49,062 nucleotides of DNA, taken from assembly GCA_017437905.1 (NCBI GenBank), contig JAFRWY010000032.1:1-49062 (forward strand), given 5' to 3'. Source of the stretch: Eubacterium sp. (GTDB taxonomy: Bacteria > Bacillota > Clostridia > Lachnospirales > Lachnospiraceae). Positions 1-49,062 of the stretch are shown piece by piece; positions within the stretch are counted from its first letter, which is position 1, and the number at the start of each line of letters is the position of its first letter. Below the pieces are notes generated by a model, which was given only the letters and a program-made list of their open reading frames with translations, ran no database searches and was not told the DNA's origin. A program made the translations under genes and the position numbers.

Positions 1-130
1 CCATGTCTGACTATTACGCCGAAAGGCAGGTCACTTGTTAAGTTGATTGAACCGCCGTGTACCGAACGGTACGCACGGTGGTGTGAGATGTCGGAAATTC
101 CTCAATCAGAGGAATTTCCTCCTACTCGAT
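1..130 (+). mobile_element. Group II intron, 3' end (domains V and VI), left part outside window
   Basis: The 34-nt catalytic domain V is visible at about 50-83. A 9-bp lower stem (51-59 with 74-82), a 2-nt CG bulge (72-73) and a 4-bp upper stem (60-63 with 68-71) are capped by GAAC. Domain VI follows as a perfect 11-bp hairpin (93-103 with 109-119, loop AATCA). The end CCTACTCGAT (121-130) carries a likely branch-point A at 124 and a terminal AT, which is the usual 3' end of bacterial group II introns. Bases 1-48 would be the tail of domain IV. The reverse transcriptase gene must lie to the left and is not seen. The intron sits in sense + orientation about 27 bp beyond the stop codon of the convergent yegP gene, so it probably separates that gene from its native terminator. 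The exact 3' splice position is uncertain by 1-2 bases. Confidence 0.85.
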
Positions 131-157
131 TCAGGCTTTTGAACGGATCTTTCCCGG

Positions 158-529
158 TTATTCGCTTACGATCTTGGCGTCCGGTGCATTCTTTTTTATA
201 CTTGCAACGCCGTTCTTGCATGCCTTGATGGTGGTATAGCCTTCGCCGGTGGCGATGATCTGGGCATTTGCGGCCTTCAGGCGGAACCGGAACTCACCCT
301 TCTTATCCTTGTAGATCTCAAACTTCGGATTCTTTTCAACTGCGAATCCCTCTACGGTCTGATCCTCCACCGGAGCGACAGGAGCGTTCTTCTGTACGCT
401 GGCAATTCCCTTCTTGCAGGTTGCAAGTGTCTTGTAAACCTGGGATGTGGCGATGACTTCACCGTTTCCGGCCTTCAGATTGAACTTAAAACCGCCTGAT
501 TTTACAGCACTGATCACAAATTTCCCCAT
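158..529 (-). CDS. yegP: YegP/DUF1508 family protein, two repeats
   Basis: A 123-residue protein made of two tandem DUF1508 units, about residues 1-50 and 67-118. Each has the pattern F-x-FxLKAxNxxxIATxxxYxTxxxCKxGIxSVxKNAP. This is the two-repeat form known from E. coli YegP. The family is small and soluble, and its function is not established. The start is ATG at 529, preceded by AAGGAAGG on the minus strand. Codon use is biased (GTT, ATC, AAG), which suggests good expression. It is the only gene in the window on the minus strand. No clear terminator follows it before the intron end. Confidence 0.9.
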   Translation of the reverse strand: MGKFVISAVKSGGFKFNLKAGNGEVIATSQVYKTLATCKKGIASVQKNAPVAPVEDQTVEGFAVEKNPKFEIYKDKKGEFRFRLKAANAQIIATGEGYTTIKACKNGVASIKKNAPDAKIVSE

Positions 530-592
530 ACGACTGTACCTTCCTTTCTCGAATGATAACCCCTCGCGGTCAAACCGCGAATCTACATGTTA

Positions 593-621
593 ATTATACT
601 TAATGTGAATGGAAAAGACAA
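593..621 (-). promoter_or_regulatory. Sigma-A promoter of yegP
   Basis: Read on the minus strand there is TTGTCT (621-616), 17 bp, then TATAAT (598-593). The predicted transcript start is near 587, giving a leader of about 55 nt. That leader contains a 7-bp hairpin with a 3-nt loop (580-564). The promoter diverges from the one at 644-652. Confidence 0.65.
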
Positions 622-643
622 CTGGTTTGTTATGGTGGTTTTG

Positions 644-652
644 TGGTATAAT
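644..652 (+). promoter_or_regulatory. Extended -10 promoter for the Cys-rich protein gene
   Basis: TGGTATAAT is a consensus -10 hexamer (647-652) with the extended TGn element. A -35 is weak: TGGTTT at 623-628 with an 18-bp spacer. The start site would be near 659, about 80 nt before the ATG at 741. Confidence 0.5.
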
Positions 653-740
653 AACAATAGTATGGGCCGTTGTGCCGGCCTGGCAAAGTGCATGGTTTTG
701 CAGAGCGAAAAAACAGATTATTTCATCCGGAGGTACTAGT

Positions 741-1133
741 ATGGATATCAGGGAAAGAGCGGAGAAAGCGGTATATCTGAAGACAAAATGCGGATACAAC
801 TGTTCCCAGGCGGTAACCGCCGTACTTGCTGATGAGACGGCGCTGACGGAAGAGCAGTTAAAGCAACTGGCAGCCGGCTTCTGTGCCGGAATGGGCAACC
901 TGGAAGCTACCTGCGGAGCGTTGATCGGAGCCGTGATGATCGCGGGACAGAAGACGGAAGGGCGGGGAACACTGAAGAAAGCACGGGAGATCCAGGAGTC
1001 CTTCCGGGAGCAGTGCGGTGCGATAACGTGTAAGGATCTAAAAGCCATGACGGACGGAAAACCGCTCTGTCCCTGCGAGGACTGTGTAAGAAATGCCGTA
1101 TACAGCTACGGAAAGATCATGAACCTCGAATAA
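741..1133 (+). CDS. C_GCAxxG_C_C family redox-type protein
   Basis: A 130-residue soluble protein of the C_GCAxxG_C_C family (TIGR01909 type). The N-terminal CGYNCSQAV motif, the central FCAGMGNLEATCGALIGA segment and the C-terminal CxxxxxxxxCPCxxC cluster are all present. The conserved cysteines point to metal or redox binding, but no member has a firmly assigned reaction. The start chosen is ATG 741, with GGAGG at about 730 placed 7-8 nt upstream. A longer in-frame extension to 609 would run through the promoter and is unlikely. The next gene starts 85 bp downstream with no visible terminator between, so they may be co-transcribed. Confidence 0.85.
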   Translation: MDIRERAEKAVYLKTKCGYNCSQAVTAVLADETALTEEQLKQLAAGFCAGMGNLEATCGALIGAVMIAGQKTEGRGTLKKAREIQESFREQCGAITCKDLKAMTDGKPLCPCEDCVRNAVYSYGKIMNLE

Positions 1134-1218
1134 TAGTCCGTATCAGGGGGGAACGGATAGTGAAGAAACTGCTGTAATGATGCCGGTGCATTTTGGAATC
1201 ATACGGGGGTAATGTTTT

Positions 1219-3144
1219 ATGGCAAGAAAAAGAATCGGACTGTTCATGAGTGAGATCACACAGTTTTTCCAGAAGTCCTGCGGAAAAGCGCTTATGAAAG
1301 CGGCCCGGGACCGGGATATGGATCTGATCATTTATGCATCCTACGGATCCTACTCATGTCCTTACGGACGGAATCTTCTGTCGGAGATCGGAAAAAAGAA
1401 TATCATCCATCTTCCGGATTATGCATCCTTTGATGCGATCGTTGTTCTTCCGAACACATTTGATATTCCGGGTATGGACACGGAGTTTTTTGAACTCGTC
1501 CGTGAGCAGGCAACATGCCCCGTGATCTGTCTGCAGAATGATTTTACCGAACGATATCCGGAATTCTATTCCATCACGGTGGAGAATTCGGAATCGATGT
1601 ATGCCATAACGAAGCATATCATAGAAGCCCATGGGTTCACCGATATCTGTTATATGTCCGGACCTTTTAACGGGAAGGATTCTCCTGCCCGCATGAAGGG
1701 CTTCCGGCAGGCGATGGATGAGGCGGGCCTTCCGGTGGACGCCGGTTCGATCTACGAAGGAAATTACTGGATGAACCGGGGAGCACAGGCGATCGATCAT
1801 TTTATGGAAGGACGGGAGCATTATCCGGAGGCCATCATCTGTGCAAACGACTTTATGGCCTTATCCGTTTGTGATGAACTGAAGAAACGCGGGATACGGG
1901 TTCCGGAGGATGTTGCGGTGACCGGGTTTGACGGGATCCGTGAAGGACAGCAGTATGATCCGCCGCTTACCACCGTTACCATTTATCCGGAGGGATATGC
2001 GGAGGCGGTGATCGGCATCATAGACAGTGTCCTGTCCGGCGGACAACCTGACCATCTGATCAAGGTTACGGATGAGCTTGTTCTTCGGAAAAGCTGCGGA
2101 TGTCATGGGGAAGGAAAACTTCGGGATCAGGACTGGAAGGAGGATTTCATGCTGCTTCTGGACAGTGAATTCCTGCTCCGGGAAGCGGGACGGATCACGG
2201 GAGACTACCAGAACCTGTATGATATCGAGAATTCCCTTTCGGTGGCTAATTTTTATTTCCGTGCCCTGGGCAGTGAAAAGGGGTATCTCTGCTTCTGTGA
2301 TGAGACGGACACTGTACTGGAACAGACGGAACAAAGTCTGATCTTTTCCGATGAAATGACGCTTATGCAGGTCATGCGGGCCGATGAAAGGAACCAGGCG
2401 GAGAGGATCGGCAAGCGGTTCCGGAGAGCGGATATTCTTCCGCCGGAATATTTTGACACAGAGGAAGCCGGGACATACATCATTTTTCCGCTCTATTATA
2501 AGAGTAAGGAATACGGGTATCTGGTGCTTTGTCCGGCACCGGGACAGTGGCCGAATGCGTTGACGGATTCCTATACCAACGCGCTTTCGTCGGCGCTGGA
2601 AAGTAATTTCTATCAGAAGCAGATCTCGGAGTATGCGGATATCAAGAAACTGTCGGAGACGGATCCGCTGACCGGTCTCAATAACCGGCGGGGATTTGAG
2701 AACGGACTTACGGAGCTTCTGGCTGTAAATGAAAGAGAATCCAGGCCTGAGATCCGCATCAGCATAGCGAGCATCGATATGGACAATCTGAAGCTGATCA
2801 ATGATGTCTACGGTCATTCCGAGGGGGACTTCGCCCTCCGGATGCTGGCGGATACCCTGCGGGACTGTATCGAAGAAGGAGAGGTGTGCGCCAGATTCGG
2901 AGGAGATGAGTTCTCCGCAATCCTGATCACCGGGAAACCGGACCGTATCGGTGCATTTACCGAGAATTTCAATTCCCTGCTGGCAAAGGCGGCCGGAGCT
3001 TCCGGGAAACCGTATCCGATCCATGCAAGCGTCGGGATCAGCACCCTGAAGGGACGGAATACAAAGGATATCTTCGAATGCATGCAGGCGGCGGATGCGC
3101 ATATGTATGTGAATAAGAGGAATTATAAAAAGGAAAACGGATAG
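1219..3144 (+). CDS. Cytoplasmic diguanylate cyclase with LacI-type sugar-binding sensor domain
   Basis: A 641-residue protein without signal peptide or membrane segment. Residues about 4-280 form a LacI/periplasmic-binding-protein type ligand domain (RIGLFMSEIT start, later CANDFMALSVCDELKKRGIRVPEDVAVTGFDG), but the DNA-binding helix-turn-helix of a true LacI repressor is missing. A cysteine pair (SCGCHG) and a GAF-like region follow (about 290-465). A GGDEF domain ends the protein: DPLTGLNNRRGFE near 477 and an intact RFGGDEF near 560. The RxxD inhibitory site is replaced by EEGE. It should make cyclic di-GMP in response to an unknown small molecule in the cytoplasm. The start is ATG 1219 after GGGGGT. 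Confidence 0.85.
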   Translation: MARKRIGLFMSEITQFFQKSCGKALMKAARDRDMDLIIYASYGSYSCPYGRNLLSEIGKKNIIHLPDYASFDAIVVLPNTFDIPGMDTEFFELVREQATCPVICLQNDFTERYPEFYSITVENSESMYAITKHIIEAHGFTDICYMSGPFNGKDSPARMKGFRQAMDEAGLPVDAGSIYEGNYWMNRGAQAIDHFMEGREHYPEAIICANDFMALSVCDELKKRGIRVPEDVAVTGFDGIREGQQYDPPLTTVTIYPEGYAEAVIGIIDSVLSGGQPDHLIKVTDELVLRKSCGCHGEGKLRDQDWKEDFMLLLDSEFLLREAGRITGDYQNLYDIENSLSVANFYFRALGSEKGYLCFCDETDTVLEQTEQSLIFSDEMTLMQVMRADERNQAERIGKRFRRADILPPEYFDTEEAGTYIIFPLYYKSKEYGYLVLCPAPGQWPNALTDSYTNALSSALESNFYQKQISEYADIKKLSETDPLTGLNNRRGFENGLTELLAVNERESRPEIRISIASIDMDNLKLINDVYGHSEGDFALRMLADTLRDCIEEGEVCARFGGDEFSAILITGKPDRIGAFTENFNSLLAKAAGASGKPYPIHASVGISTLKGRNTKDIFECMQAADAHMYVNKRNYKKENG

Positions 3145-3154
3145 ACATGCCGTG

Positions 3155-3183
3155 TTGAAATGAAACGGTATTTATGATAACAT
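3155..3183 (+). promoter_or_regulatory. Sigma-A promoter upstream of cmk
   Basis: TTGAAA (3155-3160), a 17-bp spacer, then TAACAT (3178-3183). It lies just after the diguanylate cyclase stop and about 50 bp before the cmk ribosome binding site (GGAGTATTGGGG). Confidence 0.5.
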
Positions 3184-3239
3184 AGCCTTGTTGTTAAGGA
3201 CTCTGTAAAGGACTACATATAAAGGAGTATTGGGGAACT

Positions 3240-3911
3240 ATGAATATAGCAATCGACGGACCGGCAGGTGCCGGAAAAAGCACGATCGCAAGACTTGCGG
3301 CACAAAGACTCGGATTTCTTTATGTGGATACGGGAGCCATGTATAGGGCGATCGCCCTGTATCTCCTGGATGCGAAAACGGACATTGAGGATGAGGAGAA
3401 GCTGAAGAAGGCGCTGGATCATATCCGGATCAATATCGCATATGAGAAGGACGTTCAGCATGTGTTCCTGAATCTTCAGGATGTTTCCGCCGAGATCCGC
3501 AGTGAGAAGGTGGGGAATATGGCTTCGAAGACCGCGGCACTGCCGGAGGTACGTGCAAAGCTGCTGGATCTCCAGAGAGATATCGCCGCGAAAAATGATG
3601 TGCTGATGGACGGCCGTGATATCGGTACGAACATTCTTCCGGATGCGGAGCTGAAGATCTATCTTACGGCTTCGGTGGAAGTACGTGCGGAACGCCGGTT
3701 TAAGGAACTGAAGCAGATGGGCGGACGCCCGAAACTGGATGTGATCAAGGAAGATATCGAAAGACGGGATTATCAGGATATGAACCGTGAGATCGCACCT
3801 CTTCGTCAGGCAGAGGACGCGGTTCTGATCGACTCCTCCGATATGACCATTGAAGAGGTGGTCGCAGAGATCGTTCGTCTGGCTGAGGAAAGAAAAAAAG
3901 ATATTCAGTAA
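3240..3911 (+). CDS. cmk: Cytidylate kinase
   Basis: A 223-residue cytoplasmic kinase that phosphorylates CMP and dCMP to the diphosphates. It begins with the P-loop GPAGAGKST (residues 7-15), followed by YVDTGAMYR. The DGRDIGTNILPDA motif and the lid segment RAERRFKEL are typical of the Cmk family, and the length matches the usual 215-230. It is 12 bp upstream of ispH-rpsA. The cmk-ispH-S1 order is common in clostridia, where the pair behaves as an operon; that is family knowledge. The start is ATG 3240 after GGAGTATTGGGG. Confidence 0.95.
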   Translation: MNIAIDGPAGAGKSTIARLAAQRLGFLYVDTGAMYRAIALYLLDAKTDIEDEEKLKKALDHIRINIAYEKDVQHVFLNLQDVSAEIRSEKVGNMASKTAALPEVRAKLLDLQRDIAAKNDVLMDGRDIGTNILPDAELKIYLTASVEVRAERRFKELKQMGGRPKLDVIKEDIERRDYQDMNREIAPLRQAEDAVLIDSSDMTIEEVVAEIVRLAEERKKDIQ

Positions 3912-3923
3912 GGGAATGAAACT

Positions 3924-5999
3924 ATGGAAGTCATTCTGGCAAAAAAGGCCGGTTTCTGCTTCGGCGTGAAACGGGCCGTGGATATGGCATATGAAGAGGC
4001 GGAACGGCTCGGTAAGAACGGGCAGGTTCCGCCTGCTTATGGTGAAAACGGCGAACCTTCTTTTGAGAGGGCCTATACCTACGGGCCGATCATTCATAAC
4101 GAAGAGGTGACAAGGGAACTTGAGGAGAAGGGAGTACGCTGTATCAGTTCCCTGGAGGATATCCTGCAGCTTCCTCCCTCCACCATTATTATCCGTTCCC
4201 ACGGCATCGGAAGGAAGGAATACGAAGCCATCGAATCCGCGGGGCACCGGATCCTGGATGCCACCTGTCCTTTTGTGAAAAATATCCACCGGATCGTGAA
4301 GGAACAGTCGGAAGCCGGAGACGTGATCGTGATCATCGGAGACCCGGATCATGCGGAGGTTCAGGGCATCCGTGACTGGTGCAGCAGTGAGCCTTATATC
4401 ATCTCTTCCCTGGAGGAAGCAAAGGCGCTTCCTGAGGTGATGGATCATCAGGTGACCGTTGTCAGCCAGACAACATTTCATTTAAAAAAATTTGAAGAAA
4501 TAGTTGTATTATTGAAAGAAAAATATTATAATATACGTGTTTGTCAGACTGTATGCAATGCTACCGAAGAACGTCAGACCGAGGCGAGAGTGTTAGCCTC
4601 ACAGGTCGATGCCATGATAGTGATCGGCGGCAGGCATAGCTCCAACACGCAGAAGCTTGTGGAGATCAGTCGGCAGGCGTGTGGAAATACTTACTACATA
4701 CAGACACTCAATGATTTGGATTTGACTGCTTTTGAATCCGTGCGTAGGGTAGGTATTACAGCTGGGGCATCTACCCCGAACAAAATCATTAAGGAGGTTC
4801 ATGACAGCATGTCAGAAGAAAACTTTGAACAGATGTTACAGGATGAGACTCCTGTATCCATCCGGACAGGACAGATCGTTGAGGGAAAGGTGATCGGTGT
4901 AAAGCCGGATGAGCTTGTAGTAAACATCAACTACAAGTCCGATGGTATCGTAACTGCTTCTGAGTATTCCAATTCTCCTGTTGATCTTACACAGGAAGTT
5001 CAGGTTGGAGACTCCATTTCCGCAAAAGTTATGAAAATCAATGACGGTGAGGGCCAGGTGGTTCTTTCCGTAAAGAAGGTTAAGGCAGAGAAGGCTTATG
5101 ATGAGCTGGAGAAGGCATTCAACGAGGGCAGCGTTGTAAAGGGTGTTGTTACACAGGCACTTTCCGGCGGTCTTTCCGTATCCGTGGATGAGTGCAGAGT
5201 ATTCATCCCCGCAAGCCTTGTATCCGATACTTTTGAGAAGAATCTTGAGAAGTATGTCGGCCAGGAAGTAGAATTCATCCTGACTGAGTTCAACCCGCAT
5301 AAGAGAAGAGTGATCGGTAACCGCAAGCAGCTGATCGTTGACAGAAAGAAGAAGGCTGCTGAGGAACTGTTCGCACGGATCGAAGTAGGACAGACCGTAG
5401 AAGGTTCTGTAAAGAACGTTACCGATTTCGGTGCATTCATCGATCTCGGCGGAGCAGACGGACTTCTTCACATCTCCGAGATGTCCTGGGGCCGCGTAGA
5501 GAACCCGAAGAAGATCTTCAAGGTTGGTGATGTGGTTAAGTGCTTCATCAAGGAGATCAACGGTGAGAAGATCGCCCTGTCTCTGAAGTTTGATGATCAG
5601 AATCCGTGGCTTTCCGCTGCTGAGAAGTATGCCATCGGCACCATCGTTACCGGACGTGTTGCACGTATGACTGACTTCGGTGCATTCATCGTACTTGAGC
5701 CGGGCATCGATGCTCTGCTTCACGTATCCCAGATCTCCAGCGAGCATGTTGAGAAGCCGTCAGATGTTCTGAAGACCGGTGAGACCATCACAGCCAAGGT
5801 TGTTGATTTCAAGGGACCGGAGAAGAAGATCAGCCTTTCTATCAAGGCACTTCTGAAGGACATCGAGCCGGAAGAGGAAGAGGCTCCTGCAGTTGAGGAG
5901 GAGACCGTAGCTTCTACTGAGGAAGAGGCTTCCGAGACGCTTGAGGTTCCCACAGAGGTTGCAGATGCCGTTGAGGAAGCTCAGGCAGATGCTGAGTAA
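3924..5999 (+). CDS. ispH-rpsA: Fusion of 4-hydroxy-3-methylbut-2-enyl diphosphate reductase (IspH) and ribosomal protein S1
   Basis: A 691-residue bifunctional protein. Residues 1 to about 290 are IspH, the [4Fe-4S] enzyme that makes IPP and DMAPP in the MEP pathway. The three cluster cysteines are in AGFCFGVKRAV, DATCPFVK and VCNATEERQ, and the active-site QTTF is present. Residues about 310-640 are four S1 RNA-binding domains; the third and fourth carry the classical VTDFGAFIDL and MTDFGAFIVL. The C-terminus is a Glu/Ala-rich acidic tail. This fusion is known in many clostridia. Codon use changes near the junction to that of a highly expressed gene. An internal promoter-like sequence (4504-4532) and an internal ribosome binding site (4791) suggest S1 may also be made alone. 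Confidence 0.95.
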   Translation: MEVILAKKAGFCFGVKRAVDMAYEEAERLGKNGQVPPAYGENGEPSFERAYTYGPIIHNEEVTRELEEKGVRCISSLEDILQLPPSTIIIRSHGIGRKEYEAIESAGHRILDATCPFVKNIHRIVKEQSEAGDVIVIIGDPDHAEVQGIRDWCSSEPYIISSLEEAKALPEVMDHQVTVVSQTTFHLKKFEEIVVLLKEKYYNIRVCQTVCNATEERQTEARVLASQVDAMIVIGGRHSSNTQKLVEISRQACGNTYYIQTLNDLDLTAFESVRRVGITAGASTPNKIIKEVHDSMSEENFEQMLQDETPVSIRTGQIVEGKVIGVKPDELVVNINYKSDGIVTASEYSNSPVDLTQEVQVGDSISAKVMKINDGEGQVVLSVKKVKAEKAYDELEKAFNEGSVVKGVVTQALSGGLSVSVDECRVFIPASLVSDTFEKNLEKYVGQEVEFILTEFNPHKRRVIGNRKQLIVDRKKKAAEELFARIEVGQTVEGSVKNVTDFGAFIDLGGADGLLHISEMSWGRVENPKKIFKVGDVVKCFIKEINGEKIALSLKFDDQNPWLSAAEKYAIGTIVTGRVARMTDFGAFIVLEPGIDALLHVSQISSEHVEKPSDVLKTGETITAKVVDFKGPEKKISLSIKALLKDIEPEEEEAPAVEEETVASTEEEASETLEVPTEVADAVEEAQADAE
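4504..4532 (+). promoter_or_regulatory. Candidate internal promoter for the S1 half
   Basis: Inside the ispH coding part there is TTGTAT (4504-4509), exactly 17 bp, then consensus TATAAT (4527-4532). It lies in an AT-rich patch (about 4478-4535) within an otherwise balanced gene. The predicted start near 4539 is about 270 nt before the in-frame ATG at 4809. The amino acids encoded here (variable helix LLKEKYYNIRV) would tolerate other codons, so the composition may be selected. Activity is inferred. Confidence 0.5.
4791..4811 (+). promoter_or_regulatory. Candidate internal ribosome binding site and start for free S1
   Basis: AAGGAGG (4791-4797) matches the anti-Shine-Dalgarno well. The in-frame ATG at 4809 (codon 296) follows 11 nt later; an ATG at 4801 is out of frame. 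Starting at 4809 gives MSEENFEQM, the natural beginning of the S1 half. The same bases encode the conserved IspH C-terminal IIKEV, so part of the match could be chance. Confidence 0.4.
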
Positions 6000-6019
6000 T
6001 CAAAACAAAGATCATTTTC

Positions 6020-6047
6020 AGGGGATGGTTCCGTGGGATCATCCCCT
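6020..6047 (+). terminator. Terminator-like hairpin after ispH-rpsA
   Basis: AGGGGATG (6020-6027) pairs with CATCCCCT (6040-6047) in an 8-bp GC-rich stem. The downstream GTTATCTTCT is only moderately T-rich, so termination may be partial. Confidence 0.55.
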
Positions 6048-6087
6048 GTTATCTTCTCCGGCAGGGAAGAGAACGTAGAAAAAAGGC

Positions 6088-6116
6088 TTGCTTTTTCTTT
6101 ATCGTTATGCTAAACT
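6088..6116 (+). promoter_or_regulatory. Promoter of rplS
   Basis: TTGCTT (6088-6093), 17 bp, then TAAACT (6111-6116) preceded by TGC, an extended -10. The start site near 6123 leaves an untranslated leader of about 120 nt. Confidence 0.7.
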
Positions 6117-6122
6117 ATCGGA

Positions 6123-6241
6123 GTTGTAATCGTGGCGGTCCGCTGTATCATGGTCAATGGTTGGCCGGAACCGTAGGTTCCACTGTTTCTGATGATAGAA
6201 TGAACGCCTGATTCTTATTATCTATATTTGGAGGTAGTCAA
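6123..6241 (+). promoter_or_regulatory. Structured 5' leader of rplS, candidate L19 autoregulatory leader
   Basis: Between the predicted start and the rplS ATG lies about 120 nt of non-coding RNA with nested pairing. TATCAT (6146-6151) pairs with ATGATA (6192-6197), enclosing GGAACC-GTA-GGTTCC (6167-6181). Firmicutes L19 genes often carry a conserved leader bound by the protein. Assignment to that family here is by position and general form only; I did not verify its consensus. Confidence 0.4.
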
Positions 6242-6595
6242 ATGAACAGCGTAGAGATCATGAAGAGCATCGAGGATGCTCAGGTCCGCAAGGAAGAACT
6301 GAAGTTCAATGTCGGCGATACCGTTCGTGTATCCGCTATGATCAAGGAGGGAAACCGTTCCCGTATCCAGGTATTTGAGGGTACCGTGATCAAAAAGCAG
6401 GGCACAGGCGCTCGCAAGACATTTACCGTACGTAAGAATTCGAACGGTGTCGGCGTAGAGAAGACATGGCCGATGAATTCTCCTCTGATCGAGAAGGTAG
6501 AGGTTGTTCGTCTTGGTAAGGCAAGAAGAGCAAAGCTGTACTATCTGCGTGACAGAGTAGGTAAGAGAGCAAAGGTTAAGGAACTTGTAAAATAA
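6242..6595 (+). CDS. rplS: 50S ribosomal protein L19
   Basis: A 117-residue protein of normal L19 length, recognised by [29 protein letters not shown], the [21 protein letters not shown] block and the basic C-terminus. L19 sits at the 30S-50S interface. Codon use is that of a highly expressed gene. The ribosome binding site GGAGG (6231-6235) is well placed. It has its own promoter and is followed by a strong hairpin. Confidence 0.97.
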
Positions 6596-6604
6596 CCAAC
6601 CGAC

Positions 6605-6633
6605 CACCGGAGTTTTTTATAAAAACTCCGGTG
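6605..6633 (+). terminator. Terminator after rplS
   Basis: CACCGGAG (6605-6612) pairs with CTCCGGTG (6626-6633), and the stem extends through TTTTT/AAAAA toward the loop. TCTTGTT follows. This separates rplS, which must be abundant, from the lepB-rbgA genes. Confidence 0.75.
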
Positions 6634-6665
6634 TCTTGTTATAAACGACCGGGGGAGTTATTGAT

Positions 6666-7265
6666 ATGAAAAGAAAGCATGTCAGCGGTCAGGATTTTAC
6701 CCTGCAGAAGAAGGAAACCGCCAATGAAATGAAGAAACGAAGGAAGAAGCTGTTCGGAGAGATCCGGACCACTTTGCTGATCGTTTTTGCGGCGGCCGTC
6801 CTCGGATATGCGTTCATCACCTGGGGCTTCCAGACCCTGAAGGTTCAGGGACCATCCATGGAACCCGTTCTCTCGGACGGTGAAACGGTTCTGGTCAATA
6901 AGCTTTCCTATATATTCGGCTCCGTGGAACCCGGAGACATCGTAGCCATCCGTGCCATGGGTTCGGATTCCTACTATGATATAAAGCGGGTGATCGGAGT
7001 ACCGGGAGACAAGATCAGTGTCGTGGGCGGAAAACTCTTCGTAAATGACAAACAGGTCAGCGACACCTATCAGCTGGACGTGATCCAGTCTCCGGGAAGG
7101 CTTTCCACGCCGGTGACTCTGGCGGAGAAAGAATACTTTGTGATCGGCGATAATCTCGGGAGCAGTGAGGATTCCCGTTTTTCAACCTATGGAAATGTAC
7201 AGCGCTCGGAGATTCGGGGCAAGGTTTTCTATCGCCTGACGAAGGGCAAGAGGGGCAGGATTTAA
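6666..7265 (+). CDS. lepB: Signal peptidase I, first copy
   Basis: A 199-residue type I signal peptidase that removes signal peptides from exported proteins at the outer face of the membrane. A basic N-terminus is followed by one membrane segment (about residues 36-55). The catalytic serine is Ser64 in GPSMEPVL and the general-base lysine is Lys107 in YDIKRVIGVPGD. The late GDN box (VIGDNLGSSEDSRF) is present. The start is ATG 6666 after GGGGGAG. It lies 4 bp before rbgA, and a second copy follows rbgA. Confidence 0.93.
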   Translation: MKRKHVSGQDFTLQKKETANEMKKRRKKLFGEIRTTLLIVFAAAVLGYAFITWGFQTLKVQGPSMEPVLSDGETVLVNKLSYIFGSVEPGDIVAIRAMGSDSYYDIKRVIGVPGDKISVVGGKLFVNDKQVSDTYQLDVIQSPGRLSTPVTLAEKEYFVIGDNLGSSEDSRFSTYGNVQRSEIRGKVFYRLTKGKRGRI

Positions 7266-7269
7266 CTAC

Positions 7270-8130
7270 ATGAGTGAGATGACAAATATCATTAACTGGT
7301 ATCCCGGACATATGACCAGTGCCAGACGCATGATGCAGGAAAACATCAAGCTGATCGATGTGGTGATCGAGCTTCTGGATGCCCGTGTTCCCTATTCCAG
7401 CAAGAATCCGGACATTGATACACTGGCAAAAGGGAAGTACCGCATTCTGATCCTGAACAAGACGGATCTGGCGGATCCGAATGCAACGAAACGCTGGAAG
7501 GCATATTACGAGTCACAGGGCTATGCGGTGATCCTGATGGATTCCCGGAACCGGAAGGAAGCATCCGCGGTGGGAAAGGCAGTGCAGGATGTCTGCAGGG
7601 AGAAGATCGAAAGAGACAGAAGAAGGGGCATCGTGGGACGTCCCATCAAGGCCATGGTCGTCGGGATCCCGAATGTGGGGAAATCCACATTTATCAATTC
7701 CTTTGCCGGAAAATCCGCTGCCAAGACCGGGAACAAACCGGGAGTTACCAGGGGAAAGCAATGGATCCGTATATCGAAAGATATGGATCTTCTGGATACG
7801 CCGGGAATCCTCTGGCCGAAATTTGAGAGTCCGGCTGTGGGCACCGCCCTTGGGTGGATCGGCTCCATTAACGACGATATCATAGAAAAATACAATCTGG
7901 CATCGGATCTTCTGGTATTTTTGCAAAAATACTATTGCAATCTACTGTCGGAAAGGTATAAAATTAAGAGTGGTGTGTCTCCGGAGGAGGGAATGATCCG
8001 CATCGCAGACATACGTAAATGTGTAAAAAAAGGAAATGAACCGGACCTGGACAAGGCTGCAAAGTGTCTGCTGGATGATCTTAGGAGCGGCCGGCTGGGA
8101 AGGGTGACATTGGAATACCCGGAGGGGTAA
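7270..8130 (+). CDS. rbgA: Ribosome biogenesis GTPase RbgA (YlqF)
   Basis: A 286-residue circularly permuted GTPase needed for late 50S subunit assembly. The G motifs appear in permuted order: G4 NKTDL near residue 60, then G1 GIPNVGKST near 132, then G3 DTPG near 177. The N-terminal NWYPGHM signature is intact. It is packed between the two signal peptidase genes, with a 4-bp gap upstream and a 2-bp gap downstream. Its placement next to rplS fits the biology, since RbgA acts on the 50S subunit. The start is ATG 7270; the ATG at 7279 is an alternative and neither has a strong binding site. Confidence 0.95.
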   Translation: MSEMTNIINWYPGHMTSARRMMQENIKLIDVVIELLDARVPYSSKNPDIDTLAKGKYRILILNKTDLADPNATKRWKAYYESQGYAVILMDSRNRKEASAVGKAVQDVCREKIERDRRRGIVGRPIKAMVVGIPNVGKSTFINSFAGKSAAKTGNKPGVTRGKQWIRISKDMDLLDTPGILWPKFESPAVGTALGWIGSINDDIIEKYNLASDLLVFLQKYYCNLLSERYKIKSGVSPEEGMIRIADIRKCVKKGNEPDLDKAAKCLLDDLRSGRLGRVTLEYPEG

Positions 8131-8132
8131 CT

Positions 8133-9122
8133 ATGGGTTATTTTGACGAGAACGAAGAGAGCAAAGCAGAAGAGATCACTGCCCTGGTAGAAGGGGTTTC
8201 TTCAAAGGAGGAAAAACGCCTGGAGAAGGAACGCCGGAAGGAAGAAAAGCGTCTCGAAAAGGAACGCCGGAAGCAGGAGAAACTGGAACGGAAGCAGGAA
8301 AAGGAAGAAGATCTTCCGGATGTCAGCATGGCTGACCTGAAGAAGGCCGCTGCCGAGGCTGCCGAAGAGTCCAGGAAAGCTCTGGAGGAGATCGAAGGCA
8401 AGGAAAAGAAGGAAGCAGAGGCTGTGGAAGCAGAGGCTGAAGCGGCTGCTTCGGAGGTTCAGGAAGCACCGGAAGCTGCCGAAAGTACCGCCGAGATCCT
8501 GGCAGGCGCCGCAGAATCCGAAGCCGAAGAGGAACCCTCCCGTCGGAAAGAGAAGAAGAAAAAGAAGAAAAAAGGTGACAAGGAACGTCCCCAGGATGTG
8601 AATATCGTAAAGGACCTCCTCAGCCTTATCATCTATATCGGTATCGTTGTTCTTGTATGTTTTCTGATCGTTACCTTTGTAGGACGCCGTACCACGGTTC
8701 ACGGAGACTCCATGAATCCGACCCTGGAATCCGGCGACAGCCTGTGGGTGAACATGCTGGCTTACAAGTTCGGAGATCCGAAGCGCTATGATATCATCGT
8801 CTTCCCTTATGAGGATGATGTGAACTATATCAAGCGTATCATCGGTCTGCCGGGGGAAACCGTTCAGATCACCGATTCCGGAGATATCCTGATCAACGGA
8901 GAGGTTCTTGTGGAACCCATCCGGTTTGAACGGATCCGGAATGCAAACAATGCCGCAAGTCCCATTACCCTCGGACCGGATGAGTATTTTGTACTGGGAG
9001 ATAACCGGAATAACAGCCGTGACAGCCGGTATGGTGATGTGGGAAATATCAAGCGCGATAAGATCATCGGACGTGCTGCATTCCGTATCACACCGCTGAA
9101 GAAGTTCGGAAGTATAGATTAA
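8133..9122 (+). CDS. lepB: Signal peptidase I, second copy with long charged N-terminal extension
   Basis: A 329-residue signal peptidase. The catalytic part (about residue 160 to the end) has one membrane segment (about 163-185), Ser193 in HGDSMNPTL, Lys234 in NYIKRIIGLPGE and the box LGDNRNNSRDSRYGDVG. The first 160 residues are unusual: a cytoplasmic Lys/Glu/Arg-rich stretch with repeats of the type EKERRKxEKRLEKERRK (near 28-50), then a Glu/Ala-rich part and a poly-Lys run just before the membrane. Coiled-coil formation is likely. The start is ATG 8133 after GGAGGGG. What the extension does is unknown. Confidence 0.92.
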   Translation: MGYFDENEESKAEEITALVEGVSSKEEKRLEKERRKEEKRLEKERRKQEKLERKQEKEEDLPDVSMADLKKAAAEAAEESRKALEEIEGKEKKEAEAVEAEAEAAASEVQEAPEAAESTAEILAGAAESEAEEEPSRRKEKKKKKKKGDKERPQDVNIVKDLLSLIIYIGIVVLVCFLIVTFVGRRTTVHGDSMNPTLESGDSLWVNMLAYKFGDPKRYDIIVFPYEDDVNYIKRIIGLPGETVQITDSGDILINGEVLVEPIRFERIRNANNAASPITLGPDEYFVLGDNRNNSRDSRYGDVGNIKRDKIIGRAAFRITPLKKFGSID

Positions 9123-9132
9123 TATAACTATG

Positions 9133-9157
9133 AAGGACCGTGGATCTCGCGGTCCTT
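9133..9157 (+). terminator. Hairpin between lepB and rnhB
   Basis: AAGGACCG (9133-9140) pairs with CGGTCCTT (9150-9157). Only a short T-poor tail follows (CGTTCAGTT), so it may be a weak terminator or an RNA-stability element. Confidence 0.45.
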
Positions 9158-9218
9158 CGTTCAGTTACATACGGTGTGGTTCGTTGAACCTGACCCGTAT
9201 GTCCGGGAGGAGGAACCC

Positions 9219-10001
9219 TTGAATATATGTGAACTGAGAACTGCATATCAGAAGATCCTGAGTCTGCCGCTCATGGAATACGATTCCATGCGGACATCCC
9301 TTCTCAGTCTGATCCGTGAAAATGAGTCCGATACCAGGAAGGGTGCGGTTCAGATCCTGGAACAGGCCAGGAAGAAGATCGATGCCATCGATGCGGAGAC
9401 GGAACGTGTCCGGGGCATGACATTTTTCGAAAAGAAATATGCGGATGCGGAGCTGATCGCCGGGATCGATGAGGTGGGGAGAGGTCCTCTGGCAGGTCCG
9501 GTGCTTACGGCTGCCGTGATCTTTCCCCGGGATCTCATCATTCCCATGCTGAATGACTCCAAGCAGGTGTCGAAGAAGCACCGGGAGGAGCTTTATGACA
9601 TCATCATGAACCGGGCAGTTGCAGTTGGTGTCGGTATGAACTCTGCGGAAGTGATCGACGAAAAGGGTATCGAATTCGCCAATAAGGATGCCATGCGTCA
9701 GGCTATCCGGAATCTGGGTGTACAGCCGGACCTCCTACTGGTGGACGCAGTCCATATCCCGGATGTGGATATCCGGCAGGTATCCATCATCAAGGGAGAT
9801 GCCAAGTCCGTCTCCATCGCCGCGGCAAGTATTATTGCAAAGGTGACCAGAGACCGGATGATGCAGGAAATGGATGCAAAGTATCCCATGTACGGCTTCC
9901 GGGACAATGTGGGTTACGGAAGCGCGGCACATATTGAAGCGTTGAAAAAGTACGGACCCTGTGAGATCCACCGTCGGAGCTATATAAAGAATCTGGTGTG
10001 A
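9219..10001 (+). CDS. rnhB: Ribonuclease HII
   Basis: Degrades RNA in RNA-DNA hybrids and removes misincorporated ribonucleotides. As annotated it has 260 residues. The catalytic core begins at IAGIDEVGRGPLAGPVL (two of the acidic residues), continues with LLVDAVHIPD, SIIAKVTRDRMM and YGFRDNVGYGSAAHIEAL, and ends CEIHRRSY. A 70-residue helical N-terminal extension precedes it, as in other Lachnospiraceae. The chosen start is TTG 9219, because GGGAGGAGGA (9205-9214) sits 4-6 nt before it. The alternative in-frame GTG at 9174 has no binding site. Confidence 0.9.
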   Translation: MNICELRTAYQKILSLPLMEYDSMRTSLLSLIRENESDTRKGAVQILEQARKKIDAIDAETERVRGMTFFEKKYADAELIAGIDEVGRGPLAGPVLTAAVIFPRDLIIPMLNDSKQVSKKHREELYDIIMNRAVAVGVGMNSAEVIDEKGIEFANKDAMRQAIRNLGVQPDLLLVDAVHIPDVDIRQVSIIKGDAKSVSIAAASIIAKVTRDRMMQEMDAKYPMYGFRDNVGYGSAAHIEALKKYGPCEIHRRSYIKNLV

Positions 10002-10041
10002 CGGATTGCTCGCAGAACCGGGAACCCGAAGGGATACGACA

Positions 10042-10100
10042 GAGATTCTGATCTCATAGTGCCCGCCACCTACGATGCGGGGGGCATCTCGCACTGAGAT
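10042..10100 (+). promoter_or_regulatory. Structured intergenic element before yraN
   Basis: ATCTCA (10051-10056) and GTGC (10059-10062) pair with GCACTGAGAT (10091-10100), leaving a 2-nt bulge. Inside, CCCGC (10062-10066) can pair with GCGGG. An upstream GAGAT (10042-10046) can instead pair with ATCTC (10051-10055), so two folds exclude each other. The element ends a few bases before the yraN ribosome binding site. Function is inferred. Confidence 0.35.
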
Positions 10101-10114
10101 AAAAGGCAGGAACC

Positions 10115-10465
10115 ATGGCTGAGAATAAAAGAACCCTCGGCGGCGAAAAAGAGCATATGGCCGGAGCCTTTCTGGAGAAGAAGGGACACAGGATCCTGGA
10201 GTATAATTTCCGTACACGGATGGCAGAAGCGGATCTTGTGACCATGGATGGTGATACCCTGGTCTTTGTGGAAGTAAAGTACCGGAGGGATCTTTCGGAG
10301 GGACATCCGCTGGAGGCGGTCCATGCTGCAAAGCAGCGCCGCGTACGACTGGCGGCTCTCTATTATCTGGAGGATCATAACCTTTCGCCGGACACCACGG
10401 CGGTCCGGTTTGACGTGATCGGAATCCTCGGGGATGAGATCACACATGTGGAGAATGCATTTTGA
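10115..10465 (+). CDS. yraN: YraN/UPF0102 family nuclease-like protein
   Basis: A 116-residue protein of the UPF0102 family, which has a Holliday-junction-resolvase-like endonuclease fold. Family hallmarks are GxxxExxAxxFLxxKGHRILEYNFRTRMAEADLVTMDGDTLVFVEVKYR, which contains the E-(x)n-D-(x)n-ExK nuclease residues. Cellular role is not settled. The start is ATG 10115 after AAGGCAGGA. It follows rnhB, as in many Firmicutes. Confidence 0.92.
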   Translation: MAENKRTLGGEKEHMAGAFLEKKGHRILEYNFRTRMAEADLVTMDGDTLVFVEVKYRRDLSEGHPLEAVHAAKQRRVRLAALYYLEDHNLSPDTTAVRFDVIGILGDEITHVENAF

Positions 10466-10517
10466 TATGTACCGCAGGAAAGCGGCTGCGGATCATTTTA
10501 AATGATGAGGATAGGGC

Positions 10518-11903
10518 ATGCATGAACATCGTATCGTCAATGTGATACAGGGGAGTCCGGCTGCAGAGGCCGGGATCCGGACGGGGGATCTGCTGATCTC
10601 CCTGAACGGCATGCCCGTGGAGGATGTCTTTGATTATCATTATCTGGCGGAAGAGATCTCCGTTACCATCACCGTGAAGCGGGAGGACGGCAGTGAGAAG
10701 ACCGTCACCATCGAAAAGGATGAGGATGCGGATCTCGGGCTTGTCTTTGCCGAATCCCTGATGGATGATTACAAATCCTGCTATAACAAATGCATTTTCT
10801 GCTTCATCGACCAGAACCCGAAGGGAATGAGGGATACCATTTATTTTAAGGATGATGATTCCCGACTGTCATTCCTGCAGGGCAATTACATCACCATGAC
10901 GAATATGAAGGAGTCGGAGATCGACCGGATCATCCGGTACAAGTTGGCTCCCATCAACATATCAGTTCACACAACGAATCCGGAGCTTCGGGTATCCATG
11001 CTTCATAACCGGTTTGCAGGAAATATACTGGAGCATATCCGGAAGCTTTATGAGGCAGAAATCCCCATGAACGGTCAGATCGTGCTTTGTAAGGACGTGA
11101 ATGACGGAGAGGAGCTGTACAGGACCATACGGGATCTGTCGGAATTCGCTCCGGTAATGGAGAGTCTGTCCGTGGTTCCCGTGGGGCTTACCAGATACAG
11201 GGACGGGCTCTGCCAGCTGAATCCTTTTACGAAGGAGGATGCGGAGGAAGTGATCGACATGATCGAGGGCTTCCAGGCGGAGGTGATGGAACGCTGTGAT
11301 ACCCATTTCGTTCATGCGAGCGATGAATGGTATATTCTGGCGGAGCGGGAGGTTCCCGCAGAGGAAACCTATGACGGTTATCCCCAGATCGAGAACGGCG
11401 TCGGTATGACCCGGCTTCTCTATGAGGAGTTCAGAAATGCCGTGGATGAGGCCTGTGAGGCGGCAAACGTGCACGGTATAAAGAAGCTGAAGATGAGTAA
11501 AGAGCAGCGGATCCTGGCGTCTCTTTCCAAAAAGAATCCGGGGAGGAAGGTATCCACGATCACAGGGGAGCTGGCGGCGGGCAATACCGCATTTATCCGG
11601 GGACAACTGGCCCGGATCCGCCCGGATATCGATTTTCAGGTGTTCCCGATCCGGAATGATTTCTTCGGTCCGAAGATTACGGTCACGGGGCTTCTGACGG
11701 GGCAGGATATTGCCGCACAGCTGAAGGATAAAGATCTCGGAGACGCGCTTCTTATCCCCCAGGCCTGCCTGAAGGCGGATGAGGATATTTTCCTGGATGA
11801 CATGCGTCTTACGGACCTTGAAAAGGCTTTACAAGTAAAAACGGTTATTGTAAAATCATACGGAATGGATTATCTGAAGGATATTATAGGAGTGGAAGAA
11901 TGA
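10518..11903 (+). CDS. PDZ / radical-SAM-like / DUF512 protein
   Basis: A 461-residue protein of the DUF512 family, often found beside der in clostridia. Residues about 1-70 are a PDZ-like domain ([19 protein letters not shown]). A CxxxCxxC cluster follows (Cys88, Cys92, Cys95, in [13 protein letters not shown]) and a radical-SAM-like barrel region ([18 protein letters not shown]). The C-terminal DUF512 domain covers about residues 240-450. An Fe-S cluster is expected, but the reaction is unknown. Its stop overlaps the der start by 4 bp (ATGA), so translation of the two is likely coupled. Confidence 0.88.
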
Positions 11904-13228
11904 GCAAGCCGATCGTTGCCGTGGTGGGGCGTCCGAATGTGGGGAAATCCACACTCTTTAACGCACTGGCCGGCGAGAGGATCTCAATCGTAAAGGATAC
12001 ACCGGGCGTAACACGCGACCGGATCTATGCAGACGTCACATGGCTCGATTATCAGTTTACGCTGGTGGACACCGGCGGGATCGAACCGGAATCGGACGAT
12101 CTGCTTCTTCGTCGTATGCGCGAACAGGCCGAGATCGCCATCGAAACCGCGGACGTGATCCTGTTCCTTACGGATGTGAGGGAAGGACTCACCGCATCGG
12201 ATGTGGCCTGTGCGGATCTGCTCCGCCGGTCGAAGAAACCGATCCTGCTGGTGGTCAATAAGGTGGATAATTTTGACAAATTCATGGGCGATGTCTATGA
12301 ATTTTATAATCTGGGCCTGGGAGATCCCCATCCGGTATCGGCAGCTTCACTGCTGGGATTCGGAGATCTGCTGGACGAGGTGGTGGCGCATTTCCCAAAT
12401 GCGAAGGTGAAGGAGGAAGAGATCGATGACCGGCCGAAGATCGCCATCATCGGGAAACCGAATGTGGGCAAATCCTCCATGATCAACCGTCTGCTGGGAG
12501 AGGAGCGCCTGATCGTGTCGGATATCGCGGGAACCACGCGGGATGCGGTGGATACCGTGGTACGCCACAACAAGACCGATTATGTCTTTATCGATACGGC
12601 CGGCCTTCGCAGAAAGAGCAAGGTGAAGGACGAGATCGAGCGTTACAGTATCATCCGGACCGTTGCTGCAGTGGAACGCTGCGATGTGGCTGTCCTTGTG
12701 ATCGATGCTGCGGAAGGTGTTACGGATCAGGACACGAAGATCGCCGGGATCGCGCATGAGAGCGGCAAGGGCATGATTATCGTTGTGAATAAGTGGGATC
12801 TGATCGAGAAGGACGACCGGACCATGAACCAGTTCCGGAAGGATATTCGGACGAAGCTGTCCTTCATGCCCTATGCGGAGCTGATGTTTGTATCGGCCCT
12901 TACGGGACAACGACTGCCCAAGCTTTTTGACGAGATCGACATGGTTGTGAACTATCATTCCATGCGGGTGGCAACCGGTGTGATCAACGAGATCCTTGCT
13001 TCCGCCACTGCAGAGGTGGAGCCTCCGCAGGATAAGGGACGGAGACTGCGTCTCTATTACATGACGCAGGTGGCTGTGAAGCCTCCGACCTTTGTCATTT
13101 TTGTAAATGATAAGGAACTGGCACATTTCTCCTATATCCGTTATATCGAGAATAAAGTGCGTGAGGCTTTCCTGTTCAAAGGAACGCCGATCCGGTTTAT
13201 CATACGTGAAAGGAAGGAAGAATGGTGA
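11900..13228 (+). CDS. der: Ribosome biogenesis GTPase Der (EngA)
   Basis: A 442-residue protein with two consecutive GTPase domains and a C-terminal KH-like domain, the full Der architecture. Domain 1 has GRPNVGKST (9-17), DTGG and NKVD. Domain 2 has GKPNVGKSS (near 187), DTAG and NKWD. The KH-like part ends with [12 protein letters not shown]. Der is essential for 50S assembly. Its start overlaps the DUF512 stop by 4 bp, and its end overlaps plsY by 7 bp, which suggests a tightly coupled operon. Confidence 0.97.
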
Positions 13229-13896
13229 ACATCGTACTGAGGATCCTCTGCCTTCTGATCGGTTACATGTTCGGACTGATCGAAACGGGCGTTTTATATG
13301 GAAAAATGAAGGGCGTGGATATCCGGAAGCACGGCAGCGGAAATCTGGGAATGACGAATGCGCTGCGGGTTCTGGGACCGAAGGCCGGACTGGTGGTGTT
13401 CATCGGGGACCTGCTGAAGGCATTTATTCCCTGCCTGATCGCAAATATCGTCTTCCGTTATGTCTATCCGGACTCCTATATGCTGTATGTTCTTTACACC
13501 GGCCTTGGTGCGGTGCTGGGACATAACTTCCCATTCTATCTGGGCTTTAAGGGCGGAAAGGGGATCTCATCCTCGGCGGGAGCCATTCTCGGACTTCTGA
13601 ATCCGTGGATGTGTCTGATCCTGCTTGTGGTCTTTGCCATAGTCGTACTCATCACGAAGTATGTGTCCGTCGGTTCCATCGTACTGATGGTATCCTTCGT
13701 GATCTGTTATGTGGCATTTGCATTTAATGACCTTCTCTGCTTTAACAGGGAAGTGCCCGAATCCGAGGCGGCCATGATCGAGAGTATCGTGCTGGCATCC
13801 CTGCTGGCGATCCTTGCAATCGTAAGACATAAAGCGAATATCAGCCGCCTGCTTCATCATGAGGAAAACAGACTATCCTTACATAAATCGAAGTAA
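13222..13896 (+). CDS. plsY: Acyl-phosphate:glycerol-3-phosphate acyltransferase PlsY
   Basis: A 224-residue integral membrane enzyme that transfers an acyl group from acyl-phosphate to glycerol-3-phosphate, giving lysophosphatidic acid. The hallmarks are the [17 protein letters not shown] loop, the [21 protein letters not shown] loop and several hydrophobic helices. Its acyl-phosphate substrate is made by PlsX (33551-34567) and its glycerol-3-phosphate by GpsA, the next gene. It starts within the end of der, whose last codons supply the ribosome binding site (AAAGGAAGG). A charged C-terminal tail of about 30 residues is the only unusual part. Confidence 0.95.
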
Positions 13897-13941
13897 CCGG
13901 TTATCTTACCGTTGAATTTGCTGAATTGAAGGAGACATTAT

Positions 13942-14952
13942 ATGAAAATCACGATATTAGGTGCAGGAAGCTGGGGTGTTGCCCTGGCAAAACTGCTGTC
14001 CTGTAATCAGCATGAGATCACCATGTGGTCCATCGATCCCGAAGATGTTGCCATGCTCACCGAATACTGTGAGCATAAGCAGAAACTTCCCGGAGTGATC
14101 CTTCCGGGAACCGTGCATTATACCTGTGATATCAATACAGCCATGGAAGCGCCGGAGCTGGTGGTGATGGCTGTTCCGTCACCCTTTGTCCGCAGTGCCG
14201 CGAAAACCGCGTCCCCCTTTGTAAAGCCGGGGACCATCATGGTCAGTGTGTCCAAGGGTATCGAAGACGATACCATGAAACGGCTTTCCGAAGTGATCAG
14301 GGAAGAGATCCCCCAGGCAAAGGTTGCGGTTCTGTCCGGCCCCAGCCATGCGGAAGAAGTGGGTAAATGCCTCGGGACCACCGTGGTTGTGGGTTCCGAA
14401 AGTGAAGAAACCGCACAGATCATCCAGGACACCTTTATGACGGATTTCTTCCGTGTCTATACCAGTCCGGATGTGGTCGGTATCGAGCTGGGAGGTGCGC
14501 TGAAGAATGTCATCGCACTGGCGGCAGGTATCGCCGACGGTCTCGGCTGCGGAGACAATACCAAGGCTGCGATCATTACCCGTGGTATCGTGGAGATCAC
14601 GAATCTCGGAACGAAGATGGGCGGACATATCGAAACCTTCACGGGTCTTTCCGGAATCGGAGATCTGATCGTAACCTGTGCTTCACGGCACAGCCGGAAC
14701 CGGAGAGCCGGGTTCCTGATCGGTCAGGGCATGAGCTATCATGAGGCCATGAATGAAGTGAAGATGGTGGTGGAAGGTGTTTATTCCGCGAAGGCGGCAC
14801 TTACACTTTCAAAGCAGTACGGTGTTACCATGCCCATCGTTGAGACCGTGAATCATGTGCTGTTCGACGGAATGTCCGCACAGGAGGCGCTGACATCTCT
14901 GATGACCAGGGACAAGAAGGCCGAGGTCTTCGGCCTGTCCTGGGAGAAATAA
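13942..14952 (+). CDS. gpsA: NAD(P)-dependent glycerol-3-phosphate dehydrogenase
   Basis: A 336-residue cytoplasmic enzyme reducing dihydroxyacetone phosphate to glycerol-3-phosphate for phospholipid synthesis. The N-terminal dinucleotide fold has ILGAGSWGVALAKLL. The motif VLSGPSHAEEV, the catalytic-lysine region GGALKNVIALAAGIADGLGCGDNTKAAI and the TFTGLSGIGDLIVTCASRHSRNR segment are all intact. Length is normal. The gene follows plsY by 45 bp, a metabolically sensible pairing. The start is ATG 13942 after AAGGAG. Confidence 0.97.
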   Translation: MKITILGAGSWGVALAKLLSCNQHEITMWSIDPEDVAMLTEYCEHKQKLPGVILPGTVHYTCDINTAMEAPELVVMAVPSPFVRSAAKTASPFVKPGTIMVSVSKGIEDDTMKRLSEVIREEIPQAKVAVLSGPSHAEEVGKCLGTTVVVGSESEETAQIIQDTFMTDFFRVYTSPDVVGIELGGALKNVIALAAGIADGLGCGDNTKAAIITRGIVEITNLGTKMGGHIETFTGLSGIGDLIVTCASRHSRNRRAGFLIGQGMSYHEAMNEVKMVVEGVYSAKAALTLSKQYGVTMPIVETVNHVLFDGMSAQEALTSLMTRDKKAEVFGLSWEK

Positions 14953-14969
14953 ACGGGTGGCATAAGAAC

Positions 14970-15716
14970 ATGAACAGTCTGAATCTGAAGCTGAATGTCT
15001 TCGAGGGACCTCTGGACCTTCTGCTTCATCTGATCGAAAAAAACAAATACAACATTTTTGACATCCCCATCGTGGAGATCACGGATCAGTATATTGCCTA
15101 TCTGGATCAACTGGATGAGACGGATATGGATACCATGAGTGAATTTCTGGTGATGGCCGCCCAGTTGATCAGCATCAAGGCGAAGATGCTTCTTCCTAAG
15201 GAGGAGGATCCTGTGGAAGAGGAAGAGGATCCCCGGGCGGAGTTGGTTCGCAGCCTGTTGGAATACAAAATGTATAAATATGCGTCCTACGAGCTGAAGG
15301 ATATGGAACTGGATGCGGGACGTGCATTTTACAGGGAAGCATCCATACCGAAAGAGGTAAGGGAACACCGGGAGGAGATCGATCCCGCCGAGGTGATCGG
15401 TGACACCACACTCACACAGTTAAACGAGATCTTCCAGCAGCTGATGCGGAGAGAAGTCTTCCGTGTGGATCCGGTCCGGAGCAAATTCGGAACCATCAGC
15501 CGGGAGGAGATCAAGCTGGAGGACCGGATGATCGAGATCCGGAAGGAGATCCAGGGCCTTCGGAGCATTAATTTCCGTACACTCCTCGGCAGAAAACGCG
15601 GGAGAATGAATCTGATCGTTTCATTTCTGGCCATCCTGGAGCTTATGAAGACGGGAATGATCACAATCCGGCAGGAGGGACTCTTCGGAGAGATCCTGAT
15701 CGATTCACTGGAATAA
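14970..15716 (+). CDS. scpA: Segregation and condensation protein A
   Basis: A 248-residue kleisin subunit of the Smc-ScpAB complex. It has the typical start LNVFEGPLDLLLHLIEKNKYNIFDIPI and the C-terminal winged-helix segment ending with FGEILIDSLE. The middle is rich in Glu. The partner scpB starts 22 bp downstream, and Smc itself is encoded about 20 kb away at 35315, so the complete condensin is in this window. The gene lies 17 bp after gpsA. Confidence 0.95.
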   Translation: MNSLNLKLNVFEGPLDLLLHLIEKNKYNIFDIPIVEITDQYIAYLDQLDETDMDTMSEFLVMAAQLISIKAKMLLPKEEDPVEEEEDPRAELVRSLLEYKMYKYASYELKDMELDAGRAFYREASIPKEVREHREEIDPAEVIGDTTLTQLNEIFQQLMRREVFRVDPVRSKFGTISREEIKLEDRMIEIRKEIQGLRSINFRTLLGRKRGRMNLIVSFLAILELMKTGMITIRQEGLFGEILIDSLE

Positions 15717-15738
15717 TCATTCGAAAGGGAATACATAC

Positions 15739-16314
15739 GTGGAAGAACATAAGAATCCATGTGCCGCTTTGGAAGCGGTACTGTTTGCGGTGGGAGGGGC
15801 AGTATCCTTTGCAGATCTGAAAACGGCCCTGGAGATTGAAGATGCGGAACTAACGGCGCTTCTTGCGGAAATGACCGAGCGTTATAATGCGGAGGACCGG
15901 GGAGTCCGGATGATCGAGCTGGACGGTAAGTATCAGCTCTGTACAAAGAATGATTATTACGATGAACTGGTACGGCTGGTGAATACGCCGAAGAAGCATG
16001 TGCTGACGGACGTGCTGCTGGAGACCCTGTCCATCGTGGCCTATAAACAACCGGTAACGCGGCAGGAGATCGAGAAGATCCGGGGTGTCTCCTGTTCCCA
16101 TGCGGTGAACCGTCTGGTAGAATACAACCTGATCCAGGAGGTGGGACGTCTGGATGCACCGGGACATCCGATCCTGTTCGGGACGACGGATGATTTCCTT
16201 CGCAGCTTCGGCATCTCATCCATGGATGATCTTCCCGTGATCTCCCCTGACCGGATGGAGGATTTCCGCCGGGAGGCAGAAGAGGAAGCGGGAGTGATCA
16301 ATGTTGAGACCTGA
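15739..16314 (+). CDS. scpB: Segregation and condensation protein B
   Basis: A 191-residue protein with two winged-helix domains that dimerises and binds ScpA. Recognised by ALEAVLFAVGGAVS at the N-terminus and ETLSIVAYKQPVTRQEIEKIRGVSCSHAVNRL in the second domain, followed by GHPILFGTTDDFLRSFGI. The start is GTG 15739, with GAAAGGGA about 9 nt upstream. The end is close to the next gene (31 bp). Confidence 0.95.
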   Translation: MEEHKNPCAALEAVLFAVGGAVSFADLKTALEIEDAELTALLAEMTERYNAEDRGVRMIELDGKYQLCTKNDYYDELVRLVNTPKKHVLTDVLLETLSIVAYKQPVTRQEIEKIRGVSCSHAVNRLVEYNLIQEVGRLDAPGHPILFGTTDDFLRSFGISSMDDLPVISPDRMEDFRREAEEEAGVINVET

Positions 16315-16345
16315 TCCTGTTACGGGAAGTGTTTGAGGATATTGC

Positions 16346-17206
16346 ATGAAGCTGAGCAAGATATTTTTAACCCTGTCCGGTATAGGTGCGCTGGGGCTTT
16401 CGGTCCTGTTCCTGGAATCATACCGTGAACTGCGGCAATTCCGGATCCGGAAAGTGGAACGAAAACTACCGGGAGTAAAGGGGCGAGTCCTTTTTCTTAC
16501 GGATTATCATGAAGCCGTGGGCGGAAAGATGAATCCGAAGCTTCTGAAAGCGGCTGAGGATGCCTGCCCGGATCTGATCCTGGTGGGAGGGGATTTCGTA
16601 AACGGAAACGAAGAATCCGAGAATTATCAACCGGCGCTGGATCTGATCAACGGACTTACAGGGATCGCGCCGGTGGTCTATGCTTACGGTAATCATGAGA
16701 AGAAGATGATCTACCATTCGGAGACAGACGGTTTTCACTGGGATGACTACAGAAAAGGTCTGGATCCGGAAGTGACATTTCTGGTGAATCAGTGGAAGGA
16801 CTTCCGGCTTAAGGAAGGTATCATTCGTGTCTACGGACTGGACATGGAGATCCCCTACTTTATGAAGCATGGCGAAACTCTCAGCACGGAGTGCATGGAG
16901 AGGTATCTCGGACCGGCGGACAGTCCGTATCCGATCCTGCTTCTGGCACATGACCCTTCCTGGGGGCCGGTGTACGGAAAATGGGGTGCGGATCTTACGC
17001 TCTCCGGACATTATCACGGAGGGATCATACGTTTGCCCCTGTTGGGGGGGATCGTATCTCCGAAATCTGATCTGTTCCCGCATTTTGATCATGGAATGTA
17101 CGAGGAAGGGGACACAAGGATGCTGGTCAGCTCGGGACTCGGACAGCATACGATCCCGGTCAGATTCAATAATCTGCCTGAAATGGTTTTAATAGAGTTC
17201 GTTTAG
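16346..17206 (+). CDS. Membrane-anchored metallophosphoesterase (YkuE-like)
   Basis: A 286-residue calcineurin-type phosphoesterase. A short hydrophobic segment (about residues 5-24) suggests membrane anchoring. Metal-binding motifs appear in order: TDYHE (DxH), GGDF, GNHE, AHDP and GHYHGG, the full set for two metal ions. Substrate is unknown; related proteins act on lipid or cell-wall phosphoesters. It precedes the L,D-transpeptidase by 15 bp, so a role in the cell envelope is plausible but inferred. Confidence 0.85.
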   Translation: MKLSKIFLTLSGIGALGLSVLFLESYRELRQFRIRKVERKLPGVKGRVLFLTDYHEAVGGKMNPKLLKAAEDACPDLILVGGDFVNGNEESENYQPALDLINGLTGIAPVVYAYGNHEKKMIYHSETDGFHWDDYRKGLDPEVTFLVNQWKDFRLKEGIIRVYGLDMEIPYFMKHGETLSTECMERYLGPADSPYPILLLAHDPSWGPVYGKWGADLTLSGHYHGGIIRLPLLGGIVSPKSDLFPHFDHGMYEEGDTRMLVSSGLGQHTIPVRFNNLPEMVLIEFV

Positions 17207-17221
17207 GAAATGAGGGATTCT

Positions 17222-19075
17222 ATGGGTGATGAGAGGAATGAAACCGAAGTTGTGGATCTTGTCATAGATGATGATGATGATGATGATGAGACTCCCGAAG
17301 TTGTGAAGAAGGATGGGCAGAAACCGGAAGAAAGTAAGGAATTAAAATCCGAAACGAAGATTTCGGAAGAACCCGTAACGGTCCGGATCGAACCGGAAGA
17401 ACCGAAGAAGGAAGAATCAAAAAAGGAAGAACCGGATAAGGAAGACCTGAAGAAGGAAGCGCCGGTGATTGAAGAACCGGCAACCAGACGGATCCCGGGA
17501 GAGGATCCGATGAAGGAAGTGCCGACAGCCGAAGCACCGGTAACCGAAAGGATCCGGGAAGAATATCCCAAGGACGGGAAAGAAGCCGGGACACCGGAAG
17601 AACCCGTGAAGGATCTCTCCGGGATCGGACATCAGGACGCATTTGTCGATCAGAAAGCATTTAAAAAGAAAAAGAAGACCAGACGTATCCTGGTTGCGAC
17701 CCTGATTACCCTGACCGTGATCCTGATCGCCGGATATACCACCATGGTGATCATCAGTACGAAGGTCTTCCAGCCCAATACAGTGATCAACGGTGTGGAT
17801 TATTCCTTCCGGACGGAAGACTCCGTTCAGCAGGAGATTGATGCGAAGAAGAGCGGCTACTATCTGAATGTCAAACTCCGGAACGGCGAATTCACCATCA
17901 ATCCGGAGGATGTGGGGCTCATCATTACCACAGCCAGCGACGTTCATAAGATCAAGGAGAAGCAGAATCCGTTCCTTTGGTTTATGGCGTTCTTTGATCA
18001 TCCGAGTGAGGCTGCCTATGTGATCAGCTATGATAAGGATAAGCTCAGTGCATACCTGGATGAGTGTGCTTATTTTAAGGATGAGAATATGATCCGGCCG
18101 GAGAACCCGACGATCGTTCTCTCCAACGGAAAACCGGTGATCCGCGAAGGAAATCCGGGAACCCTGCTCGACCGGGATAAAGTGGCGGAACTGCTGGATC
18201 AGCGGATCATGAATCTCGAAACCGAGATCGATCTGGAGAAGACCGGATGCTACATCAATGCCGAGTACAATGCGGAATCCGAGAAAGTAGTCCGCTGCAG
18301 GGATACCATCGCATCCTACACGGAACTGAAGATCACATACCTTTACGGCGAAAAGGCCAGATTTGTCCTTCGGCCGGAAGATATCTACAACATGCTGGAG
18401 ATCGATCAGGAGAAATATTACTGTGCCGTATCCAAGACCAAGGTTGAGAGTTTTGTGGCGGAATTCGCTGCAAGTCATGATACCTACGGGAAGGAGCGTC
18501 TGTTTAAGACCCATTTCGGTAAAATGGTCCGCCTGTCCAGTCAGACTCTCGGATGGGAGATCGATCAGGAGAATGAAGTAAACGAACTGGTCCAGAATCT
18601 GGTCCGGAAAATGAACATCGAAAGAGAGCCGATGTTTCTCCATACGGGAAAGGCATATACCAATGACTGTTCCGATATCGGAAATTCCTATGTGGAACTG
18701 GATCTCTCCATTCAGAAGGTTTATTTCTATATGGATGGCCAGCTGATCCTTGAGGATGATATCATTTCCGGCAATCCGAATAAGTATCAGAACACACCCG
18801 GCGGTTTCTATGAGATCTATGGCATGCGTCAGAATGTGGTACTTACTGGTCCGGGCTATGCTTCCCATGTGGATTACTGGATGCCGTTCAACGGCGAGAT
18901 CGGTCTGCATGATGCTTACTGGCAGTCCAAATTCGGCGGTGATCTGTACCTGACACGCGGTTCCCACGGCTGTGTAAATCTGCCGTCCAATACCGCGAAG
19001 ACGATCTATGAGATGGGTTACAGGGGGCTCCCCGTAATCTGTTACTGGAGAAATGAGAATTATCTCGTTCAGTGA
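17222..19075 (+). CDS. L,D-transpeptidase with peptidoglycan-binding-like domain and acidic cytoplasmic tail
   Basis: A 617-residue single-pass membrane protein. Residues 1-140 are cytoplasmic and very acidic, with a run of seven Asp coded by a GAT repeat (17265-17288), then Glu/Lys/Pro repeats of the type EEPxxxRI. One membrane helix lies near residues 155-178. Outside is a peptidoglycan-binding-type region (about 190-470), then a YkuD catalytic domain with GLHD and the active-site SHGCVNLP (Cys584). It should cross-link peptidoglycan by 3-3 bonds or attach proteins to it. The start is ATG 17222, with GAGGG 5 nt upstream; the ATG at 17210 is less well placed. Confidence 0.88.
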   Translation: MGDERNETEVVDLVIDDDDDDDETPEVVKKDGQKPEESKELKSETKISEEPVTVRIEPEEPKKEESKKEEPDKEDLKKEAPVIEEPATRRIPGEDPMKEVPTAEAPVTERIREEYPKDGKEAGTPEEPVKDLSGIGHQDAFVDQKAFKKKKKTRRILVATLITLTVILIAGYTTMVIISTKVFQPNTVINGVDYSFRTEDSVQQEIDAKKSGYYLNVKLRNGEFTINPEDVGLIITTASDVHKIKEKQNPFLWFMAFFDHPSEAAYVISYDKDKLSAYLDECAYFKDENMIRPENPTIVLSNGKPVIREGNPGTLLDRDKVAELLDQRIMNLETEIDLEKTGCYINAEYNAESEKVVRCRDTIASYTELKITYLYGEKARFVLRPEDIYNMLEIDQEKYYCAVSKTKVESFVAEFAASHDTYGKERLFKTHFGKMVRLSSQTLGWEIDQENEVNELVQNLVRKMNIEREPMFLHTGKAYTNDCSDIGNSYVELDLSIQKVYFYMDGQLILEDDIISGNPNKYQNTPGGFYEIYGMRQNVVLTGPGYASHVDYWMPFNGEIGLHDAYWQSKFGGDLYLTRGSHGCVNLPSNTAKTIYEMGYRGLPVICYWRNENYLVQ

Positions 19076-19113
19076 TCCCGGCTTGTGCCGGATACTTTGC
19101 AAGGAGAGATGGA

Positions 19114-19656
19114 ATGGAGTATGTGACTCTATATACGGACGGCTCCGCACGGGCGAATCCGGATGGACCGGGTGGCTACGGAGCCGTTCTCTCCGTGACG
19201 GATGCCGGCGGCAAGGAACATAAGCTGGAACTGTCACAGGGGTATGAACGGACCACCAACAACCGCATGGAACTGATGGCAGTGATCGTGGGTCTGGAGC
19301 ATCTGGTCCGGCCCTGTCATGTGACGGTCTGGTCCGACTCCCAGTACGTTGTAAAGGCCTTCAATGAGCACTGGATCGATAAATGGATCGAGAAGAACTG
19401 GAAGAGGGGGAAGGAACCGGTAAAGAATGTGGATCTCTGGAAACGCCTTCTGAAGGCGAAGGAACCGCATCAGGTGGAATTCCGCTGGGTCAGGGGACAC
19501 GATGGCAATCCGGGAAATGAGCGGTGCGATGCCCTTGCGACCGCCGCAGCTGATAACGGACCCTGGCTTAAGGACGAAGTATATATTGCGTCACTTATGA
19601 CCTCCGGGGCAAAGGACGCGCAGATCGCATTTTCCTTTGATACAGAAGATAGTTAA
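19114..19656 (+). CDS. rnhA: Ribonuclease HI
   Basis: A 180-residue RNase H1 cutting RNA in RNA-DNA hybrids. The four catalytic acids are in YTDGSA, NNRMELMA, WSDSQYV and GNERCDALA, and the histidine loop GHDGNPGNERCD is present. The C-terminal 25 residues extend beyond the E. coli length. The start is ATG 19114, with AAGGAGA (19101-19107) at good distance; the longer in-frame ORF from 19072 runs over the previous stop. It complements RNase HII at 9219. Confidence 0.93.
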   Translation: MEYVTLYTDGSARANPDGPGGYGAVLSVTDAGGKEHKLELSQGYERTTNNRMELMAVIVGLEHLVRPCHVTVWSDSQYVVKAFNEHWIDKWIEKNWKRGKEPVKNVDLWKRLLKAKEPHQVEFRWVRGHDGNPGNERCDALATAAADNGPWLKDEVYIASLMTSGAKDAQIAFSFDTEDS

Positions 19657-19676
19657 GCAATAGAAGAGAGTAAGAA

Positions 19677-22118
19677 ATGAAAAGATCGGATTTTCAGAGA
19701 CTTCTGGAACATCGTATAGTATGTCTCGACGGAGCAACGGGAACCAATCTGATGGCTGCGGGCATGCCGCTGGGCGTGTGTCCGGAGCAGTGGATCCTGG
19801 AGCATCCGGAGACGATCATCGAATTACAGATGCGTTTTTTGGAGGCGGGTACAGGAATCGTGTACGCGCCTACATTTACGTGTAACCGGATCAAACTCCG
19901 GGAGTATCACCTGGAACAGAGAACGGTTCAGATGAACCACGACCTGGTGGCACTTTCCAAAGAAGCAGTGAAACGCTGCAACGGACGAGGCTACGTGGCC
20001 GGGGATATGACCATGACCGGAAGACAGCTTTTCCCCATCGGGGATCTGCAGTTTGAAGAACTGGTCGATGTCTATAAGGAACAGGCCGGGGCGCTGCTGG
20101 ATGCAGGGGTAGACCTCTTCGTCGTGGAGACCATGATGAGCCTGCAGGAGACCCGTGCTGCCCTGATCGCCATCCGCGAACTGTCACAGGATATCCCCGT
20201 AATGACCAGTCTGACCTTCCGGGAGGACGGGAAAACCCTGTTCGGAACCACTCCCGAGGTGGCGGTGATCGTGCTTCAGGGACTTGGAGCGGATGCCGTG
20301 GGATTGAACTGCTCCACGGGACCGGAGGAGATGACGGAACTACTGGCACGCATGAAAAAGTATGCTACCGTACCGGTATTTGCAAAACCGAATGCAGGCA
20401 TGCCGGAACTGGAAAACGGAAAGTCCGTATATAAAATGACACCGAAGCATTTTGCTGATTGTATATCCGAACTTGTGGATGCGGGTGCAAATCTGGTGGG
20501 TGGCTGCTGCGGCAGCTCCGTGGAGCATATCCGCGCCGTGAAGCAGCGGGTTCGCGGGTTACAGCCCATGCCTCCGCTGGAAAGAAAGGTACGGGTCCTT
20601 ACCTCCGAACGCTCCCTGCAGGAGATCCGTCCGGACGGACCGTTCCTGGTGGTCGGAGAAAGGATCAACCCCACGGGAAAGAAGAAACTGCAGGCATCCC
20701 TCCGGGAGGGAAGCCTTGATCTCGTCAGTGAGATGGCGGTTTCCCAGGAAGAAAATCATGCCCATGTACTGGATATCAATATGGGGCTGAACGGAATCGA
20801 TGAGAAGGAGATGATGCTCCGTACGATCCATGAAGTGACACAGCTGGTGTCCCTTCCCCTCTGTATCGACTCCAGTCATGTGGATATCATAGAAGCGGCT
20901 CTCAGGATCTATCCGGGACGCGCGTTGATCAATTCGGTCTCTCTGGAAAGTATAAAGACAAGACCGCTGTTCCGGGTGGCAAAGAAATACGGCGCCATGT
21001 GCATCCTGCTTCCGGTCTCCGATAACGGACTTCCGGCCACGGCAGAGGAGCGCCGGGCAAATGTGGACCAGCTGGTACAGATCGCTTTGGAAGAGGGACT
21101 TACCATGGAGGATCTGTGCGTGGATGCACTGATCTCCACGGTGGGTGCGGATCCCATGGCGGCAGGAAATGCACTGGATACCATCCGGTATGCGCATGAT
21201 AACTACGGTCTTCCAACTATTTGCGGACTGTCGAACATTTCCTTCGGACTTCCGGAACGGATCAATGTGAATTCCGCATTCCTTACCATGGCCATTTCCG
21301 CAGGACTTACCATGGCCATCGCGAATCCGGGACAGGAACAGCTGATGAACGCGGCCTATGCCTCCGACCTGCTTCTTGCGAAGGAGGGTGCGGATAAAAC
21401 CTATGTGGAATACGTACGTCCCATTACCGGATCTGCGACAGCCGGAACCGGTGCACCGGTGAAAGCCCAGGGCGCAGGAAAGGGAGAGGAATCCAAAGGA
21501 CCGGTCTATGATTGCGTGATCAACGGGAACAAATCGAAGATCGTGGAAGAAACTAAGAAGCAGCTGGAGGCCGGACGGGAAGCCAGGAGCATTATCGATG
21601 AAGACCTGATCCCGGCGATCACCCGGGTCGGTGAGCTTTTTGAAGAAAAGCGGTTCTTCCTTCCGCAGCTGATCCAGGGGGCAAATGCCATGGATACTGC
21701 CATACAGTTCCTGGCACCGATGCTTCCTTCCGCAGAAGGAAAAGAGCCGAAAGGAACCATCGTATTTGCATCCGTGGAAGGCGATGTCCATGAGATCGGA
21801 AAGAATCTCTGTATCCTGATGCTCCGGAACTACGGCTACACCGTGACGGACCTCGGAAAGGATGTGCCTGCAGAAGATATCATTGCGGCTGCAAAGAAAG
21901 AGAAGGCGGATATCATCGGTCTTTCGGCCCTGATGACCACCACCATGATGAAGATGAAAGAGGTGGTGGAGCTGGCAAAAAAAGAGAAATGTACGGCAAA
22001 GGTGATCATCGGCGGAGCCGTGATCTCCCAGAGTTTTGCGGATGAGATCCATGCAGACGGATATTCCAGAGATGCAAATGAATGTGTCAAACTTGTAGAC
22101 CGCCTGCTGGGGCGGTAG
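19677..22118 (+). CDS. metH: Cobalamin-dependent methionine synthase, short form without reactivation domain
   Basis: An 813-residue enzyme. Residues 1 to about 295 form the homocysteine/zinc domain with cysteines in GLNCSTGP (near 208) and VGGCCGSS (near 275). Residues about 315-570 form the methyltetrahydrofolate (pterin) domain (VVGERINPTGKKKL, VLDINMGLNGIDEKEMM). Residues about 610-813 carry the cobalamin cap and binding domain with DVHEIGKN (near 702). The C-terminal AdoMet-binding reactivation domain of the 1227-residue E. coli MetH is absent. Some other protein must re-reduce the inactive cob(II)alamin; the ASKHA protein at 41997 is a candidate. It follows rnhA by 20 bp. Confidence 0.92.
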   Translation: MKRSDFQRLLEHRIVCLDGATGTNLMAAGMPLGVCPEQWILEHPETIIELQMRFLEAGTGIVYAPTFTCNRIKLREYHLEQRTVQMNHDLVALSKEAVKRCNGRGYVAGDMTMTGRQLFPIGDLQFEELVDVYKEQAGALLDAGVDLFVVETMMSLQETRAALIAIRELSQDIPVMTSLTFREDGKTLFGTTPEVAVIVLQGLGADAVGLNCSTGPEEMTELLARMKKYATVPVFAKPNAGMPELENGKSVYKMTPKHFADCISELVDAGANLVGGCCGSSVEHIRAVKQRVRGLQPMPPLERKVRVLTSERSLQEIRPDGPFLVVGERINPTGKKKLQASLREGSLDLVSEMAVSQEENHAHVLDINMGLNGIDEKEMMLRTIHEVTQLVSLPLCIDSSHVDIIEAALRIYPGRALINSVSLESIKTRPLFRVAKKYGAMCILLPVSDNGLPATAEERRANVDQLVQIALEEGLTMEDLCVDALISTVGADPMAAGNALDTIRYAHDNYGLPTICGLSNISFGLPERINVNSAFLTMAISAGLTMAIANPGQEQLMNAAYASDLLLAKEGADKTYVEYVRPITGSATAGTGAPVKAQGAGKGEESKGPVYDCVINGNKSKIVEETKKQLEAGREARSIIDEDLIPAITRVGELFEEKRFFLPQLIQGANAMDTAIQFLAPMLPSAEGKEPKGTIVFASVEGDVHEIGKNLCILMLRNYGYTVTDLGKDVPAEDIIAAAKKEKADIIGLSALMTTTMMKMKEVVELAKKEKCTAKVIIGGAVISQSFADEIHADGYSRDANECVKLVDRLLGR
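22099..22116 (+). terminator. Weak hairpin overlapping the metH stop
   Basis: ACCGCC (22099-22104) pairs with GGCGGT (22111-22116). No T-run follows; a consensus promoter begins 10 bp further on. It may give partial termination only. Confidence 0.3.
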
Positions 22119-22125
22119 AACCGTC

Positions 22126-22154
22126 TTGACATTGCAAATAACAATTGTTAAAAT
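22126..22154 (+). promoter_or_regulatory. Consensus promoter of ilvN
   Basis: TTGACA (22126-22131), 17 bp, then TAAAAT (22149-22154). This is one of the strongest promoters in the window. The start site near 22161 leaves a leader of about 27 nt, too short for a T-box or leader-peptide attenuator. Confidence 0.8.
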
Positions 22155-22187
22155 GTTTCTTATGAATTTTGAAAGGTGGGTGATCCC

Positions 22188-22664
22188 ATGAAAAAGAAGG
22201 TACTTTCACTCCTCGTAGATAATACATCCGGCGTACTTTCCAGAGTTTCCGGCATGTTCAGCCGCAGAGGCTATAACATTGACAGTTTGTCGGTAGGTGT
22301 GACGGAGAATCCGAAATACTCCCGGATGACTGTTGCCGTCAGCGGGGATGACAGGATCCTTTCCCAGATCAAGAACCAGCTGAACAAGCTGGAGGACGTT
22401 ATCGAGGTGATCGAGCTGGAGGACGGTGCGTCTGTATGCCGTGAGCTGGTACTTGTAAAGGTGAAAGCGGATCAGAACCAGAGACAGGCAATCATTGCCA
22501 TAACAGATGTATTCCGTGCCAAGATCGTGGATGTGTCCCCCGAGACCATCATGATCGAGATCACCGGAAATAATACCAAGATCGATGCCTTTATCGGACT
22601 GCTGGACGGTTTTGAGATCCAGGAACTGGTTCGTACCGGCCTTACGGGTCTTGCAAGAAGATAG
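22188..22664 (+). CDS. ilvN: Acetolactate synthase small (regulatory) subunit
   Basis: A 158-residue regulatory subunit that carries valine feedback control of acetolactate synthase. It has an N-terminal ACT domain (LSLLVDNTSGVLSRVSGMFSRRGYNIDSL) and a second C-terminal domain (RELVLVKVKADQNQRQAI). The start is ATG 22188 after GAAAGGTGGG. The large subunit (ilvB) is not adjacent, as it usually would be. The next gene is ilvC, 66 bp away. Confidence 0.95.
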   Translation: MKKKVLSLLVDNTSGVLSRVSGMFSRRGYNIDSLSVGVTENPKYSRMTVAVSGDDRILSQIKNQLNKLEDVIEVIELEDGASVCRELVLVKVKADQNQRQAIIAITDVFRAKIVDVSPETIMIEITGNNTKIDAFIGLLDGFEIQELVRTGLTGLARR

Positions 22665-22718
22665 GCTATAACCTCCGGAGCAAGTCCGGACCTTATGCAT
22701 ATATTTTAAACATTTTAG

Positions 22719-23753
<1,035 letters not shown>

Positions 23754-23778
23754 TCGAACAGAATAAACGATAAAACAA

Positions 23779-23825
23779 AACACCACAGTCACTCATGCTT
23801 GCATGAAGCTGACTGTGGTGTTTTT
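23779..23825 (+). terminator. Strong terminator after ilvC
   Basis: AACACCACAGTCA pairs with TGACTGTGGTGTT in a 13-bp stem with a CATGCTTGCATG-type loop, followed by TTTTT (23821-23825). This closes the ilvN-ilvC unit. Confidence 0.9.
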
Positions 23826-23885
23826 GTAAGGATGCGAAAAAGAGTAACCGGTAATCCTTAAGATTAAAGGGGGGGCATCTTTCGT

Positions 23886-23914
23886 TTGACATATATCCCC
23901 CGCAATTTTATAAT
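23886..23914 (+). promoter_or_regulatory. Perfect-consensus sigma-A promoter of the AIM24 gene
   Basis: TTGACA (23886-23891), 17 bp, then TATAAT (23909-23914). A second TATAAT occurs at 23933-23938 without a good -35. A G-run upstream (about 23870-23876) mirrors CCCCC in the spacer (23897-23901) and could form an operator-like dyad. Confidence 0.85.
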
Positions 23915-23961
23915 TGGATTTAATGGCAGTACTATAATATGAATCAAAGGAGGAGAAGGTG

Positions 23962-24774
23962 ATGATTCAGTACAACAACGTATTCAACAACCCGAATTTC
24001 AAATGTATCGCACAGGGAGGCCAGTATTTTATCTATGAGCATCAGGAGGATATGTCCGTATCTCCGCACTCTGCAAATATGGCTTACTTCATGAAGGAAA
24101 TGAACGTGAAGAAACGGCAGGTACTGGTTCAGCTGAACAACACGGCAACCAAGATCCAGGCCGGTGCCATGCAGTGGACTGCAGGAAATGTCCATATGGA
24201 AACAGGTATATCCGGTGTTGGTAATTTCCTCGGCAAGATGGTAAAGGGTGCCGTTACCGGTGAATCCGCTGCCAAGCCGATCTACTCCGGAATGGGATAT
24301 CTTATGCTGGAGCCTACGTTCAACTATCTGCTGATCGAAGATATCGGTACATGGGGAGCCGGTGTGGTTCTGGATGACGGCCTTTTCCTTTGCTGCGACA
24401 ATAATATAAAGGAATCCATCATGAAGCGTTCAGGTATGACATCCGCCATGTTCGGCGGTGAGGGTCTCTTTAACCTGTGCCTGTCCGGACAGGGATATGC
24501 GGTGCTGGAGTCTCCGGTTCCGAGAGAAGAATTGTTTGAGTTTATCCTTCAGGATGATGAACTGAAAATTGACGGAAATATGGCCATCGCATGGTCTTCC
24601 TCCCTGAACTTTACGGTAGAGAAGGCTGCAAAGTCCCTGATGGGCTCTGCGGTATCCGGAGAAGGCTTCGTCAATGTATATCGCGGAACCGGTAAGGTCC
24701 TGATGGCACCGACGCTTCCGGGAACGGGAATGAGCAACGGGAACGGACCGGAGCAGACATCTGCAACCAAGTAA
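23962..24774 (+). CDS. AIM24 family protein
   Basis: A 270-residue soluble protein of the AIM24 family (TIGR00266 type), a beta-rich fold found in bacteria and in yeast mitochondria. Family features include the VLVQLNNTATKIQAGAMQW region, SGMGYLMLEP, GAGVVLDDGLFLCC and the Gly-rich SLNFTVEKAAKSLMGSAVSGEGFVNVYRGTGKVLMAPT end. Its biochemical role is not known. The start chosen is ATG 23962, 8 nt after GGAGG (23949-23953). It stands alone behind a consensus promoter, so it is probably well expressed. Confidence 0.88.
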   Translation: MIQYNNVFNNPNFKCIAQGGQYFIYEHQEDMSVSPHSANMAYFMKEMNVKKRQVLVQLNNTATKIQAGAMQWTAGNVHMETGISGVGNFLGKMVKGAVTGESAAKPIYSGMGYLMLEPTFNYLLIEDIGTWGAGVVLDDGLFLCCDNNIKESIMKRSGMTSAMFGGEGLFNLCLSGQGYAVLESPVPREELFEFILQDDELKIDGNMAIAWSSSLNFTVEKAAKSLMGSAVSGEGFVNVYRGTGKVLMAPTLPGTGMSNGNGPEQTSATK

Positions 24775-24799
24775 GAAATAAGGATCATTAGAGGATAGT

Positions 24800-25384
24800 A
24801 TGAATCATCTGGAAGCGCAATCGTATATCATGCCGTTTATAGAGGGAAAACTCCCGGACTCGAAGCGGCTGGAGTTCGTCATGCATATGAAGAACTGCCG
24901 GTCCTGTCACGATGAGCTGGAGATCTATTATACGTTGATGACGGGTATGCAGATCCTGGCGGATGAGGAAGAGCCTTCCGGTAACTTCAGGAAAGACCTG
25001 GAGGCAAAACTGAAGAAGACCGAGCATAAAGCCAGAAGCATGAGAAGTATCAGGGTCTCCATGTTTACCGTCATCACCATTGCGATTGCGCTTTTCATGA
25101 TTCTTTTCTATGGGAAATGTCTTACAAGTGTTTATGCTTATGAGCAGGACACAAAACAGGCCTCCCAGGGTGAGTATTATTTTTACAATCGATGGAAGGA
25201 TATACTTCTTCCCATCGAGGACAGATACCTCATTTCAACCCAGCTGGAAGAAGAGACTGCGAAAAAGGTGGAAAAACCGGTTATCTTTGACAAGATCAAA
25301 AGCGTCCTTTTGCTGAAAGACTACGAAGCCTTTATTCTCGAATTGGGAGGGAGGATATCCGATGAAAAAACTTCTGTTGATTGA
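24800..25384 (+). CDS. Putative zinc-finger (anti-sigma-like) membrane protein
   Basis: A 194-residue protein with an N-terminal zf-HC2-type motif (His29, Cys33, Cys36 in HMKNCRSCHDEL), one membrane helix (about residues 86-105) and an external domain of about 90 residues. This is the layout of ZAS-type anti-sigma factors, but no sigma factor gene is adjacent. The start is ATG 24800 after AGAGGA. The last 23 bp overlap the start of polA, so its translation may affect polA. Function as an anti-sigma factor is inferred. Confidence 0.7.
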   Translation: MNHLEAQSYIMPFIEGKLPDSKRLEFVMHMKNCRSCHDELEIYYTLMTGMQILADEEEPSGNFRKDLEAKLKKTEHKARSMRSIRVSMFTVITIAIALFMILFYGKCLTSVYAYEQDTKQASQGEYYFYNRWKDILLPIEDRYLISTQLEEETAKKVEKPVIFDKIKSVLLLKDYEAFILELGGRISDEKTSVD

Positions 25385-27980
25385 CGGGAACAGTATCATG
25401 AATCGGGGTTTTTATGCGCTGCCGGCGGATCTTACAAACCAGGAGGGAATTCACACGAATGCCCTCCTGGGTTTTTTGAATATCTTCTTCCGGATCTATG
25501 AAGAAGAACATCCGACCAATATCTGCGTCGCATTTGATGTGCATGCCCCCACCTTCCGTCATGAACAATACAAAGAATATAAAGGAACCCGGCATCCCAT
25601 GCCGGATGAACTCCGGGAACAGATGCCGATCATAAAGGAACTTCTGCATGTGATGAAGATCCCCACCATGGAGCAGGCAGGATATGAAGCGGATGACCTG
25701 ATCGGAACCATGTCAAGGAAGGGTGAAGAAGCAGGGATGGAAGTGACCATCCTGTCCGGAGACCGGGACCTGCTTCAGCTGGCTACGGAGAATGTCATGA
25801 TCCGCATTCCGAAGACCCGTGCAGGTAAAACCACGGTAGAGGATTATCACGCATCCGAGGTGGAAGCAACATATGGTGTGACACCGGTAGAGTTTATTGA
25901 AGTGAAGGGTCTGATGGGCGACACCTCGGACAACATCCCGGGGGTTCCCGGAATCGGTCCGAAGACTGCGGAGAAGCTGATCCGTACCTATCATACGGTG
26001 GAATCCGTTCTGGAGCATATCCCGGACCTGCCGCCGAATAAAATGCGTGCAGCTCTTGAAGAAAACCGGGAAATGGCCATCTTCTCAAGAGATTTATCCA
26101 GGATCCTGCTTACGGCACCGCTGCCGGTGGAACTTTCCGAAACCGAAGTCGGTCGGGAGGAACTCCTGTCGGAGGCGGTAAAGGAACGGTTCCTTCAGCT
26201 GGAAATGAAGAGCCTGATGAAGCATTTCGCCAGCTACGAAGAAGAGAAGCAGCCCTTTACTCTGAATTTCCGGGACGGAAAGCTTTCGGAAGTGAAAGCC
26301 TTTACGGAGCCGGGAAGCGTGGTGGGATTCTGTCCGGTATTCTCCGGAGATCTTCTTCTGGGAACCGCATTTTCCATAGGCGGGAATGTGATACTGACCC
26401 AGACGGATGCCATCGCTTCCGTTTACGAGCTTCTTGACTGGATGCTGAAGAACCGGGTGACCATCGCGGTGCCGGGGCTGAAACCCCTGATCCGTCCCTT
26501 CCATATCACGCCGGAGGAAAACTATTTCAACATAGAAGTGGCAGCCTATCTGATCGATCCGCTGGCAGGAGAATACCCGTACCATTCACTTCTGCAAAAG
26601 TATCTGGATATCGAAGTGAAGAGCGAAAAGGAACTGGCGGGAAAGCAGGAGCTTACGGTCTTTTCCTTTGCCATGCCGGAGCTTCGGGAAGTCTTTGCCA
26701 TGCGGGCGTATGCGGCGGAAGCGCTGTATCCGGTGCTGACAGCCCGTCTGGAACAGCTGGATATGATGGATCTCTACAGGAATATGGAGCATCCGGCCAC
26801 ATTCGTGCTTCAGGATATGGAGCAGTTCGGCATACGGGTGGACAGGGCGGCACTGGAAGCCTACGGAATGCGCCTTGACAGCCGGATCGATGCTCTGACG
26901 AAGGAAATCTATACGGCAGCAGGGGAACAGTTCAATATCAATTCCACGAAACAACTGGGCCAGATCCTTTTCGAAAAACTGGCACTGACCAGCGGAAAGA
27001 AGACCAAGAGCGGATATTCCACAAATGTGGAAGTACTGACAAAGATCCGGGACGAACATCCCATCATTCCGGCCATCCTGGAATACCGGCAGCTGACAAA
27101 ACTCAGATCCACCTATGTTGATGGTCTGATCGCAGGTATCGCACCGGACGGAAGGATCCACAGCCGGTTTCATCAGACCGTAACGGCCACGGGAAGGATC
27201 AGTTCCTCCGATCCGAACCTGCAGAATATTCCCATGCGCAGCGAATTGGGCAGGGAACTGAGAAGAGTCTTTATACCGGCAGACGGATACGTCTTCGTTG
27301 ACGCGGATTATTCCCAGATCGAGCTCCGTGTCATGGCGGCCATGTCCGAAGATGAGAATCTGATCGAAGCTTTCCGCCAGGCAAAGGATATCCATGCCGC
27401 GACCGCTTCCAAAGTATTCCATGTGCCCCTTGAAGAGGTGGACAGCGGTCTCCGTAGAAAAGCCAAAGCGGTGAATTTCGGGATCATTTACGGGATCAGT
27501 TCTTTCGGCCTCGGACAGGATCTGGATATCACAAGGAAGGAAGCACAGCAGTACATCGATCAGTATTTTGAAACCTATCAGGGCGTAAAGAACTTCCTGG
27601 ATCTGCTGGTAGAGACCGGGAAAACCACAGGATCCGTACAGACCCTGTATAAGAGAATCCGTCCGATCCCGGAGATCGCATCTTCGAATTTCATGACCAG
27701 GCAGTTCGGGGAACGTGTGGCCATGAACAGTCCGATCCAGGGAACCGCTGCGGATATCATTAAACTGGCCATGATCCGTGTACGTACGGAGCTTCTGAAG
27801 CGGGGAATGAAATCCCGTCTGATCCTGCAGATCCACGATGAACTGCTGATCGAGGCGGCTTCGGATGAGGTGGAAGAGGTGAAGCGGCTTCTCGAGGAGA
27901 ATATGGTGAATGCCGCGGAGCTTACGGTTCCGCTCCTTGTGGATATGCATACGGGAGAGAGCCTGTATGACACAAAATGA
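25362..27980 (+). CDS. polA: DNA polymerase I
   Basis: An 872-residue family A polymerase for Okazaki fragment processing and repair. Residues 1 to about 290 form the 5' nuclease (LLIDGNSIMNRGFYAL, EADDLIGTM, GDTSDNIPGVPGIGPKTAEKL). The middle region (about 310-470) has the exonuclease fold but lacks the DxE acids, so proofreading is probably lost, as in other clostridia. The polymerase part has TATGRISSSDPNLQNIP, VDADYSQIELRVMA and QIHDELLIEA. The start is ATG 25362; the ribosome binding site GGGAGGGAGG lies inside the preceding gene. Confidence 0.97.
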   Translation: MKKLLLIDGNSIMNRGFYALPADLTNQEGIHTNALLGFLNIFFRIYEEEHPTNICVAFDVHAPTFRHEQYKEYKGTRHPMPDELREQMPIIKELLHVMKIPTMEQAGYEADDLIGTMSRKGEEAGMEVTILSGDRDLLQLATENVMIRIPKTRAGKTTVEDYHASEVEATYGVTPVEFIEVKGLMGDTSDNIPGVPGIGPKTAEKLIRTYHTVESVLEHIPDLPPNKMRAALEENREMAIFSRDLSRILLTAPLPVELSETEVGREELLSEAVKERFLQLEMKSLMKHFASYEEEKQPFTLNFRDGKLSEVKAFTEPGSVVGFCPVFSGDLLLGTAFSIGGNVILTQTDAIASVYELLDWMLKNRVTIAVPGLKPLIRPFHITPEENYFNIEVAAYLIDPLAGEYPYHSLLQKYLDIEVKSEKELAGKQELTVFSFAMPELREVFAMRAYAAEALYPVLTARLEQLDMMDLYRNMEHPATFVLQDMEQFGIRVDRAALEAYGMRLDSRIDALTKEIYTAAGEQFNINSTKQLGQILFEKLALTSGKKTKSGYSTNVEVLTKIRDEHPIIPAILEYRQLTKLRSTYVDGLIAGIAPDGRIHSRFHQTVTATGRISSSDPNLQNIPMRSELGRELRRVFIPADGYVFVDADYSQIELRVMAAMSEDENLIEAFRQAKDIHAATASKVFHVPLEEVDSGLRRKAKAVNFGIIYGISSFGLGQDLDITRKEAQQYIDQYFETYQGVKNFLDLLVETGKTTGSVQTLYKRIRPIPEIASSNFMTRQFGERVAMNSPIQGTAADIIKLAMIRVRTELLKRGMKSRLILQIHDELLIEAASDEVEEVKRLLEENMVNAAELTVPLLVDMHTGESLYDTK

Positions 27981-28006
27981 TCGAAGACTTATGTGACACA
28001 TGATCA

Positions 28007-28047
28007 GCCGGGGACAGATACCTTTTGTCCCCGGCATGATATATGCC
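28007..28047. terminator. Hairpins between polA and coaE
   Basis: GCCGGGGACA (28007-28016) pairs with TGTCCCCGGC (28026-28035), a 10-bp GC-rich stem. GGCAT (28033-28037) can pair with ATGCC (28043-28047). No T-run follows, so this may act as an RNA 3'-end stabiliser rather than a classical terminator. Confidence 0.5.
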
Positions 28048-28075
28048 GGAAATGACGGTTCAAGAGGAATAAAAC

Positions 28076-28714
28076 GTGAGCAAAAATATGAAAACAAATG
28101 AAGCGGATACGGGCATGCATATCCTTGGCATCACCGGAGGCATCGGTTCCGGGAAGAGCGAGGTGCTGCACCTTCTGTCGGATACGCCGGATTCCTGTAT
28201 CGTGGAAGCGGACCGGCTGGCACATCAGCTGATGATGCCGGGGAGAGCTGCCTATCATCGGATCGTGGAATGCTTCGGGAAGGAGATCCTTGCACAGGAC
28301 GGAACCATCGATCGGTCCATTCTCGGAAGGATCGTGATGCAGTCCCCGGAGAATCTGGAGCAGTTGAACCGGATCGTACATCCAGCGGTTAAAAAGAGTA
28401 TCCGCGGGCGGATCAAGAGGGCAGAGGCGCGAGGTGTGCGTCTGTTCGTGATCGAAGCCGCACTTCTGATCCAGGACGGGTATCGCAGCATCTGTGACGA
28501 ACTCTGGTACATTTTCGTGGAGCGTGAGATTCGGATCCGGAGACTTTTGGAAACCAGGGGAGGAACCCGTGGGAAATGGGATACTTTTCTTGCAAATCAG
28601 CCGGCGGAGCGGTTCTTCCGTGAGAATACGGATGTAACGATCGAAAATAACGGAACGAAAGAGGAACTTCGCCTGAAAATAAATAACGAACTGCAAAGGC
28701 TTTTCTTGAAGTAA
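28076..28714 (+). CDS. coaE: Dephospho-CoA kinase
   Basis: A 212-residue kinase for the last step of coenzyme A synthesis. The P-loop ITGGIGSGKSEVL starts near residue 18. The substrate segment VEADRLAHQLM and the NRIVHPAV motif are intact. A short N-terminal tail precedes the P-loop. The start is GTG 28076 after AGAGGA; the ATG at 28088 is an alternative. The last codons overlap the -35 box of the next promoter. CoaE following PolA is a common Firmicutes order. Confidence 0.93.
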   Translation: MSKNMKTNEADTGMHILGITGGIGSGKSEVLHLLSDTPDSCIVEADRLAHQLMMPGRAAYHRIVECFGKEILAQDGTIDRSILGRIVMQSPENLEQLNRIVHPAVKKSIRGRIKRAEARGVRLFVIEAALLIQDGYRSICDELWYIFVEREIRIRRLLETRGGTRGKWDTFLANQPAERFFRENTDVTIENNGTKEELRLKINNELQRLFLK

Positions 28715-28734
28715 TCACTACTTGGTGGTATAAT
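28706..28734 (+). promoter_or_regulatory. Promoter of the membrane diguanylate cyclase gene
   Basis: TTGAAG (28706-28711), 17 bp, then TATAAT (28729-28734) with TGG in front (extended -10). The -35 overlaps the last bases of coaE. Confidence 0.75.
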
Positions 28735-28771
28735 ATCATAGGTATTTTTTGTGCTTCGGGGGAAGGTAATA

Positions 28772-30601
28772 GTGCCGGAAGAATTTAAGATGAGCTATAT
28801 GACACGACACTTCAAGCTGCATAGAGCATTCTATGTGGTCTTGTTTAGTGTCGTTCTTTTATGCTATTTTAAGAAAATCTCTCCGGACCCCACTACACTT
28901 GCCTATTATATCCTGGCTACACTGCTTTGTGCCGTCATGGATGAATATTTCCTTTGGAGAAAGTTTGAAGTTCCGAAGAAGTTCTTCAGTGTGAGAGCAT
29001 TTCTTGCAATCCTGCTTATGTCCGGGGGAACGATCTTCGGGCCTCCGCATCCGATGGAATTCATACCGTTCCTTATGTTCGATCTGGTGGTTATCTATGA
29101 GGATATGATCTTAAATGATATCTTCGATGATTTCGGGATCTTTATCCGCCGCGTGCTGTATCTGTTCATCGTCATGGTCAGTATGGCTCTTTGCTTCCGG
29201 AATGTACTTTCCGGTTTCTGGGTCATTATCGAGATCCTGATCGGTGCGGTGATCGTCGGTGTATGTTATATCCTGTTCCACAGTTTTGTGGACGGTCTTC
29301 GGATGTTTGAGAAGAAGGCCACGGATATTCATTTCAAATACGTGAACCTGGAAGAGGAGCGGAACAAACTCCTGAAATACCAGGACCGGGTGGAGCAGGT
29401 CAACAGTGAGATCAATTTCCAGAAGTTCAATCTGGTAAAGGCCAACCGTGAGCTGGCAAGCAAGAACGAAGAGGTTCGTTCCCTGATCGAGGTCATGAAG
29501 TATTTCTCCTCCAATTTCGATGTCCCGGAGAACGCGAGACGCATGATGGAGAATATCATGGATGTTAAGGATCCAACGGCCTGCGGTATCTACATCAGGG
29601 AGAAGGTGTTCATGAACAAGGATCCCTTCTGTGCGATCCTGACTGCAAATGAGTCCTACCGGGAAGCTCTGGAACGGGATTTCTTCAGCATTTATGAAAT
29701 GATGCAGAGAAGACGGAGCCCGGATCCTCTGGTGCTCTGCGATAACGGGGATTTCCTGACGGGAGTTCTCAGTGATACGAATGCGAACAACGTGCTGGCG
29801 GTCCCAGCAACCATCAATGATGAATACTACGGAGTTCTGATCATTATGTCCGGTTCCAATGACTTCTTTGAATCCGGATTTTCCTTCTATGAATCCTCCC
29901 TTGTGGATTTCATGAGTTCCGTTCAGAGTGCGAAGCTCTACATGCAGATGAAGGATATGGCCGTAAAGGACGGACTGACCGGAGTATACAACCGGGCGTA
30001 TTTCAACGAGATCTTCCCCAGTATCTGTGCAAAATGCGTTGTGGACGAGAAGAGTCTTTCCATGGCGCTGCTGGATATAGACAAATTCAAGAGCATCAAC
30101 GATACCTACGGACATCTGGCCGGCGATGAAGTGATCCGGATGGTGGCGGCCGTGGATAAGAAATATGCCGAGATCCATAACGGTTATGCGGTCCGTTACG
30201 GCGGTGAGGAATTTCTTCTTATCATTCCCGGCTGTTCGGTTACCCGCTTCCGTGAGATCCTGCAGCAGGTTCATGATGAGATCGTAGCTACCGTTGTGAA
30301 GTTTGAAAAAGAGAATATCCACGTAAATGCAAGTATCGGTATGTCCAACTACCCGGAGATCGCAACGGAGATCGTGGATGTTCTGGATCAATCCGACCGG
30401 GCCATGTATTTCAGTAAGGAGCACGGCCGCGGAATGATCGTGATCTTCGGCCGTGAAGAGGAAAGTCTTCCTGAAGAACTGCGGGGCAGGGAATCCGCAG
30501 ATACGGAGGAAGAGAATACGAAAGCCGAAACGGAGAGCATACAGTCTCCGGAGATTCCGGCGGTAGACGAATTGACGCAAAAAAAAACGAATTCAGCATG
30601 A
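28772..30601 (+). CDS. Membrane-bound diguanylate cyclase (GGDEF)
   Basis: A 609-residue protein with five or six hydrophobic segments in the first 175 residues, a coiled-coil stretch (about 185-240), a GAF-like region (about 245-390) and a GGDEF domain (about 400-565). The active site reads YGGEEF near residue 476; GGEEF is a functional variant. DGLTGVYNRAYFNE marks the domain start. The C-terminus is a Glu/Thr-rich tail. It should make cyclic di-GMP at the membrane. The start chosen is GTG 28772, 5 nt after GGGGGAAGG; the ATG at 28790 is possible. It runs to within 41 bp of ackA. Confidence 0.88.
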   Translation: MPEEFKMSYMTRHFKLHRAFYVVLFSVVLLCYFKKISPDPTTLAYYILATLLCAVMDEYFLWRKFEVPKKFFSVRAFLAILLMSGGTIFGPPHPMEFIPFLMFDLVVIYEDMILNDIFDDFGIFIRRVLYLFIVMVSMALCFRNVLSGFWVIIEILIGAVIVGVCYILFHSFVDGLRMFEKKATDIHFKYVNLEEERNKLLKYQDRVEQVNSEINFQKFNLVKANRELASKNEEVRSLIEVMKYFSSNFDVPENARRMMENIMDVKDPTACGIYIREKVFMNKDPFCAILTANESYREALERDFFSIYEMMQRRRSPDPLVLCDNGDFLTGVLSDTNANNVLAVPATINDEYYGVLIIMSGSNDFFESGFSFYESSLVDFMSSVQSAKLYMQMKDMAVKDGLTGVYNRAYFNEIFPSICAKCVVDEKSLSMALLDIDKFKSINDTYGHLAGDEVIRMVAAVDKKYAEIHNGYAVRYGGEEFLLIIPGCSVTRFREILQQVHDEIVATVVKFEKENIHVNASIGMSNYPEIATEIVDVLDQSDRAMYFSKEHGRGMIVIFGREEESLPEELRGRESADTEEENTKAETESIQSPEIPAVDELTQKKTNSA

Positions 30602-30642
30602 ATGCGCAGGATAGAATTACTACAAAAACGGGAGGCAGACAC

Positions 30643-31836
30643 ATGAAGATCTTAGTCATCAATTGCGGTTCAACAACACTGAAATACCAGCTGATCGATT
30701 CCGAGAGCGAGCAGGTGCTTGCAAAGGGACTCTGCGAACGAATCTTCCTGGACGGCCAGATCAAGTTCGATCATCCGAAGACAGGGGAGAAGATCCTGAT
30801 CAAAGAGGATATGCCGGACCATGGAACGGCTCTGAAGATCGTGATCCGGGAGCTGCTGGATCCGGAGCACGGATCCCTTGCATCCCTGGACGAGATCGAC
30901 GCTGTGGGACACCGCGTGGTTCACGGAGGAGAAACCTTCTCCACATCGGTACGCGTTACAGAGGAAGTACTGGATCAGATCGAAGCGGTCAGCGGACTGG
31001 CACCGCTGCACAATCCGGCAAATCTTTTAGGTATCCGTGCCTGCATGGAGCTGATGCCGGGTGTACCGAATGTGGCGGTATTTGATACGGCATTCCATCA
31101 GACCATGCCCGAGAAGGCTTATATTTACGGAATTCCGTATCGGTACTATGAGAAGTATAAGATCCGGAAATACGGTTTCCACGGTACCAGCCACAGCTTC
31201 GTGTCCAAGGAGGCTGCAAAGCTTCTTTCAAAGCCCGTGGAAGATACAAAGATCATCGTATGCCACCTGGGCGGCGGTGCAAGTATCACAGCGGTTCAGG
31301 GCGGAAAGTCCGTGGATACATCCATGGGACTTACACCGCTGGAAGGTCTGATCATGGGAACCCGGAGCGGCAGCCTGGATCCTGCGGTGATCCAGTTCAT
31401 GGCGGATCAGGAGAAGATCTCCCTGGATCAGGTACTTACGGTATTGAACAAGGAGTCCGGACTATACGGTCTGTCAGGTCTGTCCAGCGATATGCGTGAT
31501 ATCGACGCCGGTGTGGAAGCAGGCAATCCGAAGGCGGCGCTGGCCTTCCATGCATTCTGCTATCATATCATCAAGACCATTGGTGCCTATGCAGCCGCAA
31601 TGAACGGCGTGGATCTCATCGCTTTTACGGCAGGTATCGGTGAATGGGATGCGGCGGTACGTAAGGAGATCATCAGCTCCCTCACATATCTCGGCATTAC
31701 GCTGGATGAAGAAGCCAATAAGAAGAGCGGACAGAAGACCATCATTTCCACAGCGGACTCAAAGGTGATGTGTGCCATCATTCCGACAAATGAGGAACTG
31801 GCCATTGCCCGTGAGACACTGAAGTATGCATTTTGA
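30643..31836 (+). CDS. ackA: Acetate kinase
   Basis: A 397-residue ASKHA-fold kinase making ATP from acetyl phosphate. Conserved parts are ILVINCGSTTLKYQL, VGHRVVHGGE, VAVFDTAFHQTMP, KYGFHGTSH, CHLGGGASITAV and ITFTAGIGE-like AFTAGIGEWDAAVR. The length is normal. The usual partner pta is not adjacent. The start is ATG 30643 after GGGAGG. No own promoter is evident, so transcription may come through from the diguanylate cyclase gene. Confidence 0.97.
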   Translation: MKILVINCGSTTLKYQLIDSESEQVLAKGLCERIFLDGQIKFDHPKTGEKILIKEDMPDHGTALKIVIRELLDPEHGSLASLDEIDAVGHRVVHGGETFSTSVRVTEEVLDQIEAVSGLAPLHNPANLLGIRACMELMPGVPNVAVFDTAFHQTMPEKAYIYGIPYRYYEKYKIRKYGFHGTSHSFVSKEAAKLLSKPVEDTKIIVCHLGGGASITAVQGGKSVDTSMGLTPLEGLIMGTRSGSLDPAVIQFMADQEKISLDQVLTVLNKESGLYGLSGLSSDMRDIDAGVEAGNPKAALAFHAFCYHIIKTIGAYAAAMNGVDLIAFTAGIGEWDAAVRKEIISSLTYLGITLDEEANKKSGQKTIISTADSKVMCAIIPTNEELAIARETLKYAF

Positions 31837-31865
31837 CCAATCTCTGAAAAAAGTAAAAATAGATG

Positions 31866-31894
31866 TTGACAAGCAGGAATGACATCTGTATAAT
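31866..31894 (+). promoter_or_regulatory. Perfect-consensus promoter of rpmF
   Basis: TTGACA (31866-31871), 17 bp, then TATAAT (31889-31894). AGATGT (31861-31866) and ACATCT (31882-31887) form an inverted repeat across the promoter, which could be an operator or chance. Confidence 0.85.
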
Positions 31895-31933
31895 AACAAA
31901 AGTGTGATTTCTGAGTAAGGAGGTGTGATCGGT

Positions 31934-32113
31934 ATGTCAATCTGCCCGAAGGGAAAAATATCAAAAGCAAGACGTGATAAGAGAAGAGCAAACTGGAAGA
32001 TGTCTGCTCCGAACCTGGTAAAGTGCAGCAAGTGCGGCTCTCTTATGATGCCTCACCGTGTTTGCAAGAACTGCGGTTCTTATAACCAGAAGGAAATTGT
32101 GTCTGTTGATTAA
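31934..32113 (+). CDS. rpmF: 50S ribosomal protein L32, zinc-binding form
   Basis: A 59-residue L32 with the basic N-terminus KARRDKRRANWKM and the zinc ribbon CSKCG...CKNCG, so it is the zinc-containing paralogue. The N-terminus MSICPKGK is the clostridial variant of MAVPKRK. The start is ATG 31934, about 10 nt after AAGGAGG. It has its own consensus promoter and terminator. The usual upstream neighbour DUF177 (YceD) is missing; only 97 bp separate it from ackA. Confidence 0.95.
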   Translation: MSICPKGKISKARRDKRRANWKMSAPNLVKCSKCGSLMMPHRVCKNCGSYNQKEIVSVD

Positions 32114-32118
32114 GTAAT

Positions 32119-32154
32119 AAAAAGATGTATGCCGTCTGGTGTACATCTTTTTTT
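32119..32154 (+). terminator. Strong terminator after rpmF
   Basis: AAAAAGATGTA (32119-32129) pairs with TACATCTTTTT (32142-32152), continuing into TTT. A classical intrinsic terminator. It overlaps the region just before the next gene's ribosome binding site. Confidence 0.88.
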
Positions 32155-32171
32155 CTATGGAGGATTTCGTC

Positions 32172-32861
32172 ATGGGTCTGTATCCTTGTCCGAAATGCGG
32201 ACATACCATAAGTACGGAAGCCCGTCAGTGTCCCCAATGCGGTCTGCAGCTGACGGTATCGCAGCCGGGGTATAACCAGCAGGGGAACAATCAGCCCCGA
32301 TTCAATCAACCCGGTTACAACCGGCAGGGGGTTAATCAGCCGGGGCCTTACATACCGCCGAGAACGGCACCGGCAGCTCCGGAGAAAAAATCTAAGGGCG
32401 GGAAGATCGTACTGATCGTATCCCTCTGTGTTGTCGGCGCAGTCGCACTGGTGCTGGGCATTCTGCTCCTCACCAGAAACGGAAAGAGTGAACCCGAGCA
32501 GTATTACAATGCGGCGAATGACGACCTGGATCTCGGTAAGAAGAAGGGACAGAGTGCAGAAGTTTTCTCTGTCAACCTTGAAGTTTATCTTGAAAAGAAC
32601 ATGGATATCAATCCTCTGTCCGATTATAACGTGGATGTGCTTGTTGACGGAAATATCCATGCCACTCTCGGAAACGGACAGACCTTCCAGACGAAATATC
32701 CGCTGTCTCTGGCTGCCGGCGTGCATACGATCCGGTTCCAGAACAACGAGAAGAGTTCCACATTTAAAGAGATTACGGTAACGATCGATTCGGATACAAC
32801 ACTCCGGTACTCGGTTAAGCGTACCGCTTTAGGAAAACTGGAAGTATCGATCATGAACTGA
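32172..32861 (+). CDS. Zinc-ribbon membrane protein with external beta domain
   Basis: A 229-residue protein of unknown function. A zinc ribbon opens it (Cys6, Cys9, Cys20, Cys23: CPKCG...CPQCG). Then comes a Gln/Asn/Pro/Gly-rich linker with repeats of the type NQPGYNRQG (about 32-60), a membrane helix (about 77-99) and an external domain of about 120 residues, predicted beta-rich and loosely PEGA-like (VDGNIHATL, AAGVHTIRF). The zinc ribbon would face the cytoplasm. The start is ATG 32172 after TGGAGGA. It is 16 bp before another zinc-ribbon gene. Confidence 0.75.
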   Translation: MGLYPCPKCGHTISTEARQCPQCGLQLTVSQPGYNQQGNNQPRFNQPGYNRQGVNQPGPYIPPRTAPAAPEKKSKGGKIVLIVSLCVVGAVALVLGILLLTRNGKSEPEQYYNAANDDLDLGKKKGQSAEVFSVNLEVYLEKNMDINPLSDYNVDVLVDGNIHATLGNGQTFQTKYPLSLAAGVHTIRFQNNEKSSTFKEITVTIDSDTTLRYSVKRTALGKLEVSIMN

Positions 32862-32877
32862 TGAAACGGTGATTCAG

Positions 32878-33369
32878 ATGATATGCAAAGAATGCGGGAG
32901 ACCGGTGAACGGTCAATATGGAGTATGTCCGAACTGCGGGGCACCTTTCTCAGTGGGTGGCAGTCCCTGCAGGGAGTGCGGCTGTCTTCTGAGGCCGAAT
33001 GACAGCACCTGTCCCAACTGCGGGGCACCGAGCTTCCGGTCCGTTCCGGGAGAGTATGCAGTCAGCATGACACCGGAATATGAGCAGAATCATCCGGTGA
33101 AGGAGAATACCTCCGACGGGAATACCATGGTGATCTGCGCCATGGTCATGGCGTTTATCTTTCCGCCCCTGGGTCTGATACTCGGGATCCTGAGTCTGAA
33201 AAAGGCAGGAACCAAAACCCAGAGGAATCTGGCCATCACATCGATCATTCTATCCATCATCTGGGCCATTATCCTGACGATCCTTCTGGTTATCTTTCTA
33301 CCGAAGATCTTCGGGCTTGCGGAAAAAAGCGAAAAAGTCCATGATTTTCTGGATAAACTTGGATTTTAA
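32878..33369 (+). CDS. Double zinc-ribbon membrane protein (DUF4190-like)
   Basis: A 163-residue protein with two zinc ribbons in tandem (Cys3, 6, 17, 20 and Cys31, 34, 45, 48), a short linker and two membrane helices (about 83-104 and 118-142). The membrane part (PPLGLILGILSLKKAG) resembles DUF4190. Function is unknown. The start is ATG 32878; the ribosome binding site is weak, which suggests coupling to the preceding gene. A strong terminator follows, so the two zinc-ribbon genes form their own unit between rpmF and plsX. Confidence 0.75.
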   Translation: MICKECGRPVNGQYGVCPNCGAPFSVGGSPCRECGCLLRPNDSTCPNCGAPSFRSVPGEYAVSMTPEYEQNHPVKENTSDGNTMVICAMVMAFIFPPLGLILGILSLKKAGTKTQRNLAITSIILSIIWAIILTILLVIFLPKIFGLAEKSEKVHDFLDKLGF

Positions 33370-33402
33370 CGGTTCATTGAACGGCACATACAGTCAGAAA
33401 AG

Positions 33403-33437
33403 AGAAGAATCCGCCCTGTGCGGGTTCTTCTTTTTCT
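33403..33437 (+). terminator. Strong terminator after the zinc-ribbon pair
   Basis: AGAAGAATCCGC (33403-33414) pairs with GCGGGTTCTTCT (33420-33431) in 12 bp with one G-T pair, followed by TTTTCTT. The T-run touches the -35 of the plsX promoter. Confidence 0.88.
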
Positions 33438-33465
33438 TGCATTCCAAGGTTGATTAGGATAAAAT
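33437..33465 (+). promoter_or_regulatory. Promoter of plsX
   Basis: TTGCAT (33437-33442), 17 bp, then TAAAAT (33460-33465). About 80 nt of leader follow, with a small palindrome TTTCATGAAA near 33502. I do not see a FapR-type operator. Confidence 0.6.
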
Positions 33466-33550
33466 AATGTAGTCTATGTCAACAAATGAACAGACGGCTT
33501 ATTTCATGAAATCAGCCATACTATAACTAAGTAAAATCGGGAGGAAAACC

Positions 33551-34567
33551 ATGATCAATATCGTAATCGATACCCTTGGCGGAGATAACGGGGCACCGGC
33601 CGCAGTGGAAGGCGCCGTAAAGGGGTTAAAGAATAATCCGGATGTGAAACTGTATCTTACCGGGAAGAAGAAGGAACTGGACCAGCTGCTGTCAGGATAT
33701 ACCTATGATAAGAAACGTCTGGAGGTTGTGGACTGTTCGGAAGAGATCACCTGCCATGATGCTCCGGTAGAGGCGGTAAAGAAGAAAAAGGATTCCTCCC
33801 TTGTGGTGGGCCTGAACCTGGTAAAGGAAGGAAAAGCGGATGCATTTATCTCCGCAGGAAGCTCCGGTGCGGTTCTGGCCGGCGGAAGCCTGATCATCGG
33901 TCGTGCAAAGGGTGTGAAGAGAACGCCGCTGGCGCCGCTGCTCCCTACCTCCGAGGGAATGTCCCTTCTGATCGACTGCGGTGCAAATGTGGATGCAAAG
34001 CCGGAGGTTCTGGTACAGTTCGCACAGATGGGCTCCATTTATATGGAGAATATCATGGGTGTGAAGAAGCCGCGTGTTGCCATCGTGAATATCGGCACGG
34101 AAGAAGAAAAGGGAAATGCCCTGGTGAAGGAGACCTTCCCGCTTCTTAAGGCCTGCAAGTCCATCAACTTCATCGGCAGTATCGAGTCCAGGGAGATCCC
34201 CTTCGGAAAGGCGGATGTTATCCTTACGGAAGCATTTGTGGGAAATGTGATCCTGAAACTGTATGAAGGTCTCTCAAAGATGATCCTGAAAGAGATCAAG
34301 AAGTCCATGATGAAGACCCTGAAGAGCAAGATCGGTGCTTTGATGATCAAGAAATCCCTGAAGGCCACCCTCAGCAACTTCAACGCCAGCAATAAGGGCG
34401 GTGCGCCGCTGCTGGGACTGAAGCACGGTCTTCTGGTCAAGGTGCATGGCAATTCAAAGGATGAGGAATTTGCATCCGCTGTCCTTCAGTGCAGGAACTT
34501 TGTGAAGACAGATGTCAGCGGCAAGATCATTGAGGGCCTTGCCAAAGAAGAGAACACAGCGGAGTGA
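33551..34567 (+). CDS. plsX: Phosphate acyltransferase PlsX
   Basis: A 338-residue peripheral membrane enzyme that converts acyl-ACP and phosphate to acyl-phosphate, the donor for PlsY (13222). Recognised by INIVIDTLGGDNGAP at the start, ISAGSSGAVLAGG, LIDCGANVDAKPE and VGNVILKLYEGLS. Length is normal. The start is ATG 33551 after GGGAGG. Its stop is 11 bp before rnc; the acpP gene often found between them in Firmicutes is absent. Confidence 0.96.
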   Translation: MINIVIDTLGGDNGAPAAVEGAVKGLKNNPDVKLYLTGKKKELDQLLSGYTYDKKRLEVVDCSEEITCHDAPVEAVKKKKDSSLVVGLNLVKEGKADAFISAGSSGAVLAGGSLIIGRAKGVKRTPLAPLLPTSEGMSLLIDCGANVDAKPEVLVQFAQMGSIYMENIMGVKKPRVAIVNIGTEEEKGNALVKETFPLLKACKSINFIGSIESREIPFGKADVILTEAFVGNVILKLYEGLSKMILKEIKKSMMKTLKSKIGALMIKKSLKATLSNFNASNKGGAPLLGLKHGLLVKVHGNSKDEEFASAVLQCRNFVKTDVSGKIIEGLAKEENTAE

Positions 34568-34578
34568 GAGAAAACCCT

Positions 34579-35271
34579 ATGAATTATGAGTCCATGGAGT
34601 TCGGACCGCTGGAAGAAAAGATCGGATATCATTTTACGGATCCCGAGCTGCTTCGCACGGCCCTTACACATAAGTCATTTGCATCTGAATACCATGTCCG
34701 CGCCGTTCCCCAGTACGAGCGTCTGGAATTCCTGGGGGATTCCATCCTGGAATATATTGCCAGTGAAGCGCTTTATGAACGGTATCCCGAGCTTCCGGAG
34801 GGGGAGCTTACGAAGAAAAGGGCCAGTCTGGTCTGTGAATATACCCTTTCCCAGATCACAAAGGAACTGGGCTACGGGGACTATGTGATCCTCGGAAAAG
34901 GAGAAGCGATGACCGGCGGAAGAGAGAGACCGTCCATCCTGTGCGATCTCTTCGAAAGCGTGCTGGGTGCCATCTATCTGGATGGCGGTATGGAGCCTGC
35001 GAAAGCATATGTTACAAAGCATCTGCTGACGGATCTGGAGCATAAGACGGTATTTACGGATGCCAAGACGATCCTGCAGGAATATGCCCAGAAGAACGGG
35101 CTTTTGCTGGAATATGAACTGCTGGACCAGTCCGGTCCGGATCATTTACGGGTTTACACCTCCAGGGTCCTGCTGGGCGGAGTCCCGTATGAAACGGGGC
35201 AGTCCCATTCCATCAAGGGTGCCCAGATGGAAGCGGCACATAAAACACTGAGATCTCTGAATCTTTCATAA
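34579..35271 (+). CDS. rnc: Ribonuclease III
   Basis: A 230-residue double-strand-specific RNase that processes rRNA precursors. The signature ERLEFLGDSILEYI and the acidic FESVLGAIYLDGG place the catalytic domain at about residues 1-150. A double-stranded RNA-binding domain closes the protein (AKTILQEYAQKNG to GAQMEAAHKTL). The start ATG 34579 has only a weak ribosome binding site. A GTG at 34564, overlapping the plsX stop, is an alternative that would add five residues and allow coupling to plsX. Confidence 0.94.
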   Translation: MNYESMEFGPLEEKIGYHFTDPELLRTALTHKSFASEYHVRAVPQYERLEFLGDSILEYIASEALYERYPELPEGELTKKRASLVCEYTLSQITKELGYGDYVILGKGEAMTGGRERPSILCDLFESVLGAIYLDGGMEPAKAYVTKHLLTDLEHKTVFTDAKTILQEYAQKNGLLLEYELLDQSGPDHLRVYTSRVLLGGVPYETGQSHSIKGAQMEAAHKTLRSLNLS

Positions 35272-35314
35272 GAAAGAGTATCATAATAAGTAACCAGAAA
35301 CGGAATAAGAAATA

Positions 35315-38300
35315 ATGTATCTGAAAAGTATAGAAGTTAACGGATTTAAGTCCTTCGCGAACCGGATGGTATTCAAGTTCAACGAAGGGATCACGGCAAT
35401 CGTCGGACCGAACGGCTCCGGCAAGAGTAATATCGGCGATGCGGTACGCTGGGTGCTGGGTGAGCAAAGCGCTTTAAAGCTTCGTGGTTCGAAGATGGAG
35501 GATGTCATCTTCGCCGGAACGGAGCTTCGGAAGCCCCAGAGTTTTGCATATGTAGCCATCACACTGGACAATTCCGACCACAGCCTGCCTGTGGATTATA
35601 CGGAAGTAACGGTGGCCCGCCGGGTATATCGTTCCGGTGAAAGTGAATATCTGATCAACGGAACCGTGACCCGTCTGAAGGACGTGGCTGCGCTGTTCTT
35701 TGATACCGGTATCGGTAAGGAAGGCTATTCCATCATCGGTCAGGGACAGATCGAACGGATCCTGTCCGGCAAGCCGGATGACCGCCGGGACCTCTTCGAT
35801 GAGGCGGCAGGTATCGTAAAATATAAGAAGAATAAACAGGCTACGGAGAAGGCACTTGAGCAGGAGCATGCCAACCTGAACCGTGTGAATGATATCCTGA
35901 GCGGTCTGGAGGAACGGGTAGGTCCTCTGGAGAAGCAGTCCGAGAAGGCGAAGAAATATCTGAAGCTGAAGGAAGAACAGAAACGCCTGGATATTAATAT
36001 CTTCAATATCGAGATCGATCAGATCGAGGATAAGATCAAAAAGACCCGGGAGAAGCTGGAGATCACCGAGGCGGACCGTGACAGACTGCAGGCGGAGTTT
36101 GATCATACCAAGGAAGAGTATGAACGTCTGGAGACGGTACTGGAGAACCTGAATCAGAAGATGCAGGAGCAGACCGACCGCTCCCACGGCATTTCCCTTG
36201 AAAATGAGCATGCCGAGGGTGAGATCCGTGTTTTAAAAGAGAAGATCGCCGCTGCAGAGAACTCGGAGAAGGAACTGCTCCTTCAGATGGAGCGTGTGGA
36301 TGCGGAGATCAGCCGTCTTTCGGAGGAACAGGCGAAGGTACAGGCCCAGAGGGATGCTCTTTCCGGCGAACTGAAAGAGAAATCCGCTGCCGTAAGGAAG
36401 CTGGAGGGTGAGCTGGACAAGAGTTCGGAACACCGTCAGGAGATTACGGAAGAGATCGAGCGTGCCAAGGGTGCGATCATTGATTATATGAACCTGGGCG
36501 GAACCGTGAAGGAGAAGGTGGCCCGGTATGACACCATGCTGGAGAATATCACCCTCCGCAGAACGGAACTGAAGCAGAAGTTCCTGTCCGAGAAGAGTGA
36601 GGAACAGCGGGCTTCCGAGGATCAGAAGGTACTCTCGGCCCAGTTGGATTCCGTAACGGAGAATCTGACCGACAACCAGCGGAAGCTGGATCATATCGAG
36701 GCGGAATTACGTGCGAAGACGGACCGGAGCGGTACCGTACGTACGGAAATGACCCGTTCCAGTCAGGAACTGATCCGTCTGAAATCCAGATTTGAAAGTC
36801 TCCGGAACCTGTCCGAACGGTATGAGGGCTACGGAAACAGTATCAAAAAGGTGATGGAGCAGAAGGAGAAGCACCCGAAGATCGTCGGCGTTGTGGCTGA
36901 CATCATTGAGGTGGATTCCCGGTATGAGACCGCCATCGAGACAGCGCTGGGCGGTTCCATCCAGAATATCGTGACCGAGGATGAAGAAACTGCGAAGAAG
37001 ATGATCGCATATCTTCGGGAAGGGAAGCTGGGACGCGCTACATTTCTCCCCATCTCTTCCGTTACCAGCCGCGGTTCCGTGAATCCGGACGCACTCCGTG
37101 AGGATGGCGTGATCGGAATCGCTTCGGAACTGGTAAAAACAGATAAAAGATATAAGGCCGTGATCGACAGCCTTCTGGGACGGACCATCGTGGCGAAGGA
37201 TATCGATGCGGCGATCCGTATCGCCCGGAAATATAAGCAGACCCTGCGTCTGGTGACTCCCCAGGGTGAACTGGTGAGCCCCGGCGGCTCCATGACCGGT
37301 GGTGCCTTCCGGAACAACAGCAATCTGCTGGGTCGGAAGCGTGAACTGGATGAGCTGACCGCGGAGATCGCGGAGATGACGAAAAAGTACTCCGAGGCGA
37401 AGAAGGAAGATGCCGAGCTTTCCATGCAGAGAGAGTCTCTGAAGGAACAGCGGACCCAGTATCAGTCGGTGCTGCAGAAGCTGACCCTGGAGAAGAACTC
37501 CGTCAGCATCAATCTGGAACAGACCAGGACGAAACTGTCTGCACTCAGCACATCATTTGCATCCATCAAGAAGGAAAATGATGAACTGGATCAGCAGGTA
37601 CATGATATCGAGAAGAACAAATCCGAACTCTTTGATACGGAGAAGCAGCAGAAGGAAGCAATCCGTATGCAGGAGTCCGAGATCGGCAAGCTGGAGAAGG
37701 AAGCCGAGGCGGAGGATACGAAGCGGAGAGGCTTCGAGGAACAGCTGGCGGAAGCACAGTTATCTCTCGGAACCGTGACCCAGCGTGACGAATTCTATCA
37801 GGCAGATATCCGCCGTCTTGCAGCGGATATTGACCGTCAGAAGGAGGAGAAGGCATCCATCCTGGAACGGTCCGGTGACCGTGTGAAGGAAGTTGAGGAA
37901 CTGAGCCGGACGATCACTGCCAGTCAGAAGAAGATCGAAGAGAACCGGAAGCTGCTGGAGGCTATCGCCGAGGAACAGAAGGAAAGTCAGAAGCAGAAGG
38001 AAGAAATCAACCGCTCTCATAAGGCCTTCTTCGGAAAACGGGAGGAACTGACCAAAGATATCACGGGTCTTGAGAAGGAAGCCTTCAAACTGACTAGTGC
38101 TCTGGAGAAGCTGGAGGAAAGCAAGGAAAGCCTTACCGCTTATATGTGGGAGGAATATGAGCTGACCTACAGTGAGACCGAGAAACTCCGGGATGAGGAA
38201 GAGATGAGCCCTGCGGAGATGCGGAAGCAGATCGCGTCCGTAAAGCAGCAGATCAAAGCCCTGGGTGAGGTCAATGTGGGCGCCATAGAGGAATATAAGG

Positions 38301-38872
38301 AAGTATTTGAGCGTTATACCTTCCTGAAGACCCAGCATGATGATATCATAAAGGCGGAAGAGAATCTCCGGGGTGTTATCGCGGAACTGGATAAAGCCAT
38401 GAAGGAGACCTTCAGTGAGAAGTTCGGTGAGATCCGGGCCATGTTCAGCAAAGTATTCCGGGAGCTCTTCGGCGGCGGTAAGGCGGACCTGGAGCTGGTG
38501 GATGAGGAGAATCTGCTGGAGACCGGTATTGTGATCAATGCACAGCCACCCGGAAAGAAACTGCAGAACATGATGCAGCTCTCCGGTGGTGAGAAGAGTC
38601 TCACCGCCATTGCGCTGCTCTTTGCGATCCAGAGCCTGAAACCGTCACCGTTCTGTCTTCTGGACGAGATCGAGGCGGCGCTGGATGATTCAAATGTAAC
38701 GCGGTTTGCGAAGTATTTAAAGAAACTGACGAAGGATACACAGTTTATCGTCATCACCCACAGAAAGGGTACCATGGAATGTGCGGATATCCTGTACGGT
38801 ATTACCATGCAGGAGAAGGGCGTATCCACGCTGGTATCCGTGAACCTGATCGAGGACAAGCTGGATGATTAA
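35315..38872 (+). CDS. smc: Chromosome segregation protein Smc
   Basis: An 1185-residue condensin ATPase. The N-terminal head has Walker A GPNGSGKSNIGDAV; two long coiled coils (about 170-500 and 680-1020) flank the hinge (about 510-680, with VGVVADIIEVDSRYETAIETALGG). The C-terminal head has the signature LSGGEKSLTAIALLFAI and Walker B CLLDEIEAALDD. It works with ScpA and ScpB, coded at 14970-16314. The order rnc-smc-ftsY is widely conserved. The ribosome binding site before ATG 35315 is weak. Confidence 0.97.
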   Translation: MYLKSIEVNGFKSFANRMVFKFNEGITAIVGPNGSGKSNIGDAVRWVLGEQSALKLRGSKMEDVIFAGTELRKPQSFAYVAITLDNSDHSLPVDYTEVTVARRVYRSGESEYLINGTVTRLKDVAALFFDTGIGKEGYSIIGQGQIERILSGKPDDRRDLFDEAAGIVKYKKNKQATEKALEQEHANLNRVNDILSGLEERVGPLEKQSEKAKKYLKLKEEQKRLDINIFNIEIDQIEDKIKKTREKLEITEADRDRLQAEFDHTKEEYERLETVLENLNQKMQEQTDRSHGISLENEHAEGEIRVLKEKIAAAENSEKELLLQMERVDAEISRLSEEQAKVQAQRDALSGELKEKSAAVRKLEGELDKSSEHRQEITEEIERAKGAIIDYMNLGGTVKEKVARYDTMLENITLRRTELKQKFLSEKSEEQRASEDQKVLSAQLDSVTENLTDNQRKLDHIEAELRAKTDRSGTVRTEMTRSSQELIRLKSRFESLRNLSERYEGYGNSIKKVMEQKEKHPKIVGVVADIIEVDSRYETAIETALGGSIQNIVTEDEETAKKMIAYLREGKLGRATFLPISSVTSRGSVNPDALREDGVIGIASELVKTDKRYKAVIDSLLGRTIVAKDIDAAIRIARKYKQTLRLVTPQGELVSPGGSMTGGAFRNNSNLLGRKRELDELTAEIAEMTKKYSEAKKEDAELSMQRESLKEQRTQYQSVLQKLTLEKNSVSINLEQTRTKLSALSTSFASIKKENDELDQQVHDIEKNKSELFDTEKQQKEAIRMQESEIGKLEKEAEAEDTKRRGFEEQLAEAQLSLGTVTQRDEFYQADIRRLAADIDRQKEEKASILERSGDRVKEVEELSRTITASQKKIEENRKLLEAIAEEQKESQKQKEEINRSHKAFFGKREELTKDITGLEKEAFKLTSALEKLEESKESLTAYMWEEYELTYSETEKLRDEEEMSPAEMRKQIASVKQQIKALGEVNVGAIEEYKEVFERYTFLKTQHDDIIKAEENLRGVIAELDKAMKETFSEKFGEIRAMFSKVFRELFGGGKADLELVDEENLLETGIVINAQPPGKKLQNMMQLSGGEKSLTAIALLFAIQSLKPSPFCLLDEIEAALDDSNVTRFAKYLKKLTKDTQFIVITHRKGTMECADILYGITMQEKGVSTLVSVNLIEDKLDD

Positions 38873-38908
38873 TGTGATGGGTGCAGAGTAGTAGGGTGAC
38901 ATATAGAT

Positions 38909-38940
38909 GTCATTCTGAGGAGCGAAGCGACGAAGAATCT
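38909..38940 (+). repeat. Dispersed palindromic repeat, copy 1
   Basis: A 32-bp element beginning GTCATTCTGAG and ending GAAGAATCT. The inner part carries GCGAAGCGACGAAG. It shares its ends and core with a 26-bp copy on the other strand at 48547-48572. ATTCT and AGAAT at the two ends can pair. TGACAT-ATAG-ATGTCA directly upstream (38897-38912) adds a second small palindrome. It lies 42 bp before the ftsY start. From memory, very similar motifs occur in many unrelated bacterial genomes. Confidence 0.65.
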
Positions 38941-38981
38941 AAATGATCTTCGATTTGTTTCGAAGGACGAGGAGGATTGAT

Positions 38982-39953
38982 ATGGGATTTTTTCAACGAT
39001 TAAAGGAAGGTCTGAAGAAGACCAGCGCCAGCATCGCGAATGTCTTCAAGGAAACCGAGATCACGGACGAGTTCTATGACGAGCTGGAGGAAACCCTGAT
39101 CGAGGCGGATATGGGATACGAGACCACGGAACGCGTGATCGAGGATCTTAAGAAGCAGGTTAAGGAACAGAAGCTGAAGAGCGCCGAGATGACCAAGGAT
39201 CTTGTCATGAATAATCTGCGTGACCAGATGTCTGTGGATGAAAATGCATATGATTTCGAAGACAGGAAGTCGGTGGTATTCGTGATCGGCGTTAACGGTG
39301 TCGGAAAGACCACATCCATCGGCAAGCTGGCTGCAAAGTACCATGCCCAGGGCAAAAAGGTGCTGATCGCAGCCGGAGATACTTTCCGTGCAGGTGCCGT
39401 GGAGCAAATCCGCACCTGGGCCAACCGTGCGGGGGTTGAACTGATCGCACAGGGGGAAGGCGGAGATCCTTCCGCTGTTGTTTACGATGCGGTTTCCGCG
39501 GCCAAGGCCAGGGGAACGGACATCCTGCTGATCGATACTGCAGGACGTCTTCATAACAAGAAAAATCTGATGGATGAGCTGGGCAAGATGCGGCGCATCA
39601 TTTCCAGAGAATATCCGGAAGCCTATGTGGAATCCCTGATCGTGCTGGATGGTTCCACCGGTCAGAATGCGCTGGAGCAGGCACGGCAGTTCTCAAATGT
39701 AACGGAGATCAACGGTATTATCCTGACCAAGCTGGACGGAACCGCAAAGGGCGGTATCGCAGTTGCCATCGAAGCAGAACTGAATGTGCCCGTGAAGTAT
39801 ATCGGCGTGGGCGAGAAGGTGGAGGATATGGAACGCTTTGATCCGGACCAGTATATCTCAGCCCTGTTCTCGGGCTTCAGTATGCCGTCAAATGTAGAAC
39901 GGATCGTGGAGAGCGATACCGAGGATACTGCTCAGGATTTCGGAGAAGAATAA
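38982..39953 (+). CDS. ftsY: Signal recognition particle receptor FtsY
   Basis: A 323-residue SRP receptor GTPase that docks SRP-ribosome complexes at the membrane. Short N-terminal region, then the N domain and the G domain: GVNGVGKTTSIGKLA, DTFRAGAVEQ, DTAGRLHNKKNLMDEL, TKLDGTAKGG and the closing GVGEKVEDMERFDPD. The start is ATG 38982, after GAGGAGGA; a longer ORF from 38943 would run through intergenic repeat sequence. The gene for the next protein starts 1 bp after its stop. Confidence 0.96.
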   Translation: MGFFQRLKEGLKKTSASIANVFKETEITDEFYDELEETLIEADMGYETTERVIEDLKKQVKEQKLKSAEMTKDLVMNNLRDQMSVDENAYDFEDRKSVVFVIGVNGVGKTTSIGKLAAKYHAQGKKVLIAAGDTFRAGAVEQIRTWANRAGVELIAQGEGGDPSAVVYDAVSAAKARGTDILLIDTAGRLHNKKNLMDELGKMRRIISREYPEAYVESLIVLDGSTGQNALEQARQFSNVTEINGIILTKLDGTAKGGIAVAIEAELNVPVKYIGVGEKVEDMERFDPDQYISALFSGFSMPSNVERIVESDTEDTAQDFGEE

Positions 39954-39954
39954 G

Positions 39955-40629
39955 ATGTTTAATGAAAACTTTGTCAATCTTTTAAAAGACAGATTCCATG
40001 AATGCCTGAAGGATGAAAAATGTGCATTTCAGCCGGAGTTTTATCCCCATATTCAGGAGAAACACCAGGAAAAGGTGATGAAGCATTTTGTGGAGAAAAG
40101 ATGCGAGGATGAGACGATCCTCATGCTCTTTGATACCTCCCTGTTCAGTAAGGGAAAGAACGGCCTTGTGATCACGGATCAGGCGGTATATTTTAAGGAT
40201 ATGATGACGAAGCCGGCAAACTTTCTGATTAAGAACTGGGATCCGGTAAGGGACCAGTCCGAAAAGCTGCTGGGGATCACGGAGTATTATACATTTCTTA
40301 TGGCACCGTTCCTGGATAAGCTGATCAGCGATATCGTCACCCTGAAAAAATATGAGGGACTCTTCGATGCGGAGGAATCAAATGCTGCTGAGAAGGCTGC
40401 TGCAGAAAAAGCAGAGGCCGAAAGGATCGCCGCTGAGAGGGCTGCTGCAGAAAAAGCAGAAACTGAGAAGGCTGCTGCAGAGAAAGTCGCTGCAGAGGAA
40501 GCAGTTTCAGAAAAGAAGGCTGAGGATGAAGAGAAAGATGACGATGACGGTGATGACGATGACGTAGGGCTCCTTGATATTCTCGGAGTTGTTATGGATG
40601 TCACTTCGGATCCCACATATGAAAAATAA
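39955..40629 (+). CDS. Unknown acidic protein with PH-like N-terminal region and Ala/Glu repeats
   Basis: A 224-residue soluble protein I cannot assign. Residues about 40-130 contain FDTSLFSKGKNGLVITDQAVYFKD, a pattern seen in bacterial PH-like/YokE-type domains, which suggests a small beta-barrel. Residues about 140-185 are Ala/Glu/Lys repeats (AAAEKAExExxAAE), coded by near-identical DNA repeats (GGCTGCTGCAGAAAAAGCAG twice, at about 40396 and 40439, and a third variant near 40469). An Asp-rich stretch (about 188-202) and a hydrophobic end (VGLLDILGVVMDV) follow. It starts 1 bp after ftsY, with GGAGA as binding site, so they are probably co-expressed. Confidence 0.7.
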   Translation: MFNENFVNLLKDRFHECLKDEKCAFQPEFYPHIQEKHQEKVMKHFVEKRCEDETILMLFDTSLFSKGKNGLVITDQAVYFKDMMTKPANFLIKNWDPVRDQSEKLLGITEYYTFLMAPFLDKLISDIVTLKKYEGLFDAEESNAAEKAAAEKAEAERIAAERAAAEKAETEKAAAEKVAAEEAVSEKKAEDEEKDDDDGDDDDVGLLDILGVVMDVTSDPTYEK

Positions 40630-40632
40630 TCA

Positions 40633-40650
40633 ACCGGGGCGGATCCCCGG
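40633..40650 (+). other. GC-rich hairpin before the threonine ammonia-lyase gene
   Basis: CCGGGG-CGGAT-CCCCGG, a 6-bp perfect stem just after the previous stop. No T-run. It could be a weak terminator or a transcript-end stabiliser. Confidence 0.35.
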
Positions 40651-40684
40651 CTAAGTACCAATACACATAAAGAGGACATGAAAA

Positions 40685-41908
40685 ATGGATAAGATCACAA
40701 GAGAAAAATGCGAACAGGCGTATGAGATCGTATCAAAGGTGGTACGTCCCACAAACCTGATCGAAAGTGAATTCTTAAGTAAGACCACCGGAAATAAGGT
40801 ATATCTTAAACCGGAGAATATGCAGGTGACCGGGGCATACAAGATCCGCGGTGCCTACTATAAGATCAGCCAGCTGACGGATGAGGAACGTGCCAAGGGA
40901 CTTATCACCGCATCTGCCGGAAACCATGCCCAGGGCGTTGCTTATGCGGCCCAGGCCTACGGTGTAAAGGCGACTATCGTAATGCCCACTTCCACGCCTC
41001 TCATCAAGGTGAACCGTACCAAGTCTTACGGGGCTGAGGTGATCCTCTACGGAGATGTGTATGACGATTCCTGTGCTTATGCGCTGGAACTGGCGGAGGA
41101 GAAGGGCTATACATTTATCCATCCTTTCGATGATCTGGAGGTGGCAACCGGCCAGAGTACCGTGGCCATGGAGATCCTGAAGGAGCTTCCCTTCGTGGAT
41201 ATCATCCTTGTCCCCATCGGAGGCGGCGGACTGGCTACCGGCGTATCCACACTGGCAAAGATGCTGAATAAGAACATCAAGGTGATCGGTGTGGAGCCTG
41301 CCGGAGCGAACTGCATGCAGGAATCCCTGAAGATTGGTGCGGTAACGACGCTTCCCGGAGTGAATACCATAGCCGACGGTACCGCTGTACGGAAGCCCGG
41401 GGAGAAGATCTTCCCGTACATTAAAAAGAATCTGGATGATATCATTACCGTTGAGGACAGTGAACTGATCGTCAGCTTCCTTGATATGATCGAGAATCAT
41501 AAAATGATCGTTGAGAACAGCGGTCTTCTTACCGTTGCGGCATTAAAACACCTGCCGGCAGAGGGGAAGAAGGTAGTCAGCATCCTTTCCGGCGGAAATA
41601 TGGATGTGATCACCCTTTCTTCCGTGGTTCAGCACGGCCTGATCGCACGGAGCCGTATCTTTACGGTATCCGTACTGCTTCCGGATAAGCCGGGCCAGCT
41701 GATGGAGGTTTCCCGTATCATCGCAGAGCTTCAGGGCAATATCATCAAGCTGGAGCATAACCAGTTCGTATCCCTGAACCGGAATTCTGCGGTGGAGCTT
41801 GTGATCACAATGGAAGCTTTCGGTCCCGAACATAAGGAGAAGATCTTTGAGGTTCTGAAGGAGAAGGGTTATCGTCCGCTGGACAAGAGCCCGAAAGCGG
41901 CACTCTGA
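40685..41908 (+). CDS. ilvA: Threonine ammonia-lyase with C-terminal ACT domain
   Basis: A 407-residue PLP enzyme deaminating threonine to 2-oxobutanoate for isoleucine synthesis or threonine breakdown. The PLP lysine is Lys53 in GAYKIRGAYYK, and the phosphate-binding VPIGGGGLATG is intact. A single ACT domain closes the protein (about residues 328-407, VSVLLPDKPGQLMEVSRII). This size and single ACT match the TdcB-like clostridial group, so the symbol could equally be tdcB. Ketol-acid reductoisomerase in the same window favours a biosynthetic role. No promoter is evident. Confidence 0.92.
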   Translation: MDKITREKCEQAYEIVSKVVRPTNLIESEFLSKTTGNKVYLKPENMQVTGAYKIRGAYYKISQLTDEERAKGLITASAGNHAQGVAYAAQAYGVKATIVMPTSTPLIKVNRTKSYGAEVILYGDVYDDSCAYALELAEEKGYTFIHPFDDLEVATGQSTVAMEILKELPFVDIILVPIGGGGLATGVSTLAKMLNKNIKVIGVEPAGANCMQESLKIGAVTTLPGVNTIADGTAVRKPGEKIFPYIKKNLDDIITVEDSELIVSFLDMIENHKMIVENSGLLTVAALKHLPAEGKKVVSILSGGNMDVITLSSVVQHGLIARSRIFTVSVLLPDKPGQLMEVSRIIAELQGNIIKLEHNQFVSLNRNSAVELVITMEAFGPEHKEKIFEVLKEKGYRPLDKSPKAAL

Positions 41909-41923
41909 TCTAAACCCTCTTGG

Positions 41924-41940
41924 ATCAACTATCAGTTGAT
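41924..41940 (+). other. Small hairpin after ilvA
   Basis: ATCAACT (41924-41930) pairs with AGTTGAT (41934-41940) around ATC. AT-rich and without a T-run; a terminator role is doubtful. Confidence 0.3.
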
Positions 41941-41996
41941 GTGACCGGTGAGATCTATATTAATCCCGACTGGGCAAAATAACAAGGAAAATGGAC

Positions 41997-43085
41997 ATGG
42001 ACAGATTATTTGCAGCGATCGATCTTGGTACGACAACGGTGGAGGCGTCTCTGCTTCGACCGGATGGTTCGGTTGCGGCAAAGCACGGATTCCTGAACCC
42101 CCAGAGGAAATACGGTTCGGATGTGATCTCACGGATCACGTGGGCAGGAAGGCATCCGGGCAGCACGGAACTTCGGGACTGTGTGATCCATGAGATCCAA
42201 AATGTATTACAGACAATGCTGTCCTGGCAGGGGGATTCTGCCGGACAGGGAATCGGACCGGCGGTTGTTACCGGTAATGCCACCATGACCTCCCTGCTTC
42301 TGGGACATGGTGTGCTTACTCTGGGAAAAGCCCCCTTCACACTGCCGTATGACCATACGGAGCAGATGTCGATTCAGGGGATACCCTGCACGGTACCGGC
42401 TGCTGCATCTGCCTTCCTCGGAAGCGATGCTGTCGGCGGAGCCTGGGCACTGCCTCTGGAAGAAAATGAACTATTGATGGATCTCGGGACCAACGGAGAA
42501 ATGATCCTTCGGCATGATCGTAAACTGTACGGTGCGTCCGCGGCCTGCGGACCCGCCTTCGAAAACTGTACACGTTCCCAGGGAATCTACGGAACCACGA
42601 CGATTTCCGCACTTTCCGGTCTGATCCGAAAGGGAAAGATCCGTGGGGACGGGATCCTTCCTCCCGAGATCGCGGAAGAAGGAGTGGAGGAAAAGGGAAT
42701 CCGCATCACATCGAAAGTCCTGCATGACATACAGCTTGCGGTAGGAGCCATCTACGGCACCTTCTCCATGCTGCTTCGACGTGCGGGGATAAAGGCGAAA
42801 GATATAAGAAAGATCCATCTGGCCGGAGGTTTCGGATTCCATCTGTCTCTTCGGGACGCAGTCACCATCGGTCTCATCCCCGAGATACTGCGGGACAGGA
42901 TCCATGTGGCAGGAAATACATCCCTTCTGGCGGCGGAACAGATGGTGACCGGCGGAAAAACCGGTCTGATGGGATATGATACATTCCGGGAAGAAGTAAT
43001 GACGCTGCAGTTTGCGGGGAATCCGGAATATGAGGAAGTCTTTGTCCGATCCATGATCCTTCAGCCAAGGACGGAGGATATGTGA
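41997..43085 (+). CDS. RACo-like ASKHA ATPase (corrinoid activation type), no ferredoxin domain
   Basis: A 362-residue protein of the ASKHA fold related to the C-terminal part of RACo/RamA-type reductive activators of corrinoid proteins (DUF4445). Phosphate motifs are AIDLGTTTVEASLL at the start and LLMDLGTNGEMIL near 160. GASAACGPAFENCTRSQGIYG and the late IHLAGGFGFHLSLRDA are family landmarks. RACo normally has an N-terminal [2Fe-2S] domain, which is absent here. It may reactivate cob(II)alamin in the short MetH at 19677; this is inferred. The start chosen is ATG 41997, 8 nt after AAGGA; ATG 41991 is too close. Confidence 0.78.
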   Translation: MDRLFAAIDLGTTTVEASLLRPDGSVAAKHGFLNPQRKYGSDVISRITWAGRHPGSTELRDCVIHEIQNVLQTMLSWQGDSAGQGIGPAVVTGNATMTSLLLGHGVLTLGKAPFTLPYDHTEQMSIQGIPCTVPAAASAFLGSDAVGGAWALPLEENELLMDLGTNGEMILRHDRKLYGASAACGPAFENCTRSQGIYGTTTISALSGLIRKGKIRGDGILPPEIAEEGVEEKGIRITSKVLHDIQLAVGAIYGTFSMLLRRAGIKAKDIRKIHLAGGFGFHLSLRDAVTIGLIPEILRDRIHVAGNTSLLAAEQMVTGGKTGLMGYDTFREEVMTLQFAGNPEYEEVFVRSMILQPRTEDM

Positions 43086-43124
43086 AAAAGGCTCCGTCAA
43101 AATCTGAAAAATGAGAAGATAAAC

Positions 43125-43922
43125 ATGAAAATGATGAATCTCGTCAGCGGAAGCAGCGGGAACAGCACCCTGATCGGAACCGACCGGGTGACGATCCTCT
43201 GTGATGCCGGCGTAAGTATGAAGAAAATCGAAGAGTGCCTGAACACCGCAGGTTATACCGGTGGGGATATCGATGCGATCCTCATCACACATGAACATAT
43301 GGATCATGTGAAGGGCCTGGGTGTTCTGGCCAGGAAATACCATAAACCCATCTATGCCACAGACGGTACCATGGAGGCAATCCTCCGTATGTCTTCGCTG
43401 GGAAGGATCGACCGGGAACTGTTCCGGCCGTTTCGTCCGGGGGACAGCATTCAGTTGAAGGATCTGGAGATCCGTTCCCATGCAGTCCTGCATGATGCGG
43501 CAGAACCGGTCTGCTACAGTTTTACGGACGGCGGGAAAAAATGCTGTATCGCCACCGATCTGGGTCGGGCCACCGACACACTGATCCGGGAACTGCGGGG
43601 CTGTGATGTAATGCTGATCGAAGCAAATCATGATGTCCGTATGCTGGAGGTGGGACCGTATCCCTACCAGTTAAAGCAGCGGATCCTGAGTGATTACGGA
43701 CATCTTTCCAATGAGGCCGGCGGAGCCTTGATCCGTGAACTTCTGAATGAGCACGTGAAGGAGATCCGGCTCGGACATCTGTCGAAAGAAAACAACTATC
43801 CCGAACTTGCACTTATGTCGGTACAACATGAACTTTTGGGGAACCCTTACGCACCGGATCCCACGGATCTGAACATCCTGGTTGCCGGGCGTGACGCGGC
43901 GGATCCCATGATAGAATTTTAG
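43125..43922 (+). CDS. MBL-fold metallohydrolase, YycJ (WalJ) family
   Basis: A 265-residue metallo-beta-lactamase-fold hydrolase. The start MNLVSGSSGNSTLI and the metal motif THEHMDHVKG mark the YycJ group; later ligands are in HAVLHDA, CIATDLG and LGHLSKENN. In Bacilli yycJ lies with the walRK two-component system, and the protein is linked to DNA metabolism and cell-wall control; those neighbours are absent here. The start ATG 43125 has a weak ribosome binding site (GAGAAG). Confidence 0.85.
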   Translation: MKMMNLVSGSSGNSTLIGTDRVTILCDAGVSMKKIEECLNTAGYTGGDIDAILITHEHMDHVKGLGVLARKYHKPIYATDGTMEAILRMSSLGRIDRELFRPFRPGDSIQLKDLEIRSHAVLHDAAEPVCYSFTDGGKKCCIATDLGRATDTLIRELRGCDVMLIEANHDVRMLEVGPYPYQLKQRILSDYGHLSNEAGGALIRELLNEHVKEIRLGHLSKENNYPELALMSVQHELLGNPYAPDPTDLNILVAGRDAADPMIEF

Positions 43923-44025
43923 TAGTCGGATGTAAAAAATTTCCAAAATTTTTCCGGATTTGCACGTATATTATGTAAAGAGCTCCGAAAGGAGTGAAAA
44001 ATCCTAATCAATGGAGGTTAAAATA

Positions 44026-44793
44026 ATGAGAAAGAAGATCACGGCAGCTGTACTTATCGCAGCTATGGCAATGATGGCAGTCGGATGCGGTAAGGAGGAT
44101 AATGCAACGACAGCTTCAACTACCGTAGATGTCATTCATAAGGTGGATTCAACCCAGAATGAGAAAGCTACGATCCAGGTTGAAGAATCCAGTGAGGTTG
44201 AAACGGAGGCGGATCCGTCAGGTAACGAGATGGTAGGAAATCAGATCTCCGGCGGCTGGGAGAAGGCGGCTTCACCGGCGATCACACCGGAGCTTAAGGC
44301 GCTGGTTGAGAAGGCCGGTGCAGGACTGACAGGTGCAACCTATGATCCTGTCGCACTGATCGGAACTCAGGTGGTTGCGGGAAAGAACTACTGCCTGCTT
44401 TGCAAGCAGACCCCCGTTGTTCCGGACGCAAAGCCGGTATATTCCCTTGTGACGATTTATGAGGATCTGGAAGGAAATGCATCCTTCTCCAACATCGCGG
44501 CATCCACGGTTCAGGCTCCGACAGAACAGCTGGCAGGCGGTATCACGGAGGCAGGTCCGGAGCTTACGGCAGAGGCGAAGACGGCATTGGAAGAAGCGAC
44601 GGCAACACTTACGGGTGAATCCTATGATCCGCTGGTTCTGCTGGGTACCCAGGTGGTTGCGGGAACGAATTATTACATTCTCTGCGAATGCACATATTCG
44701 GATCAGAACGCCACAACATTTTATGCGATCGTGACTGTATATGCAGGTGTTGACGGAACACGGTCCATTATTGATGAGGCTTTGTTCCAGTAA
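44026..44793 (+). CDS. Lipoprotein with two tandem cystatin (stefin)-like domains
   Basis: A 255-residue predicted lipoprotein. A signal peptide ends in the lipobox AVGC, with Cys21 lipidated. A low-complexity Ser/Thr/Glu linker (22-70) follows. Two similar domains come next: about 73-158 and 168-255. Each has Gly-Gly (76-77 and 171-172), then a helix (TPELKALVEKAGAGLTG; TAEAKTALEEATATLTG), then Y-DP-x-x-LxGTQVVAGxNY (QVVAG at 115-119 and 209-213), then strands. The N-terminal glycine, helix and QVVAG loop, in this order, are those of cystatins and stefins, inhibitors of papain-like cysteine proteases. TQVVAGTNYYI is the same as I recall in human stefins. The start is ATG 44026 after GGAGG. 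Inhibition itself is inferred. Confidence 0.8.
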   Translation: MRKKITAAVLIAAMAMMAVGCGKEDNATTASTTVDVIHKVDSTQNEKATIQVEESSEVETEADPSGNEMVGNQISGGWEKAASPAITPELKALVEKAGAGLTGATYDPVALIGTQVVAGKNYCLLCKQTPVVPDAKPVYSLVTIYEDLEGNASFSNIAASTVQAPTEQLAGGITEAGPELTAEAKTALEEATATLTGESYDPLVLLGTQVVAGTNYYILCECTYSDQNATTFYAIVTVYAGVDGTRSIIDEALFQ

Positions 44794-44815
44794 TTTCACA
44801 TACCGTAAATTCCCA

Positions 44816-44844
44816 TTGAAACGAATGGCGGGAGTCGCTATAAT
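44816..44844 (+). promoter_or_regulatory. Promoter of the UPF0237-UPF0210 genes
   Basis: TTGAAA (44816-44821), 17 bp, then TATAAT (44839-44844). The spacer and -10 lie inside the hairpin at 44825-44865, so promoter and terminator share bases. Confidence 0.75.
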
Positions 44845-44873
44845 AGGATAAGCGATTTCCGCCATTTTATTAT
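44825..44873 (+). terminator. Terminator hairpin after the lipoprotein gene, containing a promoter
   Basis: AATGGCGG (44825-44832) pairs with CCGCCATT, and TCGCT (44835-44839) pairs with AGCGA, with a symmetric GAG/TTT internal loop. TTATTATT follows. Transcripts arriving from the lipoprotein gene would fold it whole. Transcripts starting at the embedded promoter contain only its 3' arm. Confidence 0.7.
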
Positions 44874-44907
44874 TCAGCGGAAGACGAGTGAAAGGAGCAT
44901 GAAGCTG

Positions 44908-45180
44908 ATGTCAAGAACAATTATCACCGTGATCGGAAAGGATACCGTAGGTATCATCGCTAAGGTCTGCAATTATCTGGCCAGCAACAATATCAATATC
45001 TGTGATATCACACAGACTACCATGCAGGGCTACTTTAACATGATGATGATCGTGGATACGGATAAGGCAGTAAAATCCCATGAGGAGCTTGCCCGTGAAC
45101 TCACTTCTGTCGGGCACGAGATCGGAGTTCAGATCAAAACCCAGAAGGAAGAGATCTTTGATATGATGCACAGGATATAG
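44908..45180 (+). CDS. ACT domain protein, UPF0237 family
   Basis: A 90-residue single ACT domain (IITVIGKDTVGIIAKVCNYLASNNINICDITQTTMQGYF), the UPF0237 type. ACT domains bind small ligands, usually amino acids. It is placed next to the UPF0210 gene, a pairing conserved across many Firmicutes and archaea, which suggests that it regulates that protein. The start chosen is ATG 44908, 10 nt after AAAGGAG; ATG 44899 would lie only 1 nt after it. Confidence 0.92.
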   Translation: MSRTIITVIGKDTVGIIAKVCNYLASNNINICDITQTTMQGYFNMMMIVDTDKAVKSHEELARELTSVGHEIGVQIKTQKEEIFDMMHRI

Positions 45181-45248
45181 TTTTTCTTCAGAAATAATAT
45201 ATCCGTATATGCACATCTTTTTTATTATCCATTCGTTTGGAGGAAGCA

Positions 45249-46613
45249 ATGATCACGTTAAATGAAGTATTAGAGACAAATGAAATGATATCCCGCATGA
45301 ATCTGGATGTCCGGACCATCACCATGGGCATCAGTCTTTTGGACTGTGTAGGCTCGGATGTGGCAGAGACCTGCGAGAAGATCTATACAAAGATCACCAC
45401 CTGCGCAAAGGATCTGGTAAAGACGGGAAAGGCCATCACGGAAATGTACGGCATTCCCATCGTTCATAAGCGGATCTCCGTAACTCCCATCGCTCTGGTG
45501 GGCGGTTCCGTATGTAAGACGTCGGAAGACTTTGTGGAGATCGCAAAGACCCTGAACCGTGCAGGCATGGATGTGGGAGTGAATTTCCTCGGAGGTTTCT
45601 CCGCACTGGTATCCAAGCATATGACAACCGCAGATGAGCTTCTGATCCGTTCCATCCCCCGGGCGCTGGCCGAGACGGATGTGGTCTGCAGCTCCGTGAA
45701 CCTGGGCTCCACGAAAACAGGAATCAATATGGACGCTGTCCGGCTGATGGGCGAGATCATCAGAGAAGCGGCGGAATATACAAAGACAAAGGATTCCATC
45801 GGCTGTGCAAAACTGGTGGTATTCTGCAATGCTCCGGATGATAATCCCTTTATGGCGGGAGCTTTCCATGGTGTAACCGAGGGTGATTGTGTCATCAATG
45901 TAGGGGTCAGCGGCCCCGGCGTTATGCGGAGTGTTCTTTCCGAGATCCGGGGAGAATCCTTTGAGGTTCTCTGTGAGACCATCAAGAAAACAGCATTTAA
46001 GATCACACGCGTGGGTCAGCTGGTGGCAAAAGAAGCTTCCAAACGTCTGGGAGTTCCCTTTGGTATCGTGGACCTTTCCCTGGCACCTACCCCGGCTATC
46101 GGTGATTCCGTAGCGGATATCCTGCAGGAGATCGGTGTGGATATGGCCGGAGCACCCGGAACCACAGCTGCACTGGCACTTCTGAACGATCAGGTGAAGA
46201 AAGGCGGCATCATGGCATCCTCCTATGTGGGAGGACTTTCAGGCGCATTTATCCCTGTCAGTGAGGATCAGGGCATGATCGATGCAGCCAAGGCCGGTGC
46301 GCTTACCATCGAGAAACTGGAAGCCATGACCTGTGTATGCTCCGTCGGTCTGGATATGATCGCAATTCCGGGAGATACGAAAGCAACCACCATTTCCGGT
46401 ATCATTGCCGACGAGATGGCGATCGGTATGATCAACCAGAAGACGACGGCTGTCCGGATCATTCCGGTGATCGGAAAGTCCGTAGGTGACGAAGTGGAGT
46501 TCGGCGGCCTTCTCGGAAGTGCGCCCATCATGGCGGTCAATCCTTACGGCTGCGATGCGCTGATCAACCGGAAGGGACGTATCCCGGCTCCCGTGCATTC
46601 ATTTAAAAACTGA
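45249..46613 (+). CDS. UPF0210 (PFL, DUF711) family protein
   Basis: A 454-residue protein of UPF0210, a fold with weak similarity to the glycyl-radical/PFL class by name only; it has no glycyl-radical motif and no known reaction. Family segments are [22 protein letters not shown]-like [52 protein letters not shown] and [10 protein letters not shown]-like [26 protein letters not shown]. The start is ATG 45249 after TTGGAGGA. It is 68 bp after the ACT gene, and shares its promoter unless the AT-rich gap holds another. Confidence 0.9.
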
Positions 46614-46626
46614 TCAAGGGAATACT

Positions 46627-48492
46627 ATGACGAAACTTGCTCTGTCCGATGAGATCCTTATGGCGGTGGATAAACCCTCCAGATACATCGGAAATGAAGT
46701 GAATATGGTGGTGAAGGATCCCGCACAGGTAGATATCCGGTATGCCATGTGCTTTCCGGATGTTTACGAGATCGGTATGTCCTATCTCGGGATCCAGATC
46801 CTTTATGATATGTTCAACCGGAGGGAGGATACCTGGTGCGAACGGGTGTACAGCCCCTGGCCGGATCTGGACAAGGTTATGCGGGAGCAGAGCATCCCTC
46901 TTTTTTCGCTGGAATCACAGACTCCCGTCAGGGAGTTTGATTTTCTGGGGATCACCATCCAATATGAAATGTGCTATACCAACATCCTGCAGGTGATCGA
47001 TCTGGCGGGGATCCCTCTCTTCAGTAAAGAGAGATCCAAGGGGGACCCCATAGTGATCGGCGGAGATCCCTGTACCTATAATCCGGAACCGATCGCGGAT
47101 TTCTTCGACATTTTCTATATCGGAGAGGGAGAGTCGAAGTACGGAGAACTGCTGGAACTCTATAAGGAATATAAACACTCGGATATGACCCGGCGCCAGT
47201 TCCTGATCCGGGCTGCCGGTATTGAGGGAATGTATGTTCCGTCCCTTTACGAAGTGACCTACAAGCCTGACGGGACCATCGAAGCGGTTGTTCCGGTGGA
47301 AGAAGGGGTTCCGGCCCGGGTGAAGAAGGTGGTGGTCACGGACTTTTCGGAAGCACCCTATCCCATGAAGCCGGTGGTTCCCTATCTTCGGGCAACCCAG
47401 GACCGGGTGGTTCTCGAAGTGATGCGCGGTTGTATCCGCGGATGCAGGTTCTGTCAGGCGGGAATGATCTACCGTCCCACGCGGCAGAAACCGGTGGAAC
47501 TAGTAAAGAGTTACGTGGATACCATGCTTCGGAATACGGGATATGATGAAATATCCATCAGTTCCCTCTCCACAAGTGATTATCAGGGACTTCCGGAGCT
47601 GATGGATTTCCTGGTGGAACGGATCGACCGGGACCATGTGCAGGTGTCCCTGCCGTCCCTCAGGGTGGATGCATTTTCACTGGATGTGATGAAGAAGGTA
47701 CAGGATATCCATAAGGTGTCCCTTACCTTTGCGCCGGAGGCAGGATCCCAGAGACTGAGGAACGTGATCAATAAGGGGCTTACCGAGGAGGACATACTCG
47801 GGGGTGTGACCCAGGCCTTCTCCGGCGGATGGAATAAGGTGAAGCTGTACTTCATGATGGGACTTCCCACGGAGACCAGAGAGGATGTGGAAGGCATCCC
47901 GGAGCTCTGCGAGAAGATCTCCGAAGTATATTTTGATACGGTACCGAAGGAAGAGCGGGTGGGAAGTCTTTCCATCACCGCATCGGCTTCCTATTTTGTT
48001 CCCAAGCCCTTTACGCCCTTCCAGTGGGCGCCCATGCTGCCCCGGAAGGATTATATGGAGCATGCGGGCTGGGCAAAGGATCATTTCCGGCAGATGAAGA
48101 ATACGAAGCGGATGCGCTTTACGTATCATGATGAAGATATTTCCCTGATCGAGGGGATCTACGCCCGGGGAGACCGGCGGCTTTCGGCACTGGTGCTGGA
48201 GGTGTACCGGCAGGGTGGCATCTTCGATGCCTGGACCGAGTTCTTCCGGATGGATCGGTATACAAATGCGCTGGAGACGCTGGCTATCGATCAGGAGTTT
48301 TATCTCACCCGGGAGCGGTCCGTGGAAGAGATCCTGCCCTGGGACCATCTGGACTGCGGTATATCCAAGAAATTCCTGATCCGGGAATGGGAAAAGGCTC
48401 AGAGGGAAGAAGTGACAAAGAACTGCAGGGAGCAGTGCTCCGGCTGCGGTGCAGCCTGCTTCTCCGAGGGAAACTGTCCAGCGATGAACTGA
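46627..48492 (+). CDS. B12-binding-type radical SAM protein, TIGR03960 family
   Basis: A 621-residue radical SAM protein. The N-terminal part (about 40-200) resembles a B12-binding fold (RYAMCFPDVYEIGMSYLGIQILYDMFN). The radical SAM cluster is Cys269, Cys273 and Cys276 in MRGCIRGCRFCQAG. The C-terminus ends with a Cys-rich tail (CREQCSGCGAACF...CPAM). Function is not established; members sit with a TIGR03936/DUF2344 gene, here the next one, and often with ribonuclease G and L21/L27 genes. The start is ATG 46627, 13 bp after the UPF0210 stop. Confidence 0.9.
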   Translation: MTKLALSDEILMAVDKPSRYIGNEVNMVVKDPAQVDIRYAMCFPDVYEIGMSYLGIQILYDMFNRREDTWCERVYSPWPDLDKVMREQSIPLFSLESQTPVREFDFLGITIQYEMCYTNILQVIDLAGIPLFSKERSKGDPIVIGGDPCTYNPEPIADFFDIFYIGEGESKYGELLELYKEYKHSDMTRRQFLIRAAGIEGMYVPSLYEVTYKPDGTIEAVVPVEEGVPARVKKVVVTDFSEAPYPMKPVVPYLRATQDRVVLEVMRGCIRGCRFCQAGMIYRPTRQKPVELVKSYVDTMLRNTGYDEISISSLSTSDYQGLPELMDFLVERIDRDHVQVSLPSLRVDAFSLDVMKKVQDIHKVSLTFAPEAGSQRLRNVINKGLTEEDILGGVTQAFSGGWNKVKLYFMMGLPTETREDVEGIPELCEKISEVYFDTVPKEERVGSLSITASASYFVPKPFTPFQWAPMLPRKDYMEHAGWAKDHFRQMKNTKRMRFTYHDEDISLIEGIYARGDRRLSALVLEVYRQGGIFDAWTEFFRMDRYTNALETLAIDQEFYLTRERSVEEILPWDHLDCGISKKFLIREWEKAQREEVTKNCREQCSGCGAACFSEGNCPAMN

Positions 48493-48546
48493 CGTAGTTC
48501 CGATGATGAATATGAGATAAAGGATAGTCCTTCATGCGAAGTGATA

Positions 48547-48572
48547 AGATTCTTCACTTCGCTCAGAATGAC
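48547..48572 (-). repeat. Dispersed palindromic repeat, copy 2
   Basis: On the minus strand it begins GTCATTCTGAG, has the core CGAAGTGAAG, and ends AGAATCT: 26 bp sharing the ends of the 32-bp copy at 38909. It lies 21 bp upstream of the start of the next gene, between the end of TIGR03960 and its ribosome binding site. Confidence 0.65.
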
Positions 48573-48593
48573 GGATGATTTAAGGAGGATACC

Positions 48594-49062
48594 ATGAAGG
48601 TCCGTGTGAAATATGCCAAGACCGGCCCTCTCAAATTCATAAGCCATCTGGATGTCATGCGGTATTTCCAGAAGAGTATCCGCAGGGCGGGATTGGATAT
48701 TGCCTACAGCACCGGCCTCAGCCCCCATGAGATCATTTCCTTCGCGGCGCCCATGCCGCTGATGTTAACCTCCGAGGCGGAGTATTTTGATGCGGAGTTT
48801 CATTCCCTTCCGTCCCATGACGAATTCGTGCAGCGGCTGAATGATGCGGGGACACCCTTTATGCGGGTTCTGGATGCCGCAATCCTTCCGGATAAGGCAC
48901 TGAACTCCATGGCCGCGGTAACCGCTTCCGGTTATCAGGTCACGCTGACAGAGAAGGGTGAAGCGGAACTGGGAGCTGTCTGGAAATCGGATTATCCGGA
49001 AATGATCCGGAAACTGAACGAAGAATCCGAGATCGTTGTGGTGAAAAAGACCAAGAAGAAGG
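48594..49062 (+). CDS. TIGR03936/DUF2344 protein, N-terminal part (cut by window end)
   Basis: The first 156 codons of a protein of the DUF2344 family. Signature: VRVKYAKTGPLKFISHLDVMRYFQKSIRRAGLDIAYSTGLSPHEIISFAAPMPLMLTSEAEYFD. Members are about 230 residues, so roughly 70 are missing at the right end. Family members pair with TIGR03960 radical SAM proteins, as here, or are fused to them. A role in RNA or ribosome modification is often suggested by context but is not shown. The start is ATG 48594 with AAGGAGG (48582-48588). Confidence 0.88.
   Translation, partial: MKVRVKYAKTGPLKFISHLDVMRYFQKSIRRAGLDIAYSTGLSPHEIISFAAPMPLMLTSEAEYFDAEFHSLPSHDEFVQRLNDAGTPFMRVLDAAILPDKALNSMAAVTASGYQVTLTEKGEAELGAVWKSDYPEMIRKLNEESEIVVVKKTKKK

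Follow-up and report, generated by a model that had tools for sequence, protein, structure and literature searches.

A tandem stefin-like lipoprotein of a rumen-type Lachnospiraceae bacterium as a putative surface inhibitor of foreign papain-like proteases

The window, by which we mean the whole stretch of 49,062 nucleotides of an Eubacterium sp. genome that was analysed, contains a gene whose product appears to be a lipoprotein with two repeats of the stefin type. This locus raises the question of whether such a bacterial surface protein is a cystatin in more than its motifs and, if so, whose cysteine proteases it would inhibit. An earlier note on this DNA had considered bacterial cystatins to be uncommon. 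They are not new, as Kordis & Turk (2009; PMC2784779) already described bacterial stefins in eight bacterial phyla, Clostridia included, reported a three-domain fused cystatin in Polaribacter, and proposed that these proteins inhibit the cysteine proteases of eukaryotic hosts. A 2012 review repeats the proposed role and calls for data (PMC3594739). The family described here resembles the bacterial stefins of that account in the stefin-type domain, the retained Gly and QxVxG, the patchy spread and the presence in Clostridia; it differs in being tandem, mostly lipid-anchored, below the Pfam Cystatin cut-off and linked to a regulatory system. The word "lipoprotein" does not occur in the main text of Kordis & Turk (2009; PMC2784779), and a search of the open-licence literature on bacterial cystatins or stefins, anti-sigma factors and the rumen returned no paper on the tandem form or its regulation.

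The features of the gene and its product are collected in Table 1. A Nei-Gojobori dN/dS of 0.32 against a 71%-identical congener indicates that the gene is under purifying selection and is therefore maintained. The hydrophobic N-terminus of the product ends in AVGC and agrees with the lipobox pattern, the Ala at position -3 being less usual. A linker of approximately 49 residues leads to two domains that are 42% identical to each other, each with a predicted helix (88-98 and 182-191) ahead of its QVVAG loop, and the loop is followed by K-N-Y-C in the first domain and by T-N-Y-Y in the second. The open reading frame has the coordinates given in the earlier note, and the lipobox signal and the two repeats with Gly-Gly, helix and QVVAG loop that it described are all present. 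The terminator-like repeat is absent from the list of our hairpin scan, for which its loop is too long.

Table 1: Features of the tandem cystatin gene and its product in the window.
Feature	Position	Strand	Basis or remark
Decayed counterpart of the relatives' ECF-type promoter-like motif	43943..43969	+	Not significant on its own
Shine-Dalgarno GGAGG, 8 nt 5′ of the ATG	44013..44017	+	Read by eye from the sequence
CDS, tandem stefin-like lipoprotein, 255 aa plus stop (ATG at 44026, TAA at 44791-44793)	44026..44793	+	ORF, relatives, dN/dS
Signal peptide with lipobox AVGC, lipidated Cys21	44026..44088	+	Sequence pattern; lipobox-type N-terminus in 39/66 relatives
Thr/Ser/Glu-rich linker, residues 22-70	44089..44235	+	Predicted disordered, AlphaFold block pLDDT about 45-72
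Stefin-like domain 1, residues 71-162	44236..44511	+	Family HMM; AlphaFold strand-helix-four strands
Gly76-Gly77, N-terminal trunk of domain 1	44251..44256	+	First Gly in 104/104 family domains
QVVAG loop of domain 1 (115-119), first hairpin	44368..44382	+	Between AlphaFold strands 104-117 and 119-130
YEDLEGN of domain 1 (145-151), second hairpin	44458..44478	+	Between strands 138-146 and 152-163; loop Gly 97/104
Stefin-like domain 2, residues 164-255	44515..44790	+	Family HMM; AlphaFold
Gly171-Gly172 of domain 2	44536..44541	+	Sequence; family alignment
QVVAG loop of domain 2 (209-213)	44650..44664	+	Sequence; AlphaFold
YAGVDGT of domain 2 (239-245), second hairpin	44740..44760	+	AlphaFold
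Terminator-like inverted repeat 3′ of the CDS; arms 14/16 matched, loop 11, then TTATT	44824..44866	+	By eye

Cystatin identity is suggested weakly by the single sequence and better by the family. The window protein reaches 17.4 bits with the Pfam Cystatin profile (PF00031) and remains under the cut-off of 22.2, which is a curated score and not a biological trait. A relative with four domains (L010, 1321-2745), 51% identical, passes the cut-off with 28.7 bits summed over those domains, and L054 scores 22.1. At E up to 0.01, the profile matches 11 of 39 relatives and three of 104 single domains, and it matches nothing in 348 genomes of the phylum, that of the window included. The four-domain relative also passes the SQAPI model (36.8 against 31) and T4 Spackle, a phage T4 model (28.7 against 27), the latter probably as an effect of summing repeats. 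NCBIfam contains no family for the window protein and returned only scattered lipoprotein-type matches for other members. In a single-sequence phmmer search of the PDB, four cystatin A sequences rank first (E 0.016-0.026), followed by weaker matches to TMEM9 (0.054), cystatin-1 (0.14) and bacteriorhodopsin (0.85). When a profile of 104 family domains was used, the first 17 matches were all cystatins (E 8.5e-5 to 0.013) and the 18th was a chorismate mutase (E 0.031); cystatins likewise filled the first 17 places with the full-length profile. Because the Pfam score lies below the cut-off, the four-domain relative passes it, and the first 17 profile matches are exclusively cystatins, we conclude that the window protein belongs to a divergent stefin branch that is largely missed by Pfam.

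The predicted fold points in the same direction. In the AlphaFold model, built on 39 aligned sequences, both domains have a pLDDT of about 97 and consist of a strand, a helix and four strands, and the first hairpin turns at QVVAG; the helix against an antiparallel sheet is thus predicted in both, the comparison with cystatins being one of the order of elements. The best PDB matches are stefin A or cystatin A (1gd4, 1dvc) and the secreted cystatins of ticks (4zm8, 3lh4), which have the Gly-Gly trunk, the helix and QVVAGTNY in common with the window family, and in tick 3lh4 the match extends to the second hairpin. The string that the earlier note attributed to human stefins is borne out by the alignment with stefin A. 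Stefin A is a cytosolic single domain and the tick cystatins are secreted, disulfide-bearing single domains, whereas the present protein is a tandem bacterial lipoprotein. Plant multicystatins and kininogens also carry several cystatin domains per chain, but they are eukaryotic and are not known to have a lipid anchor.

The elements by which cystatins enter a protease are retained across the family. Ten loci were left out because they were near-duplicates or fragments, and 104 of the 121 domains were aligned; all 104 have the trunk Gly and the loop G, and 102 each have the Q and the V of the loop. The QVVAG loop was among our search peptides; because QxVxG is kept in 46 of the 50 domains that lack any search peptide, its conservation is not just an artefact of the search. 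The contact loop of the second hairpin is of the Leu-Pro-Gly type in stefins and Pro-Trp in type-2 cystatins. Here it reads DLEGN or AGVDG, and both the loose pattern xxDLxG (63/104 domains) and the loop Gly (97/104) are biased counts, as this loop was part of a search peptide. One Cys column is common to 87 of the 104 domains and no second Cys is conserved; therefore, the family has no conserved disulfide pair, as in stefins. It is conceivable that such domains bind without inhibiting, as surface modules for adhesion or sensing in which the loop was kept for another ligand, and this would suit both a protein that wears two of them outside its membrane segment directly after an ECF sigma factor, in the manner of anti-sigma factors, and the members fused to a DUF4367-like part. 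However, cystatin-fold proteins that are not inhibitory tend to lose the trunk Gly and QxVxG, and both are retained nearly everywhere in this family. We regard binding alone as highly improbable.

The earlier note had further supposed that the two domains might have different targets, given the Lys after one loop and the Thr after the other. This sign is not borne out, as both residues occur at both positions in two-domain proteins (domain 1, T28 and K18; domain 2, T23 and K17). The two domains have nonetheless long been separate, because the second domain of the window protein falls within a supported set of 22 rows, of which 20 are second domains and none is a first domain. On the tree, which has 112 domains, the labels first and second need about 10 changes, at least five of which are forced by well-supported branches; a single ancestral duplication is thus not simply sufficient, and gains are indistinguishable from losses in this tree.

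We found 66 relatives in genome contigs. Together with the window protein and a second copy in the same genome they make up 68 proteins, 52 with two domains, 15 with one and one with four. The tandem form, with which the earlier note was not familiar, is therefore the usual one. In the second copy (L002 1468-2655, minus strand, contig C65), the two stefin-like domains come after choline-binding repeats. Among the 64 relatives for which the N-terminus is complete, 56 carry an export signal: a lipobox in 39, an N-terminal hydrophobic segment in 14, an internal membrane segment in two and choline-binding repeats in one. With the family profile, a cystatin was detected in 20 of the 250 genomes sampled from the family to which the window belongs and in three of 348 genomes of its phylum, and a search with the window protein gave matches in 23 of 61 genomes of its genus, those in two of them (G252 and G305) lying only at the signal-peptide end. 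A ruminant is named in the titles of 13 of the 66 relatives, taken as a raw count, and 24 more bear RUG-type labels, which we presume to mark the same source. Matches also occur in Flavobacterium, Pedobacter, Pseudomonas and Planctomycetes; plasmid carriage was considered and rejected, the records for it being two weak ones, from Aureibacter and Persicobacter. A patchy, mostly tandem and exported form, found largely in rumen-type Clostridia, is new here.

The fold prediction, the two signature elements kept in nearly all relatives and the export signals support the view that the protein is stefin-like, anchored as a lipoprotein and directed against foreign C1 proteases. What the earlier note had proposed, a surface-anchored inhibitor of cysteine proteases, is thus supported in part, with inhibition itself as the part that we infer. 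We assign a probability of roughly 0.6 to the reading that the protein inhibits foreign papain-like (C1) proteases at the cell surface, those of ciliates first and those of plant feed next. The lipid-anchored protein of this rumen-type, Lachnospiraceae-like bacterium would present its two domains on a flexible linker, and the Gly-Gly trunk, the QVVAG hairpin and the second hairpin of each domain would enter the cleft of C1 proteases arriving from outside the cell and block them reversibly, presumably to the protection of the bacterium. With a linker of this length, the domains may stay inside the cell wall and protect the zone next to the membrane, and the forms with choline-binding repeats would sit further out than the lipid-anchored form. 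The likeliest sources of such proteases would be the digestive cathepsins of bacterivorous rumen ciliates and, after them, papain-type proteases of plant feed. Entodinium caudatum, a strongly bacterivorous ciliate, is described as highly expressing C01A peptidases and cathepsins B and F (PMC6925433). Of three inhibitors applied to protozoa in rumen fluid, iodoacetamide, which acts on cysteine proteases, had the weakest effect; this counts against a ciliate target, but according to the same source it did inhibit monocultures of E. caudatum (PMC6908469). If our reading is true, commensal bacteria of the rumen neutralise the very proteases by which they are digested, and the protein would offer a molecular explanation, open to test, of bacterial resistance to grazing by protozoa, a process that recycles microbial protein in ruminants. 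It would also mark a bacterial cystatin family largely missed by Pfam, with a candidate switch for sensing protease attack.

The same inhibitor could instead have the papain-type proteases of forage plants as its main target and thereby shield, in the rumen, the proteins on the cell surface and the enzymes that the cell exports, such as those that degrade fibre. Tandem cystatins would meet plant C1 proteases in fresh feed, and the ruminant titles and RUG-type labels given above fit this setting. However, the domain is not tied to the rumen, as its presence in Flavobacterium and the other groups indicates, and the present results do not separate plant from ciliate proteases. We consider a mainly plant-directed function unlikely.

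Whether the lipoprotein restrains an exported C1 peptidase of the bacterium itself was also considered. The window genome does carry a papain-like C1 peptidase of its own (L116 1402-3141, contig C70), which has 579 residues and an N-terminal hydrophobic segment and looks secreted, and cysteine peptidases are described as the major bacterial type in the rumen (PMC6908469). However, a C1 peptidase is encoded in eight of the 20 genomes of the family sample that have the cystatin and in 124 of the 230 that lack it (Fisher p 0.25), and there is thus no sign of an inhibitor that follows the cell's own proteases. Moreover, a congener without cystatin (G160) carries a C1 peptidase, and the cystatin and C1 peptidase genes lie on different contigs. 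Self-regulation is very improbable in our judgement, and control of an own C1 protease is unsupported for want of co-occurrence.

Inhibition of foreign C1 proteases remains our preferred reading, and the genomic setting bears on how such an inhibitor would be deployed. The window gene is flanked by genes for an MBL-fold hydrolase (43125-43922) and an ACT-domain protein (44899-45180), and one or more cystatin genes stand between these two in six genomes, namely that of the window and L106, L107, L108, L109 and L111, the six being those with all three genes on one stretch. Two copies stand in tandem at this site in L106 and L107, and these are cystatin genes with choline-binding repeats. The MBL and ACT genes are adjacent in three congeners without cystatin (L113, L114 and L115). 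G286 is an exception: it has both genes on one contig without a cystatin, which is located elsewhere (L117, L118).

In a minority of relatives, the cystatin gene is linked to an ECF sigma factor. Such a gene lies at most 2.5 kb from the cystatin gene in 13 of the 66 loci, always on the same strand, and the density of ECF sigma matches is 13 in 286 kb near the cystatin against two in 222 kb farther out (binomial p 0.018). The three ECF sigma proteins that were checked against Pfam contain sigma regions 2 and 4. The neighbouring membrane protein is named a putative anti-sigma factor from its position and from DUF4367, which is above the cut-off in one of four neighbours tested (L028) and below it in L009; a few members of the cystatin family are fused to the DUF4367-like part that occurs in these neighbours. 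On the tree the 13 loci are dispersed and need 12 changes against a mean of 11.7 for shuffled labels, and are thus no more clustered. In these relatives, a gene under or beside the sigma/anti-sigma pair would probably serve an inducible envelope defence. The arrangement may be compared, in its mode of working, with Sigma-V and RsiV of Bacillus, an ECF sigma and anti-sigma directed against a digestive or immune hydrolase, in which RsiV binds lysozyme directly (PMC4183432); should the present system have a ligand, it would be a protease.

In Lachnospiraceae bacterium NE2001 (L043 3941-5735), an ECF sigma gene stands directly 5′ of an open reading frame whose product combines an extended N-terminal part with a single membrane segment near residue 100 and, outside the membrane, a pair of stefin-like domains, which makes this protein a candidate cystatin-headed anti-sigma factor. 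A wider class of such factors was sought and rejected, as the N-terminal part had no match in 250 genomes of the family in a search without a positive control. One may speculate that the sigma/anti-sigma pair senses extracellular papain-like proteases and induces surface cystatins, that the NE2001 protein binds the protease directly, and that the window species has kept the shield and lost the switch; we hold this combination to be rather improbable.

The window genome has no ortholog of the sigma factor (best match 34%, compared with 79, 68 and 100% in three other genomes), the anti-sigma factor was likewise not found there, and the promoter-like motif described below is absent upstream of the window gene within three mismatches. 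Neither sigma factor nor motif was found in the nearest congener, G282. Judged by a nearby sigma factor and the motif, the window gene is not a member of the ECF sigma regulon, and a minority of relatives are. Because both sigma and motif are gone from this genome, expression of its cystatin would have to be driven otherwise. The decayed counterpart upstream of the window gene (Table 1) scores at the 91st percentile of 377 upstream regions of neighbouring genes.

The motif itself, a promoter-like element of 27 nt in the window's genus, reads GCAACATTT-N12-YTGTAT with small variants. In L105, L109, L117 and L121 it stands before the sigma operon as well as the cystatin gene; L110 and L120 have it before the cystatin gene only, and L119 and L112 before the sigma operon only; in L108 it precedes the cystatin gene and, with a longer spacing, another gene of DUF4367 type. 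When both strands of the 66 loci (558,628 bp) are scanned, GCAACANT-N14-TGTAT is found 14 times, 12 times within 150 bp 5′ of a cystatin gene and twice 5′ of a sigma gene. When each region was left out of the scoring model in turn, 18 of the 63 regions upstream of cystatin genes scored above the 99th percentile of the 377 neighbour regions, several of these loci being close relatives and not independent. All the sigma factors that share 63% identity or more with the L009 factor (those of L010, L011, L018, L024, L035 and L051) come from loci that bear the motif, which in L018 stands before the sigma operon, and we suggest that these factors recognise it. In L030, whose sigma factor is a different one (39%), a pair of its own, CGACATTT-N13-CGTTAT, stands upstream of both the sigma and the cystatin gene, with an expected number of 0.00. 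For L028 and L117, a comparison of the regions upstream of the two genes through their best 27-mers gave no information. This sigma linkage with a shared promoter-like motif in a minority of loci is new here.

General ECF control of the family can be rejected. In the random family sample, not one of the 20 genomes with a cystatin carries the motif at that gene, whereas as such the motif is widespread, with 80 rows in 64 of 250 family genomes against 21 for a backwards control. Therefore, the link is limited to a minority of the family, and the sigma factor has other targets elsewhere. In eight genomes of the genus that have the sigma locus, 11 of 14 genome-wide motif matches are at sigma or cystatin genes. 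One more of the 14, in G297, lies approximately 50 bp before the start of L138 1501-3027, in reverse strand orientation; this gene encodes a large, exported-looking surface protein and is a possible further member of the regulon. Four exact matches to GCAACATTT...CTGTAT were found on four contigs of G068, which has no cystatin, and they perhaps represent another regulon of the same sigma type.
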